64,000 bases of DNA. Source: an uncultured Rhodospirillaceae bacterium. GTDB taxonomy: Bacteria; Pseudomonadota; Alphaproteobacteria; Rhodospirillales; Casp-alpha2. Position numbers and translations under genes: made by a program. Numbering within the stretch: position 1 is the stretch's first letter; each line of letters opens with the position of its first letter. Positions 1 through 64,000 of this stretch are shown piece after piece. The stretch covers positions 1 to 64,000 of the forward strand of contig CAJWCU010000004.1 of the NCBI GenBank assembly GCA_913030825.1, written 5' to 3'. The notes under the pieces were generated by a model that saw nothing but the letters and a program-made list of their open reading frames with translations, was not told the origin of the DNA and did not search any database.

Positions 1-1
1 C

Positions 2-1423
2 TTGAATCAGATCACCGCCGGTTTGGGAATCCCTTTTATGGGTCCGGAGCCTAGTCAGCTTGTTGGCATTGAAGGAGAAGAAGATAAAGACCTTTTAGAT
101 TTGGCAGACCTTGCGCGCAAAGGAGTGCACCGTAACTACCAACTAGCGCCGTGTGTGGAGCAAGGAGTCGCGTTTCACTATGGAAACATGCCGGCACTAA
201 TACGGATGGAGATAGAGCGTCTCTTCCGCTTAGGGAAGATCAAATTTTTGGCATGCACGTCTACGCTTATTGAGGGCGTGAACTTATCGTGTCGAACCAT
301 CGTCGTGCGAGGGCCAAGAAAAGGCAAAGGACACCCTATGGAGCCGCACGATTTTTGGAACTTGGCTGGGCGAGCGGGGCGGTGGGGTAACGAGTTTCAG
401 GGAAATATTATTTGTATCGAGCCTAGCGATAAAAGGGCGTGGCCAATCGGCGTGCCAAAGCGCTCACGATACCCAATTCGTCGGGAAACTGATGCCGTCA
501 TGACGCAATCTGCCAGTTTGGCGGGATACCTTGAAGCGAGGGTCGCAATCCCGCTTTCTGAGCTTCAGGACGCCGATCAGTTTGAGCAGGTCGGAGCATA
601 TCTGCTGAATACTTACTTACGGCTTGGGTCATTGTCAGAAGCTGGATTTGCAAAGCGCCATGACAAAGAGGCTCTCGCCAAATTAGAGCTGCGACTTTCG
701 GAAATCGCTAGGTCGATTGAAATTCCTGCGGATGTGACGCTCCGTCACCCAGGCGTAAGTGCAGTAGGGCTTCAGCATCTTTTAGATCTTTTCAGGGAAT
801 ATAAAGGAGATATAGAGAACTTACTCCCGGCACCATCGGAGAGTGTGGATTCGTATGATCGTTACGTTACTTTGATGAGGCGCGTCAACTCGGAGATCTT
901 TCCGGTGTTTTTGCCGGATGGATTAGTTCCTCTCCATGCATTGATAGTAGTCGAATGGCTGCGTGGGCTGTCTCTTTCCGTTATAATTCGGAAGAGGATA
1001 GAGTATCACCAAAAAAATAATAAGCCGTATAAACTTCCAGTTCTTATCCGTGACACGATGGATATTGTTGAGCAGACGGCAAGATTTAAGGCGCCTAAAT
1101 ATATCTCGGCCTACGTTGATATTCTAAATTTGTTTCTAACGGAGATTGGGCGAGAGGACCTAATTGATGAAGAGTTGGATATTGGCCTCGCGTTGGAGTT
1201 TGGTGTTTCGAGTCTAACACTTCTTTCTTTAATGGAACTAGGTTTGTCCCGAATGTCGGCCGTGGAACTTTATGAGAAAATAGCAAGGGACGACTTGGAC
1301 AAAGACGGTTGTATCGAATGGATAATTAGGCACATGCCGAATTTTGCAGGCATGGATGTCCCCAATCTCATTGTTCGTGAGGTACTTGAAATTATTCCCG
1401 CGTCCATCGTCAGAGAGGAATAG
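2..1423 (+). CDS. Ski2/HamB-like superfamily 2 helicase, C-terminal part (5' end cut by window)
   Basis: The frame is open from the window edge, so the N-terminal ATPase half lies outside. The visible 473 residues start in the second RecA-like domain. Motif V reads CTSTLIEGVNLS (about residues 83-94 of the fragment) and motif VI reads NLAGRAGRWGNEFQGN (about 118-133). This pairing is typical of Ski2-like helicases and of HamB of the Hachiman anti-phage system. About 300 residues with no motif I recognise follow. Codon use is AT-rich compared with the chromosome beyond 16 kb, which suggests transfer. The DUF3223 gene starts 3 nt after the stop, so the two are probably co-translated. The helicase assignment is firm; the Hachiman link is inference and depends on whether a HamA (DUF1837) gene lies upstream. 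Confidence 0.8.
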   Translation: MNQITAGLGIPFMGPEPSQLVGIEGEEDKDLLDLADLARKGVHRNYQLAPCVEQGVAFHYGNMPALIRMEIERLFRLGKIKFLACTSTLIEGVNLSCRTIVVRGPRKGKGHPMEPHDFWNLAGRAGRWGNEFQGNIICIEPSDKRAWPIGVPKRSRYPIRRETDAVMTQSASLAGYLEARVAIPLSELQDADQFEQVGAYLLNTYLRLGSLSEAGFAKRHDKEALAKLELRLSEIARSIEIPADVTLRHPGVSAVGLQHLLDLFREYKGDIENLLPAPSESVDSYDRYVTLMRRVNSEIFPVFLPDGLVPLHALIVVEWLRGLSLSVIIRKRIEYHQKNNKPYKLPVLIRDTMDIVEQTARFKAPKYISAYVDILNLFLTEIGREDLIDEELDIGLALEFGVSSLTLLSLMELGLSRMSAVELYEKIARDDLDKDGCIEWIIRHMPNFAGMDVPNLIVREVLEIIPASIVREE

Positions 1424-1426
1424 GGT

Positions 1427-1714
1427 ATGCCAGCGAAGTCTGTGACAGTTGGAGATCAGAAATTTGCACGCAAACAGGACGCAAACGATTTTTTTAAAGA
1501 AGTTCTCTATCGGTATGAGCTTGGAGATAAGGTCTCCAAAGATGACGCGGAAGTTTTGACAGCGTTACTGCATATGCACCCTGAAGCGAGCGAGAAAATC
1601 GGTTCCGGAATTGAAAGTTTCAGCGTCCGCTCCGCGGATTATGGCACGCGATGCTTCTGGGTGAACAGAATTGACGGTACGACTGAAAAATTTTCCTTCC
1701 GAGCATGCTATTGA
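1427..1714 (+). CDS. DUF3223 (DCL-like) small protein
   Basis: A 95-residue protein that appears to be one complete DUF3223 domain, the family that includes plant DCL, which is needed for chloroplast rRNA maturation. Recognisable family features are the N-terminal FARKQDANDFFKEVL helix, the acidic DDAEVLTALLHMHPEA segment, the KIGSGIESFSV strand and the closing FSFRACY. The start codon lies 3 nt after the helicase stop, and its ribosome site (GAGAGGA) lies inside the helicase 3' end, so coupled translation is likely. No catalytic residues are known for the family, and its bacterial function is unestablished. Family assignment is from recalled consensus. Confidence 0.75.
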   Translation: MPAKSVTVGDQKFARKQDANDFFKEVLYRYELGDKVSKDDAEVLTALLHMHPEASEKIGSGIESFSVRSADYGTRCFWVNRIDGTTEKFSFRACY

Positions 1715-1829
1715 AATTTGCTATATGCAGGGGTAGGCGGGGAGCACGTCAATTGGCATCAACGCGTGCAGGCTTCCAATGCGCAGCTATGCGGCGCTTA
1801 CATCGTCAATGAGGATGGAGTTGAACTCC

Positions 1830-4800
1830 CTAATTGCTTCTTGCTTCCTCGACCAAGGCCTCCAGTTCAGCGCGGGTTCGCGCCCGTAAGCGCCCTAGGC
1901 CAATTCGTGAGGCGCAAAGTGCAGGAATGTCTGCGGCCGGGTGCGCGGTACTGAGAACCGACTTAACCAACCCTAATTTCTCTGGATAAGGCACATCATT
2001 CCATCCCCGAGGTTGTCCATTTACCTCAAGGCCCCGGAAGGGAAGGTGGGAGCAAGGTTCAGTGTTCTTAGGCCAAAAGATTTTTTGTCCATCAGGCGCT
2101 GCGGTATAACGCCGCTTGCGCTGTACCGCACGCCAGACGACGCGTTTGATCTCGCGCCCGGTTCGCTGGTATCCGTGTCGCCTTGCGATACGCTCACTGA
2201 GCAGTTTGAAAGTTATTGGTCCTTCAGAATCGATGACCTCACATCCCAGTGCTGCGATTGTCTTTAGGTAGCTGTCTTCGTAGAAAATGTCGGGGTTAAG
2301 TTTCAGGTCGGATGTCGATTTCGCCGGGGGGGCTTCCTGGAAGAGATCAGGTGCTTGAGGTCGCAGATTCTCGCCATCCTTATTTGGTTGAGCAACGGTC
2401 AAACCCGAAGTTTCACCCGACTGTGTGCTGAGTTCTTCCTCTAGCTCTATTGAGTGTTCCTCACTCTGATCAGCGGTCTCGACATCGTCGATCTCATCAG
2501 GCAAAGAAGGGCTTTGGGCCGACGCGTCAAACGACGATTGGCCCTCCCGCAAAATGACATCTCCCGCCATTCCCGCGACTTTTTGTGCTTCTTCCTGCTC
2601 AAAAGCACGCCGTTCAGCTTCAGCGCGGTCCTGATCAAGCAGTTCTTGTAAGCGCGCATTGACCCGTTCAAGAGTGTGTCGCGGATCAAGGAAGAAGTCG
2701 GTCGACCATATTCGCACCAGTTTCCAATTCAGGCGTTCAAGAATGGCGTGACGCACACGATCTCGATCCCGCGCACAGGGTAACGAGTGATACGTCGCAC
2801 CGTCGCACTCAACGCCGGCCAGGTACCGCCCCGGCTCTTCAGGATGGACAATGCCAAGGTCGATCCTGAATTTCGAAACGCCGACTTGCGTATGAACGGT
2901 CCAACCGTGCCGACGAAGGCCTTCTGCAACGACAAATTCAAAATCAGAATCATAGGTATCCGTGCCGCCAACGGACTGGATTGCCTCTCCCAAGGCCAGG
3001 GTGCCGCGTGCTGCAAAATCGAGGTAATGTTTCAGGTGTCGAACCGCAACGGACTGGGTGCGGCTCAGGTCGATCATGCTTGGGTCAAAGCTGGAAAACA
3101 CGACCACTTCAGATGTTGCTCGTGTGATCGCGACATTTAAACGTCGCTCACCGCCCTGCCGATTGAGAGGGCCGAAATTCATGGACATCGTCTGTGCGCC
3201 GGGCTCAGTCGGTCCATAGCCAATGCTTATGAGAATGACATCGCGTTGATCCCCCTGCACGGTTTCCAAGTTCTTGACGAAAACCGGTTCCTCGTTGTCA
3301 TCTCTGAAAAACGGTTCCAATGACTCGTCGGTGCGGCGTTCGGCATCGAGCAGGTCAAGAATCAACCGCTGTTGTTCAGAGTTAAGGGTAACGACACCGA
3401 TGCTGAACTTGCTAAGGTCCGGGTCGCGCAACCGACGCAAAATTTCTTCTACGGTGGCTTTCGCTTCTATTGGGTTGGTGCGGTCTTTCCCCTTGCCATA
3501 GATGCCGTCAACTTTTCGGATTGCAACGACGGTATCTCGAGTCTCCGCTGACGGATAGGTGACCAATTGACTGTTGTAATAAGCATAGTTGGAAAACGCG
3601 ATTAGGCTCTCATGCCTGCTGCGATAGTGTCCGGTAAGGCGCCAGTGCTTTACCGAAGCCGCCATGGCTTCATCCAAAATGCTTTCCAAATCACCGCCAA
3701 ATCCGGAATCGTCATCGTCGCTGTCGTCACTTGTTACTGCCCCTTTCTCGAAGAAATTGGTCGGCGGCATTTGTTTGGGGTCTCCGACAATGACGGTTCG
3801 TTTCCCCCTAGCGATTGCTCCGATGGCGTCCCACACCGTTATTTGAGAGGCCTCGTCAAAAACGACTAGGTCGAAGGCAGGCGTTTCGGCGCTCAGGTAT
3901 TGCGCGACGGAGAGGGGGCTCATCAGGAGACAAGGCGTCAAGGTCAGGAGCGCATCGCTGGATTCGTTTATGATTTTGCGGACCGGGAAATGCCTTTTCT
4001 TGGCCAACTCACGCCTAAGAAAAGAAAAGCCGGCATCCTTTCCAATCTTATCACGCTCCGGCACTTGGCCAGAAAGCCGCGCCCTGATGTATGAGCTGGT
4101 CATCTCTGCCAACTCTTGATCCAACTTTCGGAACGTCGTGATCGTTTCCTCCTGGGAGGAGCCGGAAAAAGTCCGCAGTTCATTCCGTGCATCGATCAGC
4201 TTAGGCGCCAACCAGACACAATAGGCGGTCAAGGCTGTTTCGCGGGCTTGGTCGGGGTCTACGCCACCAGCGATTAACCCAGTCACCAACGGCTCCAATG
4301 CTTCTGCCTCTGCCTTTCGGCGTAGTTCCACCCATTGGCACCAAGGATTGAGCCGGACGGCCCGCTCCAATACAGCCTCCGCAACGCGGACAAGTTGATC
4401 AAGGCTCCAATCCGCTTCAGTCTGCTCCACTGGATCAGGTTGGACCACGGCCATGCCGATGCTTTGTCGGAACGCGCTCGCACATCTTGTGAATTCACTC
4501 AATGAGCTAACAAACGACTGCCCCGCCTCTGAAATAGGCATGCCAGGCTCCAACATTTCCCGACCTTCCACGAAGCGTTTGCGGAAGATGGGCCGCAGGT
4601 CCGCTATGTCAGTATTGAACCCGGCCAAAGTGATCATGGAGCGGCGCAATCGTTTTGCGGCCTCGGCCGCTGTCCGAACTTTGCCGATATCCGTACTGAG
4701 ACCTTGCCAAGGCGCATCCGTTGGAAGTTGCTCAGATGCCTTGTCCATACGTTCCGCTGTTCGTTGCAGCTTCTTCAGCGTGGGCAAGTCGGTGTCGGGC

Positions 4801-7800
4801 TTGATGCCGGACTTGCCGAACCCAAAGTGCTGGGCGATCTTCTTACGTACTCCGCTTTGACCAAACAAACGGAGGGGCCAGATACGATCTGAAGCGAGAT
4901 TCCATTGCTCGGTCCATTCGGAAACGGGAGCCGAACGAATTGCAGCGTCAGAAAACGGCTGCGACAGCTCCTCGCGAGCTTGTCGATAGGATTCCAGTTC
5001 CTTCAGTGCATCTTCCAGCGCTTCGAAAGTCGTTGGAGCATCAGGCGATAGGCCGAATCCGAGATCTTGTGCGTGGGCGGCGGACAACTGATCGACTAGG
5101 TCTTCGAGCGCCGCAAATGCGCCTTTCGTTCGCGCACTGAGCTCTATTCCCATTCGATCAAGGAAGACAGCAGTCACTTGTTCAATATCTTCTGCCGCGA
5201 CAACAACTGCCTTGGCTTCGCTCAGGACTTGGTCTTGCCACGCGAACGACCATTCCTCGTGATCAATCTCCTCAAAGTACTCAAGGTCAGCCTTTTCCAA
5301 CTCCTTAAACTGGCGTCCGAGATCATGGGCGAGCCTCAGCAGCGCCTCCAGTCCTTCGGATGACTTCGCGCGGTCGTCCCGCTGAAGGTCTTGCCCCCAA
5401 TCAAGGCGCACCCGGTGAAACTCTTTAAATCGGACTGCTCTTGCCAGTGCCTGGCGGGGACTGAGACCGGTCGGGCCCGGCTTGTGGAGCGCGGCAACCA
5501 AGCCATTCAGTCGGTCTCGGGCTAGTTTCAATTCATCGGCGGTGTGTTGCCATTCCGACGCGGTGCGCTTCAACCTTTCATCCCAGGCTCGATCCAACTG
5601 GGCGATGACATCCTTCTTGTTCGCTTTGTTGGAATGCAGTTCGAGGCAAAAATCGCCGAGCCCCTTACTTTGGAGCCGGCGATACACGACTTCCAGGGCG
5701 GCCATCTTCTCGGAGACGAACAGGACACGCCGCCCAAGGGCGAGATTGTGAGCAATGATATTGCCGATAGTTTCAGACTTGCCCGTGCCGGGCGGTCCTT
5801 CAAGCACGAAGTCGCCATCTTGGGCCGAGGCATGGACCGCGACGATCTGGGAACTATCAGCATTCAGCGGCATGAATAGATCGCCGGGCTGAATCTCTTG
5901 GTCGATCTCTGTTGGGTCCAAAAACGATGCGGAATTGCCGTATGGGTCGCGCGGAGTGTCGATCATGTGCCGTACGAACGGGCTTTGCTTGAGTGCTTCC
6001 GTACGGTCCGACAGGTCTTTCCACATCAGGTACTTCGCAAATGAGAAGGTGCTCAACACCACCTCTGGGACGACCTCAAAACCGGGGATGTCACGAACGC
6101 GTTGTCGTACGGTTTGCCAAATCGACGGTACGTCGATGCCGCTATGGTCTTGTGGTAAATCCCCGGCAAGCTCGGGAATGGAGACTTGGAACTCTTGCCG
6201 CAACAACTCGAGCAAGGTCAGGTTAAAGACAGAATCGTCTTCGTGGTGTGAGAGTTTCACCTTGGAAAGAGCGCTCGAGCGATCCAGCTTCACTGGCAGC
6301 AATATCAAAGGTGCGCGATACTGTCTTTTGTCGCCGGCTGGAGTCCAGCGCAGCATGCCGAGAGCCAAAAAGAGCGTGTTTGCTCCACCTTCCTGGAGGT
6401 CGAGTTTGGCCTTCCGATAAAGCCCTATAAGTCCGGCCTGCAGATCCTTCTCATTGGTTTGGGCGACGACCTGTTCATTGTTCAATGCGTCCAGTGCGAA
6501 TTCTTCGGAAAAGTCATCTCCGGTTCGAAGCAGCATGATTTGATCATCCGGCGCCCCGTCACGTCGCTCCCTGATAGGAGGAGTGATGAACGTCATGCTC
6601 TTGTCGTCAGCCAGTTTGTCTTCCAGTTTGGCCGGGTCGGGACAGAATATCTGTATGGCGGTTTTGGATGGCCGCAAGTTCAATAGTCGGTTGCGCTTGC
6701 TGAGATCCAGGAGCTTTCGCTTCCAGTTGTCCAACCGACCTTCCGCTGTGTCAGGCGGGGGGGCGGTTTCCAGACCGAAGTCAAATCCAGGTAGATCATC
6801 CGGTGGACCTTCGATTGCCGGGATGATTGACGCGCTGGCGCCATATGCCGATGCGTCCGCATCGGCTGTTGTGCCCTTAGATGGCAAGGGGCCAATCTGG
6901 CGCGTTCGCGCTTGTTTGATGTCGATGGCGTACACAAACTCTTGTTCGCGATCTTCCGCGATCTGACGATCGGCTTCACGAATGGCCTTGGAAAATGGAG
7001 GTGGAGTTGAGCCGGCAACCAAGGTCGTCTCGAAAAGAACCAGTTCTTTCGCCGCAACTGCCTTTCGCAGTTCCATTGGATCATCGGTTGTGAGTTGCGA
7101 GAGAGTTTGTGGCTGCAGCCAGACGCCCGCGAAGGCATGACCTTGCGTAAATGCGATAACGGTGTTGAGGCCGATTTGCTCCAGGGCTGCGGCGAAAATA
7201 AGAGCTGTATCCAGGCACGTCGCCAGCCCTTGGTCTTCCATGTCCGAAGGGCTGCGAACCTTTTGGCCTTCGCGTTCGAAACTCGCGGGGGGATTGGCGT
7301 AGGTCAATTGTCTCGCAGAGACAGCCGCCCACACAGCCGCTGTCAATTCCCATATACGAGCGCGGGATTTGCTTTGATAGCCTTCAAGCGATGGGCTTTT
7401 GCCTTGTTGCTCCAAGAGGTGAGAGGTTGATTTAAGTAATCTTTGAACCGCGTTATCGTTCGGCATTACGAACGCTGCCAGCAGTTCAGGCATATGATTT
7501 GCGCCGCCCCATTCGTTGCGCGCTAACGCTCTCACATCGTGAGCGGAACTTGCGACTACATCCCCTTGGTGGATTAGCTCCAACCTGACGGTCGCAAGAA
7601 GGCTTTCGTTAAGTTCATCAAGTAGACCGCCTTTCAGAGATACATCGCGATCATGGAGGCGGAGTTCGGAACCGGGAGCAAGCCGGTCGATTGTCCAAGT
7701 TTTTGAGCCAATAATCTCGGGCTCGGCAGTCAGGGAGAGGGTTAATCCTTCAAGCTGGCCTTCCGTTGGGTTGCGAATGACTAGGTCGCGAAGCAACGGC

Positions 7801-7928
7801 ACGGCGCACTGGTGCGTGGCAAAGGTGATCCTCGTTGCGACGTCAGCTTCGATCGAGACCTGGGGAAGTGGCGCAATTTCGCCATCCGTTTCTGATTTCG
7901 ACGGCTCCTGCCGATCTGATATGTCCAA
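1830..7928 (-). CDS. DUF4011 giant: transglutaminase-like, SF1 helicase, Vsr-like nuclease and DUF3320 domains
   Basis: A 2032-residue protein. Residues 190-300 contain ATCLDTALIFAAALE and TQGHAFAGVWL, with candidate Cys238 and His264 of a transglutaminase-like fold. Residues 395-545 match DUF4011 (NWKRKLLDLSKRNRLLNLR). An SF1 Upf1-like helicase follows, with Walker A EGPPGTGKSETIGN near 710, a long coiled insertion, Walker B VVFDEASQI near 1355, then GHYRSRHESLIAFSN, ETVQGDQRDVILIS and LNVAITRAT. Residues ~1660-1745 form a Vsr/MTES_1575-like nuclease (RIDLGI, GVECDGATYHS). A DUF3320-like segment lies near 1900-1965. Large DUF4011 helicase-nucleases are recurrent in defence islands, and some have been reported as anti-phage; I recall the name Hhe but cannot verify it. 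The gene is convergent with the DUF3223 gene, 115 nt apart. All motifs look intact. Confidence 0.85.
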   Translation of the reverse strand: MDISDRQEPSKSETDGEIAPLPQVSIEADVATRITFATHQCAVPLLRDLVIRNPTEGQLEGLTLSLTAEPEIIGSKTWTIDRLAPGSELRLHDRDVSLKGGLLDELNESLLATVRLELIHQGDVVASSAHDVRALARNEWGGANHMPELLAAFVMPNDNAVQRLLKSTSHLLEQQGKSPSLEGYQSKSRARIWELTAAVWAAVSARQLTYANPPASFEREGQKVRSPSDMEDQGLATCLDTALIFAAALEQIGLNTVIAFTQGHAFAGVWLQPQTLSQLTTDDPMELRKAVAAKELVLFETTLVAGSTPPPFSKAIREADRQIAEDREQEFVYAIDIKQARTRQIGPLPSKGTTADADASAYGASASIIPAIEGPPDDLPGFDFGLETAPPPDTAEGRLDNWKRKLLDLSKRNRLLNLRPSKTAIQIFCPDPAKLEDKLADDKSMTFITPPIRERRDGAPDDQIMLLRTGDDFSEEFALDALNNEQVVAQTNEKDLQAGLIGLYRKAKLDLQEGGANTLFLALGMLRWTPAGDKRQYRAPLILLPVKLDRSSALSKVKLSHHEDDSVFNLTLLELLRQEFQVSIPELAGDLPQDHSGIDVPSIWQTVRQRVRDIPGFEVVPEVVLSTFSFAKYLMWKDLSDRTEALKQSPFVRHMIDTPRDPYGNSASFLDPTEIDQEIQPGDLFMPLNADSSQIVAVHASAQDGDFVLEGPPGTGKSETIGNIIAHNLALGRRVLFVSEKMAALEVVYRRLQSKGLGDFCLELHSNKANKKDVIAQLDRAWDERLKRTASEWQHTADELKLARDRLNGLVAALHKPGPTGLSPRQALARAVRFKEFHRVRLDWGQDLQRDDRAKSSEGLEALLRLAHDLGRQFKELEKADLEYFEEIDHEEWSFAWQDQVLSEAKAVVVAAEDIEQVTAVFLDRMGIELSARTKGAFAALEDLVDQLSAAHAQDLGFGLSPDAPTTFEALEDALKELESYRQAREELSQPFSDAAIRSAPVSEWTEQWNLASDRIWPLRLFGQSGVRKKIAQHFGFGKSGIKPDTDLPTLKKLQRTAERMDKASEQLPTDAPWQGLSTDIGKVRTAAEAAKRLRRSMITLAGFNTDIADLRPIFRKRFVEGREMLEPGMPISEAGQSFVSSLSEFTRCASAFRQSIGMAVVQPDPVEQTEADWSLDQLVRVAEAVLERAVRLNPWCQWVELRRKAEAEALEPLVTGLIAGGVDPDQARETALTAYCVWLAPKLIDARNELRTFSGSSQEETITTFRKLDQELAEMTSSYIRARLSGQVPERDKIGKDAGFSFLRRELAKKRHFPVRKIINESSDALLTLTPCLLMSPLSVAQYLSAETPAFDLVVFDEASQITVWDAIGAIARGKRTVIVGDPKQMPPTNFFEKGAVTSDDSDDDDSGFGGDLESILDEAMAASVKHWRLTGHYRSRHESLIAFSNYAYYNSQLVTYPSAETRDTVVAIRKVDGIYGKGKDRTNPIEAKATVEEILRRLRDPDLSKFSIGVVTLNSEQQRLILDLLDAERRTDESLEPFFRDDNEEPVFVKNLETVQGDQRDVILISIGYGPTEPGAQTMSMNFGPLNRQGGERRLNVAITRATSEVVVFSSFDPSMIDLSRTQSVAVRHLKHYLDFAARGTLALGEAIQSVGGTDTYDSDFEFVVAEGLRRHGWTVHTQVGVSKFRIDLGIVHPEEPGRYLAGVECDGATYHSLPCARDRDRVRHAILERLNWKLVRIWSTDFFLDPRHTLERVNARLQELLDQDRAEAERRAFEQEEAQKVAGMAGDVILREGQSSFDASAQSPSLPDEIDDVETADQSEEHSIELEEELSTQSGETSGLTVAQPNKDGENLRPQAPDLFQEAPPAKSTSDLKLNPDIFYEDSYLKTIAALGCEVIDSEGPITFKLLSERIARRHGYQRTGREIKRVVWRAVQRKRRYTAAPDGQKIFWPKNTEPCSHLPFRGLEVNGQPRGWNDVPYPEKLGLVKSVLSTAHPAADIPALCASRIGLGRLRARTRAELEALVEEARSN

Positions 7929-7997
7929 TTGGTATGCTCCCAGCCCAGAGGCGATATTAAAGATTGAATCGCCTTAGTTTGGAAGCGCCGAAGTTTT

Positions 7998-8026
7998 TTG
8001 CATCAACCTAATGCGCGAATTTTTAT
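7998..8026 (+). promoter_or_regulatory. Possible promoter for the structured leader/RNA
   Basis: A TTGCAT hexamer (7998-8003) and a TTTTAT hexamer (8021-8026) are separated by 17 bp in the AT-rich stretch between the giant gene and the hairpin region. This would place a start near 8033. Both hexamers are imperfect, so the call is tentative. Confidence 0.3.
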
Positions 8027-8095
8027 TTTTCCCATTATGTTGAGATGACTTTTTTCTGTGCACTTCCATTCTCTGCCGGTTTGAGCGAGACTCCG

Positions 8096-8249
8096 CCCTG
8101 GAGCCGCGACGCACGGCTCTGGGGCTTGGAAACCCCTCACAGAGCGGTCGTTACTGACCGTAACAGTGACCCTGACTTATGGTCGGGGTGCCTGGGCTAT
8201 GTCCAGGCCACCCGGCTAAAATCCCAGGGGCCGTCTCTGTGCGGTTTTT
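8096..8249 (+). ncRNA. Candidate structured RNA or 5' leader with consecutive hairpins
   Basis: This non-coding stretch holds strong hairpins in immediate succession. They are 8096-8105 with 8115-8124 (10 bp, two G-U); 8145-8149 with 8156-8160 (CGGTC/GACCG); 8170-8176 with 8182-8188 (7 bp, one G-U, loop TTATG); and 8190-8195 with 8203-8208 (GCCTGG/CCAGGC). An outer stem 8138-8144 with 8235-8241 (CACAGAG/CTCTGTG) encloses the last three and is followed by CGG and a T5 run (8245-8249), like an intrinsic terminator. CCTGGG at 8191-8196 can instead pair with CCCAGG at 8223-8228, giving an alternative fold. A further hairpin (CCAGC/GCTGG, about 8285-8300) lies just before the next gene's ribosome site. 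I do not recognise a known RNA family. It could be a free small RNA or a leader of the secreted-protein gene. Confidence 0.5.
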
Positions 8250-8336
8250 CCAACACCCCGATCACCAGTCTGGTTGAAGCCACCTTCCAGCGGGCGCGCT
8301 GGAGGCTCTGGCCTCGGACTATGGGAGAGGGTTCTC

Positions 8337-8858
8337 ATGCAATTTGGAAAGCGATGGATCGCCGGCCTCTTGGCCGGTGGAATTGCTGCGGCCATGGTGG
8401 CGCATCAGCCTGCAGCAGCGCAAGACACCCAACTGGGTGTTTGGGAGTACGATGCGAACAACGACAGTTTAACCAAGACGCGATCACACGCTGCGTTCGT
8501 TTTCGACGGGTCGGCGGCAAAGCTTGGATTGTTGGTGGTGAAATGCGATCGGGAGGATCTGGCGCCCTACGTCAAATATACTCGCCACGGCGTTTTTTTC
8601 GGCACGGATGGCCCGACCTTGGCTCGATATCGTGTCGATGAAAATGACCTTCACGAAGAAGATTGGCGGCTATTCGAGAAAAGCGTTGTGAACTTCAATA
8701 AGGGGCAGGTCTACGGCATGGTCCAGCAGATGATCACTGGCTCCTCAGTCACCGTCGAGGTCTCGGACTTTCGTTATCGAAAGTATCGGACGGTGTTCGG
8801 CTTAAAGGGCTCGGCTAGCGCCTTGAACAAGGTTCTGGAGAACTGCGGCGACAAGTGA
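8337..8858 (+). CDS. Small exported protein, possibly TagO/VasI-like fold
   Basis: A 173-residue protein with an obvious signal peptide: positive start MQFGKRW, a hydrophobic Ala/Gly core, then PAAAQD at about 25-30. The start at 8337 is chosen because GGGAGAGGG sits just upstream and the signal peptide begins there; the frame stays open further upstream but that part reads as non-coding. The mature part has two cysteines, in LLVVKCDR and near the C-terminus in LNKVLENCG. The layout (short strands, central RYRVDEND, W, FGLKGSASALNKVLENC) resembles proteins annotated as type VI secretion-associated TagO/VasI, but this is weak similarity from memory and no type VI genes are present. It may be cargo of the island. 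Confidence 0.55.
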   Translation: MQFGKRWIAGLLAGGIAAAMVAHQPAAAQDTQLGVWEYDANNDSLTKTRSHAAFVFDGSAAKLGLLVVKCDREDLAPYVKYTRHGVFFGTDGPTLARYRVDENDLHEEDWRLFEKSVVNFNKGQVYGMVQQMITGSSVTVEVSDFRYRKYRTVFGLKGSASALNKVLENCGDK

Positions 8859-9065
8859 GATTGAGGCTGATTTCAATAACTTGTGCTGACTAAGGCGCCA
8901 GTCTCACAAAATATTGTTGCGTAGAGGTTTTTCCTCGCGTTACGATTCAGGCGTTATCTCCCTACCAAGGAGGGTGTGAAGGGGAGATGGCAGTGGTTTA
9001 AACCGCTGCTGTCTCGTCGTCCTTGGTGGGCCATCGGACAGCGGCACATTTGTGGAGCATGTCCG

Positions 9066-10460
9066 ATGGGAAAGCACCCTCTTCCCGAAAAGCATCATAA
9101 CCAGCGCCTCTACGTCGACGAGATTCTTGTTGATCAGGTCGAGTACGTCCCGATTGAAGTTCTGTCCCCGTATCGGGGGCACGCCCGTAAACATCCGAAA
9201 AGACAATTGAAGGCACTGGAACGCGGGATCGCGGCGTTCGGTTTCATCGTCCCAGTCTTGGTGGGGGAGGACGGTGAGGTCGTCGCCGGCCATGCTCGCG
9301 TCCTGGTCGCCAATCAATTGGGGTATACGAAGGTCCCGGTGATCCGCCTACCACATCTGAGCCCAGCTCAGATCCGAGCCTTCCGATTGGCCGACAACAA
9401 ACTTGCTGAACTAAGTGAGTGGGACGAAGACAAGTTGGCCCTCGAACTCCGCGACCTGATCGAAATCGACTTCGACGTCGACCTGACTGGGTTTGAGGTG
9501 GCCGAGGTGGACCTCATCATCGACAGCCAGTTCTCTCCGGTCGGCGCGACGCCGGCGGACGAGGTGCCAGGTGTAGCAGACGAGCCGGTGTCGTGCCTGG
9601 GCGACCTATGGATGCTCGACGAGCAGTGCGTCTTGTGCGGCGACGCCCGAGATCCAGACGCCTACGCCGCCGTCCTACAGGGTCGCCTCGCAGCCATGGT
9701 GGTCACGGATTCTCCGTACAACGTTAAGGTCCAGGGCAACGTCTGCGGTTCGGGGGCCATCAAGCATGGCGAGTTCGTCATGGCCTCGGGTGAGATGTCA
9801 GAGGAGCAATTCCGGGGTTTCCTGGAAGCCATCATCCACAATCTCCTCATATCGACGGCGCCGGGATCGCTCCACTACCTGTTCATGGATTGGCGGCATC
9901 TCTGCGTGTTGCAGGAGGTCTGCGACAGGCTCTACGGCCCCCAGGTAAACCTGTGTGTCTGGGTCAAGACGAACGGCGGCATGGGATCGTTCTACCGGTC
10001 CCGGCACGAACTGGTGGTCATCTACAAGAACGGTTCGGCGCCCCACGTCAATAACGTCCAGCTTGGCCAGTATGGCCGCAACCGTACCAACGTTTGGGAG
10101 TACGAGGGGGCCAATAGCCTGTCCCCGAAGCGACGGGCAGACCTGGCGCTGCATCCGACTGTGAAACCCGTGGAGATGATCGCTGACGCCATCCGGGATG
10201 CCTCCAACCGCGGCGACCTGATCCTAGACCCATTCCTCGGATCCGGCACCACGGTGATCGCTTGCGAACAGACTGGGCGCACCTGTGCCGGGATGGAACT
10301 GGACCCCAAGTACGTGGATGTCATCGTCCGGCGGTGGGAATCCTTCACCGGCGGTGAGGCGCGCCATGCCGGCACCGGCCTGACCTTCAGGGAGATGGCG
10401 GACCACCGGAGCGGCAATGTCTTGATGCTGCCGGCGCCGTCACAGGGTGGGGAGGCGTGA
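9066..10460 (+). CDS. ParB-like N-terminal domain fused to DNA adenine/cytosine-N4 methyltransferase
   Basis: About 464 residues. The N-terminal third is a ParB/Srx-type domain (VLSPYRGHARKHPKRQ; FIVPVLVGEDGEVVAGHAR; VIRLPHLSPAQIRAFRLADNK). The rest is a beta-group methyltransferase with permuted order: a motif IV equivalent VTDSPYNV, then the AdoMet motif LDPFLGSGTTVIACE near the C-terminus. Motif IV reads DSPY where the family normally has DPPY. The ATG at 9066 has GGAG nine bases upstream; a GTG at 8976 in the same frame is possible but its purine-rich site is too close. The stop is 2 nt before the DUF5681 start. In alphaproteobacteria such fusions recur beside DUF5681 and terminase genes; their biological role is not established. 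Confidence 0.8.
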   Translation: MGKHPLPEKHHNQRLYVDEILVDQVEYVPIEVLSPYRGHARKHPKRQLKALERGIAAFGFIVPVLVGEDGEVVAGHARVLVANQLGYTKVPVIRLPHLSPAQIRAFRLADNKLAELSEWDEDKLALELRDLIEIDFDVDLTGFEVAEVDLIIDSQFSPVGATPADEVPGVADEPVSCLGDLWMLDEQCVLCGDARDPDAYAAVLQGRLAAMVVTDSPYNVKVQGNVCGSGAIKHGEFVMASGEMSEEQFRGFLEAIIHNLLISTAPGSLHYLFMDWRHLCVLQEVCDRLYGPQVNLCVWVKTNGGMGSFYRSRHELVVIYKNGSAPHVNNVQLGQYGRNRTNVWEYEGANSLSPKRRADLALHPTVKPVEMIADAIRDASNRGDLILDPFLGSGTTVIACEQTGRTCAGMELDPKYVDVIVRRWESFTGGEARHAGTGLTFREMADHRSGNVLMLPAPSQGGEA

Positions 10461-10461
10461 C

Positions 10462-10872
10462 ATGGCGATCAAGAAGGAGCCGAAGAAGGGCTACGAGGTC
10501 GGATACAAGAAGCCGCCCAAGCATAGCCAATTCAAACCTGGCCAGTCAGGCAATCCGAAGGGCCGGCCCAGTGGCGCCAAAAATCTCTCGACGGAGCTGT
10601 TGGAGGAGCTCCATGAGCGTGTACGTGTCACGGAGGACGGCAAACAGAAGACGATCTCCAAGCAGCGAGCAATGCTCAAGTCGTTGATGGCCAAAGCCGT
10701 CAAAGGCGACACCAAGGCCGCCAATACCCTTCTCAACATGTTCCTCAAACTGGTCCCTGCAGAGGAGAAGGACACGGAAGGCAGGGAATTCACCCGAACC
10801 GATGAGCAGGTCCTGGAGGACTTCAAGGCCGCTTTGTTGTCGCAGGCACTAAACAAGGAAAAAGGTCGATGA
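10462..10872 (+). CDS. DUF5681 domain protein
   Basis: A 136-residue basic protein with the characteristic N-terminal KPPKHSQFKPGQSGNPKGRP motif of DUF5681, followed by a helical, Lys/Glu-rich remainder. The start ATG at 10462 is supported by GGGGAGG at 10448-10454. It lies between the ParB-methyltransferase and the terminase large subunit and overlaps the terminase start by 4 nt. The position and small size suggest, but do not prove, a role like a small terminase subunit or other DNA-recognition partner. Confidence 0.75.
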   Translation: MAIKKEPKKGYEVGYKKPPKHSQFKPGQSGNPKGRPSGAKNLSTELLEELHERVRVTEDGKQKTISKQRAMLKSLMAKAVKGDTKAANTLLNMFLKLVPAEEKDTEGREFTRTDEQVLEDFKAALLSQALNKEKGR

Positions 10873-12299
10873 ACGACCATCAGGATGTAGACCGAGAGCT
10901 ATTAAGAGCGATCTATCGGACCGACTTAAAAGCATTTTACCGGAAGGCGGTCGAGGAACTCTTTCCGGGCCGGAGCTACCATCCCGCCGAATACATCGCA
11001 GCGGTCACCTATGCGCTGAGCCAGGTTTTGGATGGCGAGGTTACCCGCCAGATCATCAATATGCCCCCGCGCCACTTCAAGTCGTCGATCATTTCGGTCG
11101 TGTTCCCGGCCTTTGTCCTGGGCCACGATCCGAGCCGAAAGATCATCTGCGTCTCTTACGGAAGCGATTTGGCCGCGGAACTGCACAATCTGACCCGCGA
11201 ACTTATGAAATCGGATTTTTACCGGTGGGTGTTCACGGAAACGAAGATCAAGGCCGGCAAGGACACGGAGACGGAGATCAAAACCACCAAGAACGGTGGG
11301 CGGCGTGCAGTTTCCACAGGAGGGCCGATCACCGGGTTCGGCGCTGACTTGATCATCGGGGACGATCTCATGAAGCCGGAGGACGCCAACAGCGAGGTGA
11401 AGCGTGCGAAGGCCAACAGCTACCTACAAAGCACACTTCTATCGCGGCTGGAGGAGAAGAAGCATGGCGCCATGGTCTTGGTGCAACAGCGCCTCCACGT
11501 GGACGACACCACAGGCCATTTGCTCGATAGCGGAAACTGGGAACACCTAAGCCTGCCGGCGATCGCGGTAAAGAAGGAGAAAATCTACGTCGGAGACGAG
11601 CAGTGGTTCCTGCGGGAACCGGGAGAGGCATTGGATCCTGTCCGTGAGGACCTGGAGACCCTAGCAAAAATCAAAGCCGAAGTCGGCGAACAAGTGTTCT
11701 CATCCCAATGGCAGCAATTCCCCACCTTGCCCGGCGGGAACATGTTGAAGCTTGAGCAGTTCCGGCGATACGAGGTCCTGCCGCCCAGGCATTGGTTGGA
11801 GTACTACGTGCAAAGCTGGGACACGGCCGTAACGGCATCGGATACCAGCGACTACTCCGTCTGTACGACCTGGGGGAAGCGCGGTAACCACCACTACCTG
11901 ATCGACGTATGCCGGGTGAAGTTGGAATACCCGGATCTCCGGAAGGCTGTGGAGGAGCAATTTCTGAAGCATGGGCCCAAGTTGGTGATCTTGGAGGGCT
12001 CGCACATCGGAAAAGCGCTGTACCGTGAATTCTACCGCTCCAAGTACTGCAGAGAGACCAACGATGGCCCGATCGTGTTCAAGTTTTACACGCCGAGGGT
12101 CAGCAAAGAGGAAAGGGCAGCCGTTCAGTCCGTGAAGATTGAACAAGGGTTCGTCTGGTTGCCAACAGTAGCGGATTGGCTGGAAGTCTTCGAAAAGGAA
12201 GTCAGGGAGTTTCCGGTCGGCAAAAACGATGACCAGGTGGACAGCATGGTCCAGTACTTGGCTGTCATTGCGCTCCGGATCCCAAGGGTTAATTGGTAG
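10869..12299 (+). CDS. Phage terminase large subunit
   Basis: A 476-residue protein of typical full length. The ATPase part has a Walker A-like MPPRHFKSS (about residues 65-73), then VSYGSDLAAELH, and Walker B LIIGDDL near 160. The C-terminal RNase H-like nuclease begins at YVQSWDTAVTASDTSDYS near 320, and later acidic residues (ILEGSHIG, DDQVDSMVQYLA) fit the metal-binding positions. Such enzymes cut and translocate concatemeric phage DNA into proheads, yet no portal, capsid, protease or tail gene is present here. The gene overlaps DUF5681 by 4 nt (ATGA) and is followed by a hairpin terminator. It looks intact, not decayed. Confidence 0.9.
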   Translation: MNDHQDVDRELLRAIYRTDLKAFYRKAVEELFPGRSYHPAEYIAAVTYALSQVLDGEVTRQIINMPPRHFKSSIISVVFPAFVLGHDPSRKIICVSYGSDLAAELHNLTRELMKSDFYRWVFTETKIKAGKDTETEIKTTKNGGRRAVSTGGPITGFGADLIIGDDLMKPEDANSEVKRAKANSYLQSTLLSRLEEKKHGAMVLVQQRLHVDDTTGHLLDSGNWEHLSLPAIAVKKEKIYVGDEQWFLREPGEALDPVREDLETLAKIKAEVGEQVFSSQWQQFPTLPGGNMLKLEQFRRYEVLPPRHWLEYYVQSWDTAVTASDTSDYSVCTTWGKRGNHHYLIDVCRVKLEYPDLRKAVEEQFLKHGPKLVILEGSHIGKALYREFYRSKYCRETNDGPIVFKFYTPRVSKEERAAVQSVKIEQGFVWLPTVADWLEVFEKEVREFPVGKNDDQVDSMVQYLAVIALRIPRVNW

Positions 12300-12331
12300 G
12301 CTGCCGAAATCGACCTTCATTTCTCTTTGGT

Positions 12332-12362
12332 GGGGGCGGCGAGAATGCTGCCCCCGATTTTG
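12332..12362 (+). terminator. Likely transcription terminator after terminase gene
   Basis: GGGGGCGGC (12332-12340) pairs with GCTGCCCCC (12347-12355) across a six-base loop, one G-U pair included. The stem is followed by GATTTTG, a weak T-run. It lies 32 nt after the terminase stop. Confidence 0.5.
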
Positions 12363-12449
12363 TCGATCAATTGACTGGACTTCCGCTGCGAACAGAGCGG
12401 TACTGATCCCACGCGGTGAGGGACGCCAGGGCCCCTGAAAAGCCTCCAA

Positions 12450-12499
12450 CCACCGCCCGCCCGGACCGGTCCGACGACCGGCCGGGGTCTGGGCGGTGG
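12450..12499. repeat. 50-bp imperfect inverted repeat upstream of the DUF3489 gene
   Basis: CCACCGCCC (12450-12458) pairs perfectly with GGGCGGTGG (12491-12499). Inside are further self-complementary CCGG blocks around 12460-12486. It ends about 40 nt before the DUF3489 start. It could be a leader hairpin of the cassette or a recombinase/regulator binding site. Confidence 0.5.
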
Positions 12500-12540
12500 A
12501 AGCCCCTGCATCCCGCGGGGCGCGATCACGGAGGTGAAAT

Positions 12541-12795
12541 ATGACCGCCCAGACCAAATCGAAAACCACCAAACCCCAGCCCACCAAATCTGCAACCATC
12601 CTGAAGTTCATCAGCCGGCCTTCGGGCGCCAGCCTAGGCGTCCTGGAGAAGGCCACAGGCTGGCAGCCTCACAGCGTCCGCGCGGCGCTCACCGGCCTGC
12701 GCAAGGCTGGCCATGCCATCGAGCGCGATAAGGACGCCAAGGGGGTCACCGTCTACCGCGTCACCAAGGTGGCATCGGCGGCGGACGCATGCTGA
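12541..12795 (+). CDS. DUF3489 small winged-helix-like protein
   Basis: An 84-residue basic protein. After a Lys/Thr-rich start it has KFISRPSGASLGVLEKATGWQPHSVRAALTGLRKAGHAIERDK and ends GVTVYRV, the usual DUF3489 pattern, which looks like a small helix-turn-helix of the winged type. CGGAGGTGAAAT lies directly before the ATG. It overlaps the next gene by 7 nt. In alphaproteobacteria DUF3489, DUF2924 and a serine recombinase recur in this order, which suggests a functional unit, perhaps with this protein as a DNA-binding regulator or recombination directionality factor (inference). Confidence 0.75.
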   Translation: MTAQTKSKTTKPQPTKSATILKFISRPSGASLGVLEKATGWQPHSVRAALTGLRKAGHAIERDKDAKGVTVYRVTKVASAADAC

Positions 12796-13223
12796 GCCTG
12801 GACGACCTGGACGGCATGACGACGGTGGAACTGCGGGCGGCCTGGGAAGACGACCTGGGTCGTCCGCCGCCCTCCCGGGCGAGCGCCGACTGGATGCGCT
12901 CGGTGCTCGCCTACCGCATCCAGGAATGGGCGGGCCCGCGCCTGTCCAACGCCACCAAGCGGGAACTCGAGCGTATCGCCCGGGCGATCGAGAAGGACCG
13001 GGGCCACCAACCGAAGCCGACGAGGCAACTGAAGGCCGGGACCAAGCTGCTCCGCGAATGGAACGGCGTCGTCCATGAGGTGCAGGTGCTCGACGACGGC
13101 GCCGAATACCGGAGCACCCGGTTCCCCAGCCTCACGGCCGTCGCCAAGGAAATCACGGGGGCCCACTGGTCGGGCCCCCGGTTCTTCGGCCTGAAGACGC
13201 GGGGTAAAGCCGATGGCCGCTGA
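12789..13223 (+). CDS. DUF2924 protein
   Basis: A 144-residue protein with the DUF2924 pattern: TTVELRAAWEDDLGRPPP, LAYRIQEWAGPRLS, then PGTKL-type strand LKAGTKLLREWNGVVHEVQVLDDGAEY, and an FPSLTAVAKEITGAHWSGPRFFGL ending. The last segment resembles the AP2-like or RAMA-like fold where a short beta sheet reads DNA. It overlaps DUF3489 (7 nt) and the recombinase (11 nt), so the three genes are almost certainly co-translated. Function is not established; a recombinase accessory protein is the natural guess. Confidence 0.8.
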   Translation: MLSLDDLDGMTTVELRAAWEDDLGRPPPSRASADWMRSVLAYRIQEWAGPRLSNATKRELERIARAIEKDRGHQPKPTRQLKAGTKLLREWNGVVHEVQVLDDGAEYRSTRFPSLTAVAKEITGAHWSGPRFFGLKTRGKADGR

Positions 13224-14790
13224 TCGCAGGCTGAATTGCGCCGTCTACACGCGCAAGTCGTCCGAGGAGGGGCTGGAGCAGGAATTCAATTCGCTGGATG
13301 CCCAGCGCGAGGCCTGCGAGGCCTACGTCGCCAGCCAGAAGCACGAGGGATGGCGGCTCCTAAAGGATCGTTACGACGACGGCGGTATCTCCGGTGGCAC
13401 CATGGAGCGGCCGGGGCTGCAGCGCCTCCTCGCCGACGTGGCGGCGGGGAAGGTGCAGATCGTCGTCGTCTACAAGGTGGACCGGCTGACCCGCGCGCTC
13501 GCCGACTTCGCCAAGATCATCGAGGTCTTCGACGCCCAGGGCGCCTCCTTCGTCTCCGTCACCCAGCAGTTCAACACGACCACCTCCATGGGCCGGCTCA
13601 CCCTCAACGTGCTGCTCTCCTTCGCCCAGTTCGAACGCGAGGTCACGGGCGAGCGCATCCGCGACAAGATCGCGGCTTCGAAGCGCAAGGGCATGTGGAT
13701 GGGCGGCAACCCGCCGCTTGGCTACGACTGCCGGAACCGCAAGCTGGAAGTGGTTGAGGCGGAGGCGGAAACCGTCCGCCACATCTTCAGGCGTTACGCC
13801 GCCCTTGGCAACGTGCGGACGCTGAAGGCCGACCTGGATGCCGCCGGCATCGTCAGCAAGCTATGGACCTCGGCCAGCGGCCGCCGTGTCGGCGGCAAAC
13901 CCTTCGCCCGGGGCGCCCTCTACCACCTCCTGCAGAACCGCCTCTACCTGGGCGAGATCGTCCACAAGGGTCAGACCCACCCGGGCCAGCACGCCGCCAT
14001 CGTCGATCAATCGCTCTGGGACGAGGTGCAGGCAAAGCTCGCCGCCAACCGGATTGACCGTAAGCGCGGGACCAATGCGAAGGAGCCCAGCCTGCTTGCA
14101 GGTATCCTGTTCGATGAACATGGCCGCCGTCTGACGCCAAGTCACGCCAACAAGGGAGGCCGCCGCTACCGCTACTACGTCACCGACCCACGGGACGATG
14201 GCCGCATTCCGGCAATCCGCCTTCCGGCCAAGGAGGTGGAGAACGCAGTCCTTTCGGAGTTGAGGCGATATCTGGAAAGTGAATGTATTCGGCAAGGCCG
14301 CAGTCTGGTTGGAGATAGTGATTGCCTGAGCTTCTTGCGATCGGACGTAATCAAGGTCGTCCTTGGTGAGGCGGAGATCGAAGTATTGCTTAAGGCGCCG
14401 AACGACAGCGAGGAACATTCCTTATGTGTGCCTTACACGCTTCGGCGAAGAGGCGTTGAAACCAAGCTCGTTCTGGACCCCGATATACACCCGCGTCAAT
14501 CCAACCCGGATCCGGCGTTGATCAGAGGAATTGCCAAGGCCTTCATGTGGAACAAACGACTAATGGCTGGCGACCCGTCGTCTCTACGCACGTTGGCGCG
14601 CGCTGAAGGCGTCAGTGTTCGCTACATCCAGAAGCTTCTGCCACTCGCATACCTAAGTCCAAGCATCGTAGGCGTAATCCTCGAGGGGCATCAGCCTCGC
14701 GATCTAACTTTGGAGGCGCTTGTCAATTCGGAAGTGCCTGTTGATTGGAAAAGTCAGGCCACAATGTTCCGGTTCCTCCATTGCTTTTGA
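13213..14790 (+). CDS. Large serine recombinase
   Basis: A 525-residue protein. The resolvase-type catalytic domain spans about residues 8-160, with CAVYTRKSS (nucleophile Ser16), KVDRLTRALADF and ERIRDKIAASKRKGMWMGG. The recombinase domain follows at ~185-290 (FARGALYHLLQNRLYLGEIVHKG). The usual zinc-ribbon region (~300-330) lacks paired cysteines. A C-terminal helix-turn-helix-like segment has SVRYIQKLLPLAYLSP. The protein probably catalyses integration or excision of this island. Base composition drops noticeably after about 14,230, so the C-terminal third is more AT-rich than the catalytic part. The gene overlaps DUF2924 by 11 nt. Confidence 0.9.
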   Translation: MAADRRLNCAVYTRKSSEEGLEQEFNSLDAQREACEAYVASQKHEGWRLLKDRYDDGGISGGTMERPGLQRLLADVAAGKVQIVVVYKVDRLTRALADFAKIIEVFDAQGASFVSVTQQFNTTTSMGRLTLNVLLSFAQFEREVTGERIRDKIAASKRKGMWMGGNPPLGYDCRNRKLEVVEAEAETVRHIFRRYAALGNVRTLKADLDAAGIVSKLWTSASGRRVGGKPFARGALYHLLQNRLYLGEIVHKGQTHPGQHAAIVDQSLWDEVQAKLAANRIDRKRGTNAKEPSLLAGILFDEHGRRLTPSHANKGGRRYRYYVTDPRDDGRIPAIRLPAKEVENAVLSELRRYLESECIRQGRSLVGDSDCLSFLRSDVIKVVLGEAEIEVLLKAPNDSEEHSLCVPYTLRRRGVETKLVLDPDIHPRQSNPDPALIRGIAKAFMWNKRLMAGDPSSLRTLARAEGVSVRYIQKLLPLAYLSPSIVGVILEGHQPRDLTLEALVNSEVPVDWKSQATMFRFLHCF

Positions 14791-14854
14791 CCGCTCGGTT
14801 CAGTTTGGTGCGGGCGCCTTCCTAGCCTATAGTTGTAGTGTTGGAGGCGGGTTG

Positions 14855-15658
14855 ATGTTCAATTGGTTTCGTCCGAAGAACAGCGCTGACCGCAATTTTT
14901 CAAAACGCTTCAAAGACGATGATGCGGTAAAAGCCTTCGTTGCAGACTGTGCACACTGTGGGCATCAGCTTGGGTCTAACGTCTCATCGATAATCTCAGA
15001 GTATTGCGACGGCGAGCAGGGACGCCCGACGCTTTCCGACATGCTTTCACGGCCCTTGATGTCGTTTGCTGGTGACGTTTTTGAAGCCGGGAGGCGTTCA
15101 CTTTTTGAAGCCCATTGCTACGCGATCGTTCTCTCGGTAGCCCAGGACGTTCTCTATCGATCTAAAACCCCCTATGGGGAAGTCCGATTTATCGTCAACG
15201 ATATTTCGAGGGCGGTCGCTGAAGAAGAGGTTGGGCCGGGCAAGGTGGGGAATGCGCCTAGTCCACGCCCTGCCCCTGGTGTGCACGTATCCTGGAGACC
15301 GGGGACATTGGTGGGAGGCGTTGCGTCTCAACAGTTGACTTTGGTTCAACGCTACGCGCGGATGAAATCTGTCGAAGAGAAGTTGGCAATGTTCTGCCTT
15401 GCGTTGGGGCTTGTTCCGCCCGGAGAAGGCATCGGAATGAAAATTTTGGAGGAGGTGCCTGGTTCCAGGCATGGAAATATCGCCAGTTACGATCTGGTCG
15501 GTTATCGGACTCCGGATACTGAAGAGATCGATGAATGGTCGGATGACCTTGAAATCTTGGACCCAGAAGAAGTCCTCGCGGCTCTCCCTCCAGATATCCG
15601 TGACGCCATGTTGGCGGAAATTTCAAGCCTCGACCCGTTCACTAAACCATCCTCATGA
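14855..15658 (+). CDS. Hypothetical protein at island right end
   Basis: A 267-residue soluble protein that I do not recognise. The ATG at 14855 is supported by GGAGG 9 bases upstream; the frame is open upstream into the recombinase but without a start signal. It begins MFNWFRPKNSADRNF, has a CAHCG motif near residue 36 that could bind metal only as half a site, a proline-rich linker around 150-160, and a very acidic C-terminus (EEIDEWSDDLEILDPEEV). Base composition is AT-richer than the core and similar to the recombinase 3' end. It lies between the recombinase and the tRNA and is probably island cargo. Confidence 0.6.
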   Translation: MFNWFRPKNSADRNFSKRFKDDDAVKAFVADCAHCGHQLGSNVSSIISEYCDGEQGRPTLSDMLSRPLMSFAGDVFEAGRRSLFEAHCYAIVLSVAQDVLYRSKTPYGEVRFIVNDISRAVAEEEVGPGKVGNAPSPRPAPGVHVSWRPGTLVGGVASQQLTLVQRYARMKSVEEKLAMFCLALGLVPPGEGIGMKILEEVPGSRHGNIASYDLVGYRTPDTEEIDEWSDDLEILDPEEVLAALPPDIRDAMLAEISSLDPFTKPSS

Positions 15659-15672
15659 CGACCGGCAAACGG

Positions 15673-15730
15673 GCCGGGAGAGACACTCGGTGCAAATCCG
15701 TGGAAATCCGCGCGAACTTGGTCTCCCGGC
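15673..15730. repeat. Inverted repeat between island and tRNA-Ser
   Basis: GCCGGGAGA (15673-15681) and TCTCCCGGC (15722-15730) are perfect complements with 40 bases between. The intervening DNA contains two AAATCCG copies. It lies at the island end, just after the last gene, and could be part of an attachment site or a remnant of one. Confidence 0.4.
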
Positions 15731-15799
15731 GATCCTCGCGCGGGACAACCCAGCCATATCTATTTGAATTTTAGCGGTTTTTCGGAAGGTCGGCGACGA

Positions 15800-15816
15800 C
15801 CGCCGTTTGACGGCGG
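15800..15816 (-). terminator. Hairpin after tRNA-Ser
   Basis: CCGCCG and CGGCGG with a 5-base loop lie 7 nt beyond the tRNA 3' end on the minus strand. The T-run that would complete an intrinsic terminator is weak (a GAAAAACCG stretch further on), so it may act as a processing or termination hairpin. Confidence 0.35.
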
Positions 15817-15819
15817 ACG

Positions 15820-15911
<92 letters not shown>

Positions 15912-16009
15912 TATAAGGCCTTGAAAACCATTCGGCTTTCATGGCCCGGCGGGGCCTGCCACGGCGCCGCCCGATCGTGTCGAAACCAAATATGGTCCGG
16001 GAACGCCCC

Positions 16010-16037
16010 TTTATAGTCAGCAATTTCGCCATGTCTA
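16010..16037 (-). promoter_or_regulatory. Promoter for tRNA-Ser
   Basis: On the minus strand TAGACA (16037-16032) and TATAAA (16015-16010) are 16 bp apart, close to the sigma-70 consensus. The -10 lies about 100 nt upstream of the tRNA, implying a 5' leader removed by RNase P. The remaining intergenic DNA (15912-16300) holds this promoter, the rplU promoter and GC-rich sequence with no coding pattern. Confidence 0.6.
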
Positions 16038-16180
16038 CAGGTTCGTTACACGGGGGATGTGGATGGACTCTGCGGGGGGGGCGCGCGGGGCGGCGTGCAG
16101 ATGGTCGCGGGCGGCTTCGGGGTGGCGGTGCCGCGCCGGCCTGCGCCCGGAAACCCGCGCCTTTCGGCGCGTTTCCGTCA

Positions 16181-16208
16181 TTGACTTATAGATTTTCGCG
16201 GCTATAGT
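16181..16208 (+). promoter_or_regulatory. Promoter of rplU-rpmA
   Basis: TTGACT (16181-16186) and TATAGT (16203-16208) with a 16-bp spacer form a strong sigma-70 type promoter, about 90 nt before the rplU start codon. The leader between is AT-rich near the start (AATAAAACCAAACAAG). Confidence 0.75.
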
Positions 16209-16300
16209 GCCGCCTCTTCCGCCGCCCGGCCGGGATCACCGGCCTATGGTGGATGAAATAAAACCAAACAAGATCAACAATTAATAGGGTTCAGAAAACG

Positions 16301-16819
16301 ATGTACGCGGTTATCAAAACCGGCGGAAAACAGTATCGGGTGACCAAGGGTGATATCCTGGTCGTCGAAAAGATGCTGGGCGCGCCGGGTGACACGGTTG
16401 AAGTCGGCCAGGTGATGATGCTCGGCGAAGAGGGCAAAGCCCCTACGGTCGGCACGCCTGTGGTCGAAAAAGCGGCGGTCTTCGCCGAAGTCCTGGAACA
16501 GCAGAAGGGCGACAAGGTCCTTATCTTCAAGAAGAAGCGGCGCCACAACTATCGCCGCCTCAAGGGCCATCGGCAGTTGGAAACGGTGTTGCGCATTCTC
16601 GATGTGAGCGCGACCGGCACCAAGCCCGCCGCTGCGAAGAAGGCCGCGCCGAAGAAGGCCGAGGCCGACGCCGAAGCCAAACCGGCGGCCAAGAAGCCGG
16701 CCGCCAAGAAGGCCGACGCGAAAACGGAATCCAAGGCGGATGCCAAGCCTGCGGCGAAAAAGCCCGCGGCCAAGAAGGCCCCCGCCAAGAAAGCCGCCCC
16801 CAAGGCGGAAGACGAATAA
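16301..16819 (+). CDS. rplU: 50S ribosomal protein L21
   Basis: The first ~103 residues are standard L21: MYAVIKTGGKQYRVTKGD, then FKKKRRHNYRRLKGHRQ, which contacts 23S rRNA. A further ~70 residues rich in Lys, Ala and Pro (repeats of AAKKPAAKK and KADAK) extend it to 172 residues; most bacterial L21 proteins stop near 103. Such tails are seen in some alphaproteobacterial L21 proteins and look like disordered, histone H1-like RNA-binding extensions. The gene is followed 13 nt later by rpmA, and both belong to the rplU-rpmA unit. Confidence 0.97.
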   Translation: MYAVIKTGGKQYRVTKGDILVVEKMLGAPGDTVEVGQVMMLGEEGKAPTVGTPVVEKAAVFAEVLEQQKGDKVLIFKKKRRHNYRRLKGHRQLETVLRILDVSATGTKPAAAKKAAPKKAEADAEAKPAAKKPAAKKADAKTESKADAKPAAKKPAAKKAPAKKAAPKAEDE

Positions 16820-16832
16820 GGAGTAGGCACCG

Positions 16833-17090
16833 ATGGCACATAAGAAATCCGGTGGTAGTTCACGCAACGGCCGCGACTCAGAAGGTCGCCGCCTGGGTCT
16901 CAAGAAGTCGGGCGGTCAGGCCGTGATCCCCGGCAACATCATCCTGCGCCAGCGTGGCACCAAGTATCACCCGGGCGAAAACGTCGGCATGGGCAAGGAT
17001 CACACGATCTTCGCCAAGATCGAAGGCCGCGTCGCCTTCGCGACGAAGGCCAAGGGCCGTACCTACGTTTCGGTGGAGCCGTCCAACTGA
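16833..17090 (+). CDS. rpmA: 50S ribosomal protein L27
   Basis: An 85-residue protein with the complete L27 pattern: [22 protein letters not shown] at the start, [28 protein letters not shown] in the middle. The N-terminal tail reaches the peptidyl transferase centre. The start lacks the Firmicutes-type cleaved leader. AAGGAG precedes the ATG. A strong terminator follows the stop, so the unit ends here and obgE is transcribed separately. Confidence 0.98.
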
Positions 17091-17123
17091 CGGACTGAGC
17101 GGCCATTCGCGACGATGAATTCG

Positions 17124-17154
17124 CGGGGGAATGGCCAGCCATTCCCCCGTTTTT
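17124..17154 (+). terminator. Rho-independent terminator after rpmA
   Basis: CGGGGGAATGG (17124-17134) pairs perfectly with CCATTCCCCCG (17139-17149) around a 4-base loop and is followed by TTTTT. A textbook intrinsic terminator. Confidence 0.9.
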
Positions 17155-17175
17155 CATGTCCGCAGCACGGTGTAA

Positions 17176-19400
<2,225 letters not shown>

Positions 19401-19446
19401 GCCCGCTCGGATCGTCATATAAAAAGCGGGGCACGAGGAGAGGACC

Positions 19447-20739
19447 ATGACCGGCATGACCGAGGCAACGGCACAAACCGAAGACATCGCGCAGATGATG
19501 GCCGACATCGGCCGCCGCGCGCGCGCCGCCCAGGCAAAGCTGGCGACCGCCCCGCGTGCCGCCAAGGACACCGCCCTGACCGAGGCCGCCGCCAGCCTGC
19601 GCCGCCGGCAGAACGAAATCCTGTCCGAAAACGCCAAGGACATGGCCTTCGGTGAAGACAAGGGCCTGAGCAAGGCAATGCTCGACCGGCTGCTGTTGAA
19701 CGAAGACCGGGTCGAAGCCATGGCCAAGGGCCTGGAAGCCATCGCCACGCTGGACGACCCCATCGGTACGACGCTCGCCGAATGGGACCGGCCCAACGGT
19801 TTGCATATCGAACGGCGCCGCGTGCCTTTGGGCGTGATCGGCGTGATCTACGAATCCCGGCCCAACGTGACGGCGGATGCCGGCGGGCTCTGCCTCAAGG
19901 CGGGCAATGCCTCGATCCTGCGCGGTGGCTCGGAAAGCTTTCATTCCTCGGCGGCGATCCTGGACAGCCTGCGTGACGGTCTGAAGGCCGCCGGTCTGCC
20001 CGAGGATGCGATCCAGACCGTGCCGACTCGTGACCGTGCGGCGGTCGGCGAGATGTTGCGCATGACCGATTACATCGACGTCATCGTGCCGCGCGGCGGC
20101 AAGTCGCTGATCCAGCGGGTGATCGACGAAAGCAAGGTGCCCCTGTTCCAGCATCTGGAAGGCCTTTGCCATTCTTACGTCAACAAGGCCGCCGATCCGG
20201 CCATGGCCAAGGACATCGTGGTCAACGCCAAGATGCGCCGCACCGGCATCTGCGGGGCGACGGAAAACGTCCTGGTCGACCGCGACGCGGCGGACGCGCT
20301 GCTGCCCGGTATCCTGGACGGCCTGGTCCAGGCGGGCTGCGAAGTGCGCGGCGACGCCGACGTGCAGAAGATGGACGCCCGCGTGATCCCCGCCGCCGAC
20401 GAAGATTGGGATACGGAATATCTCGACAGCATCGTCGCCGTGAAACTGGTCGACGGCATCGACGATGCGATCAGCTTCATCGGCACCCATGGCTCCGACC
20501 ATACCGACGCGATCATCACCGACGATGCGGCGGCGGCGGAGAAATTCATCAACGAGGTCGACAGCGCCATCGTCCTGGTCAATGCCTCGACCCAGTTCGC
20601 CGACGGCGGCGAATTCGGCATGGGGGCGGAGATCGGCATTTCCACCGGCAAGCTGCACGCCCGCGGGCCGGTCGGCGTCGAACAGTTGACCAGCTTCAAA
20701 TACGTCGTCCGCGGCACCGGCCAGGTCCGGCCTTCTTAA
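19447..20739 (+). CDS. proA: Glutamate-5-semialdehyde dehydrogenase
   Basis: Reduces gamma-glutamyl phosphate to glutamate semialdehyde with NADPH. The 430-residue protein has the ALDH-type fold with [22 protein letters not shown] and [14 protein letters not shown] near residues 125-165, and the catalytic cysteine region [16 protein letters not shown] near 270. The C-terminal [22 protein letters not shown] is the standard family signature. Start ATG at 19447 follows GAGGAGAGGACC. Two further in-frame ATGs occur early, but length matches the family best from the first. Confidence 0.97.
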
Positions 20740-20791
20740 TTAAGGGCGCCCGCGATATTCACGGCAATCCAGAAATCATCGGAACAGACGC

Positions 20792-21388
20792 TTGAGACGC
20801 CCCGCGCGACGCATCGGCATTCTGGGCGGGTCCTTCAACCCCGCCCATGACGGCCACCGGCATATCAGTCTGGAAGCGCTGAAGCGATTGCGCCTGGACG
20901 AGGTCTGGTGGCTGGTCTCGCCGCAGAACCCGTTGAAGCCGCAGGAGGGCATGGCGCCGTTCGAAGACCGAATCGAAAAGGCCAAATCGGTCGCCGATCA
21001 CCCCCGCATCCGGGTCACCGACATCGAAAAAGGCTTCGGCACGACCTACACGGCGGAAACCCTGGCGCGCCTCTCCCGGCGATTCCCAACCCAGCGGTTT
21101 GTCTGGCTTATGGGTGCCGACAACCTGTCGCAGATTTCCCGCTGGAGCCGCTGGACACGCATCTTTCACACCGTGCCCGTTGCGGTTTTCGACCGGCCTT
21201 CCTATTCTTTAGGGGCGCTGTCGGGTAGGGCAGCGCGCCGGTTCCACCGGGAACGCATCAAGGAATCCCGGGCGGGCCGGTTGGCCGACATGCGTCCTCC
21301 GGCGTGGGTCTTCCTTCATACGCCCTTGAACGCGACCTCGGCCACGGCGCTCCGGGCGCGGGGCTTGTTCCGGCGTTCGGGCGGTTGA
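20792..21388 (+). CDS. nadD: Nicotinate-nucleotide adenylyltransferase
   Basis: Adenylates nicotinate mononucleotide in NAD synthesis. The nucleotidyltransferase motif GGSFNPAHDGHRHIS lies at residues ~11-25, and WLMGADNLSQISRWSRW and VFDRPSYS match the family. The C-terminal ISSTxIR element is degenerate here (TSATALRARG). The start is a TTG at 20792 with GGAAC upstream; no ATG or GTG is suitably placed before the nucleotide-binding motif. The protein has 198 residues. It lies between proA and rsfS, the usual order in alphaproteobacteria. Confidence 0.93.
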   Translation: MRRPARRIGILGGSFNPAHDGHRHISLEALKRLRLDEVWWLVSPQNPLKPQEGMAPFEDRIEKAKSVADHPRIRVTDIEKGFGTTYTAETLARLSRRFPTQRFVWLMGADNLSQISRWSRWTRIFHTVPVAVFDRPSYSLGALSGRAARRFHRERIKESRAGRLADMRPPAWVFLHTPLNATSATALRARGLFRRSGG

Positions 21389-21460
21389 ACCGCCGGGCAT
21401 GGTGCCGGGCGGACCGCGACACGGAAGGAAAGGACTAAGGCCATACCGAAAGCAAAACAG

Positions 21461-21820
21461 ATGCCGCTCACCGGCGATGACGTCTTGAAACTGGTGACCG
21501 CATCCCTGGATGACGACAAGGCTCTGGACCTGGCCGTCATCGACCTCCACGGCAAGACCGATATCGCTGACCACATGGTCATTGCCAGCGGCACGTCCGA
21601 GCGCCAAGTGGGCGCCATGGCCGACCATCTCCGGGAAAAACTGAAACAGAGCGGATTGAAGGGCCTCAACGTCGAAGGCATGTCCAGCTGCGACTGGGTG
21701 TTGATCGACGCGGGCGACGTCATTGTCCACCTGTTCCGCCCGGAAGTGCGCGATTTCTACGGCCTGGAAAAACTCTGGACCGGTGCCCCCGTGCAACAGG
21801 AAGCCGCCGCTCCGGCCTGA
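21461..21820 (+). CDS. rsfS: Ribosome silencing factor
   Basis: A 119-residue RsfS/Iojap protein that binds L14 and blocks 30S-50S joining when nutrients run out. Typical segments are ALDLAVIDLHGKTDIADHMVIASGTSERQV and GDVIVHLFRPEVRDFYGLEKLW. The first ATG is at 21461, but the purine-rich ribosome site (GGAAGGAAAGGA, about 21423-21434) is ~26 nt upstream. An in-frame ATA at 21443 would fit that site better, so the native start may lie upstream at a non-standard codon. Confidence 0.95.
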   Translation: MPLTGDDVLKLVTASLDDDKALDLAVIDLHGKTDIADHMVIASGTSERQVGAMADHLREKLKQSGLKGLNVEGMSSCDWVLIDAGDVIVHLFRPEVRDFYGLEKLWTGAPVQQEAAAPA

Positions 21821-22047
21821 CGCCGGAGGCAGCCGCCGCCTGATAGGTACGACCAGACCCGCCCGCCGGCCCGATGCCCGGCGGCGCGAAGGGAAAGACG
21901 TTCATCCGACGGCAGTCCATGACCGGACTGTCCCAAGAGGGGTTTGTTCGTGTTTCCGCCCCGGCTGTGACATTCGGCCGGTCCCTCTTGCTCCTTCGAC
22001 AATTCCCCATTCCCCCAAGGCCGGCGTTTCACGCTATGGTCTCCCGC

Positions 22048-22506
22048 ATGCGTATCACCATCATCGCCGTGGGCCGCCGCAGACAAGGCCCCGAACAGGA
22101 CCTGTTCGAGCAGTACAAGGGCCGCTTGCCGTGGCCGCTCGACCTCAAGCTGGTCGAGGAGAAAAAGCCGCTTTCGGGTGACGCCCTGAAGATGCGCGAG
22201 GCGGAATTGCTGACCGCGGCCCTGCCCGACGGGGCGACGGTGGTCGCGATGGACGAGCGCGGCAAGTCGCTCGCCAGCCCCGATTTCGCGGATCGTTTGG
22301 GGGCTTGGCGCGACGATGGGGTGCGCGACCTCGTCTTCCTGATCGGCGGCGCCGTCGGCCTGGCCGAAGAGATGCGTAAGAGAGCCGATATGGTGCTGTC
22401 ATTGGGCAAGCAGACTTGGCCGCATCAATTGGTTCCCGCCTTGCTCGCCGAACAACTCTACCGGGGGCATGCGATCCTGACCGGCCATCCCTATCACCGG
22501 GTGTGA
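22048..22506 (+). CDS. rlmH: 23S rRNA (pseudouridine1915-N3)-methyltransferase
   Basis: A SPOUT-fold methyltransferase acting on helix 69 of assembled 70S ribosomes. The 152-residue protein starts MRITIIAVGRR as in the family; an ATG four codons earlier (22036) is also possible. The C-terminal knot is clear: VFLIGGAVGLAEEMRKRADMVLSLG and LLAEQLYRGHAILTGHPYHRV. The rsfS-rlmH neighbourhood is widely conserved. Confidence 0.96.
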   Translation: MRITIIAVGRRRQGPEQDLFEQYKGRLPWPLDLKLVEEKKPLSGDALKMREAELLTAALPDGATVVAMDERGKSLASPDFADRLGAWRDDGVRDLVFLIGGAVGLAEEMRKRADMVLSLGKQTWPHQLVPALLAEQLYRGHAILTGHPYHRV

Positions 22507-22680
22507 CGGCTCGGCCCCATCGCCGACGAATGCCCTGGGAAAGGTGCCCAGGACCTACCATCCGGGGCCAACCTCTGGTAAAAGAAGCGGGTTCGGCACG
22601 CCGTTCCGAGACTGTTGAAAGGCGCGGCGCCGCACCCCATTTCATGACCCCGAATAGCGACACCATTTAAGAAGAGCGCC

Positions 22681-24258
22681 ATGCCCGAAGCGACGAAATC
22701 CCCCCGGCCCGTTGTCCTGTGCATTCTGGACGGCTGGGGCGACCGCGAACCCGCCGCCGACAACGCCATTTCCCTGGCCGAAACCCCGACCTGGGATCGC
22801 CTGGTCGCCGATTGCCCGCGCGCGCGCCTGGATGCGTCCGCCCAGGAAGTCGGCCTGCCGCAAGGTCAGATGGGCAATTCCGAGGTCGGCCATATGAACC
22901 TGGGCGCCGGGCGCATCGTTCTACAGGACCTGCCGAAGATCGACGCCGCCGTGGAAGACGGTACGCTCGCCGAGAACGCGGCCTTGGTCGCCTATATCGA
23001 AAAGCTCAAGACCTCCGGCGGCGTCTGCCACTTGATCGGATTGCTCAGCCCCGGCGGCGTGCACAGCCACCAGGATCACATTGCCGCCTTGGCCAAGGCC
23101 GTGTCGGCGGCCGGGGTGCCGGTTCGCATACATGCCTTCCTCGACGGCCGCGATACGCCGCCCAAGGGGGCGAAGGGCTACATGGGGCGGTTCCTGACGG
23201 CGTTGGAAGGGGTTCAGGACGTTTCCGTCGCGACCGTGACCGGGCGTTATTTCGCCATGGACCGGGACAAGCGCTGGGACCGCGTGACCAAGGCCTATCA
23301 CGTCATGGTCGCGGCCGACGGCACGGACGCCGCCGACGATCCCTGCAAGGCGATCGAAGCGGCTTATGCCCAGAATAAGACCGACGAATTCATGGAGCCT
23401 TGCGTGATCGGCGATTACGCGGGGATGAACGACGGCGACGGCCTGCTCTGCGCCAATTTCCGGGCCGACCGGGCGCGGGAAATTCTCACCGCGCTGGTCG
23501 ACCCCAGGTTCGACGGTTTCGACCGGTCCAAGACCGTGGCCTTCGCGGCGACCCTGGGAATGGTCGAGTATTCCAGCGATCTCAATGCCTTCATTCCGGC
23601 CATGTTCCCGGCGGAAAACCTCTCCGGCATTTTGGGCGAGGCCGTCTCGACCGCCGGTAAGACACAATTGCGCATCGCCGAGACCGAGAAATACGCCCAT
23701 GTCACTTTCTTCCTGAACGGCGGTCGCGAAGACGTCTTCGACGGTGAGGAACGCATCCTGGTGTCGTCGCCCAAGGTCGCGACCTACGACCTGCAGCCGG
23801 AAATGTCGGCGGGCGAGGTGACGGACAATCTGGTCCGTGTGATCGGCGAGGGGACGTTCGATCTGATCGTCGTCAATTATGCCAACGGCGACATGGTCGG
23901 CCATACGGGCATTCTCGAGGCGGCGATCAAGGCGGCGGAAACCATCGACGCCTCCCTGGCGCGATTGGAAAAGGCCGTGATCGACGCCGGTGGCGTCATG
24001 CTGGTCACCGCCGACCACGGCAACTGCGAGCAGATGGCCGACGCCAAGAGCCGCGGCCCCCATACGGCCCATACCCTGAACCTGGTGCCGGCCCTGCTGG
24101 TCAACGCGCCGGAATGGGTCAACGGCTTGCACGACGGGCGTTTGGCCGACGTGGCGCCGACGCTGCTGCAACTCATGGGGCTCGCCCAGCCGGCGGAAAT
24201 GACCGGACGGTCGCTGATCGACGGCGGCGCCGATGCCGCCCGCGAAGCGGCGGAATAG
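22681..24258 (+). CDS. gpmI: 2,3-bisphosphoglycerate-independent phosphoglycerate mutase
   Basis: A 525-residue glycolytic enzyme of the alkaline phosphatase superfamily that interconverts 3- and 2-phosphoglycerate with two Mn ions. The phosphorylated serine lies in MGNSEVGHMNLGAGR near residue 62. HAFLDGRDTPP, CANFRADRAREI, YANGDMVGHTG and TADHGNCEQM supply the other metal and substrate ligands. AAGAGCGCC precedes the ATG. The following gene starts inside its last codons. Confidence 0.97.
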   Translation: MPEATKSPRPVVLCILDGWGDREPAADNAISLAETPTWDRLVADCPRARLDASAQEVGLPQGQMGNSEVGHMNLGAGRIVLQDLPKIDAAVEDGTLAENAALVAYIEKLKTSGGVCHLIGLLSPGGVHSHQDHIAALAKAVSAAGVPVRIHAFLDGRDTPPKGAKGYMGRFLTALEGVQDVSVATVTGRYFAMDRDKRWDRVTKAYHVMVAADGTDAADDPCKAIEAAYAQNKTDEFMEPCVIGDYAGMNDGDGLLCANFRADRAREILTALVDPRFDGFDRSKTVAFAATLGMVEYSSDLNAFIPAMFPAENLSGILGEAVSTAGKTQLRIAETEKYAHVTFFLNGGREDVFDGEERILVSSPKVATYDLQPEMSAGEVTDNLVRVIGEGTFDLIVVNYANGDMVGHTGILEAAIKAAETIDASLARLEKAVIDAGGVMLVTADHGNCEQMADAKSRGPHTAHTLNLVPALLVNAPEWVNGLHDGRLADVAPTLLQLMGLAQPAEMTGRSLIDGGADAAREAAE

Positions 24259-25516
24259 GTTGCGCCGGTCCTCGCAATCCGCATTCGCCATCGCCTTGGC
24301 GGCGGTGGCCGCCCTGGGGCTGCTGACGGGCGATCCGGCTTTCGCCGCCGATGATCTGGACAAGGTCCAGCGGGAAATCAAAAAGGGCAAGGCCGAGACG
24401 GAACGTCTGAAGGATCAGGCCGAGGCCCTGCAATCGGACCTCAAGAACCTGCGTCAAAGCCTGGTCTCGGCGGCCAAGGTCGTCCAGGACCGCGAACTTC
24501 GGGTCATTACCCTGGAAGCCAAGATCGCGGACCTGGTGCGCCAGGAAAAAGAAAAGCTGGCCCAACTGGGCGCCAACCGAACCCAATTGGCGGGGGTGCT
24601 GGTGGCGTTGCAGAAGATGGTGCAGTTTCCGCCGGAAGCCTTGCTTGCCTTGCCTGAATCGCCGGACGACCTCGTTCGCAGCGCGATCCTGCTGCGTTCC
24701 GTCGTGCCGGAGATCGACCGCCGGGCGACCCGTATTCGACTGGACCTGCAATCCCTTGCCGACACCCGCGAGAAGACCGCCGAGGAGCGCCTGAACCTGA
24801 ATTCGGCGACCGAGGACCTGGCCCGTCAAAGGGCGGAAATTCGCCAATTGATGGCCGAGCGGCGGGCCATGCTCGACAAGACCCTGGCCGACGAACGGGC
24901 CGCCGCCCAGCGCGTCGCCCGTCTGGCCGCCAAGGCGCGCGATCTGAAAGGCCTGATGGCCAGGCTGGAAGAACAACGCCGCGCCGACGAACAGGCCGCC
25001 GCCCGTGCCGCGGCAGAGGCGAAAGCCAAGGCGAAGACCCAGGCCGAACAGGCCCGCACCGCCGCCCGCACCGCGCGTGCCGCCGCCACAGTTTCGCCAT
25101 CTGTATCGATCACAAAACGTCGTGGCCGCCTTCCGTTGCCCGTGGTCGGGAACCTGGTCGGCCGATACGGCGAGAACCTGCCGTCCGGATTGACGCGCAA
25201 GGGCATCGACATCGCCGCCCGAAGCGGCGCCCAGGTTATCGCCACTTATGACGGCAAGATCGCTTTTGCGGGAATGTTCCGGGGATATGGGCAATTATTG
25301 ATTATCGATCACGGCGACGGATATCATACCCTTCTGGCGGGCATGACCCGCATCGACATGGCCGTGGGGCAGCGCGTTTCCACCGGCGAACCCGTGGGCC
25401 TGATGGGCGACGGCGGGGGCGACCGGCCAATTCTCTACGTCGAACTGCGCCGCAAGGGACAACCGATCAATCCCTTGCCGTGGTTGGCGTCACGCAATGA
25501 CAAGGTGAGCGGATGA
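24233..25516 (+). CDS. EnvC-like murein hydrolase activator
   Basis: A 427-residue exported protein. A signal sequence (to about AFAADD at residue 40) is followed by long coiled coils (~42-170 and 190-285) and a LytM/M23 domain (~300-420). The domain lacks the zinc ligands: the usual HxGxD is RKGIDIA, and the final HxH is ILYVELR. This degenerate LytM is what EnvC has, which activates amidases at the septum rather than cutting murein itself. The ATG start overlaps gpmI by 26 nt; a TTG at 24260 is an alternative. The stop overlaps ctpA by 4 nt. Confidence 0.88.
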   Translation: MPPAKRRNRLRRSSQSAFAIALAAVAALGLLTGDPAFAADDLDKVQREIKKGKAETERLKDQAEALQSDLKNLRQSLVSAAKVVQDRELRVITLEAKIADLVRQEKEKLAQLGANRTQLAGVLVALQKMVQFPPEALLALPESPDDLVRSAILLRSVVPEIDRRATRIRLDLQSLADTREKTAEERLNLNSATEDLARQRAEIRQLMAERRAMLDKTLADERAAAQRVARLAAKARDLKGLMARLEEQRRADEQAAARAAAEAKAKAKTQAEQARTAARTARAAATVSPSVSITKRRGRLPLPVVGNLVGRYGENLPSGLTRKGIDIAARSGAQVIATYDGKIAFAGMFRGYGQLLIIDHGDGYHTLLAGMTRIDMAVGQRVSTGEPVGLMGDGGGDRPILYVELRRKGQPINPLPWLASRNDKVSG

Positions 25517-26889
25517 CACAGATGATGAAGAAGGTTGCGGGCCTCAAGGCCCTGGCCGGTGCGGTGGCGCTGGGCGGACTGGTCCTGATGTCCCCGCCGG
25601 CGGCGGCGCAGGATGCCTCGGCGGCGGCTTCGGACGCCAAGAATTCCGAGGAAACCTACCGGCTGCTCAACCTGTTCGGCGACGTCTTCGAGCGTATCCG
25701 CTCGCAATATGTCGACAAGCCGACCGACGAAGAATTGGTCGAATCGGCGATCACCGGCATGCTGACGGCGTTGGACCCCCATTCCAGCTACATGAACGCC
25801 CGCACCTATAAGGAAATGCAGGTCAACACGCGCGGCCAGTTCGGCGGCCTGGGTATTCAGGTCACCATGGAAAACGGGGTGGTCAAGGTGATCTCACCGA
25901 TCGACGATACGCCGGCGGCGCGCTCGGGCATCAAATCGGGCGACCTGATCACCCATCTCGATGACGAAGCGATCCAGGGCCTGACCCTGTCGCAGGCGGT
26001 CGAGAAAATGCGTGGCAAGGTCGGCAGCGAAATCAAGCTGACGATCCTGCGTCCCGGTCAGGATGCGTTCGACGTCAGCCTGACCCGCGCGATCATTAAG
26101 ATCACCTCGGTCCGCTCGCACATGGAAGGCGACGATATCGGCTATATCCGCATCACCTCGTTCAGCGAACAGACCAAGCAGGGTCTGGACAAGGTGCTGG
26201 CCAAGATGAAGAAAGAAGCCGGTGACAAGCTCAAGGGCTATATCCTGGACCTGCGCAACAACCCGGGTGGATTGTTGGATCAGGCGATCGCCGTCTCCGA
26301 CACCTTCCTGGACAAGGGCGAGATCGTCTCCACCCGCTCGCGCGATCCCAACGATACCCAGCGCTTCAACGCAACCAAGGGCGACCTGACCGACGGCAAG
26401 CCCGTCGTGGTTCTGATCAACGGCGGCTCGGCCTCGGCGTCGGAAATCGTCGCCGGCGCGCTGCAGGATCACCGCCGCGCCGTTCTCATGGGCACGCGGT
26501 CTTTCGGTAAGGGCTCGGTCCAGACGATCATGCCGTTGCAGGGGCATCGGGCCATGCGCCTGACCACGGCGCGCTATTACACGCCGTCGGGCGACAGCAT
26601 CCAGGCCAAGGGCATCCATCCGGATATCGAGGTCAAGCCGTCGCGAATCGAGGAAATCGAGGCCCGGCCCGGCCGCCGCGAAGAAAACCTGCGCGGCGCC
26701 CTGGACAACGGCGTCCATGACAAGGACGTCAAGGACGATGCCGGCGATGGCAAGACGGATGGCGAGAAAACCTCGGGAAAAGAAGGGGATGGCGCAAAAG
26801 AAGCGGTCGATTATCAGCTTCTGCGTGCGATCGATCTGCTGCGGGGCGTGGCGCTGTTCTCCGGTGCGTTGACCTCCTCGACCAATTGA
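25513..26889 (+). CDS. ctpA: Carboxy-terminal processing protease (S41 family)
   Basis: A 458-residue periplasmic protease. The signal peptide ends near PAAAQDA (about residue 34). A PDZ domain spans ~90-175 (FGGLGIQVTMENGVVKVISP, GDLITHLDDEAIQGL). The S41 catalytic domain has LDLRNNPGGLLDQA, NGGSASASEIVAGAL with the nucleophilic serine, and RSFGKGSVQT with the general-base lysine. A charged, Lys/Gly/Asp-rich segment near 400-430 is likely a flexible linker. The gene is translationally coupled to the EnvC-like gene, an arrangement common in alphaproteobacteria. Confidence 0.95.
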   Translation: MTQMMKKVAGLKALAGAVALGGLVLMSPPAAAQDASAAASDAKNSEETYRLLNLFGDVFERIRSQYVDKPTDEELVESAITGMLTALDPHSSYMNARTYKEMQVNTRGQFGGLGIQVTMENGVVKVISPIDDTPAARSGIKSGDLITHLDDEAIQGLTLSQAVEKMRGKVGSEIKLTILRPGQDAFDVSLTRAIIKITSVRSHMEGDDIGYIRITSFSEQTKQGLDKVLAKMKKEAGDKLKGYILDLRNNPGGLLDQAIAVSDTFLDKGEIVSTRSRDPNDTQRFNATKGDLTDGKPVVVLINGGSASASEIVAGALQDHRRAVLMGTRSFGKGSVQTIMPLQGHRAMRLTTARYYTPSGDSIQAKGIHPDIEVKPSRIEEIEARPGRREENLRGALDNGVHDKDVKDDAGDGKTDGEKTSGKEGDGAKEAVDYQLLRAIDLLRGVALFSGALTSSTN

Positions 26890-27021
26890 GTACCCTGACC
26901 GTCGAAGCGGCGGATGTCCGCCGCCGCCGGCCGTGACCGTAAGGTCGATCAAACGGTCAGGCTGCCGCCAGTGCCCGCCGGTGACGCCCGCCGGCCGGGC
27001 CCATCATGAACGGGTGCGCCG

Positions 27022-28464
27022 TTGAAACTGCCGTTTAGCCTGAAACGCCGCAAAAAAGGCGGCGATGACGACGAAGACGACGACGAACTCGACTTCGACG
27101 AGGAAGACGAGGAAGAGGACGACGGCGGCTACGACGAGGACGACGACGAGGAGCTGGAAGGCAGCGCCTGGTCGCGCATGGACCCGCAGCGCAAGATTCT
27201 CATCATCGCGGGCCTTGCCGCCGGGCTTCTCCTGACCTCCATCTTCGGCGGCGCCGCCTGGTTCTTGTTGGGATCGAGCGAACCGGAACCGGAAGTCGTC
27301 GATCCCCGCCGTCCCGACGGCTCCATCGCCATTCCCACGGCCCAGGCACCGCCCGGCGGCGGCCTTACGCCGCCCGCCGAGGGCGCCGCCGCCACCGAAG
27401 GACAGCCGGCGGAAGGTCAGGCGGGCGAGGCGGGCGCCGGAACGGGCGCCGCGCCCAATCCGGCGATCCCGGCCGAGCCGGTCGTCGGCGGCGTATCGGC
27501 CAGCCAGGTCGCGGTGCAGAACATCGGCACCTCGGGTCTGGGATCGGGCCTGCAGGCGGCCGGCGGGGCGCAAGACCCGGACCGTAGCAAGATCATTCCC
27601 TTCAGTACCGCCGACGCCTACAAAGGCATCGCCTGGATCGACGGGGTCGAGGCCCTGGCCCGGGTGCCCGATTTGGCGTTGGTCGAAAAAACGGCGGACG
27701 GGCGCGAGCTTCCGGCGGTCGCCCGCAACGGCACGCGCCCCATGGACGCCTATGCCCGCCCGGTCCCGGAATTGGACGCGACGATCCCTCAGATCGCCGT
27801 GGCGATCCGTGGCATCGGCCTGTCGCGCTCGGCCTCCATCGCCGCGATCAAGGCCCTGCCGCCCGAAGTCAGCATGATCATCTCGCCCTATGCCCGTGAC
27901 CCGGCGGATTGGGTGCTGCGCGCCCGGCTGGCTGGACATGAGGTCTTCATGGGCCTGCCGATGGAAAGCGCCAATTTCCCGTTCGAGGATGCGGGGCCGC
28001 TCGCCCTGAACAGTGCGAAACAGGTCGGCGACAACATGGCCACCTTGACCAACCTGATGGGAATGGTGCCGGGGTACGTCGGCTTCATGTCGCGCTTCGG
28101 TTCGAAATTCGGCCTGGCCGAGGGCCAGTTGCGGCCGATCTTCGAGGAATTGAAGGCGCGCGGCTTGATGTTCGTCGATTCCGGTGAATCCGGCAGCGGC
28201 GCCATGGCCCGCATCGCCGCCGAGGTCGCCGTGCCCAAGGCCGTGGTCGATATCCACCTGGACCGCACGCCGACCGAGGACGAAATCGCCGGGCGTCTGC
28301 TGCGGCTGGGCGCGCTGGCACGCAGTCAATCCGTCGCCGTGGCCATGGGGGAGCCCTATCCCCATACCATCCGGGAGCTGAAAAGCTGGCTGGCGGCGCA
28401 GCCGCCGGAGCGCCTGCGCCTGGTCCCGCTCAGCGCCGTCGCCGATCGCCAGATCATCCAGTAA
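27022..28464 (+). CDS. YibQ-like divergent polysaccharide deacetylase family protein with polyacidic N-terminus
   Basis: A 480-residue protein. Residues 1-50 contain a run of mostly Asp and Glu with few other residues, then a transmembrane helix at ~58-83 (ILIIAGLAAGLLLTSIFGGAAWFL), a Pro/Ala/Gly-rich linker to about 200, and a C-terminal domain matching the divergent deacetylase family (IAVAIRGIGLSRSASIAAIKALPPEVSMIISPYA, GLPMES, FVDSGESG). The usual acidic pair in the first motif (normally IDDLG) is IRGIG here, so metal binding may be lost. The start is TTG at 27022 because upstream ATG and GTG codons are out of frame. The gene sits between ctpA and rppH. Confidence 0.85.
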   Translation: MKLPFSLKRRKKGGDDDEDDDELDFDEEDEEEDDGGYDEDDDEELEGSAWSRMDPQRKILIIAGLAAGLLLTSIFGGAAWFLLGSSEPEPEVVDPRRPDGSIAIPTAQAPPGGGLTPPAEGAAATEGQPAEGQAGEAGAGTGAAPNPAIPAEPVVGGVSASQVAVQNIGTSGLGSGLQAAGGAQDPDRSKIIPFSTADAYKGIAWIDGVEALARVPDLALVEKTADGRELPAVARNGTRPMDAYARPVPELDATIPQIAVAIRGIGLSRSASIAAIKALPPEVSMIISPYARDPADWVLRARLAGHEVFMGLPMESANFPFEDAGPLALNSAKQVGDNMATLTNLMGMVPGYVGFMSRFGSKFGLAEGQLRPIFEELKARGLMFVDSGESGSGAMARIAAEVAVPKAVVDIHLDRTPTEDEIAGRLLRLGALARSQSVAVAMGEPYPHTIRELKSWLAAQPPERLRLVPLSAVADRQIIQ

Positions 28465-28552
28465 ACCGCAGGCAACATCCTCTTGGCACTATTCCACCGG
28501 TTCTTTTCCGCCAGTTGCGGACAGCCGGCCCAAACGCAGGTATCCTTCGCCC

Positions 28553-29056
28553 ATGACTCTTGATCCCGACGACGATCCGCGTCCCTACCGCCTCGGGGTG
28601 GGCGCCGTGTTGCTGAACGGCGACGGTAATGTCTGGCTGGGCGAACGTATCCGCCGCGCCGGGCTGCAGATGGAATTCCCTTGGCAGTTGCCACAGGGCG
28701 GCCTGGACGACGGGGAAGACCCCCGCGACGCCGTGTTCCGGGAATTGGAAGAGGAAACCGGCACGCGCAATGCCGAGATCGTCGCCGAAACGCCGGATTG
28801 GCTGGCCTACGATCTGCCCTTGGACATTCGCGACATGGTCTGGAAAGGCCGGTTTCGCGGCCAACGCCAGAAATGGTATGCCCTGCGCTTCCTCGGCGAC
28901 GATGGCGATTTCGATCTTAACTTTCACGACAAACCCGAATTTTCATCCTGGCGCTGGGGCGCCATGGGGGAATTGCCCTCTCTGGTCGTGCCGTTCAAAC
29001 GGGGTCTCTATAAGGACCTGCTGACGGTCTTCGGACATCTTGGGCGCGGGATCTAG
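28553..29056 (+). CDS. rppH: RNA pyrophosphohydrolase
   Basis: A 167-residue Nudix hydrolase that removes pyrophosphate from 5' ends of mRNA and starts decay. The Nudix box GGLDDGEDPRDAVFRELEEETG occupies about residues 47-68 with the key glutamates present. PYRLGVGAVLLNGDGNVWLGERI and FPWQLPQGG are the usual RppH flanks, and the C-terminal LVVPFKRGLYKDLLTVF is conserved. The ATG lies in a short leader after the YibQ-like gene. Confidence 0.95.
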   Translation: MTLDPDDDPRPYRLGVGAVLLNGDGNVWLGERIRRAGLQMEFPWQLPQGGLDDGEDPRDAVFRELEEETGTRNAEIVAETPDWLAYDLPLDIRDMVWKGRFRGQRQKWYALRFLGDDGDFDLNFHDKPEFSSWRWGAMGELPSLVVPFKRGLYKDLLTVFGHLGRGI

Positions 29057-29086
29057 AACCATAAGAAAACCGGGAATGACCGAATA

Positions 29087-30073
29087 ATGATGTATCTGCA
29101 ACTTGTTGCCGGATTGGTCGTGCTGATGGGCGCGGCCGAGATCATGATCCGTGGCGCGGTCGGTCTGGCCCGTATCTTCGGGCTGTCGCCGCTGCTGATC
29201 GGCATGACGGTCGTCGCATTGGGGACCTCGGCGCCGGAACTGGTGGTCTCGCTGGACGCGGCGCTGACCGGCAATCCGGGGCTCGCGACCGGGAATATCG
29301 TCGGCTCCAACATCGCGAACGTGCTGTTGATCGTCGGTGCGGCGGCATTGCTCGCCCCGATGGCCAAGCGGAAATCGAAGCTCTACCGTGATGGGGCGCT
29401 GCTGCTGATCTGTTCGGCGCTGTTCGTCATGCTGTGCTGGGGCGGCGAGTTGGACCTCCCGAAGGGCGCGTTGCTGGTCATCATCTTCGCCGTGTTTATC
29501 GGCAGCGCCTATTGGCGGGACATCAACGATCCCGGCGCCTCGGCCGAGCGCGTGGAAGAGGTCGAGGAAATCGGCAAGGTGCCGGAGAAAGCCTGGGTTG
29601 CCTGGGCGGCGGCGATCGGCGGCCTCGCCGGGATCGCCCTGGGCGCCGACCTGATGGTCACGGGCGGGGTGTCCATCGCCCGCACCATGGGCCTGGGCGA
29701 GGAGGTCATCGGTCTGACCCTGATCGCTATCGGCACGTCGTTGCCGGAATTGGCGGCTTCCGTTGTCGCCGCGCGGCGCGGTCATGCCGACGTCGCCATC
29801 GGCAACGTCGTGGGCTCCAACATGTTCAACATGCTGGCGATCGCCGGCGTCGTCTCCATGGCGGCGCCCCTGCCGGTGCCGACCACGATGCTGGCATTCG
29901 ATCTTTGGGTGATGCTGGGGGCGGCGGTGCTGATCATCCCGGCGATGTTCGGCTGGATTGGGATTTCCCGGTTGGGTGGCGTCGTGTTGCTGGTGTTGTA
30001 CGGCGCCTATCTCGTGGCGCAGGTCTTGGGCGTGCCCGACGTCGTCGCGGATAAACTGGGCGAGATCCTATGA
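29087..30073 (+). CDS. Calcium/sodium antiporter (CaCA, YrbG type)
   Basis: A 328-residue inner-membrane cation exchanger with about ten hydrophobic segments in two inverted halves. Each half carries the alpha repeat: GMTVVALGTSAPELVVSLDAALTG with GNIVGSNIANVLLIVG, and GLTLIAIGTSLPELAASVVAARRG with GNVVGSNMFNMLAIAG. The glutamates in these repeats are the ion ligands. The central loop is acidic (ERVEEVEEIG). The stop overlaps the next gene by 4 nt. Confidence 0.93.
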   Translation: MMYLQLVAGLVVLMGAAEIMIRGAVGLARIFGLSPLLIGMTVVALGTSAPELVVSLDAALTGNPGLATGNIVGSNIANVLLIVGAAALLAPMAKRKSKLYRDGALLLICSALFVMLCWGGELDLPKGALLVIIFAVFIGSAYWRDINDPGASAERVEEVEEIGKVPEKAWVAWAAAIGGLAGIALGADLMVTGGVSIARTMGLGEEVIGLTLIAIGTSLPELAASVVAARRGHADVAIGNVVGSNMFNMLAIAGVVSMAAPLPVPTTMLAFDLWVMLGAAVLIIPAMFGWIGISRLGGVVLLVLYGAYLVAQVLGVPDVVADKLGEIL

Positions 30074-30840
30074 CCGGGCCGCAGGCCGCGCCGGGGACGG
30101 CGCTGGTTACGGGGGCGGCCCAGCGCATCGGCCGCGCCATGGCGGTCGATCTGGCGGCCGCGGGTTGGCGCGTCGCCGTGCATTTCAATGGCTCGGCCCA
30201 GGCGGCGGAAGAGACCGTATCGATCATTCGTGGGGCCGGCGGTACGGCCGAGGCCATGGATTGCGACCTTTCGGACGAAACACGCACGGCGGAGCTGGTC
30301 GCCCGTGCGGCGGACGCTCTCGGCCCGGTGACCTTGCTGGTCAACAATGCCTCGCTGTTCGAAAAGGACATGCCGGACACGGCGACGCGCGACAGCTGGG
30401 ATGCCCATATGGAGATCAACCTGCGCGCACCCTTCGTGCTGTGCCAGGGCTTTATGCGTGGGCTGGGGGACAAGGGCGGCGGCAACATCGTCAATGTCTG
30501 CGATCAGCGGGTGTTGAACCTGGGGCTCGGGTTCACCAGCTACAGCCTATCCAAATACGGGCTATGGGGCCTGACCCAGATGCTCGCCCGCGACCTGGCG
30601 CCGCGCGTGCGCGTCAACGCCATCGGGCCCGGGCCGACCCTACCCAGCCCGCGCCAGACAGAGGATCAATTCGCCGATCAATGGCAGGCGACGCCACTGG
30701 AACGCCCGGTCGACCCCGGCGATATTTGCCGCGCACTTAGGTTCATCCTTGACGCGCCGTCGCTAACAGGCCAAATCATCGCCCTGGACAGCGGCCAGCA
30801 CATGGGGGCCGCCTGGGACAAAGACGCCGTTCTGGAATAG
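30070..30840 (+). CDS. Short-chain reductase, FolM/pteridine reductase-like
   Basis: A 256-residue SDR. The cofactor loop reads TGAAQRIGRAMA, with the TGxxxRxG form typical of FolM and pteridine reductase PTR1 rather than the usual TGxxxGxG. The catalytic tyrosine and lysine are in YSLSKYG, and NNASLFE is also FolM-like. The gene overlaps the exchanger by 4 nt and is followed 52 nt later by folB, which supports a role in reducing dihydrofolate or dihydromonapterin. Assignment to FolM is inference from motif plus context. Confidence 0.8.
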   Translation: MTGPQAAPGTALVTGAAQRIGRAMAVDLAAAGWRVAVHFNGSAQAAEETVSIIRGAGGTAEAMDCDLSDETRTAELVARAADALGPVTLLVNNASLFEKDMPDTATRDSWDAHMEINLRAPFVLCQGFMRGLGDKGGGNIVNVCDQRVLNLGLGFTSYSLSKYGLWGLTQMLARDLAPRVRVNAIGPGPTLPSPRQTEDQFADQWQATPLERPVDPGDICRALRFILDAPSLTGQIIALDSGQHMGAAWDKDAVLE

Positions 30841-30892
30841 GATGCCCGGAACCGGCCCGACTTCTCCGCCATAGATGCCACTGGAAGCAGCC

Positions 30893-31312
30893 ATGACCGT
30901 CGACCAGTACAAGGTGACAGAGCCTGCCAAGATCGCCGATGCCCGTGGTGCGATCCGCCATGTCTTCGTGCGCAATCTGGTGCTGCCCGCCAACATCGGC
31001 ATCCATGCCTTCGAGAAGACGGGGGCACAGCGCATTCGCGTCAACGTCGATCTGGCGGTGCGCGAGACCGACCAGCCGCCCGCCGATGAAATCGGTCAGG
31101 TCGTCTGCTACGAGGAAATCACCGAAGGCATCAAGGCGATCACCGGGCGCGGCCACGTCAACCTGGTCGAGACCATGGCCGAGGACATTGCCGCCATGTG
31201 CCTGGAAGACCCCCGCGTGCGGTCGGTGCGGGTGCGGGTCGAAAAGCTGGACATTCTGGAAAATGCCGAGAGCGTGGGTGTCGAAATCGAACGCTTCAAC
31301 TCGCGTGCCTGA
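30893..31312 (+). CDS. folB: Dihydroneopterin aldolase
   Basis: Cleaves dihydroneopterin to 6-hydroxymethyl-dihydropterin in folate synthesis. The 139-residue protein has the family pattern HVFVRNLVLPANIGIHAFEKTGAQRIRVNVDL, CYEEITEGIKAI and HVNLVETMAEDIAA with the active-site glutamate. The ATG at 30893 is preferred (GGAAG about 7 bases upstream); an in-frame ATG at 30875 would add six residues. It follows the FolM-like reductase. Confidence 0.93.
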   Translation: MTVDQYKVTEPAKIADARGAIRHVFVRNLVLPANIGIHAFEKTGAQRIRVNVDLAVRETDQPPADEIGQVVCYEEITEGIKAITGRGHVNLVETMAEDIAAMCLEDPRVRSVRVRVEKLDILENAESVGVEIERFNSRA

Positions 31313-31695
31313 GGGCATATCCAGAGATGGCGGCTAAGTCCTTGATATAGCGCCTTTGTGGCCCCCGCCAGGGGAGTTGTGCACAGGCCATTACACCGTT
31401 TCATATTTGTGTCCAGTCGGTTTCTGAATATTTTCAGGACCGACCGAGCCTCTGTGCCGGGTATTATTATTGTTTTATTTCAGTGAGTTAGAAAGATGCC
31501 CATTTATTGGGCAAAGTCGAGGAATCCCGGAGTTTCCCGCCCCTTGACCTCCGCCAGCGGGTTTTTCAACAGGATTATCCACAAGAGTCGTGGATAGTTG
31601 GCGTTCGCGATTCGGGGGCTGCGCTATATCTTTCGACATAGTATTGATTCGCCTCAGGTTTCCCCGAAAACAGAGGTATGTGAAGGACCGAATGC
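31313..31695. other. AT-rich intergenic region with DnaA-box-like sites and palindromes
   Basis: This 383-bp stretch has no coding pattern and is much AT-richer than its flanks (for example 31461-31485). It contains a perfect TTATCCACA (31575-31583), a near match TTGTGCACA (31377-31385), the inverted repeats CTGAA-TATT-TTCAG (31424-31437) and TGCCCA-TTTAT-TGGGCA (31497-31513). The uvrC promoter must lie here, but I cannot place it. A role in DnaA binding is possible. Confidence 0.45.
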
Positions 31696-33678
31696 GTGAC
31701 TGTGGATCCGGAAAATCAGGACGGACCGGACGAGAATTCGGATGACGGCGCCGAGGTGACGACGGCCGCCTCGGCGGCGTCGGTCGCGAAGGGGGCGGAG
31801 GTCATCGCCCGCCATCTGAAAACCCTGCCGGGCGCGCCCGGCGTCTACCGCATGATCGCGGCGGACGGGGCGGTGCTGTACGTCGGCAAGGCGAAGGATT
31901 TGAAGAAGCGGGTCGCGGCCTATACCGCGCCCGAGCGCCAATCGATCCGTATCCGCCGGATGATCGCCCTGACCGCCGACATGGAATTCGTGACCACGGC
32001 GACCGAGGCAGAGGCACTGCTGCTGGAATCCAACCTGATCAAGCGCTATGCCCCGCGCTACAACATCCTCCTGCGCGACGATAAGTCCTTCCCCTATATC
32101 CTGGTCACCGGCGACCACGACTACCCGCAGGTCGTGAAGTACCGGGGCGCCAAAAGCCGGGCGGGGGATTACTTTGGTCCTTTCGCCTCGGTTTGGGCAG
32201 TCAACGACGCGCTCAATGTGCTGCAGCGGGCGTTCCTGCTGCGCTCCTGTTCCGATCATGTGTTTTCCGGGCGGACACGGCCCTGCCTGCTGTATCAAAT
32301 CAAGCGGTGTTCGGCGCCCTGCGTCGACCGCATTTCGAAAGAAGACTACAGCGCCCTTGTCGATCAGGCGCGGGCCTTCCTGACGGGTGACTCGCGGGCG
32401 GTGCAGGCGGAACTCTCGGCCCGCATGGAGGAAGCCTCCGACGCCCTGGAATTCGAGATGGCGGCCCAGTACCGCGACCGGATCCAGGCGATGACACGCA
32501 TTCAGGCCCATCAGGACATCAACGTCCGCAGCGTCGGCGACGCCGACGTGATCGCCGCTCACCGCCGGGGCGGGCAAACCTGCGTCCAGGTCTTCTTCTT
32601 CCGCACCGGAGCCAATTTCGGCAACCGGGCCTATTTCCCCAGTCACGCGCCGGAAGACACGATGGGCGAGGTGCTGGAGGCCTTCCTGGGCCAGTTCTAT
32701 GCCCGCACGATCCCGCCCAAGACTGTGTTGCTGAGCGACGACCTGCCCAATCGTGAATTGATCGAGGACGCGCTTTCCGTGCGCGCCGAGCGGCGGGTCA
32801 AGGTCTCGGTCCCGGCACGCGGCGACAAACGCCAGATGTTGGAACACGCCCGTAACAATGCCAAGGAAGCCCTGTCGCGGCGTATGTCGGAAAGTGCGAC
32901 TCAGCGCAAGCTGCTGGACGGCCTGTCGGAAGCGCTCGGCCTGGAGGCCGCACCCGACCGGATCGAGGTCTACGACAACAGCCACGTCGGCGGGACCAAG
33001 GCCGTGGGCGGCATGATCGTCGCCGGGCCCGACGGGTTTGAGAAGGGCGCCTATCGCAAATTCAACATCAAGGGTGCGGCCAATGTCCCCGCGTCGGAGG
33101 GAGGCAGTGCGGCCGGCAAGGATGGGTCCGGTTTCGCCCCCGGCGACGATTACGCGATGATGCGCGAGGTCCTGACCCGGCGGTTCTCGCGCGCCCTCAA
33201 GGAAGACCCGGACCGCGCCCAGGGGCAATGGCCGGACCTGATCCTGATCGACGGCGGCAAGGGCCAGTTGGGCATCGCCATGGAGGTTTTCGAGGAATTG
33301 GGTATCGAGGAGGTCGCCCTGGCGGCCGTCGCCAAGGGGCCGGACCGCAACGCCGGCCGCGAACGCATTTTCATGCCGGACGGGCGGGAACTCCTGCTCA
33401 AGCCGCAGGACCCGGTGCTTTATTTCATTCAGCGCCTGCGCGACGAAGCCCACCGCTTCGCCATCGGCGCCCACCGGGGGCGGCGGGCCAAGGCGATCCA
33501 TACCTCGAAACTGGACGAGGTGCCGGGCATCGGGGCGCAGCGCAAGCGGGCGTTGCTTCACCATTTCGGCCACGCCAAGGCGGTCGAGGCGGCGCGGCCC
33601 GAGGATTTGGCCGCCGTGGATGGAATTTCCAAATCCATGGCGCGGAAAATCTATGACTGGTTTCATCCCGACGACTGA
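31696..33678 (+). CDS. uvrC: UvrABC excinuclease subunit C
   Basis: Makes the two incisions around DNA lesions in nucleotide excision repair. The 660-residue protein has a non-conserved acidic N-terminus (~35 residues), the GIY-YIG nuclease ([27 protein letters not shown], about 47-75), four cysteines around [17 protein letters not shown], the UVR helix hairpin ([14 protein letters not shown]), the RNase H-like nuclease ([25 protein letters not shown]), and C-terminal helix-hairpin-helix motifs ([29 protein letters not shown]). The start is GTG at 31696; a nearby ATG is out of frame. Confidence 0.97.
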
Positions 33679-33783
33679 TGTGGTTGAATGCGCCCGCCGG
33701 GAGGCCGCCACATCGGTGCGGCACGACCGGTGTATTGAAGGGGGCGGGGCCGCGCCCAACCGTTAGAATTTCCAGGCCCCGTA

Positions 33784-34419
33784 GTGGAGACGTCCGTGCT
33801 GACCCAGCTGCCCAATTTGCTGACCTTGTCGCGCATTGCCGCCATTCCGGTAGTGGTCTGTCTGATGCTGTTCGTCGATGCTCCCTACGGCAACTGGTGG
33901 GCCTTCGGGGTCTACTGCTACGCCTCCATCACCGATTTCTTCGATGGCTATCTGGCCCGGGCCTGGGAACAGCAATCCTCGCTGGGCCGTTTCCTCGACC
34001 CGATCGCCGATAAGCTGCTGATCTCGGCCCTGTTGCTGGCGCTGGTCGGGGTCGATCGGTTCTCGGATGTTCATATCCTGCCCGCCGCGGTGATCCTGTG
34101 CCGGGAAATCCTGGTTTCGGGTCTGCGCGAGTTTCTGGCGTCGGCGCGAGTCGGACTGCCGGTTTCGACCCTGGCGAAGTGGAAGACGACGGTGCAGATC
34201 CTGGCGCTTGGTTTTCTGATCGTCGGACCCGCCGGACCGGATTTCGGGCCACTGACGACGACGGAAGTCGGGGTCTACGGCTTATGGATCGCGGCCCTGC
34301 TGACCTTGGTCACCGGGTTCGACTATCTATGGGCCGGTCTGCGCCATATCCGGCGCGAGGACGACCCCGGCACGGGGCCCGGCGCCACGCCATCCGCCGG
34401 TCCGCCTGACCCGGCATAA
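33784..34419 (+). CDS. pgsA: CDP-diacylglycerol-glycerol-3-phosphate 3-phosphatidyltransferase
   Basis: Membrane enzyme of phosphatidylglycerol synthesis. The CDP-alcohol transferase motif is complete: D-x2-DG-x2-AR-x8-G-x3-D-x3-D in DFFDGYLARAWEQQSS followed by LGRFLDPIADK. About five hydrophobic segments are visible. It starts with GTG at 33784; a GTG at 33796 giving MLTQLPNLLTLSRI has GGAG 7 bases upstream and may be the true start. The C-terminus is a Pro/Gly-rich tail. uvrC-pgsA adjacency is common in proteobacteria. Confidence 0.95.
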   Translation: METSVLTQLPNLLTLSRIAAIPVVVCLMLFVDAPYGNWWAFGVYCYASITDFFDGYLARAWEQQSSLGRFLDPIADKLLISALLLALVGVDRFSDVHILPAAVILCREILVSGLREFLASARVGLPVSTLAKWKTTVQILALGFLIVGPAGPDFGPLTTTEVGVYGLWIAALLTLVTGFDYLWAGLRHIRREDDPGTGPGATPSAGPPDPA

Positions 34420-34527
34420 GGCGCTGAAATCCGTTGAAATCTGTGCCATTCTAACCAATATCAACGGCCTTCCGGTGGCGTTCGGCCCGGTAAGGAAAAG
34501 TAAGAAAACCCAAGAGGAAACGGCGGC

Positions 34528-35058
34528 ATGAAGGTTTTCGGCCTGGTCGGATGGAGCGGCAGCGGCAAGACCACCCTGCTGGTCAATCTGATCCCCGAGC
34601 TGACGGCCCGGGGGCTTTCGGTTTCGACCATGAAGCACACCCACCACAACTTCGATATCGACCGCAAGGGCAAGGACTCCTACGAACATCGCGCGGCCGG
34701 TGCGCGCGAGGTCATGCTGACCTCGGGCAAGCGCTGGGTTCTGCAGCGGGAATTGCGGGACGAAGGCGAGCCGGATATGGACGAGCTGATCGCCCGCATG
34801 GCGCCGGTCGACCTGATCCTGATTGAAGGCTTCAAAAGCCATCGCCACGCCAAGATGGAGGTCTTTCGGCCCAGCGTCGGCAAACCGATGATCGCGGCCG
34901 AAGACGACACGGTCGTCGCGGTGGCGTCGGACGAGGTGTTGCAGGGCCTGAATTGTCCTGTACTGGATATGAACGATGTTGCCGCCGTCGCGGATTTCAT
35001 CATGGCCCATTGCGGTCTGGCGGATGCTTCCGCCAAGGTGAGCCATGGCGCAGCTTAA
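34528..35058 (+). CDS. mobB: Molybdopterin-guanine dinucleotide biosynthesis protein B
   Basis: A 176-residue GTP-binding P-loop protein that assists MobA in attaching GMP to molybdopterin. The P-loop GWSGSGKTTLLVNLIPEL is at residues 8-25, with MKHTHHNFDIDRKGKDSYEHRAAGA and LILIEGFKSHRHAKMEVFR as expected. AAGAGGAAACGGCGGC precedes the ATG. It overlaps moeA by 14 nt and opens the mobB-moeA-moaD-moaE cluster, so it is probably co-transcribed with them. Confidence 0.95.
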   Translation: MKVFGLVGWSGSGKTTLLVNLIPELTARGLSVSTMKHTHHNFDIDRKGKDSYEHRAAGAREVMLTSGKRWVLQRELRDEGEPDMDELIARMAPVDLILIEGFKSHRHAKMEVFRPSVGKPMIAAEDDTVVAVASDEVLQGLNCPVLDMNDVAAVADFIMAHCGLADASAKVSHGAA

Positions 35059-36322
35059 GGACGACTGTTTCGCCTTCGACGGCGGGTTGATGCCCGTGGA
35101 CGACGCCCTGGCGGCGTTGGCCGAACGGGTCACCTGCGTCGCGGGCGCGGAAACGGTCGCTCTGCGGCAGGCCCTTGGCCGCGTCCTGGCCGAGGACGTC
35201 TCGGCGCCGCGAAACGTGCCGCCGCACGACAATTCCGCCGTCGATGGGTATGCCGTCTTTCATGCCGACCTGAACCCCGACGGCGAAACCCGTCTGCCGG
35301 TCGCCGGGCGCATCGCCGCCGGTCATCCGTTGGATGTGCCCGCAGCACCCGGCCATGCCTATCAGATCTTCACCGGTGCGCCGGTGCCGCCCGGTGCCGA
35401 CGGCAATCAGGCGAGCGGTCCGGATACGGTCTTCATGGAAGAGGACGTCACGCGGGACGGCGATACGGTGATTCTGCCCGCCGGTCTGAAAAAAGGATCG
35501 AACCGCCGGTTCGCCGGGGAAGACGTGAAGCAGGGGGATGTCATCCTGCACGCCGGGCAGGTGCTGCGGGCGCAGGAAATCGGACTGGCGGCCTCGGTCG
35601 GGCGCGCCGACCTCTCGGTCCGCACGCGGCTCAAGGCCGCCGTGTTCTCGACCGGGGACGAGGTCCGCGATCCTTCCGACGACGCCCCCGAAGGCTGCAT
35701 TTTCGATGCCAACCGCTACACCGCCATGAGCCTGTTGGAGGGCCTCGGCTGCGACGTCACCGATCTGGGGATCCTGCCCGACGATCCGGGCGCCATCGCC
35801 GATGCCTTGAACGCGGCGGCGGGCAGCCATGACCTGCTGATTACTTCGGGCGGCGTTTCGGCGGGCGAGGAAGACCATGTGAAAGCGGCGGTCGAACGCC
35901 TCGGCTCGGTTCATTTCTGGCGCCTCGCGATCAAGCCGGGGCGGCCCATTGCCCTGGGCCAAGTCGGGGACACGGCCTTCGTCGGCCTGCCCGGCAACCC
36001 GGTCGCCGCCATGGTTACCTTCATGGTGATCGCCCGGCCGCTGATCATGATGCTGACGGGTGCCGCAGATACCGACGCGCCGCGCTTTCCGGTCAAGGCC
36101 GGCTTCCCCTATAAGAAGAAGACCGGCCGCCGGGAATGGGCACGGGTCAAGCTCCGCTTCAACGGTGGCGGCATGCCGCTTGCCGAAAAGCACCATTCAT
36201 CGGGGGCGGGGATCCTGACCTCCATGGTCGAGGCCGACGGGCTGGTCGAATTACCCGAAGACATGACCGAATTGGCCGAGGGGGCCACCGTCGATTTCCT
36301 GCCGTTTCGCGAGGTAACCTGA
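35045..36322 (+). CDS. moeA: Molybdopterin molybdenumtransferase
   Basis: Inserts molybdenum into adenylated molybdopterin. The 425-residue protein has the MoeA domains: N-terminal PRNVPPHDNSAVDGYAV and IFTGAPVPPGAD, central MoCF-binding TSGGVSAGEEDHVKAAVERLG with IKPGRPIALG and GLPGNPVAAMV, and C-terminal domain IV. An insertion of about 15 residues is seen between PGADGNQASG and EDV. The overlap with mobB and the immediate start of moaD after its stop show one operon. Confidence 0.96.
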   Translation: MAQLKDDCFAFDGGLMPVDDALAALAERVTCVAGAETVALRQALGRVLAEDVSAPRNVPPHDNSAVDGYAVFHADLNPDGETRLPVAGRIAAGHPLDVPAAPGHAYQIFTGAPVPPGADGNQASGPDTVFMEEDVTRDGDTVILPAGLKKGSNRRFAGEDVKQGDVILHAGQVLRAQEIGLAASVGRADLSVRTRLKAAVFSTGDEVRDPSDDAPEGCIFDANRYTAMSLLEGLGCDVTDLGILPDDPGAIADALNAAAGSHDLLITSGGVSAGEEDHVKAAVERLGSVHFWRLAIKPGRPIALGQVGDTAFVGLPGNPVAAMVTFMVIARPLIMMLTGAADTDAPRFPVKAGFPYKKKTGRREWARVKLRFNGGGMPLAEKHHSSGAGILTSMVEADGLVELPEDMTELAEGATVDFLPFREVT

Positions 36323-36586
36323 ATGTCCGCACCGCTTAAGCTTCTCTATTTCGCCTGGCTGCGCGAGAAGGCCGGGATCGGCGAAGAAGCCGTCCCCACT
36401 CCGGACGGCGTCGCCACCGTCGGCGAATTGATGGACTGGCTGGTCGGGCGCGGCGGCGGCTATGCGGAGGCGTTCTCCGACCGCAAGGTCGTGCGTGTCG
36501 CCGTGAACCAGGAATATGTTAGTCTCGACCATCCCGTGGCGGCGGGCGACGAGGTCGCTTTTTTCCCGCCGGTCACCGGGGGCTGA
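36323..36586 (+). CDS. moaD: Molybdopterin synthase sulfur carrier subunit
   Basis: An 87-residue ubiquitin-fold protein ending in VTGG; the C-terminal diglycine becomes the thiocarboxylate sulfur donor. The start codon follows the moeA stop with no spacing. The segments LLYFAWLREKAGIGEE and VAVNQEYVSLDHPVAAGDEVAFFPPV match MoaD. Next to moaE, its partner in the heterotetramer. Confidence 0.95.
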   Translation: MSAPLKLLYFAWLREKAGIGEEAVPTPDGVATVGELMDWLVGRGGGYAEAFSDRKVVRVAVNQEYVSLDHPVAAGDEVAFFPPVTGG

Positions 36587-36603
36587 GGTAGCGGGGCCGC
36601 GCC

Positions 36604-37074
36604 ATGATCAAGGTGCAGACGGAAGATTTCGACCTGGGCGCCGAATTGAAGGCGCTGACCGACGGTAACCACGCCATCGGCGGGCTGTGCTCCTTCGTCG
36701 GTCTGGTCCGCGACATGGCGGGCGGCGACAAGATCGGCGCCATGACGCTGGAACATTATCCCGGCATGACGGAAAAGGAACTGACGCGGATCGAGGCGGA
36801 GGCGCTTGAGCGCTGGCCGCTCGACGCGACGTTGATCATCCACCGCTACGGCAGGCTGGAGCCGGGCGATCAGATCGTTCTGGTCGCCGCCGCCTCGGCC
36901 CACCGCGAAGCGGCCTTCGAGGCCTGTCATTTTCTGATCGATTTCCTGAAGACCAAGGCGCCGTTCTGGAAATTGGAAGACACGCCGGACGGCGGCCAAT
37001 GGGTCGACGCCCGCGATACGGACGATGCCGCGACGGCGCGCTGGAACCTGCCCTCCGGAAAGGCAGCCGAGTGA
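36604..37074 (+). CDS. moaE: Molybdopterin synthase catalytic subunit
   Basis: A 156-residue MoaE. It has IGGLCSFVGLVRD, LEHYPGMTEKELTRIEAEA, IHRYGRLEPGDQIVLVAAAS, HREAAFEACHFLIDFLKTKAPFWK, the last containing the catalytic lysine (KTKAPFWK). With MoaD it converts cyclic pyranopterin monophosphate to molybdopterin. The stop overlaps the GTG start of the HAD gene. Confidence 0.96.
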   Translation: MIKVQTEDFDLGAELKALTDGNHAIGGLCSFVGLVRDMAGGDKIGAMTLEHYPGMTEKELTRIEAEALERWPLDATLIIHRYGRLEPGDQIVLVAAASAHREAAFEACHFLIDFLKTKAPFWKLEDTPDGGQWVDARDTDDAATARWNLPSGKAAE

Positions 37075-37769
37075 CGGCGCGGGCGATGGACATCGGTGGC
37101 ATTGCGCGTCCAGGCGAGATCGATGCTATCTTTTTCGACTTTGACGGGGTCCTTGCCGAATCTAACGAAGTGAAGATCGAGGCGTTCCGCCGGCTCTATG
37201 AGCCCTACGGTCAAGACGTGGTGACGGAAGTCATCGAACGGCATGTCCAGCAGGAAGGCGTCTCCCGCGTGGTCAAATTGGAATCCTTCCACCGCGACCT
37301 GTTGGGCATCGAATTGGACGAAGGCGGCTTGGCTGACTTGGCGCAGACCTTTTCGGACTTGGTCGAGGACGCGGTCGTCGCCTGTCATGCCGTGCCCGGG
37401 GCGATTGCGGCGCTCGACGTCTGGGCGGCGCACTGCCCCCTGTTCGTCGTTTCCGGCACGCCGCAGGACGAATTACGCCGAATTATCGGACGGCGCGGCA
37501 TGGAGGGCTATTTCCAAACGGTCTACGGCTCGCCGCGCAAGAAACCGGATATCGTCGGTGAGAAGCTCGGCGACTTAGGGGTCGATGCGGCGCGGGCTCT
37601 GTTCGTCGGCGATTCCCTGACCGATTACGATTGCGCGCGGGACGTCGGGACGCACTTTCTCGGCCGGGTCCCGTCTTGGCGAACGAGCCGGTTTCCCGAC
37701 GGCACCGTGGTGGTCGAAGACATGTGGCCGCTGGCCCAGGCCGGTGGTGGGGAAGGGGCCGGAGGATGA
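37071..37769 (+). CDS. HAD-family phosphatase (beta-phosphoglucomutase/GPH-like)
   Basis: A 232-residue haloacid dehalogenase-type hydrolase. Motif 1 is FFDFDGVLAES near residue 20, motif 2 is VVSGTPQDE near 125, motif 3 is the lysine in SPRKKPD near 155, and motif 4 is LFVGDSLTDYDCA near 178. An alpha-helical cap follows motif 1. Substrate cannot be deduced. The GTG at 37071, overlapping the moaE stop, has GGAAAGG at a good distance; an ATG five codons later is possible. It overlaps the LOG gene by 4 nt. Confidence 0.88.
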   Translation: MTARAMDIGGIARPGEIDAIFFDFDGVLAESNEVKIEAFRRLYEPYGQDVVTEVIERHVQQEGVSRVVKLESFHRDLLGIELDEGGLADLAQTFSDLVEDAVVACHAVPGAIAALDVWAAHCPLFVVSGTPQDELRRIIGRRGMEGYFQTVYGSPRKKPDIVGEKLGDLGVDAARALFVGDSLTDYDCARDVGTHFLGRVPSWRTSRFPDGTVVVEDMWPLAQAGGGEGAGG

Positions 37770-38626
37770 TGGATAACGACGAAGATCCAGGCGACCTGGA
37801 CGAGCCCGGCGGCCCCGGGGCCTATCCCCATCCGCCTAAGGCCTACCGCAATGAAAAGTTCCTGCGTTCACCCAGTGCCCGGGGGCTCCGCATCCTGGCG
37901 GAATATGTCGAGCCGGCGGCGCGGTTCCGCGCGCTCGATGTCGCCGATACGGTGGTTTTTTTCGGCTCCGCCCGAACCCTGCCCCGGGACGAGGCCGAAC
38001 GCCGCTTGCAGGCCGCGCGGGAACACGGCGGCGACGTCGAGCGGGCAGAGGCGGCGCTCGACATGTCGCGCTATTACGAGGACGCGCGGGAATTGGCCCG
38101 TCGTCTGACCGAATGGTCGAAAAGCCTGGAAGACAGCCACAAACGCTTCATCGTTTGCTCCGGTGGCGGGCCGGGCATCATGGAGGCGGCCAACCGGGGG
38201 GCGTCCGAGGCCAAGGGGATCAATATTGGGCTCGGTATCTCGTTGCCGCATGAACAACATGCAAACCCCTACATCACCCGCGAGCTGGCCTTTGAGTTCC
38301 ACTACTTCTTCATGCGCAAACTTTGGTTCATCTATCTGGCCAAGGCGTTGATCGTGTTTCCCGGTGGGTTCGGCTCGCTCGACGAGTTGTTTGAAACCCT
38401 GACCCTGATCCAGACCAAGAAGGTCAAAAAACGTCTGCCGATCCTACTGTATGGCCGGTCGTTCTGGGACGATGTGTTGAACCTGGATGCGTTGGTCAAG
38501 CATGGCACGATCAATGCGGAAGACCTGGATCTCCTGCATCGGGTCGATTCGGTGGATGACGCCTATACCTATATTACCGGCGAGCTGACCAAGAGCCTCG
38601 TGGCCCCCAAGGGCCCCAGTCTGTAG
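37766..38626 (+). CDS. LOG family protein (possible cytokinin riboside 5'-monophosphate phosphoribohydrolase)
   Basis: A 286-residue Rossmann-fold protein. The family signatures are FFGSARTLPRDEAER (near 65), SGGGPGIMEAANRGASEAKG (near 130), and PGGFGSLDELFETLTLIQTKK (near 205), where the usual PGGxGTxxE reads PGGFGSLDE. The N-terminus is an acidic/proline-rich stretch. LOG enzymes remove ribose 5-phosphate from N6-modified AMP; the exact substrate here is unknown. The ATG at 37766 overlaps the HAD stop and has GGAGG upstream. Confidence 0.87.
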   Translation: MMDNDEDPGDLDEPGGPGAYPHPPKAYRNEKFLRSPSARGLRILAEYVEPAARFRALDVADTVVFFGSARTLPRDEAERRLQAAREHGGDVERAEAALDMSRYYEDARELARRLTEWSKSLEDSHKRFIVCSGGGPGIMEAANRGASEAKGINIGLGISLPHEQHANPYITRELAFEFHYFFMRKLWFIYLAKALIVFPGGFGSLDELFETLTLIQTKKVKKRLPILLYGRSFWDDVLNLDALVKHGTINAEDLDLLHRVDSVDDAYTYITGELTKSLVAPKGPSL

Positions 38627-38946
38627 ACGATTCGGTTTCTCGGGGGTGCGGAGAGCGGTCGATGACGTCTCATCGCAATGGAGTCGCCCAGCCGATCGAC
38701 ATAATTGACTGAATTTGTCGGATATTTCTCAGTCCTATATAGTTTTTTGACAAACGACACGGGTTGCCGTGGACTTTGCATCGTCGGGTATGTAATTTTC
38801 AGACCATTGGGGGGTGAGTGAAGAAACGTATCGCCCCCCTGGGCCTCTAGCCCGTTGGGGCGGTTACGCTCCTTTTCACTTATCCGGAGAAATTTAAGCA
38901 ACAGACCGCCTGGCTCTGCCGTAGGCGGCAATGGAGCCGTACGTAG
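38627..38946 (+). other. Non-coding leader region before the PAS chemoreceptor gene
   Basis: A 320-bp gene-free stretch. It has AT-rich sequence at 38698-38755 (TTGACT, TATATAG and TTGACA elements, but no well-spaced promoter), a GGGGGG/CCCCCC hairpin (38809-38814 with 38834-38839, 19-base loop), then GGGCctctaGCCC at 38841-38853, and GGAGAAA near 38885. The hairpins suggest a structured 5' leader. I cannot assign it to a known riboswitch. Confidence 0.4.
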
Positions 38947-40647
38947 ATGTCTATGTTTTCTCTCTCCGAAGGTCGAAAAACCCAAAAAGAAGCCGAAGCC
39001 AAATTGCGGGCGTTGGGCAAATCGCAAGCCGTGATCGAATTCAAACCGGACGGCACGATTTTGACCGCGAACAAGAATTTCCTCGATGTGATGGGATACA
39101 CGCTTCCTGAAATCGAAGGCCGTCATCACGCCATGTTCGTCGATAGCGACGAAAAGAACAGTGCCGAATATAGGGAATTCTGGGCGGCTTTGGCGCAGGG
39201 CGAGCATCGCTCCGCCGAGTTCAAGCGCCTGGCAAAAGACGGCCGTGAGGTCTGGCTTCAGGCCAGCTACAACCCGGTCGCCGACAGCGATGGGAAAACC
39301 TACAAAGTCGTGAAGTTCGCGTCGGACATCACGGAGGCCAAGCGGCGGACCGCCGAGTTTGAAGGTCAACTCGCGGCGATCGGTCGGTCGCAGGCCGTCA
39401 TCGAGTTCGAGCCGAACGGCACGATCCTGTCCGCCAACCGGAATTTCCTGGACGTGATGGGCTATGAGCTTTTTGAGATCGAAGGCACACATCATTCGAT
39501 GTTCATCGCGCCGGGGGATCGTGAGACCGCGGCGAACAAGAATTTTTGGACGGAGTTGGCCGAGGGCAAGCACCACGTCGGCGAATTCAAGCGGATCGCC
39601 AAGGACGGGCGCGAGGTGTGGATTCAAGCTTCCTACACCCCCATCGCCGATCCCTCCGGCCGCATTTACAAAGTGGTGAAGTTCGCGTCGGACATCACTC
39701 GGGAAAAGCTCCGCGCGGCGGATTACGAAGGCCAGATCGCGGCGATCAATAAGTCCCAGGCGGTCATCGAATTCAATCTGGACGGCACGATCCTGACCGC
39801 CAACCAGAACTTCCTGGCGGCCATGGGCTACGAGCTATCCGAAGTCCAAGGCCTTCATCATTCCATGTTCGTCACGGCCGAGGAAAAGGGCAGCGAGGAA
39901 TACCGCGCGTTCTGGGCGGCCTTGAACCAAGGTGAATACCGGGCCGGCGAGTTTCAGCGTGTGGGCAAGGGCGGACGCGAGGTCTGGATTCAGGCATCCT
40001 ACAACCCGATCGCCGATGCGTCGGGCGCGCCCTACAAGGTCGTCAAATACGCATCGGACGTGACCGCGACGGTCCTGGCCCGCAAACGTGCCGAATATGT
40101 CAGCACGTTGATGGAGGACACGGCCGCAGGTTCTGAGCAGCTCAGCGCTTCCGTCCGTGAGATTTCCGAAAGCATGGATAAATCCCGGGAGATCGCGAAC
40201 GACGCCTTCGACCGGGTCATTCATGCCGACCAATCGACCCAACGCCTGGACAGCGCCGCAGATCAGATCGGCGAGGTCATCAGCCTGATCACCGGCATCG
40301 CCGAGCAAACCAACCTTTTGGCCCTCAACGCGACGATCGAGGCCGCGCGCGCCGGCGAGGCGGGCAAGGGCTTCGCCGTTGTCGCCGGCGAGGTCAAGAA
40401 CCTGGCCAATCAGGCGCGCCGCGCGACCGAGCAGATCGAAGGCGAGATCAACAATATGCGCGACGTTTCCGCCGACGTGGTGGACTCGCTGTCGTCGATC
40501 AAGGAACGGATCGAAGCGGTACGGGAGTATGTTTCGACGACGGCCGCGGCGATCGAGGAACAGACCGCCGTCGCGAACGAAATGTCGTCCAGCATGCAGC
40601 GCGCGGCCGCGGAAGCGGCAGGCATGGGCGGATCCCGCGCGGCTTAA
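38947..40647 (+). CDS. Soluble chemoreceptor with three tandem PAS domains
   Basis: A 566-residue methyl-accepting protein without transmembrane segments or HAMP. Three nearly identical PAS units (about residues 15-135, 138-257, 260-380) repeat the pattern [55 protein letters not shown], spaced ~122 residues. The signalling domain follows (about 380-560) with the conserved tip [38 protein letters not shown]. The C-terminus has no pentapeptide for CheR. Such cytoplasmic PAS receptors usually sense redox or oxygen through heme or FAD; the first PAS units lack an obvious cofactor residue, so the signal is unknown. Confidence 0.9.
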
Positions 40648-40726
40648 ACGCCGCCCGGGTTCCGGCCGCCCCAATTCGTGCGGTGGTGATGCTCCGGGAA
40701 TGGAAGGCGCGGGCGCCGGCGGCGGA

Positions 40727-41626
40727 TTATTCCGCCGCGGCGCTTTCCGATTTCTTGCCGACGGTCTTTTCGTAGTCTTCGATCAACTGGTGGGTGATCT
40801 CGCCGGGCGTGAAGGTCAGATCGTCGATCTGGCCGACCGGCGTGACTTCGGCGGCCGATCCGGTCAGGAAGATTTCCGTCGCGTCCTTCAGCTCATCCGG
40901 CATGATCGCCCGTTCGATGACTTCGATACCGCGGGCCTTGGCCAGGCCGATGACGGTCTGGCGGGTGATCCCGTCGAGGAAGCAATCGGGGGTCGGCGTG
41001 TGCAGTTTGCCGTCGCCGAAAGAGATGAAGATATTGGCGCCGGTGGCTTCCGCGACCTGGCCCCGGTAATCGAGCATCAGCGCGTCCTGGCAGCCGTTGG
41101 CCTCCGCCGCGTGCTTCGACAGGGTGCAGATCATGTAAAGGCCCGCCGCCTTGGCGTGGACAGGGGCGCAGGCCGGATCGGGCCGCCGCCACTTCGAGGT
41201 TTCCAATTTGATGCCTTTGACCCGGAGTTCCGGCGAGAAATAGCTCGGCCAGTCCCAGGCGGCGATGGCGACGTTGATGCGATTCTGTTGTGCCGAAACG
41301 CCCATCATTTCCGATCCGCGCCAGGCGACCGGGCGGATGTAGCCGTCGACAATGCCGTTCTTCTCGCAAGCCGCGATGCAGGCCTGATCGATCTCTTCCA
41401 CCGTATAGGGGATTTTGAAGCCCAGGGTCTGGGCCGAATAAAACAGACGTTCCGTATGCTGGCGCAATTTGAAGATCGAGCCGGAATACATCCGCTCGCC
41501 CTCGAACACGCAGGAGCCGTAATGCAGCCCGTGCGTCAGCACGTGGACGCGGGCGTCCCGCCAATCGACCCATTCGCCGTTGAACCAGATCAGACCGTCA
41601 CGATCATCGAAAGTACCTGCGCTCAT
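40727..41626 (-). CDS. ilvE: Branched-chain amino acid aminotransferase
   Basis: A 299-residue class IV PLP transaminase for Leu, Ile and Val. HVLTHGLHYGSCVFEGERMY near residue 28, GYIRPVAWRG, KLETSKWRRPDPACAPVHAKAAG with the PLP lysine, and EATGANIFI are the family signatures. The start at 41626 (MSAGTFDDRDG) fits known lengths; an upstream in-frame ATG would add 11 non-conserved residues. It is divergent from the MarR-type gene, and a palindrome lies between them. Confidence 0.95.
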   Translation of the reverse strand: MSAGTFDDRDGLIWFNGEWVDWRDARVHVLTHGLHYGSCVFEGERMYSGSIFKLRQHTERLFYSAQTLGFKIPYTVEEIDQACIAACEKNGIVDGYIRPVAWRGSEMMGVSAQQNRINVAIAAWDWPSYFSPELRVKGIKLETSKWRRPDPACAPVHAKAAGLYMICTLSKHAAEANGCQDALMLDYRGQVAEATGANIFISFGDGKLHTPTPDCFLDGITRQTVIGLAKARGIEVIERAIMPDELKDATEIFLTGSAAEVTPVGQIDDLTFTPGEITHQLIEDYEKTVGKKSESAAAE

Positions 41627-41694
41627 TGTAATATTCTTTCGTCCGTCCATTTCTCCCAAGAAGGATGTTGCGTTTTTTATCAGTCTCGGGCATA

Positions 41695-41715
41695 TAAGTC
41701 AATAACACTGACTTA
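41695..41715. promoter_or_regulatory. Operator palindrome between ilvE and the MarR-type gene
   Basis: TAAGTCA (41695-41701) and TGACTTA (41709-41715) form a perfect inverted repeat with a 7-base spacer. It lies in the short divergent promoter region, 69 bp from the ilvE start and 64 bp from the MarR start. Size and symmetry suit a MarR dimer, so autoregulation is likely. Confidence 0.6.
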
Positions 41716-41778
41716 AATTCATGAGGCTCGCGTGCATTTTTCTCCAACCGCCGCGACGCCCCGTTGAAGGGACGAGAC

Positions 41779-42291
41779 ATGGACGATCAGGCCGCATGGG
41801 AGACGCAGCAGACCGAGGTTCCGGCGCCGCGCGACGATGAATTGCGCCATGCCATGGAACTGTTGTTCTTCGCCTATCGTGACTTCACGGGCGAGGCCGA
41901 CGCGATCCTGGCCGACTACGACATGGGCCGGGCCCATCACCGCGCGATCTATTTTATCGGCGCCAACGCCGGCATCAGCGTGACCGAATTGCTGGCGATC
42001 CTGAAGATCACCAAACAGTCCCTCAACCGCGTGCTCTCGACGCTGATCGATGAAGGCTACGTGGTTCAGGAAACGGACGACGGCGACCGCCGCCGCCGCC
42101 TGATGCAGTTGACGCCCAAGGGCCGCGAACTGGAGCAGCTTTTGACCCGCCGTCAAACCGGGCGCATCACCCGTGCCTACCGCGAGGCCGGGCCCGAAGC
42201 GGTCGAAGGATTCCGCCGCGTGTTGCATGGTCTGATCAACGAAGAAGACCGCCACCGCGTTTCGCCCGCCGACCGCGCCCCGCGCCCTTGA
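41779..42291 (+). CDS. MarR-family regulator, PetP-like
   Basis: A 170-residue winged-helix regulator: helical start RHAMELLFFAYRDFTGEADAILADYDMGRAHHRAIYFIGAN, recognition region VTELLAILKITKQSLNRVLSTLIDEGYVVQE, wing TDDGDRRRRLMQLTPKGREL. The ATG at 41779 has AAGGGA upstream. The next gene is a PetR-like response regulator; the petP-petR pair is known from Rhodobacter, where it affects cytochrome bc1 expression. The PetP name is inference from neighbourhood. Confidence 0.85.
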   Translation: MDDQAAWETQQTEVPAPRDDELRHAMELLFFAYRDFTGEADAILADYDMGRAHHRAIYFIGANAGISVTELLAILKITKQSLNRVLSTLIDEGYVVQETDDGDRRRRLMQLTPKGRELEQLLTRRQTGRITRAYREAGPEAVEGFRRVLHGLINEEDRHRVSPADRAPRP

Positions 42292-42403
42292 CGGGATGTA
42301 CAGGGGCGGGTGGACTGCCCGGGGCCGGACGTTTCATGTTAATCTTTCGCGCTGACCATGAATGTTTCGCGCGCCCCAATCAGGGCCGGGGGGAAACGCA
42401 CCC

Positions 42404-43087
42404 GTGAATGCCGATCTGCCGCATCTTCTGGTCGTCGACGACGACGGGCGCCTGCGCGACCTGTTGAACCGTTTTCTCAGCGAGAACGGCTTTTTCGTGG
42501 TGACCGCCGCCGACGCCGCCGAAGCGCGCAAGCGGCTCAGCCATTTCGATTTCGACGCGGTGATCCTGGACCTCATGATGCCGGGGGAAAGCGGCCTGGA
42601 ATTCGCCCGTGATCTGCGCACGCGCTCCAACATTCCGATCCTCATGCTCACGGCCATGGCCGAAACCGAGGACCGGATCAATGGCCTGGAAGGCGGCGCC
42701 GACGATTACGTCGTCAAACCGTTCGAACCGCGCGAGCTTCTTCTACGCATCCGCAACGTCTTGAAACGCACGCCGCAGCCCCAGGCGCCGACGGGCGACT
42801 TGCGGTTCGGGGAGTTTTTGTTTCGCCGCGACCGGGGGGAATTGTCGCGCGGCGGCCGCCCGGTGCGGCTGACGGAATTGGAAGCCGGATTGCTCAATGC
42901 GCTGGCGGCCCGGCCCGGCGATATCCTGTCCCGGGACGACCTGATCGCGCGCACGGGGGCCGCCGGCGGCGGGCGTGCCGTCGATGTACAGGTGACCCGT
43001 CTTCGCCGTAAGATCGAGCCCAATCCCCGCGACCCCCGATACCTTCAGACCGTGCGGGGCAAGGGATACGTGCTTCGTCCCGATTGA
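42404..43087 (+). CDS. petR: OmpR-type response regulator, PetR-like
   Basis: A 227-residue regulator. The receiver domain starts LLVVDDDGRLRDLLNRFLSENGFF, the phosphorylation site is VILDLMMPGESGLEF, and KPFEPRELLLRI ends it. The C-terminal winged helix has RLTELEAGLLNALAARPGDILSRDDLI and VDVQVTRLRRKIEPNPRDPRYLQTVRGKGYVL. The GTG at 42404 has GGGGGGAAA upstream; an ATG at 42362 is an alternative. Petrified neighbours (MarR upstream, sensor kinase downstream) support the PetR-like name. Confidence 0.85.
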   Translation: MNADLPHLLVVDDDGRLRDLLNRFLSENGFFVVTAADAAEARKRLSHFDFDAVILDLMMPGESGLEFARDLRTRSNIPILMLTAMAETEDRINGLEGGADDYVVKPFEPRELLLRIRNVLKRTPQPQAPTGDLRFGEFLFRRDRGELSRGGRPVRLTELEAGLLNALAARPGDILSRDDLIARTGAAGGGRAVDVQVTRLRRKIEPNPRDPRYLQTVRGKGYVLRPD

Positions 43088-43121
43088 TCTTCGGAGCCGC
43101 CGCCACAATGGGCACTCGACG

Positions 43122-44441
43122 ATGACCTTGCGCATGACCATCAAGAACGCTTTGCCGAAAAGTCTGCTCGGCCGCGCCCTGCTGATCATCGTCACGCCGT
43201 TGATCCTGCTGCAGGTCGTCTCCGCCTTGATTTTCTATGAAACCCATTGGGACAAGGTCTCTTACCGTCTGGCGCGCAGCGTCGCCGGTGATATTTCGGC
43301 GATCCTGCATCTGGTGTCCCTGGACCCAAGCCCCGCCGGGCGGGAACGGGCCATCGACCTGGCCGGTGGGTCGATGGAGATGTTCGTAACCTTCCTTCCT
43401 TCTGCGATTCTGTCGAACAAGGCGGCCAAGCCCGACAACGATCTGGAGGACATGCTCGACCGCGCGATGCAAAGCTTCATCGTCAAGCCGTATCGGATCG
43501 ATTCCGACTCCTCGGATCGGAACGTCATCATCGATATCCAATTGGCCGATGGCGTTATGCGGGTGACGACCACGCGAAAGCGTCTGTTCTCCACGACGGT
43601 CTATGTCTTTGTCATCTGGATGGTCGGCACCTCGCTAATCCTGTTCGGGGTCGCGACGATCTTCATGCGCAATCAGGTTAAACCGATCCGGCGCCTTGCC
43701 CATGCCGCGGAAAACTTCGGCAAGGGCCGCGACGTCTCCAATTTCAAACCCGAGGGTGCGACGGAGGTCCGGCAAGCGGCGCAGGCGTTCATGGCCATGC
43801 GCGAACGCATCCAACGCCAGATTACCCAGCGTACGGACATGCTGTCCGGCGTTTCCCACGACCTGCGCACGCCCTTGACCCGCATGAAACTGCAACTGGC
43901 GATGCTTCAGGACATCGACGGGGCAGAGGACCTATCCGCCGACGTTTCGGAAATGGAACACATGCTGGAGGGCTACCTGGCCTTTGCGCGGGGTGAGGGG
44001 ACGGAGAAACCGGCACCGACGGACCTGGGTGATTTGCTTGAGGACGTGGTCGGCCAGATTCGCCGCCGCGGGCGGCCCATCGATCTGCATCTGGAGGATC
44101 GCCTGCACCTGCCGCTCCGCCCGAACGCTTTCAAACGCTGCGTCACCAACCTGGTGGAGAACGCGGCCCGCTACGGTCAGCACGTTTCCGTTCGTGCCGG
44201 GCATCGGGGCGACGCCATCGAGATCACCGTCGATGACGACGGCCCCGGAATACCCGAAGAAAAACGGGCCGAGGTATTCCGTCCTTTCTTCAGACTCGAC
44301 GATTCCCGCAATCCAGAAACCGGTGGCGTGGGGCTGGGTCTGACCATCGCCCGCGACGTAGTGCGCAGCCACGGCGGTGAAATCCTGTTGTCCGAATCGC
44401 CGGCCGGCGGCTTGCGCGGACGCATCCGTCTGCCGCTCTGA
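43122..44441 (+). CDS. EnvZ-like sensor histidine kinase
   Basis: A 439-residue inner-membrane kinase. Two transmembrane segments (about 17-40 and 160-185) enclose a ~120-residue periplasmic part; HAMP follows (KPIRRLAHAAENFGKGRDV). The phosphoacceptor is in SGVSHDLRTPLTRMKLQL near 250. ATP-binding boxes are NLVENAARYG, DDDGPGIPEE, and GGVGLGLTIARDVVRSHGG. It lies 34 nt after the PetR-like gene and is its probable partner. Confidence 0.92.
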   Translation: MTLRMTIKNALPKSLLGRALLIIVTPLILLQVVSALIFYETHWDKVSYRLARSVAGDISAILHLVSLDPSPAGRERAIDLAGGSMEMFVTFLPSAILSNKAAKPDNDLEDMLDRAMQSFIVKPYRIDSDSSDRNVIIDIQLADGVMRVTTTRKRLFSTTVYVFVIWMVGTSLILFGVATIFMRNQVKPIRRLAHAAENFGKGRDVSNFKPEGATEVRQAAQAFMAMRERIQRQITQRTDMLSGVSHDLRTPLTRMKLQLAMLQDIDGAEDLSADVSEMEHMLEGYLAFARGEGTEKPAPTDLGDLLEDVVGQIRRRGRPIDLHLEDRLHLPLRPNAFKRCVTNLVENAARYGQHVSVRAGHRGDAIEITVDDDGPGIPEEKRAEVFRPFFRLDDSRNPETGGVGLGLTIARDVVRSHGGEILLSESPAGGLRGRIRLPL

Positions 44442-44503
44442 GCCGTACCGGCATCCTGACGGCAGTATTTGCGGGGGTTGGAATTCATGGAAATTCCCCC
44501 ATT

Positions 44504-44521
44504 GTGACCTATAATGGTCAC
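44504..44521. promoter_or_regulatory. Palindrome enclosing a TATAAT -10 element
   Basis: GTGACC (44504-44509) and GGTCAC (44516-44521) flank a perfect TATAAT (44510-44515). It lies 71 bp before the NarL-type regulator gene. No good -35 hexamer is seen 16-18 bp upstream, so the promoter probably needs an activator or is switched by a repressor bound over the -10. Confidence 0.5.
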
Positions 44522-44591
44522 CGATCGATTTGATCCCACGATTTAACGAGGTGCGTCGACCGTAAACGGTGAAAACAAGACGCCCCGGGGG

Positions 44592-45257
44592 GTGCAGGTG
44601 AGTGAACAGCTTCCGTCGAAAGTCCTGATCGCCGACGATCATGCCCTTTTCCGCAAAGGGCTGGGGTCGCTATTGGAAATCATCGACCCCGAAATCGTCG
44701 TGGTCGAAGCGGCGAGTTATCCCGAGGCTCTGCGGACGGCCAATGAAACCGACGATTTGGACCTTGCCCTGGTCGACCTGGGCATGCCGGGTATGGAACG
44801 GTTCGCGGGCCTGAACGCGCTGATTCGCTCGCTCGGCGAAGCGCCGGTAGTTGTCGTCTCCGCCGCTGAAACGTCGGAGGAAATGAGCCTCGCCATGGAT
44901 TGCGGGGCGCACGGCTATATCCCGAAAACTCTGGACAGTTCCGTCGTCGTCAATGCGGTGCGCAAGGTGATCGCCGGCGAAATCTATCTGCCGCCGACCT
45001 TGCTCGACTGGTCACCGGGCGGCACCAAGACGGACGCCGGCGGCGGTCTGCACCTGACGCCGCGCCAGCGAGATGTGTTGAATCTCATGGCGGGCGGCAA
45101 GTCGAACAAGGAAATCGCCCGCATCCTGGGCCTTGCCGAAGGCACCATCAAACTGCATGTGACCGGCCTGTTGAAGGTCCTGGACGCCAGTAACCGGACA
45201 CAGGCGGTGATCAAGGCCGCATCCCTGGGGTTGACCCAGGGGCTGGATCAGGACTGA
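44592..45257 (+). CDS. NarL/LuxR-type response regulator
   Basis: A 221-residue protein with receiver domain (VLIADDHALFRKGLGSLLE; phosphosite ALVDLGMPGM; VVSAAETSEEM; GYIPKT) and C-terminal LuxR-type helix-turn-helix (LTPRQRDVLNLMAGGKSNKEIARILGLAEGTIKLHVTGLLKVL). Start GTG at 44592 or two codons on at 44598. The hybrid histidine kinase begins 24 nt after its stop, and the two most likely form a signalling pair. Confidence 0.93.
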   Translation: MQVSEQLPSKVLIADDHALFRKGLGSLLEIIDPEIVVVEAASYPEALRTANETDDLDLALVDLGMPGMERFAGLNALIRSLGEAPVVVVSAAETSEEMSLAMDCGAHGYIPKTLDSSVVVNAVRKVIAGEIYLPPTLLDWSPGGTKTDAGGGLHLTPRQRDVLNLMAGGKSNKEIARILGLAEGTIKLHVTGLLKVLDASNRTQAVIKAASLGLTQGLDQD

Positions 45258-45281
45258 CCCCGGCCGACACGGAGGCCCCAC

Positions 45282-48008
45282 ATGGCCCGTCTCTCCTTGG
45301 CTGTCATACGAATGACCGACCGGCGATTGACCGACCGGCCGGCGCGTAAGGTGCTTCGGGGCGGCGTGGCGTCGGCGATCCGGTACGGTTTGTTCGCCGG
45401 GACCGCCCTTGCTGGATTGATGGCAGATATCGCTCCTGCCTGGGCGGATCCGATCGCGGACAATATCGATGCGGCGAAGATGTTGCCCGGTCTGGCGGCG
45501 GCGTTGGCAATCGCCGGTGCCGGGTTCATCGCGGGTGTCGTCGCGACGCGCCGGTTCCGGGGTGGTGGAGCGCCCGCCGCATGGGAACAGGACAGCGACG
45601 ACGCCGCGTCTTCCAACGAGTTGGCCGACGTCGACAGCTCCCTGGAAGAGACTTCGGAAGCGCGCTCTGAAACGGATGCCCATTACCGCATCATTTCCGA
45701 ACTGACGTCCGATATCGTTTATGCCTACGACGTGGCGCCGGACGGGCGGGTTTCCTCGAAATGGCAGGTCGGCGGGATTGATGGTCTGGCCGGTCAGTCC
45801 GGGCAAAGCGATACACCGCTCTCCTGGCTGACGCAGATTCATCCGGACGACGTCCCGATCCTGGAGTCCCGGGATCAGCGGTTGCGCCTGGGAATTCCGT
45901 CGACTGATGAGTTTCGCTTGTTGTCGGCCGACGGACGCGTGCGTTGGCTGCGGGTCTATTCCCGGCCCGAACGGGGGACCGGCGGCGAGGTTGTCCGCGT
46001 CGTCGGCGCCGCCAAGGAGATTACGCAGGACAAGCGCTGGGAAGAAGCCCTGGCCGATAGCGAGAGCAAGCTTCAGGCAACGTCGCGCACGGCCCGCGTC
46101 GGCTATTGGGAGCATTTCCCGGGCGACAACCGGTCGATCTGTTCGCCGGTGCTCTGGCGTATCTGGGGATTGCGCCCGGGCCGATCCGGGCCGACGGGCC
46201 GGGTCTTTTTGGACATGATCCATCCGGACGACCGGGAACGTATCGCCCGTTCCTATGACGCCCCAGACCCGAATTGCCAGCACGAATACCGCGTATTGCG
46301 GCCCGACGGGACCGTGCGCTACGTGTACGAGGATTTGACCGCCGACTTTGACGACCTGGGCCGCCCGACGCGCCTGTTCGGCGTGACGCAGGACATTACC
46401 GAACGCAAACGGGCGGAACAGGCGCTCCGCGATTCCGAACTGCGTTATCACGCAATCGTCGAGGATCAGACCGAATTGATCCGCCGCTGCACGCCGGACG
46501 GGATGCGCACCTTCGTCAATGAGGCCTATTGCCAGTACTACGGCGTGCCCCGCGATGCCCTGATCGGCCGCCCTGTCGGATCGGAACTCGCCGCCGACGA
46601 AGCCGCCGTGCGCATGGCAATCATCCGGCGGATCGGCGCAACGAACCCAATCGAAGAAAACCTGCATCGTGTGGTCGGCAAGGACGGCCGGATCAGTTGG
46701 CAGCAATGGACAGAGCGTGCCGTGTTCAACGACGATGGCCGCATGGTCGAAATCCAGGGCGTCGGCCGCGACGTGACCGCGACCAAGAAGGCCGAGGAAA
46801 TGTTGGCCGAAGCGAAGGACGCCGCCGAACAGGCCAGCGCGGCGAAATCCCGGTTCCTTGCCGCCGCCAGTCACGATCTGCGCCAACCGCTGCAGGCGCT
46901 GGCGATGTTCGTCAACGTGCTGTCGGAACGGGACATGGACGAGAAGGCGAAGCAGCTGATCAACCGCATCAGCGATTGCGCCGAAGCCTTGGAACGCCTG
47001 CTCGGATCGTTGCTCGATATCTCGAAACTGGATGCCGGTCTGTTCGTGCCGCAGCGCCGGGAATTCTCCGCGGGTGCGGTGATTGAACGGCTGTGTTCGG
47101 AAATTCGGCCGCTCGCCGAAGAGAAAGGCCTGTCCCTCAGCTCCGTCCCCTGTTCCCTGCTGGTCGACAGCGACCCGGGGCTGCTGGACCGCCTGTTGCG
47201 CAACCTTTTAACCAATGCGGTGCGTCATACGGAGACGGGCAAGATTTTGATCGGGTGCCGCCGCGCCGGAGAGAACGTGCGGATCGAGGTCTGGGATACG
47301 GGCGTCGGTATTCCCCAGGACCAGTTGGGCATGATCTTCGAAGAGTTCCATCAGGTCGGCAATCCGGCCCGCGACCGGCGTGAGGGCCTGGGGCTCGGCC
47401 TCGCCATCGTGCAGCGCCTGTCCAATCTGTTGAATCATTCGGTCGACGTGCGGTCCTGGGAGGGCCGCGGGTCGCGTTTCGCCGTGACGCTGCCGCTGGC
47501 CGGCGAACACGCCCCGGCGGAGATGATCCTGCCCGCCGACGAAATCGGCGACGTGCCTGGCGCGGTGGTTGTCGGCATCGACGACGAAGCCGATATCCGC
47601 GAGGCATTGGAATTGCTGCTTAGTGGTTGGGGGTACGATGCGGTCGTCGCCGGTTCGGCCGTCGAGGCCATCGCCAAGTTGGAACAGGAACGCAAGGCGC
47701 CGGAACTCGTCGTCGCCGACTACCGGTTGAAGTTGGGTCATACGGGGGCGGATGCGATTTTGGCGATCCGCCATGTCTGGGGGGGAGAGGTGCCGGGGTT
47801 TCTATTGACCGGCGATACCGGACCTGACCGTTTGCGCGAGGCCGCGGCCTCGGGTTTCGAAGTGATGCACAAACCCATTCAACCGGAAAAGCTGCGCCTG
47901 ATGGTCGCGGAATCGATCGCCAGTGCGCGCCGGGCTGACGCGGCCCGTACGAAATCGGCACCGCTGGACGACGACGGGGCGGCAAGCGGAATCGAACGGC
48001 ACGCCTGA
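45282..48008 (+). CDS. Hybrid sensor histidine kinase with PAS domains and C-terminal receiver
   Basis: A 908-residue protein. The N-terminus has two hydrophobic segments (about 30-55 and 65-90). Three PAS/PAC units follow (about 125-255, 265-385, 390-510; each ends in a DITERK-like stretch). HisKA with SHDLRQPLQALAMFVNVL near 530 and HATPase boxes (NLLTNAVRHT, DTGVGIPQDQ, GLGLGLAIVQRLS) come next. The C-terminal receiver has GIDDEADIREALELLL and VVADYRLKLGHTGAD with the phosphoacceptor aspartate. CGGAGG lies 7 bases before the ATG. Paired with the NarL-type regulator just upstream. Confidence 0.92.
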   Translation: MARLSLAVIRMTDRRLTDRPARKVLRGGVASAIRYGLFAGTALAGLMADIAPAWADPIADNIDAAKMLPGLAAALAIAGAGFIAGVVATRRFRGGGAPAAWEQDSDDAASSNELADVDSSLEETSEARSETDAHYRIISELTSDIVYAYDVAPDGRVSSKWQVGGIDGLAGQSGQSDTPLSWLTQIHPDDVPILESRDQRLRLGIPSTDEFRLLSADGRVRWLRVYSRPERGTGGEVVRVVGAAKEITQDKRWEEALADSESKLQATSRTARVGYWEHFPGDNRSICSPVLWRIWGLRPGRSGPTGRVFLDMIHPDDRERIARSYDAPDPNCQHEYRVLRPDGTVRYVYEDLTADFDDLGRPTRLFGVTQDITERKRAEQALRDSELRYHAIVEDQTELIRRCTPDGMRTFVNEAYCQYYGVPRDALIGRPVGSELAADEAAVRMAIIRRIGATNPIEENLHRVVGKDGRISWQQWTERAVFNDDGRMVEIQGVGRDVTATKKAEEMLAEAKDAAEQASAAKSRFLAAASHDLRQPLQALAMFVNVLSERDMDEKAKQLINRISDCAEALERLLGSLLDISKLDAGLFVPQRREFSAGAVIERLCSEIRPLAEEKGLSLSSVPCSLLVDSDPGLLDRLLRNLLTNAVRHTETGKILIGCRRAGENVRIEVWDTGVGIPQDQLGMIFEEFHQVGNPARDRREGLGLGLAIVQRLSNLLNHSVDVRSWEGRGSRFAVTLPLAGEHAPAEMILPADEIGDVPGAVVVGIDDEADIREALELLLSGWGYDAVVAGSAVEAIAKLEQERKAPELVVADYRLKLGHTGADAILAIRHVWGGEVPGFLLTGDTGPDRLREAAASGFEVMHKPIQPEKLRLMVAESIASARRADAARTKSAPLDDDGAASGIERHA

Positions 48009-48030
48009 CCGCCGGCGTCAATCGACCGCG

Positions 48031-48396
48031 TCAGAACATCCGCCCGCCGTTCGGGACTTGCAGGTCGGGATGTAGCAGAACGACCTCGCCGTCGTCGTCG
48101 GGAAAACCCAGAACGAGGACTTCGGACATGAATTTGCCGATCTGCTTTTTCGGAAAATTGACCACGCCGGCGACCTGGCGCCCGACCAGGGTTTCCGGCG
48201 TGTAGTGCCGGGTGATCTGGGCCGAGGTTTTGCGCTCGCCGATATCCTTGCCGAAGTCGATCCAAAGCTTGATCGCCGGTCGGCGGGCCTCGGGAAATTC
48301 CTCGGCCCGCACGACGGTGCCGACACGAATGTCGACGGCCAGAAATTCGTCGAAGGTTATTTCGGGGGTTGGCGGGGTCGGCGGTTGATCTGTCAT
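48031..48396 (-). CDS. csaA: CsaA-type tRNA-binding chaperone
   Basis: A 121-residue OB-fold protein of the tRNA-binding family. FDEFLAVDIRVGTVVRAEEFPEARRPAIKLWIDFG, SAQITRHYTPETLVGRQVAGVVNFPKKQIGKFMSEVLVLGF and the C-terminal VVLLHPDLQVPNGGRMF are diagnostic of CsaA. CsaA dimers bind tRNA-like folds and have chaperone activity. The gene lies convergent to the hybrid kinase and is separated from the upstream phasin by a terminator. Confidence 0.93.
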   Translation of the reverse strand: MTDQPPTPPTPEITFDEFLAVDIRVGTVVRAEEFPEARRPAIKLWIDFGKDIGERKTSAQITRHYTPETLVGRQVAGVVNFPKKQIGKFMSEVLVLGFPDDDGEVVLLHPDLQVPNGGRMF

Positions 48397-48444
48397 GGCG
48401 CTCTCCTTAAGCCCGGAAATTTACCGGCAGGCGGAAGGCACGCA

Positions 48445-48472
48445 ACAAAAAAGGCCGCCCGAAGGCGGCCTT
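48445..48472 (-). terminator. Strong terminator after the phasin gene
   Basis: On the minus strand AAGGCCGCC pairs with GGCGGCCTT around a TTCG tetraloop closed by C-G, followed by a run of six T. The complementary T's on the + strand make it usable in both directions. It separates phasin from csaA. Confidence 0.9.
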
Positions 48473-48494
48473 TTCGTATTCGATGCCGAAGCCC

Positions 48495-48995
48495 TTACTT
48501 GGCGGGCTTGGCGAACTGACCCTTAACTTCGTCCAGGGCTTCGGTGATGCGGGAGTTGATCACCTTGACCGCGGCGTCGTTCGCTTTGGTCATCATGTCC
48601 GTCACCTTCTTGGTGTTGGCCAGGGAGGTTTCGAACGCGGACTTGCAGAGGTCCAGTTCCTTGGCGGCCAGGTCCTGCGGGGTCGAGGCCTTGCCCAGGG
48701 TGTCGGCGGCGGAAGTGGCCTGATCGAAAGCGGCCTTGAAAACCTCGGCCTGCTTCTGGGCAACCGCTTGGGCGCCTTCGAAAGCGGCCTGGCTGGCCTT
48801 GTTCAGGGCTTCCATGTTCTTACGCTGGATTTCCAGCATCGCGTTGACGTCGACGCCTTCGATGGCCGCACCCTTCATGGCTTTGGTCATCTGCTCGGAA
48901 ATTTTGGTCGGGTCGAAGTCGGCGTACATCTTGGTGAAATCGGCCGTCCATGCGGGAAAGCCGTTTTTGTCGAGTTTGAAAATATCGGCGTACAT
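48495..48995 (-). CDS. Phasin family protein
   Basis: A 166-residue almost fully helical protein with the phasin core: NAMLEIQRKNMEALNKASQAAFEGAQAVAQKQAEVFKAAF and DMMTKANDAAVKVINSRI. Phasins coat polyhydroxyalkanoate granules. A small N-terminal part (MYADIFKLDKNGFPAWTADF) precedes the helices. It is a single-gene unit: a strong terminator follows and palindromic sites precede it, consistent with PhaR repression and with polyhydroxyalkanoate storage by this organism. Confidence 0.93.
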   Translation of the reverse strand: MYADIFKLDKNGFPAWTADFTKMYADFDPTKISEQMTKAMKGAAIEGVDVNAMLEIQRKNMEALNKASQAAFEGAQAVAQKQAEVFKAAFDQATSAADTLGKASTPQDLAAKELDLCKSAFETSLANTKKVTDMMTKANDAAVKVINSRITEALDEVKGQFAKPAK

Positions 48996-49043
48996 CTTAG
49001 TCGGTCCTCCATTGGAGCGCGAAAAGGATTGGCGGCGTGCTCA

Positions 49044-49128
49044 TGCAGCAATTTTGCTGCACTGCAACAGTGGCGCCTTTATGGGGCCGATGAGCTGGTG
49101 AAGTCAAGTCTTATATTGCACTGCAATA
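49044..49128. promoter_or_regulatory. PhaR-like palindromes upstream of the phasin gene
   Basis: Two palindromes lie between phasin and the TetR-type gene: TGCAGCAATTTTGCTGCA (49044-49061), followed at once by ACTGCAACA, and TATTGCACTGCAATA (49114-49128). Both contain TGCA-centred half-sites like those bound by PhaR in other alphaproteobacteria. The second is next to a minus-strand TATAAG that could be the phasin -10. Confidence 0.6.
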
Positions 49129-49146
49129 AAATCTGCCGAGCCTTGA

Positions 49147-49872
49147 TCAGCCGGGCGTTTCCGCCGTGGCGGCGTCGTCGCCGGGCGCTGCATTACGGTG
49201 TATTCGGCCGGCGCAGGCGCGGGCAAGAAACCGCTGCGCCTTCTCTGCCCGGGCGAGCCCACGATTGAGCGCCGCCATGGTCTTCGACTGATCCGCAGTG
49301 TCGTCACCCAGCCACACCCGGAACGCATCGGCGTAAACCAAGGCCAGGCCCTTAGCCCGGACGGCGCCGGCCAGACCTGTCGCACCGATGCCGGCGGCCT
49401 CCAGAATGCGCGACATGCTCCGCGCCATGCGGGGCAGGAACCGTGCCGAGCCCGGATCACGAAGTGCGTCCCGGGCGATCTCGGCCATCGCCGCGCGGTA
49501 AGGGGCGAGGGCGTCGAACCGCGCCATGACCAGATCGAACAGCCGATCGCGGGCGTCGCTGTCGTCGCCGCCGTCGCCACTAGACGCCAAGGCGTCCGCC
49601 TCGGCCAGCATGGCGGCGTCGATGCGATCCTGAAAGGCGTTCATCACCGTGTACTTATCGGGGAAGGGAATCAGCACCCGGGCGAGCGGCAGGCCCGCCT
49701 CTTCCGCGACCCGGGCCAGATTGAGACCGCGCCAGCCGTCCCGTGCGGCAACCGTCATCGTCGTCTCGATGACGGCGTCGCGCAGTGTTTCGGGGCTGTC
49801 GGCTTTCGTCGTTCCGCCGGTCGTTTTGGCTTTGGTCTTGGCTGTGGAATTGCCTTGCGGCCGCTTCGCCAT
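49147..49872 (-). CDS. TetR-type transcriptional regulator
   Basis: A 241-residue protein. After a Lys/Thr-rich tail, the N-terminal helix-turn-helix reads AARDGWRGLNLARVAEEAGLPLARVLIPFPDKYTVMNAFQDRIDAAM (about 42-88). The C-terminal domain resembles the COQ9-like type (RFDALAPYRAAMAEIARDALRDP, KGLALVYADAFRVWLGDDTAD). It lies upstream of the phasin in the same direction but the palindrome-bearing gap separates them. Its target is unknown. Confidence 0.8.
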   Translation of the reverse strand: MAKRPQGNSTAKTKAKTTGGTTKADSPETLRDAVIETTMTVAARDGWRGLNLARVAEEAGLPLARVLIPFPDKYTVMNAFQDRIDAAMLAEADALASSGDGGDDSDARDRLFDLVMARFDALAPYRAAMAEIARDALRDPGSARFLPRMARSMSRILEAAGIGATGLAGAVRAKGLALVYADAFRVWLGDDTADQSKTMAALNRGLARAEKAQRFLARACAGRIHRNAAPGDDAATAETPG

Positions 49873-49963
49873 GGCGATGCCTCCCTTGCGTTACCTATGC
49901 ATTATGTAGGGAGTCCCGACGGGAATTCCAGCCACTGGTCGAACAGGTTGATCGTAGGTGGGT

Positions 49964-50815
49964 TCAGTCGGCAAGTTCGCGCGATCGGTTGGCGGCGGCG
50001 GCGACGGTCTCGCTGATCAGGTCGCCGAGGGGGCCGTCGGCGGGGGCGTCCTTGTCCGGCTCGCCGCCCATCAAGACGCGCAGGCCCGCCGCCGTCGTAC
50101 CGCCGGGGCTGGTCACGTTCTGGCGCAGGACCTTGGGTGAGGTGTCGCCCTGTTGATGGAGAAGCTCGCCCGAGCCCTCCACCGTGCCGCGGGCCAATGC
50201 CTCGGCCAAATCGTCCGGCAGGCCGGCGTCACGCCCGGCCCGGGCCAGGCATTCCACGAAATGAAAGACATAGGCCGGGCCGCTGCCGGACAGGCCCGTC
50301 ACCGCGTGGATCAAATCTTCGTCGGTGACCCAGAAGACCTGACCGACGGCGGTCAGCAGGTCGTGGCAGAGCTTTTGCTGGGCATCGGTGACACGGCCGT
50401 TCTGGGCCGCCACGGTCGTGCCCCGGCCGACGGCGGCAGGGGTGTTCGGCATGGCGCGGACGATAGCGGCGGCGTTGCCCAGGACTTCCTCGAAGAACGA
50501 AATCGGCGTGCCGGCGGCGATCGAGAGGAAGACCGTGTCCGGTCCCGCGTAGCCGACATAGGCCGGGACGACGTCGGCCATGACCTGCGGCTTGACGGCG
50601 AACATGACGGTTTCGGGGGAAAAGCCACCCGGCAGGTCGTCCGGTCCGGGGACGGTATGGACGCCGTGACCTTGGGCCAGGGCCGCCGCGCCGTCGGCAT
50701 TCGGTTCGACGACGTAAATATCGGTTGGGGGGATGCCGCGGGCGATCCAGCCGGCCATCAGGGCACTGCCCATCTTGCCGCCACCGACCAGCAACAGGGG
50801 GCGCGCCGCGCTCAC
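49964..50815 (-). CDS. proC: Pyrroline-5-carboxylate reductase
   Basis: Final step of proline synthesis. The 283-residue protein has the Rossmann motif LLLVGGGKMGSALMAGW near the start, MFAVKPQVM, VRAMPNTPAAVGRGTT and the C-terminal GLSGSGPAYVFHFVECLARAG and TSPGGTTAAGLRVL signatures. The GTG at 50815 is chosen because GGAAA precedes it and the longer frame lies outside the fold. It follows ybjN on the same strand. proB and proA are at 18-21 kb. Confidence 0.96.
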   Translation of the reverse strand: MSAARPLLLVGGGKMGSALMAGWIARGIPPTDIYVVEPNADGAAALAQGHGVHTVPGPDDLPGGFSPETVMFAVKPQVMADVVPAYVGYAGPDTVFLSIAAGTPISFFEEVLGNAAAIVRAMPNTPAAVGRGTTVAAQNGRVTDAQQKLCHDLLTAVGQVFWVTDEDLIHAVTGLSGSGPAYVFHFVECLARAGRDAGLPDDLAEALARGTVEGSGELLHQQGDTSPKVLRQNVTSPGGTTAAGLRVLMGGEPDKDAPADGPLGDLISETVAAAANRSRELAD

Positions 50816-50846
50816 GGCGCGGTTTCCATCAGCATGGCTGCGGGGA

Positions 50847-51350
50847 TCAGGCTTCGCCGACCGTGTCGACCATGGCGGCCGCCACGGCGTCGTCGGCGGT
50901 GCGCCCACCCCAGATCACGTATTGAAAAGCGGGGTAAAAGCGTTCGCATTCGTAAAGCGCCGTTTCGACGATGTCTTCCATCTGGCTCATGGTCGGGCCC
51001 TTGGCCGCGCGCATGGGCAGGACATGGCGGAACATGGGCAGGCCTTCGTCGTCCCACATGCCGAAATGGCCGAGCCAGAGTTTCTCGTTTACCCGGGCCA
51101 GCAATTCGTACACCGGCGTGCGGCGGTCGTTCGGCACGCGCATGTCGAAGGCGCAGGTGAAGTGCATCGCTTCGATTTCATCGTTCCAGGCAAAATACAG
51201 GCTGTAGTCGCACCAAGTGCCGGGCACTTGGACGGCCAGTTCCTGATCGCTGCGGCGGTCGAACGTCCAATCGTTCCCCTCCACGATCTGTTCGATCAGG
51301 TCCAACGGGTTGCTTTTTCGGGTGTCGACGGCGAAATCGAGTGCAGGCAT
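50847..51350 (-). CDS. YbjN domain-containing protein
   Basis: A 167-residue YbjN-type protein, a fold related to type III secretion chaperones. NPLDLIEQIVEGNDWTFDRRSDQELAVQVPGTWCDYSLYFAWNDEIEAMHFTCAFD is the typical N-terminal part and LLARVNEKLWLGHFGMWDDEGLPMFRHVLP the central one. Role unclear; family members act on motility and stress in E. coli. GAAGGAGGAGC precedes the ATG at 51350. The proC-ybjN order is frequent in alphaproteobacteria. Confidence 0.9.
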   Translation of the reverse strand: MPALDFAVDTRKSNPLDLIEQIVEGNDWTFDRRSDQELAVQVPGTWCDYSLYFAWNDEIEAMHFTCAFDMRVPNDRRTPVYELLARVNEKLWLGHFGMWDDEGLPMFRHVLPMRAAKGPTMSQMEDIVETALYECERFYPAFQYVIWGGRTADDAVAAAMVDTVGEA

Positions 51351-51373
51351 GGGCCGCTCCTCCTTCGTGGCTG

Positions 51374-51390
51374 GCACGGCGGCGCCGTGC
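51374..51390. repeat. Short perfect inverted repeat upstream of ybjN
   Basis: GCACGGC (51374-51380) and GCCGTGC (51384-51390) with a 3-base spacer, just upstream of ybjN. The remaining 51391-51644 stretch holds no gene that I can support; it may carry the ybjN promoter. Confidence 0.35.
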
Positions 51391-51644
51391 TGGCGCCCCA
51401 GGCTGGTAGCCTCAGGTGCCCCACAACATCTCGGAGGTTACCGAAATATGGTATTTGTGGCCCCCTTGGATACAAGAGCTAGCCTGCCCGATGGATGACA
51501 GGGGTGCAAGGGCCGATTACGCCCGCATTATGAATTTTTGTGGAAGAATCCGCCGCCATAACGACTTAGCCCGTCCCGTCAAGCGCAATACTGGATGGGG
51601 ATGGGGGCCAAGGCCCTGAAACGATTCTATATATGGGCTGTCCG

Positions 51645-51989
51645 CTAGGACTTGGGCTTGGCGGCCGGGGTCTTTCGGGCGGCGGGTTTGGCCGCTGTTT
51701 TCTTGGCCGTTGCGCGCGGTTTGGCCGTTTTCGCCGCCGGTTTATCGGCAAGGGCCGCCTCCAGTTTAGCGACTCGGGCCTCCAGTTTTTCCTGGGCGGC
51801 GCGGGCGTTTTTGGCGACTTCGGCCATGGCGTCGAATTCGTCGCGCGGCACCAGGTTGCCGTCGGCCAGGAAACGTTCGATCTGTTGGCGGATCATGGCC
51901 TCCAGTTCGTCCTTCACACCGGCCAGCGTCGCGACCGCGCCGTTGGCCACCTTGGCCAGGTCGTCGAAGATTCGGTTGGACGTCTGCAT
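51645..51989 (-). CDS. ubiK: UbiK-family accessory factor (BMFP)
   Basis: A 114-residue protein. The N-terminal ~75 residues are helical and match UbiK/YqiC: NRIFDDLAKVANGAVATLAGVKDELEAMIRQQIERFLADGNLVPRDEFDAM, then EKLEARVAKLEAAL, a coiled coil. The rest is a Lys/Ala/Pro-rich tail. UbiK supports ubiquinone synthesis under aerobic conditions and binds membrane lipids. Start at the ATG 51989. Confidence 0.88.
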   Translation of the reverse strand: MQTSNRIFDDLAKVANGAVATLAGVKDELEAMIRQQIERFLADGNLVPRDEFDAMAEVAKNARAAQEKLEARVAKLEAALADKPAAKTAKPRATAKKTAAKPAARKTPAAKPKS

Positions 51990-52100
51990 GGCTGAACTCC
52001 TTGGGGTTCCTGCGGTTTCGACTGCTCCCTGAATATATGACGTCCCAAACCGTCCCGCGCAACCGTTGCCCACCGCAAGCCGCCCGACTATAAGCACCGC

Positions 52101-53087
52101 ATGTATGTGGTCACCGGCGGCGCCGGGTTCATCGGTTCGAACATCGTTCACGGGCTGGAGGCCAAGGGCCTGGGCCCGGTGGCCGTCGTCGACCGAATCG
52201 ATTCGGATGAAAAGGCCAAGAACATCGCCAAGCGCGAGACGGTCACCACCGTGGCGCCCGAGGATTTGAAAGCCTTCCTTGGCGATAACGCGGACCGGAT
52301 TCGCGGCGTCATCCACATGGGGGCGATTTCGGCGACCACGGAAACCCGCCTGGTCAAGATCATCAAGGCCAACATCCTGCTGTCCCGCGATCTCTGGTCC
52401 TGGTGCACGGAACGCGGCGTCCCTTATATATATGCGTCGTCGGCCGCGACCTACGGCGACGGTTCGCTCGGCTTCGACGACGACAACGCGATTCCGGCGC
52501 TGAAGGCGCTTAAGCCTCTAAATATGTATGGCTGGTCCAAGGCCCAGTTCGACATCTGGGTCGCCGAACGCATCGCCGCCGGGGCACCCACGCCGCCCGG
52601 CTGGGCCGGGCTGAAATTCTTCAACGTCTTCGGGCCCAACGAATATCATAAGGGCCGCATGCAGTCGGTCGCCCGCCAGGTCTATGAAAAGGCCGCGCGG
52701 GGCGAGACCTGCACGCTCTTCAAATCTCATAATCCGGATTATCCCGACGGCGGGCAGTCGCGCGATTTCGTCTGGGTCGGCGATTGCACGGACATGGTGC
52801 TCTGGCTGCTCGACCATCCGGAGGCGTCCGGCATCTTCAACTGCGGGTCGGGTAAGGCGCGCAGCTTTCATGACCTCGCGGTCGCCGTTTACCGCGCTCT
52901 CGACCTGGAGCCGAAGATCGACTTCATCCCGACACCGGAAGATATCCGCGACAAGTACCAGTATTTTACCGAGGCCCGCATGGACCGTATCCGTGCCGCG
53001 GGCTACGGCCATCCCGGCACGCCGCTGGAGGAAGGGGTGCGCCGCTACGTGCAGGACTTCCTCCATACCGACGACCCTTATCTGTAA
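52101..53087 (+). CDS. hldD: ADP-L-glycero-D-manno-heptose-6-epimerase
   Basis: A 328-residue extended SDR that makes the heptose for lipopolysaccharide core. MYVVTGGAGFIGSNIVHGLEAKG begins with the NAD-binding GxxGxxG. SSAATYGDGSLGF and the catalytic MYGWSKAQFDIWV (YxxxK) follow. FNVFGPNEYHKGRMQSVARQVY and SRDFVWVGDCTDMVLW fix it to the HldD/RfaD subfamily. It is divergent from ubiK and followed by lgt. Confidence 0.95.
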   Translation: MYVVTGGAGFIGSNIVHGLEAKGLGPVAVVDRIDSDEKAKNIAKRETVTTVAPEDLKAFLGDNADRIRGVIHMGAISATTETRLVKIIKANILLSRDLWSWCTERGVPYIYASSAATYGDGSLGFDDDNAIPALKALKPLNMYGWSKAQFDIWVAERIAAGAPTPPGWAGLKFFNVFGPNEYHKGRMQSVARQVYEKAARGETCTLFKSHNPDYPDGGQSRDFVWVGDCTDMVLWLLDHPEASGIFNCGSGKARSFHDLAVAVYRALDLEPKIDFIPTPEDIRDKYQYFTEARMDRIRAAGYGHPGTPLEEGVRRYVQDFLHTDDPYL

Positions 53088-53119
53088 TACCGCAGGAACT
53101 CCGGACAGGCAGCATTGAC

Positions 53120-53977
53120 ATGGCCCTCGCGTTTCCCGCCATCGACCCCATCGTCGTTCAGATCGGCCCCTTCGCCATCCGCTGGTACGCGTTGGCCTAT
53201 ATCACCGGGTTGATCCTGGGCTGGCGCTACATGCTGCGGATGACCAAGGACCTGCCACTGCGCGAGGTCGAGTTGACGGATGAGAACGGCAACAGCAAAA
53301 CGATCAAAGAGCCCGTCGTCACGCGCTTCGCCGTTGACGACTTCCTCGTCTGGGCAACCTTCGGCGTGGTCCTGGGCGGGCGGCTGGGCTACGTGCTGTT
53401 CTACAAGCCCGACTATTATTTCGACCATCCGCTGAACATCCTGACCGTCTGGCAGGGCGGCATGTCATTCCACGGCGGGCTGTTGGGGGTCTGTATCGCG
53501 ACCGTCCTGTTCTGCCGCAAACGGGATATTCCGCTTTTCACCTTCGCCGACATGCTGGGCTGCGCCGCGCCCATCGGGCTGTTCTTCGGGCGCATCGCGA
53601 ATTTCATCAATGGCGAGTTGTTCGGCCGTGCGGCCGACGTGCCCTGGGCCATTGTCTTCCCCCATGGCGGCGACATCCCGAGGCACCCGAGCCAGCTTTA
53701 CGAAGCGGGACTTGAGGGCCTCGTGTTGTTCATCGTCATGGCCGCCCTTTGGCGCTGTCCGCATTTCCGGGCACGGCCCGGGTTCTTGGCGGGCGTGTTC
53801 TTCATCGGCTACGGCCTGGCGCGAATCACGGCGGAATTCTTCCGCGAACCGGACGCCTATCTGGGCTTTCTCTATTACGGGGCGACCATGGGGCAATTGC
53901 TCTGCTTGCCGATGATCGCCTTCGGAGGCTGGCTGGTCTGGCGGGCCCGCCGGGCCGCCCCCACCGCCGGCGCATGA
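53120..53977 (+). CDS. lgt: Prolipoprotein diacylglyceryl transferase
   Basis: A 285-residue membrane enzyme that adds diacylglycerol to the lipobox cysteine. IRWYALAYITGLILGWRY, GVVLGGRLGYVLFY, WQGGMSFHGGLLGV (catalytic histidine) and GRIANFINGELFGRAADVPWAIVF are all standard, and HPSQLYEAGLEGL follows. About seven transmembrane helices. An insertion of charged residues lies after the second helix (VELTDENGNSKTIKEP). The stop overlaps the next gene by 4 nt. Confidence 0.96.
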   Translation: MALAFPAIDPIVVQIGPFAIRWYALAYITGLILGWRYMLRMTKDLPLREVELTDENGNSKTIKEPVVTRFAVDDFLVWATFGVVLGGRLGYVLFYKPDYYFDHPLNILTVWQGGMSFHGGLLGVCIATVLFCRKRDIPLFTFADMLGCAAPIGLFFGRIANFINGELFGRAADVPWAIVFPHGGDIPRHPSQLYEAGLEGLVLFIVMAALWRCPHFRARPGFLAGVFFIGYGLARITAEFFREPDAYLGFLYYGATMGQLLCLPMIAFGGWLVWRARRAAPTAGA

Positions 53978-55083
53978 CGGGCCTGACGGATCATCTCCGC
54001 CGCCGCATCGCCCTGGAAGGGCCGCTGACCGTCGCCCGATATATGGAGGAATGCCTCGGCAATCCCCATCACGGCTATTACATGACGCGTGACCCCCTGG
54101 GGGCTTCGGGCGATTTCACGACGGCCCCCGAAGTCTCTCAGATGTTCGGCGAACTTTTGGGCCTTTGGGCCGCCGTGACCTGGCAGGCCATGGGCGAGCC
54201 GGGTGAAATTCATCTCATCGAACTGGGCCCCGGACGCGGCACCTTGATGGCCGATGCCCTGCGCGCCGCCGCGGGGGTGCCTGCTTTCCACGCGGCGATC
54301 CGGGTTCATCTGGTGGAGATGAGCCCGGTCCTGCGCGCCAAGCAGGCCGAGACCCTGGCGGCCCTTCACCCCGACCTTGCGCCCGAATGGTGGAACGATC
54401 TGAGCCAGGTGCCCGACGGCCCCGCCATCGTTCTGGCCAACGAATTCTTCGACGCCCTGCCGGTCCGCCAGTTTCAGCGCGGTCCCGACGGCTGGCGCGA
54501 ACGCCTGGTCGTCTGGGACGAGACCGGCGGCAAGGACGGCAATGGGGCCTTCGCCTTCGCACTTTCGGGCGCGGCACCAAAAACGCCGCTGATACCGCCG
54601 CCGCTGGACGCCGCGCCGGACGGAGCGATGGTCGAGATCTGCCCGGCGGGTCTGCGCAAGGCGCATACGCTTGCCGCGCGTCTGGCGGAACAGGGCGGCG
54701 CGGCGTTGATCATCGACTACGGTCATGACCGCAGTGCCCCCGGCGAGACCCTGCAGGCCGTGAAGGATCATGCGTATGCGGATGTCCTGGCGGGGCCGGG
54801 TGAGGCCGATCTGACGACCCACGTGGATTTTCAGCAGCTCGCCGCTACTGCGATCCAGGCGGGCGCGGCGGCCCATGGCCCCGTGGGGCAGGGTGACTTC
54901 CTCAAGGTTCTGGGCATTGCCGAACGGGCGGCGGCGCTGGCGGCCAATGCCGATGACCGCCAACAGGCGGAGATTGCTGCGGCGTTCGACCGCCTGACGG
55001 GTGAGGACAAGGGCGGCATGGGGCGCCTGTTCCGTGTGCTGGCCTTGCAGCATCCGGGCCTGCCGGCACCGATCGGGTTTTAA
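53974..55083 (+). CDS. MidA/NDUFAF7-type SAM-dependent methyltransferase
   Basis: A 369-residue protein of the family that includes mitochondrial NDUFAF7, which methylates an arginine of complex I subunit NDUFS2. PLTVARYMEECLGNPHHGYYMTRDPLGASGDFTTAPEVSQMFGELLGLW starts it; the AdoMet-binding LIELGPGRGTLMADALRA lies near residue 85; VLANEFFDALPVRQF, LIIDYGHDRSAPGETLQAVKDHAYAD and LTTHVDFQQLA follow. Start at 53974 (ATGA overlap with lgt). Substrate is inferred from the family. Confidence 0.92.
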   Translation: MTGLTDHLRRRIALEGPLTVARYMEECLGNPHHGYYMTRDPLGASGDFTTAPEVSQMFGELLGLWAAVTWQAMGEPGEIHLIELGPGRGTLMADALRAAAGVPAFHAAIRVHLVEMSPVLRAKQAETLAALHPDLAPEWWNDLSQVPDGPAIVLANEFFDALPVRQFQRGPDGWRERLVVWDETGGKDGNGAFAFALSGAAPKTPLIPPPLDAAPDGAMVEICPAGLRKAHTLAARLAEQGGAALIIDYGHDRSAPGETLQAVKDHAYADVLAGPGEADLTTHVDFQQLAATAIQAGAAAHGPVGQGDFLKVLGIAERAAALAANADDRQQAEIAAAFDRLTGEDKGGMGRLFRVLALQHPGLPAPIGF

Positions 55084-55152
55084 CGGCAGGCTTGCGTCGA
55101 CCGGTTAAACGGACGATTTGAGTTGCCGAACGGGAACGGAGTACAAACAGCC

Positions 55153-55950
55153 ATGGCCGATACCGACGATATCCCCGAATTCATCACCGCCCCCAACCTG
55201 GCCGGTCAGGCCGGGGTGGCCCATGGTTTCTTCACCCGCCGGGGCGGCGTGTCGATGGGTATCTACGCCGGGTTGAATTGCGGCCAGGGATCGAACGATT
55301 CCCAGGACGCCGTCGCCGAAAACAAGCGCCGGGCCATGGCGGCCCTGGGGCTGGGTGGTGATGCCTTGGCCCTGGTCCATCAGGTTCATTCGCCCAAGGT
55401 CTGGGCCACCGAGGCGCCGCGCGCCCGCGATGCCATGGAAAAGGCCGACGCCCTAGTGAGCCGCCGCAGCGGCCTGGCGCTGGGCGTCCTGGCCGCTGAT
55501 TGCGCGCCGGTGCTGTTCGCCGACGCCGATGCCGGGATCGTCGCCGCCGCCCATGCCGGGTGGCGGGGGGCGATGGCCGGGGTCCTGGAAAACACGGTCG
55601 CGCGGATGGAAGCCGACGGCGCCAGCCGCGCCAACATCCATGCCGCCCTCGGCCCCTGCATCCGCCAGCCGTCTTACGAGGTCGGCCGCGACATGAAGGA
55701 AACCTTCGCGGACCATCACCCCGAACACGACGAATATTTCGCCCCCGGCGCCGACGGCGATCATTTCCAGTTCGACCTGGCGGGCTTCATCATGGATCGC
55801 CTGTCGGAGCTGGGCCTAGGCAGCAGCCATGACGTGGGCCTGGACACCTATCCGGAGCCGGATCGCTTCTTCAGCTATCGCCGCGCGACGCACTTGGGCG
55901 AGCCCGATTACGGCCGGGCGTTGGCGGCGATCGCCCTGGTCCCGGGCTAA
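55153..55950 (+). CDS. pgeF: Peptidoglycan editing factor
   Basis: A 265-residue YfiH-type cytosolic protein (also called a laccase-domain protein) that hydrolyses mis-incorporated L-serine-containing peptidoglycan precursors or, in other reports, purine nucleosides. Signatures: HGFFTRRGGVSMGIYAGLNCGQGS, VLAADCAPVLFADADAGIVAAAHAGWRGAMAGVL with metal ligands Cys and His, and ALGPCIRQPSYEVG. ATG at 55153 with GGAG upstream; an in-frame TTG at 55123 is less likely. Confidence 0.93.
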   Translation: MADTDDIPEFITAPNLAGQAGVAHGFFTRRGGVSMGIYAGLNCGQGSNDSQDAVAENKRRAMAALGLGGDALALVHQVHSPKVWATEAPRARDAMEKADALVSRRSGLALGVLAADCAPVLFADADAGIVAAAHAGWRGAMAGVLENTVARMEADGASRANIHAALGPCIRQPSYEVGRDMKETFADHHPEHDEYFAPGADGDHFQFDLAGFIMDRLSELGLGSSHDVGLDTYPEPDRFFSYRRATHLGEPDYGRALAAIALVPG

Positions 55951-55966
55951 GGCGAGGAGCGGGGCC

Positions 55967-56035
55967 GTGCCGTACTTGGCAATCTTGACCTTCGCGACGC
56001 TCGCGGTGATTCTCGTCACCTGCGTCATCGTCTGA
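55967..56035 (+). CDS. Putative 22-residue membrane microprotein
   Basis: A GTG at 55967 preceded by GAGGAG with a good spacing opens a 22-codon frame made almost entirely of hydrophobic residues (VPYLAILTFATLAVILVTCV and so on), a single predicted membrane helix. Its TGA overlaps the ATG of the lipoprotein gene (TGATG), the arrangement seen with translational coupling. It lies 16 nt after pgeF. It is too short for any homology claim, but the ribosome site, composition and overlap together favour a real gene. Confidence 0.5.
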   Translation: MPYLAILTFATLAVILVTCVIV

Positions 56036-57729
56036 TGACCCCTAAAAACGAGGGGCAGAGAGCCTTGCGGGTATGTATCCGCCTTCGTTCATCGCTTTGT
56101 GGGCTGGTTGCCTTATTCGCAGCCACCGTGATTCTGGCCGCCTGCGCGCCGGTGCCGCGCGCGTTCGAGCCGGGCGAGGAAGCCAGCGTCGGCGAGGCCA
56201 TCGTCCACGGCACCTTTACCAAGGGCATTCAGGTCAACGCCGTCGAAAACACCGCCCCCATCATGTCGAAGCTGCTGGCGCGGACGACGGTGGACAGTTT
56301 CGAACCCTACGACGTGCCCGCCGGGGTCGCGCCCTTCGACGCCTCGGAATACATCCTGCACGGCCGCGCCCATTACGATAAGAACCCCAACGCGATTCCC
56401 TACGTGACCCTGCACTGGCAATTGTCGAACAAGGACGGTTTGCTGCTCGCCGACCTGGAACAGCCCGTGGATGCGACCGGCGACGAATGGGAATTCGGCA
56501 CGCCCGACGTGATCATCCGCGTCGCCGAGGACGTCGCCCACCGGGTTTCGGCGATCCTGGCCGGGATCGCGCCTGCGCAAGCGGCGCCCGCGCCGAACAG
56601 AGGCATCTTCGTCATGCCGGTCGAAGGGGCGCCCGGCGACGGCGATTTCTCGCTGACCCGCGCCATCGCCAATGCCTTGAAGGCGCGGGGAACCCGCCTG
56701 ACCCGATATCGGGAGCAGGCGAAATACGTTCTGTTGGGGGCGATGAAGGTCTCTCCCTCGGTCCAGGGTCGCCAGGGCGTGCGCATCACCTGGCGCCTGA
56801 CCCAGCCCGACGGTAAGGAGGTCGGCAAGGCGGAGCAGGAAAACACCGTTCCTTCCGGTACCTTCGATACCCAATGGGCGCCCACGGCGCGGTTGATCGC
56901 AACCGCAGCCGTGGACGGCATCCACGAAGTCATCGACGGTTGGGAAGAACAACAGATTCAATTGGCCCAGGGCAGTGGCCTGGACCTGCCGGGCAACTTG
57001 GAAAACGGCGACCTGCCGTCGCCGGGCGCGCCCAAGCGGGTGATCGGCAAGATGCAGGACCATGTGGTGCCCCCCGAAGCCCCTGTCAGCCCCGATGCGC
57101 CGAAGGAAAAATCGGCCGAAGACGCCTTGGCCGACGTGCGGCCCGATGGCGCCACGGTTTCCGATGGGGCGCCGCAGAGAAGTATTCTCGGCCCCGAGGA
57201 CGCCGGGGGAGAGCAGATCGTCGAAGAGGCCTTCAATCCGCCGACCCTGCCGACCCTGTCCGAAGGCAGCGCCAATTCCTTCATGATCGCCGAGGTCGCG
57301 GGCGCCCCCGGCAACGGCAACCGCCTGCTGGGCGAGGCATTGCGCCAGGTGCTGCGCGCCCGGGATCAGGAAGTCACCGACGATCCGCGCCAGGCGCGAT
57401 TCCTGGTCCGGGGTCTGGTCGTGATGTCCGAGCCCAAGGACGGCAAGCAGGAGGCCCGCATCGTCTGGTCCGTCGAGGATGTGGAGGGCAACGCCTTGGG
57501 CAGCGCAGAGCAACGCAACGAGGTCGCCGCCGGTGCGCTTGACGAGAACTGGGGCGATACGGCGCTCAACGTCGCCATGGGGGCGGTGGTGGGAATCCAA
57601 CGGGTCTTGGGCGACAGGGCCCGGGCGTTCGCCCGTAAACTGCCCGAGGGCGCCGCGCCGCCGCCGTCGGGCGGGCCGGCGAGTCTCCCTTGGGAGCCCG
57701 GCGAAGCCATCCCGCCGCCCACCCGGTAA
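56035..57729 (+). CDS. Three-repeat outer-membrane-type lipoprotein
   Basis: A 564-residue lipoprotein: charged N-terminus, hydrophobic helix and lipobox LAAC near residues 33-36. Three similar alpha/beta domains follow, at about 95-185, 195-310 and 415-530. Each has a HGRA/LLGAM/LVRGL strand, a WxL/WRL/WSVED strand (THWQLSNKDG; ITWRLTQPDGK; IVWSVEDVEG), and an end of the form GTPD/QWAP/ENWG followed by a helix ending in V.G. The linker 320-410 is Pro/Ala-rich. Function unknown to me; tandem domains of this kind suggest a multimeric envelope assembly or binding scaffold. Coupled to the microprotein. Confidence 0.75.
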   Translation: MTPKNEGQRALRVCIRLRSSLCGLVALFAATVILAACAPVPRAFEPGEEASVGEAIVHGTFTKGIQVNAVENTAPIMSKLLARTTVDSFEPYDVPAGVAPFDASEYILHGRAHYDKNPNAIPYVTLHWQLSNKDGLLLADLEQPVDATGDEWEFGTPDVIIRVAEDVAHRVSAILAGIAPAQAAPAPNRGIFVMPVEGAPGDGDFSLTRAIANALKARGTRLTRYREQAKYVLLGAMKVSPSVQGRQGVRITWRLTQPDGKEVGKAEQENTVPSGTFDTQWAPTARLIATAAVDGIHEVIDGWEEQQIQLAQGSGLDLPGNLENGDLPSPGAPKRVIGKMQDHVVPPEAPVSPDAPKEKSAEDALADVRPDGATVSDGAPQRSILGPEDAGGEQIVEEAFNPPTLPTLSEGSANSFMIAEVAGAPGNGNRLLGEALRQVLRARDQEVTDDPRQARFLVRGLVVMSEPKDGKQEARIVWSVEDVEGNALGSAEQRNEVAAGALDENWGDTALNVAMGAVVGIQRVLGDRARAFARKLPEGAAPPPSGGPASLPWEPGEAIPPPTR

Positions 57730-57768
57730 CATCATAAGTTCCTGAAATAAAACGACTATGAAAGAACG

Positions 57769-57796
57769 TTTACAGGCCGTGCCCGCGTTGTTAGAG
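57769..57796 (+). promoter_or_regulatory. Possible prs promoter
   Basis: TTTACA (57769-57774) and TTAGAG (57791-57796), 16 bp apart, about 105 nt before prs. Agreement with the consensus is moderate. Confidence 0.35.
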
Positions 57797-57900
57797 TCCG
57801 CGCGCCGAACGCGGGAATTCCCCGGTCGGCGCTCGGCATCGGGCATTTCCAGGGGGAGTTTTGCTCCGCCAAACGGACGCAAAACGTGGGGTGCGTTGCC

Positions 57901-58833
57901 ATGAAGATTCTAGCCTGCAATTCCAACCGGCCGCTGGCGGAAGCCATTTCCGCTTATCTCAACCTGCCGCTGACCAAGGCATCGATCCGGCGATTCTCCG
58001 ATATGGAGGTCTTCGTCGAGATTCAGGAGAACGTGCGCGGGGAGGACGTCTTTGTCATTCAGTCGACCTCGTTCCCGGCGAACGACAACCTGATGGAATT
58101 GCTGGTCACGCTGGACGCCCTGCGCCGTGGTTCGGCCCGCCGGGTGACCGCCGTGATCCCTTATTTCGGCTATGCCCGCCAGGACCGTAAATCGGGTCCG
58201 CGCACGCCGATCTCGGCCAAGCTGGTCGCCAACCTGATTACCGAAGCCGGCGCCGACCGGGTCCTGACCATGGACCTTCACGCGGGGCAGATTCAGGGCT
58301 TCTTCGATATTCCGACCGATAACCTCTATGCCGAACCGGTGCTGTCCAAGGACATCCAGGACCGCGAGGACGGCGCCGATTTGGTCGTCGTCTCGCCGGA
58401 CGTCGGCGGTGTGGTGCGTGCCCGGGCCCTGGCCAAGCGCCTGGACGGCGATCTTGCGATCATCGACAAGCGGCGCGAACGGGCCGGTGTTTCCGAAGTC
58501 ATGAACATCATCGGCGACGTCGAAGGACGGCGCTGCATCCTGGTCGACGATATCGTCGACAGCGCCGGCACCCTTTGTAACGCCGCCGTGGCGTTGATGG
58601 AGGCCGGGGCCGAAGCCGTTTCCGCCTATGTCACCCATGGGGTGCTGTCGGGCGGTGCGGTGGCGCGGGTCTCGTCCTCGCCGCTCGACCGGCTGTGCGT
58701 GACCGACAGCATCATGGCCACCGAAGCCGTGCGCGTCGCCCACAACATCGAACAGCTGACCGTGGCGCCGCTGATCGCCGAGGCGATGCGCCGGATTTCC
58801 GAGGAAAGCTCGGTCTCCTCCCTGTTCAACTGA
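57901..58833 (+). CDS. prs: Ribose-phosphate pyrophosphokinase
   Basis: Makes PRPP from ribose 5-phosphate and ATP. The 310-residue protein has [76 protein letters not shown] and the PRPP-binding loop [17 protein letters not shown]. The ATG at 57901 is the conserved start (MKILACNSN); an ATG-like start five codons upstream is unlikely. Confidence 0.97.
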
Positions 58834-58958
58834 TCGCCGTGCCGGGGGTGCCCGGCCGGTCCTTCCCATCGTCCGACCCGGGTTGCCCGCCGTTCGCGGG
58901 GTGTGCTCGTCAGGTTTCGCGCCCCACCGTTTTCATCGGCGGGAAATTTTTCCATGGT

Positions 58959-58972
58959 TTGATCTTTATCAA
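58959..58972. promoter_or_regulatory. Perfect FNR-type box before dps
   Basis: TTGAT-CTTT-ATCAA matches the FNR consensus TTGATN4ATCAA at all ten defined positions. Its centre (58965.5) lies ~41.5 bp before a start at about 59007, where the -10-like TATTCT (58994-58999) would place transcription. That is the class II activator position. Confidence 0.7.
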
Positions 58973-58986
58973 GGCGCGGATGCGAC

Positions 58987-59001
58987 TTAGATGTATTCTA
59001 A
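58987..59001. promoter_or_regulatory. Irr/ICE-type iron box before dps
   Basis: TTAGATGTATTCTAA is a 15-bp near-perfect palindrome differing by one base from TTAGAAN3TTCTAA, the form I recall for Irr-bound iron control elements in alphaproteobacteria. It covers the likely -10 of the dps promoter, so a bound protein would block transcription. Confidence 0.55.
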
Positions 59002-59066
59002 GTGTAAGGCGCGAAAGACCACCTGTCTGCCGCGTCGCCCCGCCCACGAACGTCAGGAGACCGACC

Positions 59067-59570
59067 ATGGCATCCAAATCCAACGCAGCCGTCGCCGAAG
59101 CCCGGAAGATCGATATCGGCATCACCGAAAAGGACCGTAAGGCCATCGCCGACGGCCTGTCGCATCTTCTGGCCGATACCTACACGCTCTATCTCAAGAC
59201 CCATAACTACCATTGGAACGTCACCGGCCCGATGTTCAACAGCCTGCATCTGATGTTCGAGACGCAGTACAACGAACTGGCCCTCGCCGTGGACGAAATC
59301 GCCGAACGTATCCGCACCCTCGGCTACCCGGCCCCCGGCAGCTATAAGCAATACGCCAAGCTGTCGTCGATCAAGGAGAGCGAGACCGTGCCCGAGGCCA
59401 AAGACATGATCGCCGATCTGGTCGCCGGCCAGGAGGCGGTGGTCAAGACGGCGCGCAAGCTGTTCCCCGCCGTCGACAAGGCCAACGACGAGCCGACGGC
59501 GGACCTGCTGACCCAACGCATGCAGGTCCATGAAAAAGCCGCCTGGATGATGCGTTCGCTCCTCCAGTAG
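59067..59570 (+). CDS. dps: Dps-family DNA-binding ferritin
   Basis: A 167-residue protein that forms a 12-mer storing iron and protecting DNA from oxidants. Ferroxidase residues are present in [26 protein letters not shown] and [11 protein letters not shown]. The N-terminus has a Lys-rich tail suited to DNA binding. AGGAGACCGACC precedes the ATG at 59067. The promoter carries an FNR box and an Irr-type box, which points to control by oxygen and iron. Confidence 0.93.
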
Positions 59571-59649
59571 GACCCGGGCGGGACACGGCGGGCGGCCCGG
59601 AAGGCCGCTGCCCCTTCCTTCGTGTCACGGCGTTTGCTCTAATACGCCG

Positions 59650-59672
59650 CCCCGGCCGTTCAGCGGCCGGGG
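59650..59672 (+). repeat. Hairpin in the hisD-like gene leader
   Basis: CCCCGGCCG (59650-59658) pairs perfectly with CGGCCGGGG (59664-59672) over a 5-base loop, 32 nt before the start codon. No T-run follows, so it is not a terminator. It may affect translation or stability. Confidence 0.4.
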
Positions 59673-59704
59673 CCAAGAGCCCCCAGCCGACACGAGGACA
59701 TCCC

Positions 59705-61018
59705 ATGATCACCTATCTTAAATCGGGTAAAAGCGCCGAGGACGTCGCCGAAGCCGACGCCAAGGTTCGCCGCACCGTCGAAGACATCCTGGCCGATATC
59801 GAAAGCCGCGGCGACGCCGCCGTCCGCGAACTGGCCGAGAAATTCGACGGCATGACGCGCGACGATTTCCGCCTCAGCCCCGAAGAGATCGAGGAAGCCG
59901 TCTCCAAGGTTTCCAAGGACGACCTGGACGACATCAAGTTCGCCCAGGCCCAGGTCCGCAATTTCGCCCAGAAACAGAAGGATTGCCTGCAGGACCTGGA
60001 GGTCGAAACCCTGCCGGGTGTCGTGCTGGGCCATAAGAACGTGCCGGTGAACTCGGTCGGCTGCTACGTGCCGGGGGGCAAGTATCCCATGGTCGCCTCG
60101 GCCCATATGAGCGTCGTCACCGCCAAGGTCGCGGGCGTGAAGCGCGTCGTCGCCTCGGCTCCGCCCCAGGGCGGCGAGCCGCACCCCGCCATCGTCGCCG
60201 CCATGCATCTGGCCGGCGCCGACGAAATCCTGGTCTTAGGCGGCATTCAGGCCGTCGGCGCCATGGCCCTGGGCACGGAAAGCCTCAAGGGCGTGGACAT
60301 GCTGGTCGGCCCCGGCAACATGTTCGTCGCCGAGGCCAAGCGTCAGCTGTTCGGCCGGGTCGGGATCGACCTGTTCGCCGGGCCGACGGAAACCCTGATC
60401 ATCGCCGACGACAGCGTCGATGCGGAAATCTGCGCCGTCGACCTGCTGGGTCAGGCCGAACACGGCCCGACGTCGCCTGCCTGCCTTCTGACCAATTCCA
60501 AGGCGCTGGCGGAAGCCACCATGGCCGAAGTCGAACGCCAGCTGACCGTCATCCCGACCGCCGACGTGGCGGCGGACGCCTGGCGCGATTTCGGCCAGGT
60601 CATCGTCTGCGACAGCCTGGACGAAATGGTCGAGGAAGCTGACCGCCTGGCCTACGAGCACGTCCAGGTGATGACCGAGGACCCCGATTATTTCCTCAAC
60701 AATATGACCAACTTCGGCGCCCTGTTCCTGGGGCCGCGCACCAACGTGTCGTTCGGCGACAAGGTGATCGGCACCAACCACACCCTGCCGACCAAGAAGG
60801 CGGCGCGGTATACGGGCGGGCTTTGGGTCGGCAAGTTCATGAAGACCTGCACCTATCAGAAGGTGCTGACCGACGAGGCGTCGGCCATGGTCGGAAGCTA
60901 CTGTTCGCGCCTCTGCGCCATCGAAGGTTTCGCCGGACACGGCGAGCAGGCCAATATCCGGGTTCGCCGTTACGGCGGGTCCAACGTGGCGCCCTACGGC
61001 GTCGTCGCGAAGAACTGA
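59705..61018 (+). CDS. Histidinol dehydrogenase family protein, likely catabolic paralogue
   Basis: A 437-residue HisD-family dehydrogenase. [68 protein letters not shown] and the Zn region of [29 protein letters not shown] are clear. The HTLPT...[10 protein letters not shown] form, as I recall, is typical of paralogues such as HpsN (sulfopropanediol or sulfolactate dehydrogenase) rather than of the biosynthetic enzyme, and no other his gene is nearby. It is followed 19 nt later by an SDR and then a thioesterase, an arrangement that suits a catabolic alcohol oxidation pathway. Substrate is not deducible. Confidence 0.82.
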
Positions 61019-61037
61019 AGACCGGGAGCCCCGATAA

Positions 61038-61805
61038 ATGACCAGTCTACCGACCATGCCAACCTTCAGACTGGACGGGCGCAAGGCGCTCGTCACCGGC
61101 GCCGGGCGCGGCATCGGCCTTGGCGCCGCCACGGCCCTGGCCGACGCGGGGGCCGAGGTAACGCTCTGTGCCCGTTCCGCAGATCAGATCGAGGCCGCCG
61201 CCGAGGCGATCCGTGCGCGCGGGCAGAAGGCCGAGGCCCTGGTCCTCGACGTCACCGACACGTCCAAGATGCGGGCGGCGATCGCCGAGAAGGGGCCGTT
61301 CCAGATCCTGTTCAACAACGCCGGCGGCAACCGGCCGCAGGATCTTCTGGAGATCACCGAAGAAGACTATGACGCGATCATGGACCTGAATGTGCGGGCG
61401 GCTTTGTTCGTTGCCCAGGCGGTGGTCAAGGGCCTCACCGAAGCGAACCTTCCGGGTTCCATCATCAACGTCTCGTCGCAGATGGGCCTGGTTGGCGGGC
61501 CGAAGCGCACGGTCTACTGCGCGACCAAGCACGCCATCGAAGGCGCCAGTAAGGCGATGGCCTGGGAACTGGGCCCGAAGGGCATCCGCGTCAATACGAT
61601 CTGCCCCACCTTCATCGAAACGCCGATGACCGAAGGCATGCTGGAAGACGCCGATTTCGTCGACTTCGTCACATCGAAGATCGCCCTCGGCCGGATCGGC
61701 CAGGTCGAGGACCTGATGGGGGCGGTGGTCTTCCTGGCGTCCGACGCATCGAGCCTGATGACCGGCTCCTCCCTGGTCGTCGACGGCGGCTGGACGGCGG
61801 CCTAA
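61038..61805 (+). CDS. Short-chain dehydrogenase/reductase
   Basis: A 255-residue classical SDR: cofactor loop KALVTGAGRGIGLG near 16-29, NNAGGN near 95, catalytic serine in NVSSQMG and YCATKHA near 163, and a closing SSLVVDGGW. Probably NAD-dependent given the aligned LCARSADQ following the second strand. It lies between the HisD paralogue and a thioesterase and likely oxidises or reduces a shared intermediate; the exact reaction is unknown. Confidence 0.88.
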   Translation: MTSLPTMPTFRLDGRKALVTGAGRGIGLGAATALADAGAEVTLCARSADQIEAAAEAIRARGQKAEALVLDVTDTSKMRAAIAEKGPFQILFNNAGGNRPQDLLEITEEDYDAIMDLNVRAALFVAQAVVKGLTEANLPGSIINVSSQMGLVGGPKRTVYCATKHAIEGASKAMAWELGPKGIRVNTICPTFIETPMTEGMLEDADFVDFVTSKIALGRIGQVEDLMGAVVFLASDASSLMTGSSLVVDGGWTAA

Positions 61806-61866
61806 TCGGTTACAAAACCCAAGCCTGCGCGAAGGTTGTTTTGCGCAAATAAAGGAGCCCTGGCCC

Positions 61867-62262
61867 ATGTGGGAAACGCCGATCACGCCCCGCGTGTCCG
61901 AGACCGACGGGGCCGGGCATATCAACAACACGGTCATCCCGATCTGGCTGGAGGCCGGCCGACGGGAGGTTTTCCGCATCCTGACGCCGGATTTGTCGTT
62001 CGGAAAATGGCGGGTCGCCCTGGTCAACATGAACGTCGACTACCTGGATCAGACCTATTTTCAGCAGGACGCCCTGGTGAAGACCTGGGTCGAGCGCGTC
62101 GGCGGCAAGAGCTTCACGCTCTATGAGGAGCTTTGGCAAGGTGACCGGCTCTGCGCCAAGGGCACGGTCACCTATGTCTATTTCAACTATGAAAAGGGCG
62201 CGTCCGAAGCTATTCCTGACGATGCCCGCGCGGCCTTCACGGCCCATATGAAAGACACTTAA
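61867..62262 (+). CDS. Acyl-CoA thioesterase (4HBT hotdog)
   Basis: A 131-residue hotdog-fold protein of the 4-hydroxybenzoyl-CoA thioesterase type. Near its start ETDGAGHINNTVIPIWLEAGR carries the D..GHxNN catalytic pattern. The rest, LVNMNVDYLDQTYFQQD and EELWQGDRLCAKGTVTYVYFNYEKG, forms the usual beta sheet. AAAGGAGCCC precedes the ATG at 61867. The substrate is unknown, and it could act after the neighbouring SDR. Confidence 0.88.
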   Translation: MWETPITPRVSETDGAGHINNTVIPIWLEAGRREVFRILTPDLSFGKWRVALVNMNVDYLDQTYFQQDALVKTWVERVGGKSFTLYEELWQGDRLCAKGTVTYVYFNYEKGASEAIPDDARAAFTAHMKDT

Positions 62263-62287
62263 AGCCCCCCCCAGCCCAGGTTTCACC

Positions 62288-62875
62288 ATGTCCATCTTTG
62301 CCGTTCTGACCATCGCTCTCGGCCTGTCGGCCGACGCTTTCGCCGTGTCGCTCTGCCGGGGGGCCGGCGGACGGTTCCGAACCTTCGGGTCCGCCGCGCG
62401 CATGGGGCTGTTGTTCGGCGCCAGCGAGGCGGGGATGACCCTGCTGGGCTATTTGCTGGCCTCGCGGTTCGCCGAGCAGGTTCAGGACCTGGACCATTGG
62501 ATCGCGTTGATCCTGTTGGGCGGGGTCGGTGGGCATATGCTCTGGGAAGCCTTCTTCGGCGAGGACGAAGCGGACTGCGAGGACGAGGAGCCGCGAAAAC
62601 GCAGCATCTTGGGCAATATCGCAACGGTGATCGGGACCAGCATCGATTCCGCCGCCGTGGGTGTCGCGTTTTCGGTGATCGCCGTCGATATCGTGACCGC
62701 CGTCTGCGTCATCGGCCTGATGTCGTTCTCGATCAGCACCCTGGGCCTGATGATCGCGCCCCGCGTCGGGGGGTATCTCGGGCGCTGGGCCGAGGTCGCC
62801 GGGGGGCTCGTCCTGATCGGTATCGGCAGCTACATCTTCTATAGCCATACAATGGGCGCGGGGGCGGGCGCCTGA
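62288..62875 (+). CDS. mntP: MntP-type manganese efflux pump
   Basis: A 195-residue membrane protein with six hydrophobic segments. LTIALGLSADAFAVSLCRG and VIGTSIDSAAVGVAFSVIAVDI are the two halves of the MntP repeat with conserved aspartates. A charged loop (FGEDEADCEDEEPRKRS) separates them. It probably exports Mn. No yybP-ykoY riboswitch fits in the 25 nt before the gene. Confidence 0.9.
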   Translation: MSIFAVLTIALGLSADAFAVSLCRGAGGRFRTFGSAARMGLLFGASEAGMTLLGYLLASRFAEQVQDLDHWIALILLGGVGGHMLWEAFFGEDEADCEDEEPRKRSILGNIATVIGTSIDSAAVGVAFSVIAVDIVTAVCVIGLMSFSISTLGLMIAPRVGGYLGRWAEVAGGLVLIGIGSYIFYSHTMGAGAGA

Positions 62876-62915
62876 GCCCGGAATTCCGGCGATTCCCACC
62901 GCGTTCCGCGGCCTA

Positions 62916-62944
62916 TTGACCCGGCGGGCCCTGGGGGCTATGTA
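62916..62944 (+). promoter_or_regulatory. Promoter of rplY-pth
   Basis: TTGACC (62916-62921) and TATGTA (62939-62944), 17 bp apart, lie about 80 nt before the rplY start. The layout resembles the rplU promoter. Confidence 0.6.
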
Positions 62945-63026
62945 TGCGCGCCCTTCGGGGCATTTTTTGTTTGTCGCCGGCACCCCTGGAGGCCGGGACG
63001 TTTCTAGACTGATACGGAGTAATGCC

Positions 63027-63701
63027 ATGTCTGGTGTCAATACCATGACGGCGGAACCCCGCGATCGGGCAGGCAAGGGGGCAGCCCGCGCAACCCGCCG
63101 GTCCGGCCGCATTCCGGCCGTGATCTACGGGGATCACAAGGATCCGATCCTGTGTTCCGTCGAACCCATCGAGCTGATGCATCAACTGCACGGCCAGAGC
63201 TTCTACTCGCAAATGATGGACCTGCAGGTCGCCGGCGATACGCACCGCGTGCTGCCGCGTGACGTTCAGTTCCACCCCGTCACCGACCAGCCGCTGCACG
63301 TCGATTTCATGCGCGTCGGCAAGGGCACGCGGGTGACCGTGATGATCCCGGTCTACTACGAGGACGAAGAAAGCTGCCGCGGCATCAAGCGCGGCGGTGT
63401 TCTGAACATCGTCCGCCACGAAGTGGAAGTGCGTTGCACGCCGGAGAACATCCCGGAATTCATCACGCTTTCCCTGGAAGGCCTGGACATCGGCGACGCC
63501 CTGCGTATTTCCGACGCCGGCCTGTCCAAGGACGTTCAGCCGACCATCACCGACCGTGACTTCGTTCTGGTGACGATCGCCGCGCCGACGGTGGTCAAGG
63601 ACGAAGCCGCCGAAGCCCAGGCCGAGGCCGAAGCCGAAGCCGCGGAAGGCGAGGAAGGCGAAGAAGAAGACGGCGAGGACAAGGACGGCGGCGAGGAGTA
63701 A
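63027..63701 (+). CDS. rplY: 50S ribosomal protein L25/Ctc
   Basis: A 224-residue L25 of the long Ctc/TL5 type that binds 5S rRNA. The N-terminal domain has RDRAGKGAARATRRSGRIPAVIYGDHKDPI and the C-terminal TL5-like part follows from about 95 (HVDFMRVGKGTRVTVMIPVYY). The protein ends in an Ala/Glu/Asp-rich acidic tail of ~35 residues. ACGGAG precedes the ATG at 63027. The next gene is pth, as in many proteobacteria. Confidence 0.96.
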   Translation: MSGVNTMTAEPRDRAGKGAARATRRSGRIPAVIYGDHKDPILCSVEPIELMHQLHGQSFYSQMMDLQVAGDTHRVLPRDVQFHPVTDQPLHVDFMRVGKGTRVTVMIPVYYEDEESCRGIKRGGVLNIVRHEVEVRCTPENIPEFITLSLEGLDIGDALRISDAGLSKDVQPTITDRDFVLVTIAAPTVVKDEAAEAQAEAEAEAAEGEEGEEEDGEDKDGGEE

Positions 63702-63746
63702 GCCGCCCGTTCTTCCTGGCTGGACCGCGCCCGAGGAGGGCGTTCC

Positions 63747-64000
63747 ATGTTGCTTCTGGTGGGGCTCGGCAATCCGGGTCCGTCTTACCGCGACAACCGG
63801 CACAACGTCGGCTTCATGGCCGTGGATGCGATCCACGGCCGCTGGCGGCTGGGCCCCTACCGAAGCAAGTTTCACGGCGATCTCGCCGACGGCGTGATCG
63901 ACGGCGAGAAAGTCCTGATCCTCAAACCCCAGACCTACATGAACGAATCCGGGCGCGCCGTGCAGGCGGCCATGACGTTCTATAAGATCGCCCCCGCCGA
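63747..64000 (+). CDS. pth: Peptidyl-tRNA hydrolase (3' end cut by window)
   Basis: The first ~84 residues are visible. [29 protein letters not shown] contains the active-site histidine region, and [16 protein letters not shown] is the family's second motif. The enzyme frees peptidyl-tRNA released prematurely from ribosomes. ATG at 63747, preceded by GAGGAGGGCG. Part of the rplY-pth unit. Confidence 0.97.

Follow-up and report, generated by a model that had tools for sequence, protein, structure and literature searches.

Immunity in satellite phage P4 depends on the CI RNA, which is processed from the leader that it controls and acts by pairing with target copies that flank it. The C4 RNA, as described in PMC5320573, is released from a longer RNA by cleavage at a GGW sequence and carries variable a' and b' loops, with b' falling partly over ribosome-binding sites; GGW cleavage and variable specificity loops are described there for the Acinetobacter C4 RNAs, and a c4-a1b1 motif was listed by Weinberg et al. 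2010 (PMC2864571). In Xanthomonas, end mapping gave sRNA-Xcc1 a length of 88 nt (PMC2996969), and this RNA stands before symE in integron cassettes (PMC12444791). Rfam output places C4 in a clan of its own and sRNA-Xcc1 in none.

Within the window (the whole stretch of DNA analysed, 64,000 nucleotides), no Rfam family other than a tRNA reached its threshold. In a permissive Rfam search of positions 7930-8960, sRNA-Xcc1 (RF02221) scored best, with 31.0 bits at 8181-8271 (threshold 53), and C4 (RF01695) reached 21.8 bits at 8175-8269 (gathering threshold 45). The sRNA-Xcc1 model gave 31.6 and 31.3 bits, both below 53, in loci L006 and L002, and a scan of 36 homologous loci returned ar14 and tRNAs and neither C4 nor sRNA-Xcc1 at threshold; on Rhizobium etli plasmid p42d (L017), the leader is preceded, at a distance of about 1 kb, by an ar14 sRNA gene (6941-7067, minus strand). 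A literature search by title and opening of the abstract, with most subscription journals outside its coverage, returned no description of this leader family.

An earlier note on this DNA had pointed to an unrecognised RNA with several hairpins and alternative pairings at 8096-8310, between genes, and had offered as one explanation that it leads the gene of an exported protein. The hairpin-rich stretch is indeed present and intergenic: the segment 8033-8260 folds to -101.3 kcal/mol (z = -4.78), against a mean of -76.7 kcal/mol for its shuffles, and 0 of 200 shuffles matched the native fold. The search for compensatory changes that the note had proposed was positive across 87 non-redundant copies, and with no Rfam threshold reached there, its description as an unrecognised structured RNA holds. 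The extent required adjustment, as the conserved RNA runs from P1 to P7 (about 8097-8302) and takes in more than the hairpins originally listed. Judged from comparison of sequences, 8097-8302 on the plus strand is a real folded RNA, and its proposed role as leader of the exported-protein gene at 8337 is supported (Table 1). A coding explanation was considered and rejected: a 198-codon frame spans the region, the copies vary in length and change compensatorily, and the better start is 8337.

Table 1. Positions of the leader elements and of the cargo gene in the window
Feature	Positions	Strand	Evidence
Whole conserved leader RNA, P1 to P7	8097..8302	+	87-copy non-redundant alignment; fold z-score
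Hairpin P1, probable 5' end of the transcript	8100..8120	+	both-side changes in 6/7 pairs; 67% of cells paired in the 87-row alignment as made
Hairpin P2, loop carrying target a (8126-8132)	8121..8136	+	97.7% of cells paired
Target b, CACAGAG	8138..8144	+	partner b' at 8235-8241; at least 6 bp in 80/87 rows
Variable hairpin P3	8145..8160	+	fold and alignment by eye, without pair-by-pair count
C4-type closing stem, 5' arm	8181..8190	+	starts GGT in 87/87 rows
Alternative P4	8190-8195/8203-8208, extended 8186-8195/8203-8213	+	weak covariation
P5	8191-8196/8223-8228	+	compensatory changes
Near-invariant segments ATGTCCAGG and CTAAA inside P5	within 8191..8228	+	87-row alignment; invariance partly imposed by the degenerate search pattern
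Hairpin P6, b' (8235-8241) in its loop	8231..8244, stem 8231-8233/8242-8244	+	3/3 pairs change on both sides; 100% paired
Antisense a', including the T-run of the earlier note	8247..8253	+	match to P2 loop; covariation
C4-type closing stem, 3' arm	8254..8263	+	pairing with 8181-8190
Hairpin P7	8287..8302	+	95% of cells paired; 5/6 pairs change on both sides
Cargo gene, predicted 173-aa exported protein	8337..8858	+	ORF; start by ribosome site and distance

The leader belongs to a large and mobile family. At the DNA level, 12 of the 100 related genomes searched contained a match, doubtful in two cases; discounted matches comprised 22 bases within an ABC-transporter gene (L012) and a partial match (L011). 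Among plasmids, 38 records matched, 23 of them from Rhizobium and 31 typed as conjugative, and the DNA search of phage records gave no match. A degenerate core pattern recovered at least 118 stretches in species genomes and 6 in predicted viral contigs; by organism name, the 80 matches listed comprise 7 from Acidobacteria, 2 from Gammaproteobacteria and 2 from 'Proteobacteria', with the remainder from Alphaproteobacteria. The collected loci hold 140 instances of the core pattern (duplicates included, e.g. L003/L040 and L005, L013/L141), mainly from Alphaproteobacteria with some from Acidobacteria; 135 of these were complete, and 87 remained upon dropping copies at least 90% alike. When a covariance model built from 58 of these 87 rows (L093 and 28 others unused) was run on 387 genomes sampled evenly across the class, the window's among them, 53 had copies, with up to 7 per genome. 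The window's genome has two; the second (L014, G000 contig C28, 28-188, minus strand) carries a different b and is broken within P6, in b', near the contig start, and an ORF resembling a cytosine methyltransferase (by eye) lies near it. Standalone C4 cores acting as separate trans RNAs were sought among the partial matches with no clean case, the candidates either being close to or at a contig end (G408, G136:C98) or carrying P2-like sequence upstream.

Across the 87 rows, none of 500 shuffles reached any of five covariation measures, and slid versions were all lower (three counts). The closing stem (8181-8190/8254-8263) is paired in 99.5% of cells and varies little, with one pair changed on both sides. 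Of two mutually exclusive pairings proposed in the earlier note, P5 is upheld by strong compensatory changes (UA 27/CG 20 and AU 25/GC 25 at two pairs), whereas P4 shows weak covariation, its ten pairs being paired in 78% of cells and divided among 2 invariant, 5 with one-sided changes, 1 two-sided and 2 that depart solely by unpaired cells. GGT stands at the 5' base of the closing stem in every row, though the search pattern demanded GGT, and CACC or CGCC, part of a good RNase P site, follows the stem on its 3' side in just 36 of 87. One position of the P1 loop covaries with one of the P7 loop (C-G in 75 rows, T-A in 8, C-A/T-G in 0 and other combinations in 4, counted as rows rather than as independent events), and a loop-loop contact between P1 and P7 probably joins both ends of the RNA.

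Strand asymmetry of the pairs further points to an RNA read from the plus strand, as G-U cells outnumber A-C cells in the closing stem (87:3), P5 (48:0), P7 (35:6) and P2 (15:2). The excess is weaker in P1 (79:42) and P4 (95:59) and absent from P6 (2:2), a/a' (3:3) and b/b' (27:21), for an overall ratio of 391:138. These ratios bear on the idea that the conserved structure acts as single-stranded DNA, e.g. as an entry promoter or recombination site during movement of the element, which would suit the conjugative typing of 31 of the 38 matching plasmid records and the copies on phage-like DNA; the asymmetry in four helices, along with promoter-like spacing and a fixed distance to the start codon (below), points to RNA instead and leaves this idea very improbable.

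Upstream of P1, a -10-like hexamer lies 10-13 bases away in 63 of 85 copies, and both promoter hexamers score at least 8 in 36 of 85 copies compared to 15 of 85 shuffled ones, so the transcript probably starts at P1; for the window's leader, a strict promoter scan lists none on the plus strand. Downstream, 75 of the 140 instances have their chosen start codon 142-160 bases away from the core; individual choices may be wrong because the ORF picker favours good ribosome sites. The 81 genes found at 110-170 bases from the core form 34 dissimilar groups (35% identity). Among 20 group representatives compared to Pfam, 10 have no family and 1 has one solely below the cut-off; the remaining names are outer-membrane barrel (2), HTH_3, RovC_DNA-bd, SH3_3, BamE, DUF5818, zinc ribbon and GGDEF/PAS, and no pathway is common to these 20 of the 34 groups. 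The cargo protein of the window has no Pfam family and a weak match to phrog_1848 (E = 9e-4).

Several features of the surroundings were recorded as well. A 2032-aa protein (1833-7928, minus strand) matches two PADLOC models of candidate defence systems, PDC-S37 at 1171 bits and Hhe at 581 bits. On the other side, a ParB-like DNA methyltransferase, a terminase large subunit and a serine integrase occupy 8976-14790; these phage-like genes separate the leader's gene from a tRNA-Ser gene (15823-15911, minus strand), an arrangement that resembles the edge of an integrated phage-like element. Elsewhere, three diverged copies in one multi-copy genome (L232, L233 and L234 in G388) stand directly 5' of genes whose first codons, judged by eye from a motif, resemble those of glycosyltransferases.

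The leader also carries a matched pair of segments. CACAGAG (8138-8144) and CTCTGTG (8235-8241) had been described in the earlier note as an outer stem; their pairing is borne out and backed by covariation, but rather than an outer stem it is one half of an a-b/b'-a' pairing that crosses the closing stem 8181-8190/8254-8263. The geometry is reciprocal: on the target side a is the looped segment and b the linker, and on the antisense side b' is the looped segment and a' the linker. The a/a' match is at least 5 bp in 85 of 87 rows, and the most variable a pair occurs in all four types (GC 41, AU 26, CG 14, UA 4); 25% of swapped a/a' partners reach the own median because few a/a' variants exist. 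The a' arm also accounts for the T-run at 8245-8249, on which the note had based an alternative of a free RNA with a terminator at 8249. That alternative is not supported, since the conserved RNA extends to about 8302 and relatives replace the T-run with sequences such as TTACTAA, TTTCGAA and TTTGCAA, each complementary to its P2 loop; a mechanical scan does rate 8225-8239 plus the T-run as terminator-like (0.6 expected in shuffles).

The best b/b' runs (Table 1) have a mean score of 7.5 for own partners compared to 4.2 when partners are swapped, and 3% of swapped partners reach the own median. To judge from 59 copy pairs with under 12% divergence in the rest of the RNA, b excepted (pairs that are not independent, with misalignment of b possibly inflating its figure), b/b' diverges by 44%; the corresponding values are 21% (P3), 16% (P1 stem), 11% (P5 tip), 6% (a/a') and 2% (P5). 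Thus, b/b' is the fastest-changing of the helices measured, and its complementarity is kept. By eye, b differs among copies of the same genome in 7 of 7 groups, the two copies in Rhizobium aethiopicum differing by one base. When 59 copies from 13 multi-copy genomes were compared (L192 left out), b' had a mean score of 7.5 with its own upstream window and of 5.9 with those of its siblings; the own b beat every sibling in 32 copies and failed to do so in 27, the cause in some being a broken copy, a contig end or a divergence too great for the fixed windows.

Collectively, these comparisons are strong evidence for a fast-changing matched pair within a folded RNA, and the pair suggests RNA-based self-recognition like that of a known phage immunity RNA, although a matched variable stem could also drift without any action in trans. 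In a rival reading the leader works in cis only, a/a' and b/b' forming the long stem of a pseudoknotted RNA whose switch is thrown by a metabolite or protein. Consistent with it are the near-invariant internal-loop segments ATGTCCAGG and CTAAA (an invariance partly imposed by the search pattern), the compact whole that the P1-P7 loop contact would create, and the absence of a downstream target (below). Against it, the cargo proteins form 34 dissimilar groups with no common pathway among the 20 checked; furthermore, the rate of change in b/b' is roughly double that in P3, although free drift would be expected of the P3 stem as well, and the antisense half resembles known antisense RNAs. On balance, we consider a purely cis-acting leader unlikely.

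The two pairings define two states. The a-b/b'-a' duplex crosses the closing stem, and P4 and P5 compete with each other; on paper, therefore, the folds are mutually exclusive in the absence of pseudoknots. We folded 49 leaders together with their start codon (the other 38 of 87 rows, having no start codon 130-170 bases from the core, were excluded from this and from the ribosome-site comparisons), and the minimum fold was the duplex state in 37, the C4 state in 5 and neither in 7, with the duplex state lower by a mean of 7.9 kcal/mol (sd 5.2). In these leaders the ribosome site is equally paired in both states (0.63 vs 0.65). Pairing between the ribosome site and the 3' arm of the closing stem was nonetheless enriched: runs of at least 6 bp occur in 41% of the 49, the figures for 375 other genes and for shuffles being 5.9% and 7.3%, and runs of at least 7 bp in 27% of the family, compared to 1.1% and 2.6%, respectively. 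Sequestration of the ribosome site by this arm is still hypothetical, as the window's copy offers just 4 bp between the two and the folds reveal no overall difference between states. In diverged relatives L209, L216, L218 and L233, a hairpin and T-run resembling an intrinsic terminator (by eye) come right after the closing stem. Either a terminator-like hairpin or pairing with the ribosome site would make the 3' arm an output switch in some relatives.

The fold, the family, the complementarity between the a/b target and the a'/b' antisense segments and the exclusive states can be read directly from the aligned copies; trans action, processing and direction of control are what we infer from them for a C4-type leader. 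We hypothesize, at a probability of roughly 0.55, that the element is a mobile, two-state, C4-type antisense leader that carries its own target and gates a cargo gene. Briefly, the C4-like part, from the GGT at 8181, would be cut out of leader transcripts, and the freed RNA would pair with a-b in further leaders of its type while these are being transcribed. Once its a-b is occupied, a leader could not make its own long duplex and would fold into the C4 state; a competitor on a-b would be needed for that state, and the C4-like RNA of another transcript is the natural candidate. The C4 state would then alter how the downstream gene is expressed, probably lowering its output in an established element; an element that has just arrived, by contrast, would find no RNA that matches its own and could express its cargo immediately. 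Variable b/b' would keep the circuits of different elements apart, and candidate output steps are ribosome access or, in terminator-bearing subfamilies, termination.

A more far-reaching proposal, which we offer tentatively and with less confidence than the leader mechanism itself, is that the b/b' pairs serve as RNA 'barcodes', each a private and rapidly diversifying antisense-target pair by which the resident element of a large class of mobile DNA in Alphaproteobacteria and Acidobacteria recognises and silences only its own kind. If true, one portable RNA module would provide copy sensing, immunity and an arrival burst for dozens of unrelated cargo genes, and its output would be a two-state refolding of the leader, unlike the ribosome-site occlusion of phage C4. 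Irrespective of this proposal, the family is large, lies below every Rfam 15 threshold in the loci tested and precedes many genes of unknown function, to which the leader offers a testable mode of control. It also suggests a second C4-type architecture, without a ribosome-site target, on plasmids, phage-like elements and chromosomes.

To set the leader beside the described RNAs, the Rfam models of C4 and sRNA-Xcc1 were each run on 249 genomes and the best 30 loci of each were taken; 4 of 30 and 6 of 30, respectively, were shorter than 3070 bases and excluded, leaving 26 C4 and 24 sRNA-Xcc1 loci. Among these best loci, the second-hairpin half had complementarity of at least 8 upstream in 16 of 26 C4 loci (11% when swapped) and downstream in 20 of 26 (9% when swapped); for sRNA-Xcc1 the upstream figure was 21 of 24 (17% when swapped) and the downstream figure 14 of 24 (11% when swapped). 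The first-hairpin half exhibited no upstream excess in either. By eye, the downstream site overlaps the Shine-Dalgarno sequence in several of these loci. sRNA-Xcc1 loci (L236-L265) and C4 loci (L266-L295) thus have one anatomy of upstream and downstream targets, and the C4-like targets of sRNA-Xcc1 may explain its action on the following gene, e.g. symE in integron cassettes (PMC12444791).

In the leader family, a similar though not identical test found the upstream target of b' (66% of own pairs reach 7, compared to 5% swapped) and no downstream target for either b' (5% own vs 8% swapped reaching 7) or a' (5 of 87 own vs 6.9%). This result weighs on the possibility that the leader is an ordinary C4 antisense RNA that represses translation downstream by covering the ribosome-binding site. 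The identical nested layout, the invariant GGT at the base of the stem and the upstream a-b target all speak for it; the downstream target of the C4 loci was not found, such that the family average already contradicts it, and the score stayed at 21.8 of 45 bits with neither model at threshold in the 36 homologous loci, making an ordinary C4 RNA distinctly improbable.

The P4 CI RNA, as described above, resembles the leader in its proposed mode of action. sRNA-Xcc1, the closest resemblance in Rfam, has the same order of hairpins and an upstream matching target, from which the leader differs in scoring below 53 and in having no downstream target. The C4 RNA of phages P1 and P7 shares the GG(T) closing stem around two hairpins, the second of which presents an antisense loop, as well as a' and b' antisense segments that match an upstream a1/b1 target and many copies per genome with differing loops. 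Since the layout is C4-like, the model score below threshold and one target (a2/b2 over the ribosome site) missing, we conclude that the leader works like C4 in layout and, by model score, is not a member of that family. In comparison to C4, it adds P1, P7 and the P1-P7 loop contact, places its specificity in b', the loop of the second hairpin, and is found here in Alphaproteobacteria and Acidobacteria.
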